The notes under the pieces: model-generated | Told to the model about the DNA's origin: nothing | Database searches by the model: none | The model's input: only the letters and a program-made list of their open reading frames with translations | Shown here: positions 1-8,151 of the stretch, piece by piece | How positions within the stretch are numbered: the stretch's first letter is position 1 | Layout: the number at the start of each line of letters is the position of its first letter | Source: Schaalia odontolytica | GTDB lineage: Bacteria > Actinomycetota > Actinomycetes > Actinomycetales > Actinomycetaceae | DNA length: 8,151 bases | Assembly: GCA_958415245.1 (NCBI GenBank) | Contig: CATYYP010000071.1 | Location: forward strand, 1-8,151 | Direction: 5' to 3' | Program-made: the position numbers and the translations under genes

Positions 1-149
1 TTCTGGAACTTGTCCTTCAGATCGGAGACGACCTCGGTCGCCTTGTCCTTGGCAGCCTCGACGGCCTTCTCGACGTTCTCCTCGCCGAAGGTTTCCTTAG
101 CCTTCTCGAGACCCTCTTCAGCCTGCTTCTTCAGATCTTCCAGACCCAT
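1..149 (-). CDS. Short charged helical protein, 3' part outside window
   Basis: The minus-strand ATG at 149-147 opens a frame that stays open for 49 codons to the window edge, so the C-terminus is missing. The start is well fixed: AAGGAGG sits a few bases upstream, the strongest ribosome binding site in the window. The visible protein begins MGLEDLKKQAEEGLEKAKE and is almost entirely Lys, Glu, Asp, Ala and Val. There is no Pro, Cys or Trp and no membrane segment, so long amphipathic helices are expected. Codons are strongly biased (AAG, GAG, GTC), which with the RBS suggests high expression. The composition resembles the Rv0909/MT0933-type 'antitoxin' family and LEA/CsbD-like stress proteins, but I see no diagnostic motif, so function is unassigned. 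It lies 144 bases after the cupin gene in the same direction and may have its own promoter. Confidence 0.75.
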   Translation of the reverse strand, partial: MGLEDLKKQAEEGLEKAKETFGEENVEKAVEAAKDKATEVVSDLKDKFQ

Positions 150-293
150 GTTTCCTCCTTGGAACGAGCCGCCCGTATTGGTCGAGCGGATGGTCTCACC
201 CTATGCCCGAACCTGGGTGCTCGCGCGTTCAAGGCTTCCCGTGGCGCGATCGTTCCCTGCGCGTCCGCGCCGTGGGACATTGTGCCATCGCGA
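150..293 (-). other. Intergenic stretch upstream of the helical protein gene
   Basis: These 144 bases separate the cupin stop from the small helical gene. On the minus strand there is a weak TAGGGT hexamer, plausible as a -10, about 50 bases before the ATG. A TTGAAC hexamer lies further upstream at a spacing that is too long for a standard -35. A GGCGCG/CGCGCC pair near 243-271 could form a weak hairpin after the cupin stop. None of these is strong. The excellent ribosome binding site at the left end is the only clear signal. Confidence 0.3.
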
Positions 294-743
294 TCAGACG
301 CCTTCGGCGAGCTTCCAGTCGTCGAAGGTGAACTCGGGGGAGACGACGCAGGTCGCCAGCGCATAGTCGCCGCGGGCAAAGGTGCGCTGCCAGGTGCCGG
401 CGGGCACGAGGACCTGCACGGGGTCGCTCGCATCGGAGGCCTGCGTTCCGGCCGGAGAGCCCAGCGTGACGATGCGCGGGTCGGCCTCGGGCGCGTCGCC
501 GCTGCCTCCCAGGTGCACCTCGAGGGCGCCGGGCCCCGACCAGATCCACAGTTCGTCGGAGTGGACGAGGTGCCAGCGGGCCTCCTCGTCGCGGTCGAGG
601 AGGAAGATGATCGCGGAGGCGCTGTGGCGGCTCCCGCGCGGTGTGTCCACCTGCGCGGGCGCGGTCCACGTGCGTCTGTAGTGGCCGCCCTCGGGGTGGG
701 GCGCGAGGCCCATGGCATCAATCAGCGGGGACACGTCGGTCAT
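294..743 (-). CDS. DUF985 / Cupin_5 family protein
   Basis: A 149-residue single-domain protein. The family signature near the N-terminus is clear: LAPHPEGGHYRRTW at residues 13-26. It is followed by SASAIIFLL (41-49), WHLVHSDELWIWSG (57-70) and VLVPAGTWQRTFA (111-123). The C-terminal CVVSPEFTFDDWKLAEG closes the domain. This order is typical of the DUF985/Cupin_5 beta-barrel family (YML079w-like), whose members are usually 140-180 residues and have no settled reaction. Conserved His and Glu residues in the first half could bind a metal or small ligand. The ATG at 743-741 is chosen because GGAG lies about 7 bases upstream and it places the cupin motifs at the usual distance from the N-terminus; the frame is open much further upstream but that part overlaps the amidohydrolase gene. 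It lies 53 bases after the amidohydrolase stop, so co-transcription is likely. Confidence 0.88.
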   Translation of the reverse strand: MTDVSPLIDAMGLAPHPEGGHYRRTWTAPAQVDTPRGSRHSASAIIFLLDRDEEARWHLVHSDELWIWSGPGALEVHLGGSGDAPEADPRIVTLGSPAGTQASDASDPVQVLVPAGTWQRTFARGDYALATCVVSPEFTFDDWKLAEGV

Positions 744-796
744 GCGAAGCTCCAAACGAAGGGAAAGGGAGGCTGAGCGAAAGGGAAACGACAGGG

Positions 797-2089
797 TCAG
801 TGCGAGGCCGAGTAGCGCACGCGCCCGGACACGACGGTCTCGACGACGCGACCGGCGCCGTGGCGGGCGACGGTATCGATGGTTTCCACGATCGAGGTGA
901 CGGGCACGTCGATGACGCACATGTCGGCGACCGCGCCCGACTGGAGCTGACCCAGGCGGTCGGGGCCGGTCGCCAGGCCCATCGCCGTGGCGCCGCCCAG
1001 GGTTGCGGCCTGCAGGAGGCGGCGCGCCAGGTCCTGGTCCTCGTAGCCCTGAGCTCGCGCCAGGTCGAAGAGGAGGGCGACGTCCTCGAGCAGGTCGAGG
1101 GATGGGGAGGAGGACAGCGAGTCTGTGCCCACGGCGATCATGTTGCCCTCGGCGAGGTAGGCGCCGACCGGCGGCGCGTCCAGGCCGATCACACGGTTCG
1201 AGCGCGGGCACAGCGCCACTGCCGTCTGGCGGGCGCGCAGTCGCCGGCGGTCGTCGGCGCGCATGTACACGCCGTGGGCGACGTGGCAGTCGGGTCCGAG
1301 GACACCCAGCTGATCGACGAACTGCGTTGAGGAAAAGCCGCCCCCGCGCGAGCGCATCGCCGTGAACGACGAGGAGTGCTCGCTCTTCCACAGGTCCGCC
1401 AGGGCGGTCGTGCGCGTCTCGGACCATTCGGCCTCGGAGTGGGACTCGCCCAGGTGAATGTGGATGCGCATGCCGCGACGCCTGGCCATGTCCGGCAGGT
1501 CCAGCAGAGGCTCGGCGTCGAGTGAGTAGGGAGCGTGCGGGGAGATGCCCACGGCCGGAGGGGTCGGCATGGCGTCGAGGGATGCGGAGACCTCGCGTTC
1601 GCCTCGGGCCCGCCACTCGTCGTTCGACCAGCTCATGACCTCCCAGTAGGCGACGCCGTGCAGTCCGGCATCGTGCAGGGCCGAGGCTGCGGCGGCGTCC
1701 GTCACCACGTCGGCGGCGGCGGTCGTGCCGCTTTCCAGGAGCAGCCGGGCGCCGGCGGCCGCGTCGCCTCCCCAGTCCAGGCCGCCCGCGTCGTAGACCT
1801 CGTCGAAGGCACGCGCCCAGTCGTCGAAACCTCGGTACTGCCCGGCACCCACGGACGCCATGCCCGTGTACTGCAGGTGCGTGTGCGCATTGACGAGGCC
1901 GGGGAGCAGCACGCCGTCAAAGTGGCGTTCGGTGAAGGAAAGGCCGCGCTGCGTGAGCGTTTCGACGACCCAGTCGCGCGCTCCCACGTGCTCGATGCGC
2001 CCGTCGCGCACGGCAACAGCGCCGTCGAGGATCGAGGGGGCGGTGATCGGGATGACCATGCCGGCGGACCAGACGACCACGTCGCTCAT
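797..2089 (-). CDS. Amidohydrolase, SAH/MTA deaminase-like (chlorohydrolase/ATZ-TRZ class)
   Basis: A 430-residue metal-dependent hydrolase of the amidohydrolase superfamily, normal in length. Expected ligands are present in order: NAHTHLQY (H69, H71), SPHAPYS (H185), IHLGES (H212, E215), VAHGVY (H272) and GTDSLSSSPS (D323). The last fits the 'GTDS-x-S' form shared by 5-methylthioadenosine/SAH deaminases and aminofutalosine deaminases. From memory, the 27-residue spacing from H185 to H212 and the 51-residue spacing from H272 to D323 match the Thermotoga MTA/SAH deaminase, with about 30 extra residues between H212 and H272. The inferred reaction is deamination of an adenine nucleoside thioether to the inosyl form, in the cytoplasm. 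The neighbouring AhcY-like gene, 83 bases upstream, supports a SAH-type substrate. Other deaminases (aminofutalosine, 5'-deoxyadenosine, guanine) cannot be excluded. Start ATG at 2089 has GAAAGG upstream. Confidence 0.88.
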   Translation of the reverse strand: MSDVVVWSAGMVIPITAPSILDGAVAVRDGRIEHVGARDWVVETLTQRGLSFTERHFDGVLLPGLVNAHTHLQYTGMASVGAGQYRGFDDWARAFDEVYDAGGLDWGGDAAAGARLLLESGTTAAADVVTDAAAASALHDAGLHGVAYWEVMSWSNDEWRARGEREVSASLDAMPTPPAVGISPHAPYSLDAEPLLDLPDMARRRGMRIHIHLGESHSEAEWSETRTTALADLWKSEHSSSFTAMRSRGGGFSSTQFVDQLGVLGPDCHVAHGVYMRADDRRRLRARQTAVALCPRSNRVIGLDAPPVGAYLAEGNMIAVGTDSLSSSPSLDLLEDVALLFDLARAQGYEDQDLARRLLQAATLGGATAMGLATGPDRLGQLQSGAVADMCVIDVPVTSIVETIDTVARHGAGRVVETVVSGRVRYSASH

Positions 2090-2172
2090 GGGGGACCTTT
2101 CAGTGGGGGACGCTGACTAACAGTGTAGAAGTGGGGCGGGCGCACCCGCCTGCCGGTGGACGTGACCTGCGA
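2090..2172 (-). promoter_or_regulatory. Gap with weak hairpin and possible amidohydrolase promoter
   Basis: Reading leftward after the AhcY-like stop, a GC-only stem (2135-2140 with 2145-2150, loop 2141-2144) occurs about 22 bases on. It could slow transcription but lacks a T-run. Next comes TACACT (2127-2122), acceptable as a -10, which would start RNA near 2115. The amidohydrolase ATG follows at 2089, preceded by GAAAGG. No good -35 is visible, so the gene may be read from its own promoter, from the AhcY-like promoter, or both. Confidence 0.3.
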
Positions 2173-3639
2173 CTACGACAGGGACAGGGCGCCCAGCGCT
2201 GCTGCGGCCACCGCGTCGTCGGCCTCGCGCGGCAGGTCGTGCAGGCCGGGGGCCAGCTCGTCTTCGTGGGTGAGGAGCTCGCGCAGGGACGCCAGCTGCA
2301 CGCCGAAGCTCATGTCCATGATCTCGATGGGGTTTCCCTCGCCCGCCGTGTAGTTGATGCCCTCCCCGCGCTCGAGGATGCGCAGCGTCTTGCCGGAGGG
2401 GCTGGTCAGGGTCTGCACGTGGGGATCGCCCGACTCGGCCATGACCCAGGAGGCGGCCACGGCCTCGTCGATGGAGACCTCCCCGTCAACGCCTCCGGCG
2501 ACCGTGACGATCGCACCCTCGGGCGCCGCCTCCAGCGCGCTCAGCGGGATCGTCGCCCGCTCGCCCGTCGCGGAGAGTAACATGCCGGCGCTCGCCGCTG
2601 CCTCCTCTAGCGAGGCCACGCCGAATCCGTCCATCGACGCCTGCAGGGCACGCACGGGGTCCAGCTCCACGACGGTCACGCGTGCGCCGAGCGCCGCGCC
2701 GAAGCGCGCGCAGCCGCGACCCACGTCTCCGTAGCCGATGACGACGACGCTCATCCCCGCCACAGGCGCACCGACGCCGCGCGGGTCGATCAGGTCGAGG
2801 ATCGTCGTCCAGCACGACTGGCCCGTCCCGTAGGCGTTGTCGAACAGCGTCTTCGAACGCGCATCGTTCGAGGCCAGGACCGGAATGCGCAGATCGAAAG
2901 AACGCAGGGGACGCAGCCCCGAGGTGGTCTCCTCTGCCGCGCCGACCAGCGCGTCCAGGACGCCCGGGCAGCGCTGGGTATCGTGTGCCAGGCGGATCAG
3001 GTGGGAGCCGTCATCCAGCAGGAATTCGCTGCGCTGGGCCAAAAACTCGTGCGCGAGCTCCCACTCGCGCTCGCGGGAGGCGCTCGAGTCCGCGAAGACG
3101 GGGATGCCGGCCTCGCGCAGGCGGGCAGCGACATCCTCGCGGGTCTCGGATGCCCAGCCGAAGACGCTCACGCGTGCTCCCGCCTCGGAGAGCATGAGGG
3201 CCAGGGCGGCCGTTTTCGGCTCCAGGACAAGGGAGAGCCCCACGCTTCGGCCCGCCACCAGGGGAGCCAGGGCGCGGGCCGCCGCCTCGGTGACGGGCAT
3301 GTGGGTGCGCGCCCACTCGATGCGTCCCTCGTCGCCGGGGCCCGTGATGGTGCGCCCGTCTGGAGCGATGACGGCGCGGAACACGCCGCCGGGCGCCAGG
3401 ACCGTGATCGTCCCGGGCTTAGGGGCCGCGTCTTCCTCGAGCGCGAAGACGACCGGGGACGAGGCCGGGGTCCCCTCGAGGTCCGACAGCGGGCGCACGT
3501 GGGCGCCGAACGCGCGCAGCAGGGCGGCCAGCGTCGGGTCGTCTGTCGCGAAGGAACGCCCCGCGATGAGCATGTTCGTGGCCCGCGCGTAGGCGCGTAG
3601 CAGCAGCTGGGCGGCGAGGGGATCCAGGGCGCGGTTCAT
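2173..3639 (-). CDS. Divergent adenosylhomocysteinase (AhcY) paralogue
   Basis: A 488-residue protein whose residues about 108-488 align end to end with archaeal/Thermotoga-type S-adenosylhomocysteine hydrolase. Landmarks are EWARTHMPV (109-116), LEPKTA (139-144), LLDDG (207-211), AEETTSG (235-241), SNDARSKTLFDNAYGTGQS (257-275), the NAD motif GYGDVGRG (302-309), SMDGFGV (335-341) and IEIMDMSF (438-445). The redox pair equivalent to human Lys186/Asp190 is kept (K263, D267), as are Asn258 and Asp210. The active-site histidines equivalent to human His55, His301 and His353 appear as V138, G383 and N436. The substrate loop STQDDVAAAL is changed to a SETREDVAARL form. About 107 unrecognised N-terminal residues precede the domain. 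A changed substrate or a non-hydrolase role is therefore likely. It heads the leftward gene group. The ATG has no clear Shine-Dalgarno sequence. Confidence 0.85.
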   Translation of the reverse strand: MNRALDPLAAQLLLRAYARATNMLIAGRSFATDDPTLAALLRAFGAHVRPLSDLEGTPASSPVVFALEEDAAPKPGTITVLAPGGVFRAVIAPDGRTITGPGDEGRIEWARTHMPVTEAAARALAPLVAGRSVGLSLVLEPKTAALALMLSEAGARVSVFGWASETREDVAARLREAGIPVFADSSASREREWELAHEFLAQRSEFLLDDGSHLIRLAHDTQRCPGVLDALVGAAEETTSGLRPLRSFDLRIPVLASNDARSKTLFDNAYGTGQSCWTTILDLIDPRGVGAPVAGMSVVVIGYGDVGRGCARFGAALGARVTVVELDPVRALQASMDGFGVASLEEAAASAGMLLSATGERATIPLSALEAAPEGAIVTVAGGVDGEVSIDEAVAASWVMAESGDPHVQTLTSPSGKTLRILERGEGINYTAGEGNPIEIMDMSFGVQLASLRELLTHEDELAPGLHDLPREADDAVAAAALGALSLS

Positions 3640-3743
3640 GCGTCAAACGTAGCAACTGCAGCGTCAATGTCGGGGATGAGCCAGGGGACGACCAGGGCAG
3701 ACCCTCATAGAATCGCGCGGGGCTGCGGGTCTATCGTTCAAAC
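3640..3743. promoter_or_regulatory. Divergent promoter region between AhcY-like gene and ABC exporter
   Basis: These 104 bases must hold both start signals. Rightward, TAGAAT (3708-3713) is a good -10 with GGGACG (3685-3690) 17 bases upstream as a poor -35. A second hexamer, TATCGT (3732-3737), would start RNA almost exactly at the ATG at 3744. Leftward, TGCTACGTT just before the ATG at 3639 looks like an extended -10 (TGn-TACGTT). Neither gene has a clear Shine-Dalgarno sequence, so one or both transcripts may be leaderless, as is common in actinobacteria. No obvious operator palindrome is seen. Confidence 0.4.
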
Positions 3744-4469
3744 ATGACACACGACACGACGGGCCTGGTGACCCGAGCACTAACGAAGACATACATGCGC
3801 GGGCACACGCCCGTCCACGCCCTGGCGGGCGTCGACCTGACCCTCCCGCAGGGCACGCAGGTGGCGATCATGGGCCCCTCGGGCTCCGGTAAGACGACGC
3901 TCCTGCACTGCCTGGCGGGCGTCCTGCGCCCCAGCTCCGGATCGATCACGCTCGATGGTGAAGAGATGACGACCATGTCGGAGCGCGTGCTCTCCAACCT
4001 GCGCCTGCGCCGCTTCGGCTTCGTGTTCCAGGATGGCCAGCTCCTGCCCGAGCTGCCCACGGAAGAGAACATCGCGATGCCCCTCATGCTGGCGGGCACG
4101 CCCAAATCGCAGGCCATCTCTCGTGCACGCGAGATCCTCGCAAACCTAGGGCTCGACGGCGCCGGCCCCTACCGCCCCGGCCAGCTGTCGGGAGGACAGG
4201 CCCAGCGCGTCGCGATCGGCCGCGCGCTCGCCACCGATCCCTCGGTGATCTTCGCTGATGAGCCCACGGGTGCCCTCGACCAGGCCACCGGCGGCGAGGT
4301 CATGTCCCTGCTGACGAGCGCCTGCGCCTCCACCGGGGCATCCCTGGTCCTCGTCACCCACGATCCCGCTGTCGCCGCGCGCCTGCCGCACACGATCCAC
4401 GTGCGCGACGGCCGCATCTCCCTCGAGGCACGAGGCAGTGGGACCCCCAGCCAGGGGGTGGCCCGATGA
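3744..4469 (+). CDS. ABC transporter ATP-binding protein, FtsE/LolD/MacB type
   Basis: A 241-residue nucleotide-binding subunit, normal in length for the class. All ATPase motifs are intact: Walker A GPSGSGKTT (44-52), Q-loop FQDGQLLPELP with Q96, signature LSGGQAQRVAIGRAL (148-162), Walker B VIFADEPTGALD with catalytic E173, and the switch histidine H206 in VLVTHD. The form of the Q-loop, followed by TEENIAMPLMLAG, and EPTGALD are typical of the lipoprotein-release/macrolide/bacitracin-peptide exporter class, which works with FtsX-like permeases. It would sit on the cytoplasmic face of the membrane and power the product of the next gene, whose ATG overlaps this stop by four bases (translational coupling). 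No two-component system lies beside it, so the cargo cannot be named. The start is the first ATG, with no clear RBS. Confidence 0.95.
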   Translation: MTHDTTGLVTRALTKTYMRGHTPVHALAGVDLTLPQGTQVAIMGPSGSGKTTLLHCLAGVLRPSSGSITLDGEEMTTMSERVLSNLRLRRFGFVFQDGQLLPELPTEENIAMPLMLAGTPKSQAISRAREILANLGLDGAGPYRPGQLSGGQAQRVAIGRALATDPSVIFADEPTGALDQATGGEVMSLLTSACASTGASLVLVTHDPAVAARLPHTIHVRDGRISLEARGSGTPSQGVAR

Positions 4470-5833
4470 GCGCGGTACGCACCGCCGCCGGGGCGCTCCT
4501 GCGGTCGCGCGACCGCGCGACGAGTGTCCTCACGGTCGCGGCCTTTGCCCTGCCGCACGCGTTCCTGCTCGCGGTCACGGGCGGTGTCATGGCCTTTGGG
4601 GCGAGGGCTACCGTCGCCGCTGCGTCCGCCACGGCCGACGACCCCTCAAGCCTCGACGGGATGGCGTCCTTCTACGTGATGCTTGCGTACTTCGCGGCCA
4701 CCCTGCTCATCGTCCCCATCATCTCGATGGGGGCAGCGGCCGCGCGCCTGGGCATGAGTCGGCGTGAGCGCGACCTCGCGGTCCTGCGCCTCGTCGGCCT
4801 CGCGCCGGGCAAGACGAAGCTCGCCTGCATCCTCGAAACCTGCGTGTTTGCGGTTGTCGGTGTCGTCGTCGGCTCGATCCTGTACGCCGTGACGCTGCCC
4901 GCGTGGGGTGCGCTGTCCTTCCAGGGCCGCCCGATGGGGGCCGGCGAGATGTGGGTGGGGGTTGTGGCCCTCCTTGTCGAGGGGCTCGCCATGATCCTCC
5001 TGGCCGCCCTGTCCTCGTGGCTGGCCATGCGCAAGGTCGCGATCACGCCCCTCGGCGTCGCGCGCCGCACGCAGGCGGGCCGCGTGAGCGCGGTCGGCCC
5101 CGTCCTCGGCCTGGTTCTCCTCGTGGTGTGGCTGAGCGTCGGCACCCTCGCGATGAACCTGGGAACTGCGATCGGCATGGCCGTGTTCTTGGGCTTCATG
5201 GGCGCGATCTTCCTGATCGTCAACCTGGTGGGTGTGTGGTCGATCAGTCTCATGGGCCGCATCATGGCTCGGGCCTCGCGCAGCCCCCAGATGATGGTGG
5301 CCGGGCGTCGCATGGCCGACGACCCGCGCGCTGTGTGGCGCTCCTTCGGGGCGGTTGCCCTCGTCGGGTTCCTCGTGGGCATCATGTATCCCGCGAGTGA
5401 CGCGATCTCGATGAGCGGGGACAAAACCGATGAGGTAGCGCTCATCGTCGTCGGCGACATCAACAGGGGCATGCTGCTCACCTTCGCGATTACCCTCGCC
5501 CTTGGGGCCGTGTCGACCGCGGTCAACCAGTCGATCCGCGTCCTCGACTCCGCCGACCAGGTGCGCGCCCTGTCCTACATGGGGTCGCCGCGCGGCTTCA
5601 TGGACCGCAGCCGTCGCCTCGAGGTCGCGATCCCCGCCTTCGTCATGATCGTTGGCTCGATGCTGCTCGGCATGGTGTTCATGTCGCCGATGCTTGCGGC
5701 GGGTGCGGGAAAGGGGGTCCTCATCGCGCTTGCCTCGGCGCTTGTGGGCGTCATGCTCATCGTCGTTGCCTCCGAGGCGACCGTCCCGCTGCGCCGCCGA
5801 ATCCTGTCGGGTGTGCGCGAGGGGCGCGAGTAG
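4466..5833 (+). CDS. FtsX-like ABC transporter permease
   Basis: A 455-residue integral membrane protein with about ten hydrophobic segments, roughly at residues 22-44, 67-93, 121-143, 160-186, 210-230, 233-258, 292-312, 335-355, 388-410 and 415-437. It reads as two FtsX-like units. The first has RRERDLAVLRLVGLAPGKTK (99-118), the classical coupling-helix region; the second carries an equivalent, QVRALSYMGSPRGFM (365-379). External loops are short, so it lacks the large periplasmic domain of MacB and the large loop of BceB. It therefore resembles compact actinobacterial FtsX-family exporters of unknown cargo. It overlaps the ATPase gene by ATGA and forms a two-gene unit with it; a strong hairpin follows 25 bases after the stop. 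Substrate could be a peptide, lipid or drug; the sequence does not say. Confidence 0.93.
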   Translation: MSAVRTAAGALLRSRDRATSVLTVAAFALPHAFLLAVTGGVMAFGARATVAAASATADDPSSLDGMASFYVMLAYFAATLLIVPIISMGAAAARLGMSRRERDLAVLRLVGLAPGKTKLACILETCVFAVVGVVVGSILYAVTLPAWGALSFQGRPMGAGEMWVGVVALLVEGLAMILLAALSSWLAMRKVAITPLGVARRTQAGRVSAVGPVLGLVLLVVWLSVGTLAMNLGTAIGMAVFLGFMGAIFLIVNLVGVWSISLMGRIMARASRSPQMMVAGRRMADDPRAVWRSFGAVALVGFLVGIMYPASDAISMSGDKTDEVALIVVGDINRGMLLTFAITLALGAVSTAVNQSIRVLDSADQVRALSYMGSPRGFMDRSRRLEVAIPAFVMIVGSMLLGMVFMSPMLAAGAGKGVLIALASALVGVMLIVVASEATVPLRRRILSGVREGRE

Positions 5834-5858
5834 TCCTCTCCAGCGTTTACGCATGTCG

Positions 5859-5896
5859 CGGCCCCGGCCTCGTCCTCATCGACGAGGCCGGGGCCG
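5859..5896 (+). terminator. GC-rich perfect hairpin after the ABC permease gene
   Basis: GGCCCCGGCCTCGTC (5860-5874) is perfectly complementary to GACGAGGCCGGGGCC (5881-5895), with a six-base loop CTCATC. A further C-G pair at 5859/5896 makes a 16-bp stem. It lies 25 bases after the permease stop. There is no T-run, so this is the 'hairpin-only' kind of terminator seen in high-GC actinobacteria. It would insulate the exporter from the small-gene block to the right. Confidence 0.8.
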
Positions 5897-5901
5897 AGTC
5901 G

Positions 5902-5923
5902 CGCTCAAATTGAGCGAAATTGA
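5902..5923. promoter_or_regulatory. Palindrome plus 10-base-spaced direct repeat, candidate operator
   Basis: CGCTCAAATTGAGCG (5902-5916) is a perfect 7-1-7 palindrome. It overlaps a direct repeat, AAATTGA at 5907-5913 and again at 5917-5923, spaced one helical turn apart. The patch up to 5933 is notably A/T-rich for this genome. It sits just upstream of the promoter for the 95-residue protein gene, where a regulator or UP-like element would act. It might also be a small second hairpin behind the terminator. Confidence 0.45.
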
Positions 5924-5937
5924 AGAAATCAAACGCA

Positions 5938-5966
5938 TGTGACGCGCGCCTCATGGGTGCTAGGAT
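5938..5966 (+). promoter_or_regulatory. Extended -10 promoter of the 95-residue protein gene
   Basis: TGC-TAGGAT (5958-5966) is an extended -10 of the TGn-TAnnAT kind. A TGTGAC or GTGACG hexamer lies 16-17 bases upstream (5938-5944) as a partial -35. RNA would start near 5972-5974. That leaves a leader of about 30 bases containing the GGAGG ribosome binding site at 5994-5998. Confidence 0.5.
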
Positions 5967-6002
5967 TGCGCCATTCACACCGCAAACGTCGATGGAGGCA
6001 TC

Positions 6003-6290
6003 GTGTACCGCTCGCCTTCCCAGTACTCGCACGCGGAGGGGGTCGGTGGGGCCGCGCGAGGAGCGCAGGTCACCAGGCCAGCCGCGCGTCGCCGGCGCCC
6101 CGCGCCGCCCTCGTATCCGCCCGCCGTACGCCCGAGCGTGCGCGCGCGAGCAGAGCTTGACGAGGAGATCTTCTCCCTATCCGCCTCGACCCGATGCTCC
6201 CTGTCCATGGGTGCGCGTCGCTTTTCGCGCATCGGGGCCTTCGTGGCCGCCGTGCTGCTCGCCGCGGCCGTTGCGCTATGGTGGTGGTAG
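6003..6290 (+). CDS. Small tail-anchored membrane protein ending in WWW
   Basis: A 95-residue protein starting at GTG 6003, chosen because GGAGG lies four bases upstream and a promoter-like element precedes it. Residues 1-50 are rich in Arg, Pro, Ala and Ser (for example RRRRPAPPSYPP, 29-40) and likely disordered. A short acidic stretch ELDEEIF follows (51-57). One hydrophobic helix runs from about residue 76 to the very end, IGAFVAAVLLAAAVALWWW. Having its only membrane segment at the C-terminus suggests a tail-anchored protein with a cytoplasmic N-terminus. I do not recognise a family. The last 19 bases of coding sequence recur downstream (see the repeat entries). The Arg/Pro-rich part is reading-frame-permissive high-GC DNA, so the gene call rests on the RBS, the promoter and the hydrophobic tail. 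Confidence 0.6.
   Translation: MYRSPSQYSHAEGVGGAARGAQVTRPAARRRRPAPPSYPPAVRPSVRARAELDEEIFSLSASTRCSLSMGARRFSRIGAFVAAVLLAAAVALWWW
6271..6290 (+). repeat. Repeat module, copy 1 (also encodes VALWWW)
   Basis: The core is GTTGCGCTATGGTGGTGGT, starting at 6270. Here it is the coding end of the tail-anchored protein (Val-Ala-Leu-Trp-Trp-Trp-stop). Homology with copy 3 extends upstream through the hydrophobic helix and downstream into the AGTGAAAGGA leader and first codons of the next gene. It contains TATGGT (6277-6282), usable as a -10, 45 bases before the next ATG. Confidence 0.75.
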
Positions 6291-6326
6291 TCATCACCCC
6301 AGCGACGGGCAGTGAAAGGACCAGGC

Positions 6327-6518
6327 ATGAACGAGAGTAACGACGTGACGATGCGCGGCGAGAACGTCCCCGAGGCCATGGTTGCATCCGCTGTCGCCGC
6401 ACAGCCCGCCGCACCTGGCGGATCTCGCACTGCAACCACTGCCGCACCTGTTCCTCCCGCGCGGCGTCGGGGCTCAAAGCTGGCGCAGAAGCTTGATGAG
6501 AAGGAGCAGGGGCTCTGA
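6327..6518 (+). CDS. Small 63-residue protein of unknown function
   Basis: ATG at 6327 is preferred over the in-frame GTG at 6312, because GAAAGGA lies about six bases upstream and the same leader-plus-start arrangement recurs at 7178. The protein begins MNESNDVTMRGENVPEAM and has a middle rich in Ala, Pro and Thr. It ends in a charged segment, RRRGSKLAQKLDEKEQGL. There is no membrane segment or signal peptide, and I recognise no domain. After the TGA, the same frame continues for 25 codons and includes RAAAVALWCWFWG, a relic of the WWW tail. This may therefore be a shortened gene that once ended in a membrane tail. It begins 36 bases after the previous stop and could be co-transcribed with it. 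Confidence 0.5.
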   Translation: MNESNDVTMRGENVPEAMVASAVAAQPAAPGGSRTATTAAPVPPARRRGSKLAQKLDEKEQGL

Positions 6519-6529
6519 GGGTTTCAACC

Positions 6530-6580
6530 GCGCGCCGCGGCCGTTGCACTATGGTGCTGGTTCTGGGGTGCCCCGGTGTC
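6530..6580 (+). repeat. Repeat module, copy 2 (degenerate, internally deleted)
   Basis: CGCGCCGCGGCC is followed directly by GTTGCACTATGGTGCTGGT, then TTCTG and CCCCGGTG. Relative to copy 3 it lacks about 30 bases between the GC-rich block and the core, which keeps frame. Two substitutions separate its core from copies 1 and 3. TATGGT is at 6550-6555, 62 bases before the ATG at 6617. Confidence 0.7.
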
Positions 6581-6616
6581 TTCCCGAATGGAATAGAGGG
6601 CCGTTAAGGCGGCTCC

Positions 6617-7066
6617 ATGATCTGGAGGTTGCTTCAGTTGGATAGCGTGCTGTTACTTGTCGCCCCCATCCTCATTATTTTCCTTATCGCGCTGGCAATC
6701 GATGCTGGGGTAACGAAGAGGCGCGAGAGGAAGGCCGCCGAAGCGGCGGCGTGGGCCGCACAGGCCTACGGAGCTGGTTGGGATCCTCAAGGCGCACTGA
6801 GTGTCCAGAAACCACGCCGCGGCTCAAAGGTGGTGCGCTCCTGCGTCATTTTGGGATTCGTTATCCTGGGAAGCATCGTCTATTGGCCGCTGTTGGTGCT
6901 CCTGGTAGACCCTATTGTTTCGGGTGGCAATGCATCAGAAGCTGATGCTGGCCTTATGTTCCTGTTGTGCCTTATCTTCGTGGCTCCGTTCAGCCTTCTT
7001 GCCTTCCTGTTCGCCTTCATTGCACATCTCGCCGTCAAGGGTGCGGAGCGGAATCAGGGGTACTAA
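6617..7066 (+). CDS. Unknown multi-pass membrane protein, paralogue of 7178-7756
   Basis: A 149-residue protein with three predicted membrane helices, at about residues 8-29, 73-97 and 112-136. A charged, Ala-rich segment KRRERKAAEAAAWAAQA follows the first helix. The signature CVILGFVILGSIVYWPLL (76-93) and FVAPFSLLAFLFAF (121-134) is nearly identical to the C-terminal half of the protein at 7178-7756. LAID after the first helix is also shared. The two are clear paralogues, and this one lacks the longer N-terminus. I do not recognise the family. The ATG at 6617 has AAGGCGG about four bases upstream. Third-position G/C is lower than in the exporter or hydrolase genes, and codons such as ATT, TTA and GTA appear, which suggests rapid evolution or transfer. 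Confidence 0.78.
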   Translation: MIWRLLQLDSVLLLVAPILIIFLIALAIDAGVTKRRERKAAEAAAWAAQAYGAGWDPQGALSVQKPRRGSKVVRSCVILGFVILGSIVYWPLLVLLVDPIVSGGNASEADAGLMFLLCLIFVAPFSLLAFLFAFIAHLAVKGAERNQGY

Positions 7067-7070
7067 GACC

Positions 7071-7145
7071 GTCGACGCGCGCGCCGCGGCCCTGATGGTC
7101 GCCATGCTGGCCTCCGTTGTCGTTGCGCTATGGTGGTGGTTCTGA
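7071..7145 (+). pseudogene. Orphan copy of the WWW membrane tail (repeat module, copy 3)
   Basis: These bases encode VDARAAALMVAMLASVVVA followed by LWWWF and a stop. The product aligns with the C-terminal helix of the tail-anchored protein at 6003-6290. It is in a different frame from the gene just upstream, starts after that gene's stop, and has no ribosome binding site. It therefore looks like a 3' gene remnant left by duplication or recombination. The core GTTGCGCTATGGTGGTGGT (7122-7140) is identical to copy 1, including the rare CTA leucine codon. TATGGT (7129-7134) lies 44 bases before the next ATG, so the remnant may now act as promoter and leader of the gene at 7178. A 16-residue peptide from ATG 7094 is possible but unsupported. 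Confidence 0.6.
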
Positions 7146-7177
7146 GCCAACCCCGGTGGGTAGTGAAAGGATCTGAC

Positions 7178-7756
7178 ATGAGTGGTAACGAGGCCGTGAC
7201 AGCCGCTGACAGTGACTCTGCGCAGGGGAGTGCTCGCATCTCGGCCGACGGCAGTCAGAATCCTGAGCAGCGAGGCGGTACACTGCGACCGCAGAAGGAG
7301 AAACGCTGGGCTGCGACGTGCGCGAAGGTCGGCCTGGCGTTCACTGTTCTCCCCGTGTTGATTGGGCTTGGGCTGAATGCAGCACAGAGGGTATTGGATA
7401 GCGACTTCATGCCCTGGGAGGGCTTTCTCGTCCCGCTCTACATCCTTCCGATAGTCGGTATCATTCTGTTGATTCAATCGGCGGCTCTGGCCATTGATGA
7501 GCGGATAATGAGGGGCCGCAACGGGAACATTGCGCGCTTCTGCGTCATTCTGGGATTCGTTCTCCTCGGAAGTGTGGTCTACCTGCCGCTGTTAGCCGAA
7601 CTGATAGATGCCGTTAGCGGTCAGCGGGATGGCATGGGAAGCTGGATGGGCCTCTTTGCCATGTTCTTCGTCGCTCCGTTCAGTCTCCTTGCGTTCCTGT
7701 ACGCCTTCTTTGCGAAGGCCTCCCAGCGGGAAGATGAGAGAAAAAGGGGACGCTAA
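7178..7756 (+). CDS. Unknown four-helix membrane protein, paralogue of 6617-7066
   Basis: A 192-residue protein. ATG 7178 is preferred over the upstream in-frame start at 7130, because GAAAGGA lies about seven bases before it and the upstream codons belong to the repeat. Residues 1-45 are polar and likely disordered (beginning MSGNEAVTAADSDSAQGSAR). Four hydrophobic helices follow, at about 48-68, 82-106, 120-142 and 155-179, then a charged tail QREDERKRGR. FCVILGFVLLGSVVYLPLL (121-139) and FFVAPFSLLAFLYAFF (163-178) match the paralogue closely. The family is unrecognised. Its first codons resemble the start of the 63-residue gene at 6327 at DNA level (ATGARYG then a TAACGA block), so that gene's 5' end and this one share an ancestor. 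A membrane accessory or immunity role is possible but not shown. Confidence 0.8.
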   Translation: MSGNEAVTAADSDSAQGSARISADGSQNPEQRGGTLRPQKEKRWAATCAKVGLAFTVLPVLIGLGLNAAQRVLDSDFMPWEGFLVPLYILPIVGIILLIQSAALAIDERIMRGRNGNIARFCVILGFVLLGSVVYLPLLAELIDAVSGQRDGMGSWMGLFAMFFVAPFSLLAFLYAFFAKASQREDERKRGR

Positions 7757-7834
7757 CGGTCGTTGTTCCTGTGTGCCCTCCTCGCGCGCCTCTTCGAGAA
7801 GGGCAAAGAGAAGGATCAGGAGCGCTCAGGGTGA
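7757..7834 (+). pseudogene. In-frame coding-like relic after the 192-residue gene
   Basis: Past the TAA at 7754-7756 the same frame stays open for 25 codons to TGA 7832-7834 and reads RSLFLCALLARLFEKGKEK, then DQERSG. The last part resembles, at DNA level (about 20 of 24 bases), the end of the 63-residue gene (GAGAAGGA-CAGG near 6498-6510). It may be a leftover 3' end of a related small gene. Evidence is modest. Confidence 0.3.
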
Positions 7835-7849
7835 CTATGCACGTACCGC

Positions 7850-7880
7850 ACGAGGCAGCGTGAGGTTGCCCCGGCCTCGT
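7850..7880 (+). terminator. Weak hairpin after the small-gene block
   Basis: ACGAGGC (7850-7856) pairs with GCCTCGT (7874-7880) across a 17-base loop. The right arm lies inside GCCCCGGCCTCGTCC (7868-7882), identical to 15 bases of the strong hairpin at 5859-5896. It could be a decayed copy of that terminator. There is no T-run. Confidence 0.35.
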
Positions 7881-7884
7881 CCCC

Positions 7885-7924
7885 GGTGCGAGCACCCGTG
7901 CCTCCCGTCGGGCACAATGGACCC
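7885..7924 (+). promoter_or_regulatory. Candidate promoter and palindrome before the HAD gene
   Basis: CACAAT (7913-7918) is an acceptable -10 that would place the RNA start at about the ATG at 7925, giving a leaderless message; no Shine-Dalgarno sequence is visible. Upstream, GGTGC-GA-GCACC (7885-7896) is a perfect 12-base palindrome in the -35 region and could be an operator, though such short GC palindromes also arise by chance. Confidence 0.4.
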
Positions 7925-8151
7925 ATGATGACCCCCACTGACCCCGCGCTTTACGCGGGCGCCGACCTGCGCCTGGCCGCCGTCGACATGGACGGCACCC
8001 TGCTGGACGATGACAAGAACTTTCCGCCCGGCATGGACGAGCTGCTCGACCAGATGGACGCGCGCGGCGTCACCTTCGCGCCCGCGTCCGGCCGTCAGGT
8101 GTGGACCCTCATCGACATGTTCCCCGGGCGCCCCGGCATGACCGTCATCGG
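7925..8151 (+). CDS. HAD-superfamily (Cof-type) hydrolase, 5' part
   Basis: The frame is open from ATG 7925 (a second ATG follows at once, 7928) to the window edge, giving 75 codons of a gene that should run to about 260-290 codons in this family. Motif I is clear: AAVDMDGTLLDDD at residues 19-31, with nucleophile Asp21 and acid/base Asp23. Motif II is FAPASGRQ, with the Ser in place of Thr usual for Cof/YidA-type IIB phosphatases. These enzymes dephosphorylate sugar phosphates, flavin or pyridoxal phosphate in the cytoplasm; the substrate cannot be told from this piece. Motifs III and IV and the cap domain lie outside the window. Codon use returns to the strongly G/C-ended style of the left half, unlike the small genes before it. 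Confidence 0.92.
   Translation, partial: MMTPTDPALYAGADLRLAAVDMDGTLLDDDKNFPPGMDELLDQMDARGVTFAPASGRQVWTLIDMFPGRPGMTVI

What the first reader, a model, noticed from the sequence alone, without database searches (positions are those of the whole stretch)
2173..3639. AhcY paralogue that keeps the NAD/redox site but lacks three active-site histidines
Seen: the NAD motif GYGDVGRG, Lys263, Asp267, Asn258, Asp210 and the EETTSG segment match canonical S-adenosylhomocysteine hydrolase. The positions of human His55, His301 and His353 read Val138, Gly383 and Asn436. The substrate loop STQDD is altered and DDGxD has become DDGSH. Known: these histidines contact the adenosine/ribose and take part in proton transfer and gating. 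Inference: the protein still does 3'-oxidation chemistry on a different nucleoside, or binds NAD/nucleoside as a sensor. The frame is long and intact with the fold motifs kept, so it does not look like a decaying pseudogene.
Basis: partly seen in the sequence, partly recalled or inferred. Interest (0 to 1): 0.75.

Follow-up and report, generated by a model that had tools for sequence, protein, structure and literature searches.

The report
Histidine-less AhcY in nucleoside-salvage cassette
This gene encodes a member of a conserved branch of the enzyme S-adenosylhomocysteine hydrolase that has lost three active-site histidines; in most relatives examined it lies near a deaminase-family gene and importer genes, and it is predicted to cut the side group off a scavenged nucleoside, likely deaminated S-adenosylhomocysteine, which would be a new variant of a known route.

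Summary
The 488-aa protein at 3639..2173(-) has Val138, Gly383 and Asn436 where S-adenosylhomocysteine hydrolases carry three histidines; the residues for NAD-dependent 3'-oxidation are kept. It is not decay: none of 239 close homologues has a histidine there, and four other residues (Arg216, Ser240, Asp282, Glu434) are fixed instead. The branch ("AhcY2", my name) is monophyletic.

The neighbours suggest a pathway. A deaminase-type amidohydrolase follows in 48 of 50 loci; 46 of 50 hold one of three unrelated importer types. In 151 genomes of the Schaalia family, AhcY2 and the amidohydrolase occur in the same 11. One plasmid operon adds a nucleoside hydrolase. The hypoxanthine-reading Glu/Lys pair of S-inosylhomocysteine hydrolases is kept.

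My reading: import of a 5'-substituted adenosine (likely SAH), deamination, then NAD-dependent cleavage by AhcY2. A sensor is unlikely. Substrate and chemistry are untested; loss of the two water-handling histidines leaves open that it is a lyase.

A second finding: the N-terminal ~100 residues are likely the last remnant of a tandem partner, AhcY1, intact in Proteobacteria and progressively reduced in Actinomycetota.

The parts
2173..3639 (-). AhcY2: His-less S-adenosylhomocysteine hydrolase paralogue, 488 aa
2173..3336 (-). SAHH core, residues 102-488
   Evidence: structural alignment range 102..488
3340..3639 (-). N-terminal stub, residues 1-100: likely remnant of the cofactor domain of a partner paralogue (AhcY1)
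   Evidence: profile match to standalone remnants prob 97.7, E 1.8e-12; those match AhcY1 prob 96.5, E 8.6e-10 and, less well, AhcY2 prob 93.9, E 1.6e-7; direct stub-AhcY1 match only 29%; Foldseek hits not significant, though 36 of the top 50 are SAHH chains
3226..3228 (-). Val138, place of human His55
3214..3222 (-). Glu140-Pro-Lys142: hypoxanthine-reading Glu/Lys of the HxExK motif, here VxExK
   Evidence: motif from PMC10978960
2836..3012 (-). Stretch from Asp210 to Asn268 holding the 3'-oxidation residues (Asp210, Glu237, Asn258, Lys263, Asp267, Asn268) and clade-specific Arg216 and Ser240
2491..2493 (-). Gly383, place of gate His301
2332..2334 (-). Asn436, place of His353
797..2089 (-). 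Amidohydrolase (deaminase-type), 430 aa, predicted to deaminate the imported nucleoside
   Evidence: PF01979 120.4 bits; each of six metal/catalytic residues kept in 47 or 48 of 48 relatives; nearest solved relatives include an MTA/SAH deaminase and DR_0824
294..743 (-). Cupin_5 (DUF985) protein, frequent but not constant cassette gene, role unknown
   Evidence: PF06172 111.5 bits; neighbours

Best explanation
The gene encodes a His-less branch of S-adenosylhomocysteine hydrolase that likely cleaves a deaminated 5'-substituted nucleoside, most likely S-inosyl-L-homocysteine (SIH), predicted to be made by the neighbouring amidohydrolase from a nucleoside, likely SAH, that the cassette's transporter would bring in. 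Proposed steps (all inferred): (1) a PAAT-type ABC, ECF or CUT1 importer takes up the 5'-substituted adenosine; (2) the amidohydrolase turns the adenine into hypoxanthine; (3) AhcY2 grips the hypoxanthine with Glu140/Lys142, oxidises the 3'-OH with NAD+ and Lys263/Asp267/Asn258, lets Asp210 take the 4' proton, and expels the 5' group (homocysteine); (4) water is added and the ketone reduced to give inosine, in a 5' pocket where Val and Gly stand for the two histidines that hold the water in studied SAHHs; (5) where present, a nucleoside hydrolase splits inosine. Shown: the gene, the residues, the clade, the neighbours and their co-occurrence. Inferred: substrate, direction, chemistry. In Actinomycetota the former partner AhcY1 has likely shrunk to a cofactor-domain stub that may survive as a structural subunit.
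For: Residues of 3'-oxidation and of hypoxanthine recognition fixed while the three histidines are absent. HxExK marks SIH-preferring enzymes (PMC10978960). Amidohydrolase downstream on the same strand in 48 of 50 loci (misses: L033, and L048 where the contig ends); importer somewhere in the fetched locus, up to about 7 kb away, in 46 of 50: PAAT ABC 27, ECF 15, CUT1 4. Gene fusion AhcY2-amidohydrolase of 1086 aa in Rarobacter L021. The same 11 of 151 genomes hold both genes (Fisher p 6e-17, not corrected for kinship). 0 of 12 canonical AhcY neighbourhoods hold any of 16 cassette queries. Roseateles plasmid: LacI, then AhcY1-AhcY2-SBP-permease-permease-amidohydrolase-ATPase-nucleoside hydrolase (PF01156); a nucleoside hydrolase also lies upstream of L034 and L035. 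The PAAT SBP keeps its family's Arg (27 of 27) and Asp (26 of 27), residues that grip alpha-amino acids (role recalled), fitting a ligand with an amino-acid end such as SAH. Housekeeping SAH removal looks covered elsewhere: of 24 genomes 16 have LuxS and 7 of the other 8 a canonical AhcY.
Against: No activity was measured. Canonical chemistry uses His55 as base for the added water (PMC4647836); its loss argues against ordinary hydrolysis. The amidohydrolase does not single out SAH deaminases: profile scores are 133.9 bits for 4gbd/4dyk, 128.7 for atrazine chlorohydrolase, 127.8 for DR_0824, 123.5 for an MTA/SAH deaminase, 96.6 for TM0936, and none of the 25 NCBIfam models shown reaches its cut-off. 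ECF and CUT1 importers do not point to an amino acid. L033 has no amidohydrolase in its 14 kb; L011, L020, L021, L048 show none of the three importers. In Pauljensenia (L013) neither LuxS nor a canonical AhcY was found, so there AhcY2 could serve housekeeping. The Arg/Asp pair of the SBP is general to its family. The 50 loci are not independent (L001-L005 are near-identical Schaalia; several Rathayibacter) and one of the two peptide patterns that found them spans Asn436.
Confidence: 0.5

Rival explanations
1. Same cassette, but the scavenged compound is not SAH: for example 5'-methylthioadenosine, SAM or another 5'-substituted adenosine. AhcY2 would release a different 5' group after deamination.
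For: Three unrelated importer types, among them RibU-like ECF and sugar-type CUT1; altered STQDD loop and 5' pocket; amidohydrolase about equally close to several enzyme types. A sulfonium leaving group as in SAM would need no acid from His301 (inference).
Against: SBP Arg/Asp kept in the commonest importer type, which fits an amino-acid end (SAH or SAM) better than methylthioadenosine.
Confidence: 0.2
2. AhcY2 is a lyase: it oxidises 3', removes the 4' proton, expels the 5' group and reduces 3' without adding water, giving 4',5'-didehydro-5'-deoxyinosine or a derived keto sugar.
For: The two histidines that hold the water at C5' in mouse SAHH are gone in the clade while oxidation and C4' residues stay; a cupin of unknown function accompanies many cassettes.
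Against: No product evidence; the unsaturated product would be labile; Arg216 or ordered water might replace the histidines.
Confidence: 0.17
3. NAD/nucleoside sensor or pseudoenzyme regulating the cassette, like the eukaryotic AHCYL proteins.
For: Loss of three active-site histidines; AHCYL proteins are non-catalytic relatives (recalled; search listing).
Against: The oxidation residues are fixed; LacI regulators are already present in several cassettes; fusion to an enzyme; no closeness to 3mtg and 3gvp (114 and 112 bits against 238 for 5tov; that these two are AHCYL proteins is recalled).
Confidence: 0.08
4. Ordinary SAH hydrolase with unusual but tolerated substitutions.
For: NCBI rule NF004005 is passed (319 against 275 bits); where a source gives a name it is adenosylhomocysteinase.
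Against: TIGR00936 far under its cut-off (273.5 against 497.6); base motif is VxExK, not HxTxE(Q); 13 of 30 host genomes have a canonical AhcY besides and 16 of 24 LuxS.
Confidence: 0.05

Closest known systems
S-inosyl-L-homocysteine hydrolase / euryarchaeal-type SAHH (HxExK; P. furiosus, T. maritima, M. jannaschii)
   Different: His55, gate His298/301 and His350 replaced by Val, Gly, Asn in the clade; new fixed Arg216, Ser240, Asp282, Glu434; importer cassette; N-terminal stub
Canonical adenosylhomocysteinase AhcY (EC 3.13.2.1, number recalled)
   Same: Fold, NAD domain, Asp210/Glu237/Asn258/Lys263/Asp267/Asn268
   Different: None of the three histidines, other base motif, different neighbours, coexists with a canonical AhcY in 13 of 30 genomes
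DadD / MTA-SAH deaminase plus SIHH route (M. jannaschii)
   Same: Would work like it: deaminate first, cleave the hypoxanthine nucleoside next
   Different: Here the genes are linked to importers and, in three loci, a nucleoside hydrolase, which suggests scavenging rather than recycling
AHCYL1/IRBIT and AHCYL2
   Same: SAHH relatives with altered function (recalled)
   Different: Lower similarity; here the oxidation site is fixed and the context metabolic

Membership tests
Adenosylhomocysteinase (AhcY) | SAHH fold with NAD-binding domain | tested here: met
Adenosylhomocysteinase (AhcY) | Lys/Asp/Asn/Asp/Glu of 3'-oxidation and C4' proton transfer | tested here: met
Adenosylhomocysteinase (AhcY) | His55 base and gate His301 | tested here: not met
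   V138, G383; no His in 239 homologues
Adenosylhomocysteinase (AhcY) | HxTxE(Q) adenine motif | tested here: not met
   VxExK
Adenosylhomocysteinase (AhcY) | Curated family cut-offs | tested here: inconclusive
   NF004005 passed 319/275; TIGR00936 failed 273.5/497.6; NF004009 failed 266.6/485
Adenosylhomocysteinase (AhcY) | SAH cleavage activity | not testable with these tools
   needs an assay
S-inosylhomocysteine hydrolase (SIHH) | Glu and Lys of HxExK | tested here: met
   E140, K142
S-inosylhomocysteine hydrolase (SIHH) | His of HxExK | tested here: not met
   V138
S-inosylhomocysteine hydrolase (SIHH) | A deaminase-type amidohydrolase in the same genome | tested here: met
   next gene in the window; 48 of 50 loci
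S-inosylhomocysteine hydrolase (SIHH) | SIH cleavage activity | not testable with these tools
   needs an assay
Amidohydrolase deaminase (neighbour gene) | HxH, H, E, H, D metal and catalytic residues | tested here: met
   each in 47 or 48 of 48
Amidohydrolase deaminase (neighbour gene) | Specificity for SAH | not testable with these tools
   profile comparison does not single it out
AHCYL1/IRBIT-like regulators | Specific similarity to AHCYL proteins | tested here: not met
   3mtg 114.4 and 3gvp 112 bits against 238.5 for 5tov

The most novel reading that the evidence does not exclude
AhcY2 is a new kind of nucleoside enzyme: an NAD-dependent 5'-elimination lyase that carries out only the first half of the SAHH reaction on hypoxanthine nucleosides, the core of a patchily spread scavenging cassette for extracellular SAH-like nucleosides with interchangeable importers; it evolved as one half of a two-paralogue enzyme whose other half, AhcY1, has shrunk in Actinomycetota to a fused cofactor-domain stub.
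Probability: 0.17. Interest if true: 0.88.

Novelty: new variant of a known kind. Interest (0 to 1): 0.7.

Why it matters
Where public sources name these proteins they say adenosylhomocysteinase, so models of methyl recycling in oral Schaalia/Actinomyces, environmental mycobacteria and soil bacteria likely carry a wrong gene. If the reading holds, bacteria possess a dedicated route to scavenge SAH-like nucleosides, and an SAHH-fold enzyme works without the histidines held responsible for the 5' chemistry. The AhcY1 series (whole enzyme, degenerate enzyme, free Rossmann remnant, fused stub) is a testable case of a partner enzyme shrinking to a structural subunit. PMC10978960 left open how SIH is used in Streptomyces, where the tested SAHHs did not cleave it (passage); a His-less branch widens the candidates.

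Tried and rejected
Whole-genome search of the window's own assembly: none is held. Rfam over 8 sources, window included: only two tRNAs at gathering threshold, so no riboswitch found. I had first guessed a thiamin-precursor importer context and dropped it when the importers proved to be PAAT, RibU-like ECF and CUT1. Plasmid origin of the window: no near match among PLSDB plasmids. Chance or decay: rejected. Relocated catalytic histidine: the eight histidines of the query were checked; only His219 is clade-wide and it is present in P. furiosus too. No model coordinates reach the scripts, so pocket geometry was not measured. The stub alone folds with low confidence (pLDDT 69.3); no Foldseek match is significant (best E 0.13, TM about 0.35 for SAHH), though 36 of the 50 rows shown are SAHH chains; it shows nothing alone. 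Surveys: in 249 genomes of the order of G021 two passed E 1e-60, the seed and one whose protein keeps two of the histidines and is not AhcY2; in 299 genomes of the family of G026, 4 passed E 1e-100, all AhcY2, but that cut missed G026's own AhcY2, so 4 is a floor. Phage records: three SAHH matches at 30-36% identity, not followed. Literature (PMC CC library only): the rows listed show no paper on a bacterial His-less AhcY or such a cassette; searches had more hits (128, 153, 65) than rows shown (15, 12, 25), and the original SIHH paper is not held. Papers: PMC10978960 outline, passages and sections 9, 10; PMC4647836 passages; PMC13406329 passages; all others search listings only. Dropped rows: L036 (N-terminus lost), L051b and L064 (neither group) from the count; the tree used 33 AhcY2 rows, a choice from those at hand, plus four rows in no group; P0120 was left out because its N-terminal half was the part aligned; L022 canonical control: 12 of the 13 canonical loci were fetched for (G022's was not). 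The profile was built from 7 rows, two of them P. furiosus and T. maritima SAHH, so it is not purely AhcY1. Gene calls in scripts are ORFs chosen by cross-locus similarity, not curated genes.

Full report
1. What is there. The window is closest to Schaalia among the loci at hand: 95.2% identical over 5.9 kb to Schaalia sp. ORNL0103 and 94.7% over 5.8 kb to S. odontolytica. On the minus strand lie, in order, a 488-aa SAHH relative (3639..2173), an amidohydrolase (2089..797) and a Cupin_5 protein (743..294). In S. odontolytica (L003) a PAAT-type ABC importer (SBP, permease, ATPase) follows about 240 bases beyond the point that matches the window's end. A LolD-type ABC ATPase and an FtsX-like permease are divergently placed (3744-5833).

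2. The observation. Alignment to P. furiosus and T. maritima SAHH gives V138, G383, N436 for the three histidines, DDGSH for DDGxD, and retention of D210, E237, N258, K263, D267, N268. In the clade V138, G383 and N436 are as fixed as the catalytic residues: no histidine at these columns in 239 homologues; 213 of the 222 complete rows are identical at 15 signature positions. Two biases: these homologues are the top 120 of two AhcY2 searches, and one of the two peptide patterns that fetched the 50 loci spans Asn436. Against that, members come from Actinomycetota, Alpha-, Beta- and Gammaproteobacteria and a Chloroflexota MAG (names), and the 13 canonical and 5 full AhcY1 rows beside them keep all three histidines. 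Clade-specific fixed residues include P141, R216, S240, D282, E434. A maximum-likelihood tree of 57 rows puts 33 AhcY2 rows on one side of a branch (96/99), 7 AhcY1 rows (99/98) and 13 canonical rows (100/100); it does not make AhcY1 and AhcY2 sisters (AhcY1 joins the others at 80/48). A Rubrobacter plasmid copy is intermediate: P for H55, G for H301, but H for H353. dN/dS is 0.13-0.20.

4. The cassette. In 50 loci from the GTDB species set an amidohydrolase homologue lies downstream on the same strand in 48; the misses are L033 and L048 (contig end). A PAAT-type SBP is found in 27, an ECF S component in 15, a CUT1 SBP in 4, none in 4 (L011, L020, L021, L048); in L006, L008 and L013 the SBP is more than 5 kb away. 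The loci include near-copies. LacI regulators accompany most CUT1 and many ECF forms. Rarobacter fuses AhcY2 and amidohydrolase. A Roseateles plasmid carries LacI and AhcY1-AhcY2-SBP-permease-permease-amidohydrolase-ATPase-nucleoside hydrolase. Controls: none of 12 canonical AhcY neighbourhoods (6.5-16 kb) from the same genomes matches any of 16 cassette queries at E 1e-8; in 151 genomes of the family of S. odontolytica the same 11 hold AhcY2 and amidohydrolase, and in one of them (G382) both are in pieces. The p-value ignores kinship.

5. Why scavenging rather than recycling. Of 24 host genomes, 16 have LuxS and 7 of the remaining 8 a canonical AhcY; Pauljensenia L013 has neither. All 24 hold PNP_UDP_1 proteins, the family of the nucleosidase that works with LuxS, but that family is too broad to prove it. 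The cassette is patchy and importer-linked.

6. Why a hypoxanthine nucleoside. Koeppl et al. (PMC10978960, sections 9, 10 and passages) report that HxExK enzymes prefer SIH, Lys binding O6 and Glu N1; AhcY2 keeps Glu140 and Lys142. The adjacent amidohydrolase keeps the deaminase metal site. Why SAH in particular: the PAAT SBP keeps the Arg and Asp that hold alpha-amino acids in its family (role recalled). This last link is the weakest, and the amidohydrolase comparison does not single out SAH.

7. Chemistry. In mouse SAHH His55 takes a proton from the added water, Asp131 protonates C4', His301 stabilises, Lys186 serves the 3' redox step (PMC4647836, passages). AhcY2 keeps the counterparts of Asp131 and Lys186 and loses His55 and His301. 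The first half (oxidation, C4' deprotonation, elimination) is therefore possible on paper; the water step needs another device, or does not occur. I hold hydrolysis more likely because an inosine-uridine-type nucleoside hydrolase lies in three of the loci seen (L034, L035 upstream of the LacI gene; L100 at the operon's end).

8. The shrinking partner. Proteobacteria and a Microbacteriaceae MAG carry a full AhcY1 (HxExK, histidines kept) directly upstream of AhcY2 (L033, L034, L035, L041, L043, L100); an Acidimicrobiales protein fuses both and has Gln for His55 in its first half; Rhizohabitans has a degenerate 368-aa AhcY1 (E 3e-59 to the profile); Mycobacterium, Nocardia, Rathayibacter and Cryobacterium have a separate 184-319 aa protein ending at the AhcY2 start whose centre matches the AhcY1 cofactor domain better than that of AhcY2; in Actinomycetaceae and Acidipropionibacterium a related stretch of about 100 aa is fused to the N-terminus. 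The direct match of the stub to AhcY1 is weak (29%; E 0.06), so the last link rests on the intermediate. A structural-subunit role is inference.

9. Verdict. Confirmed observation, partly right interpretation, a new variant of the SIHH kind in a likely scavenging cassette; substrate and reaction untested.

Noticed in passing
L001, L004, L009: Records titled Xylanimonas cellulosilytica 352_XCEL and Sanguibacter keddieii 250_SKED are 93-94% identical to this Schaalia-like window, and Trueperella pyogenes 331_TPYO (L009) has the gene order of Actinomyces L007: the species labels look wrong.
   Followed up: partly
L103, L105 (haloarchaeal plasmids): An AhcY annotated directly after a QueT-like ECF transporter in Natronosalvus and Natrononativus; the Natronosalvus copy has HxExK and all three histidines: an independent link of an AhcY with an importer.
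   Followed up: partly
L101:6989-8254: Rubrobacter plasmid AhcY variant with Pro for His55 and Gly for His301 but His353 kept, next to a HAD hydrolase and a bile acid:sodium symporter family gene: a possible sister of AhcY2 with other partners.
   Followed up: partly
L064 (Rathayibacter, G018) and L082 (G099): Divergent AhcY paralogues with His55 and His301 kept but Asn at the His353 place.
   Followed up: no
G382:C12:88139-90052: AhcY2 match partial and amidohydrolase in two pieces side by side: the cassette seems to decay as a unit in this genome (described only).
   Followed up: no
window 1-149 (-): Start of a small charged ORF (MGLEDLKKQAEEGLEKAKE...) between the cupin and, in relatives, the importer genes; identity not sought.
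   Followed up: no
window 3744-5833 (+): Divergent LolD-like ABC ATPase and FtsX-like permease, at the same place in L001-L005.
   Followed up: no
window 2090-2172: Short G+C-rich inverted repeat between AhcY2 and the amidohydrolase gene, seen by eye; no T run follows.
   Followed up: no
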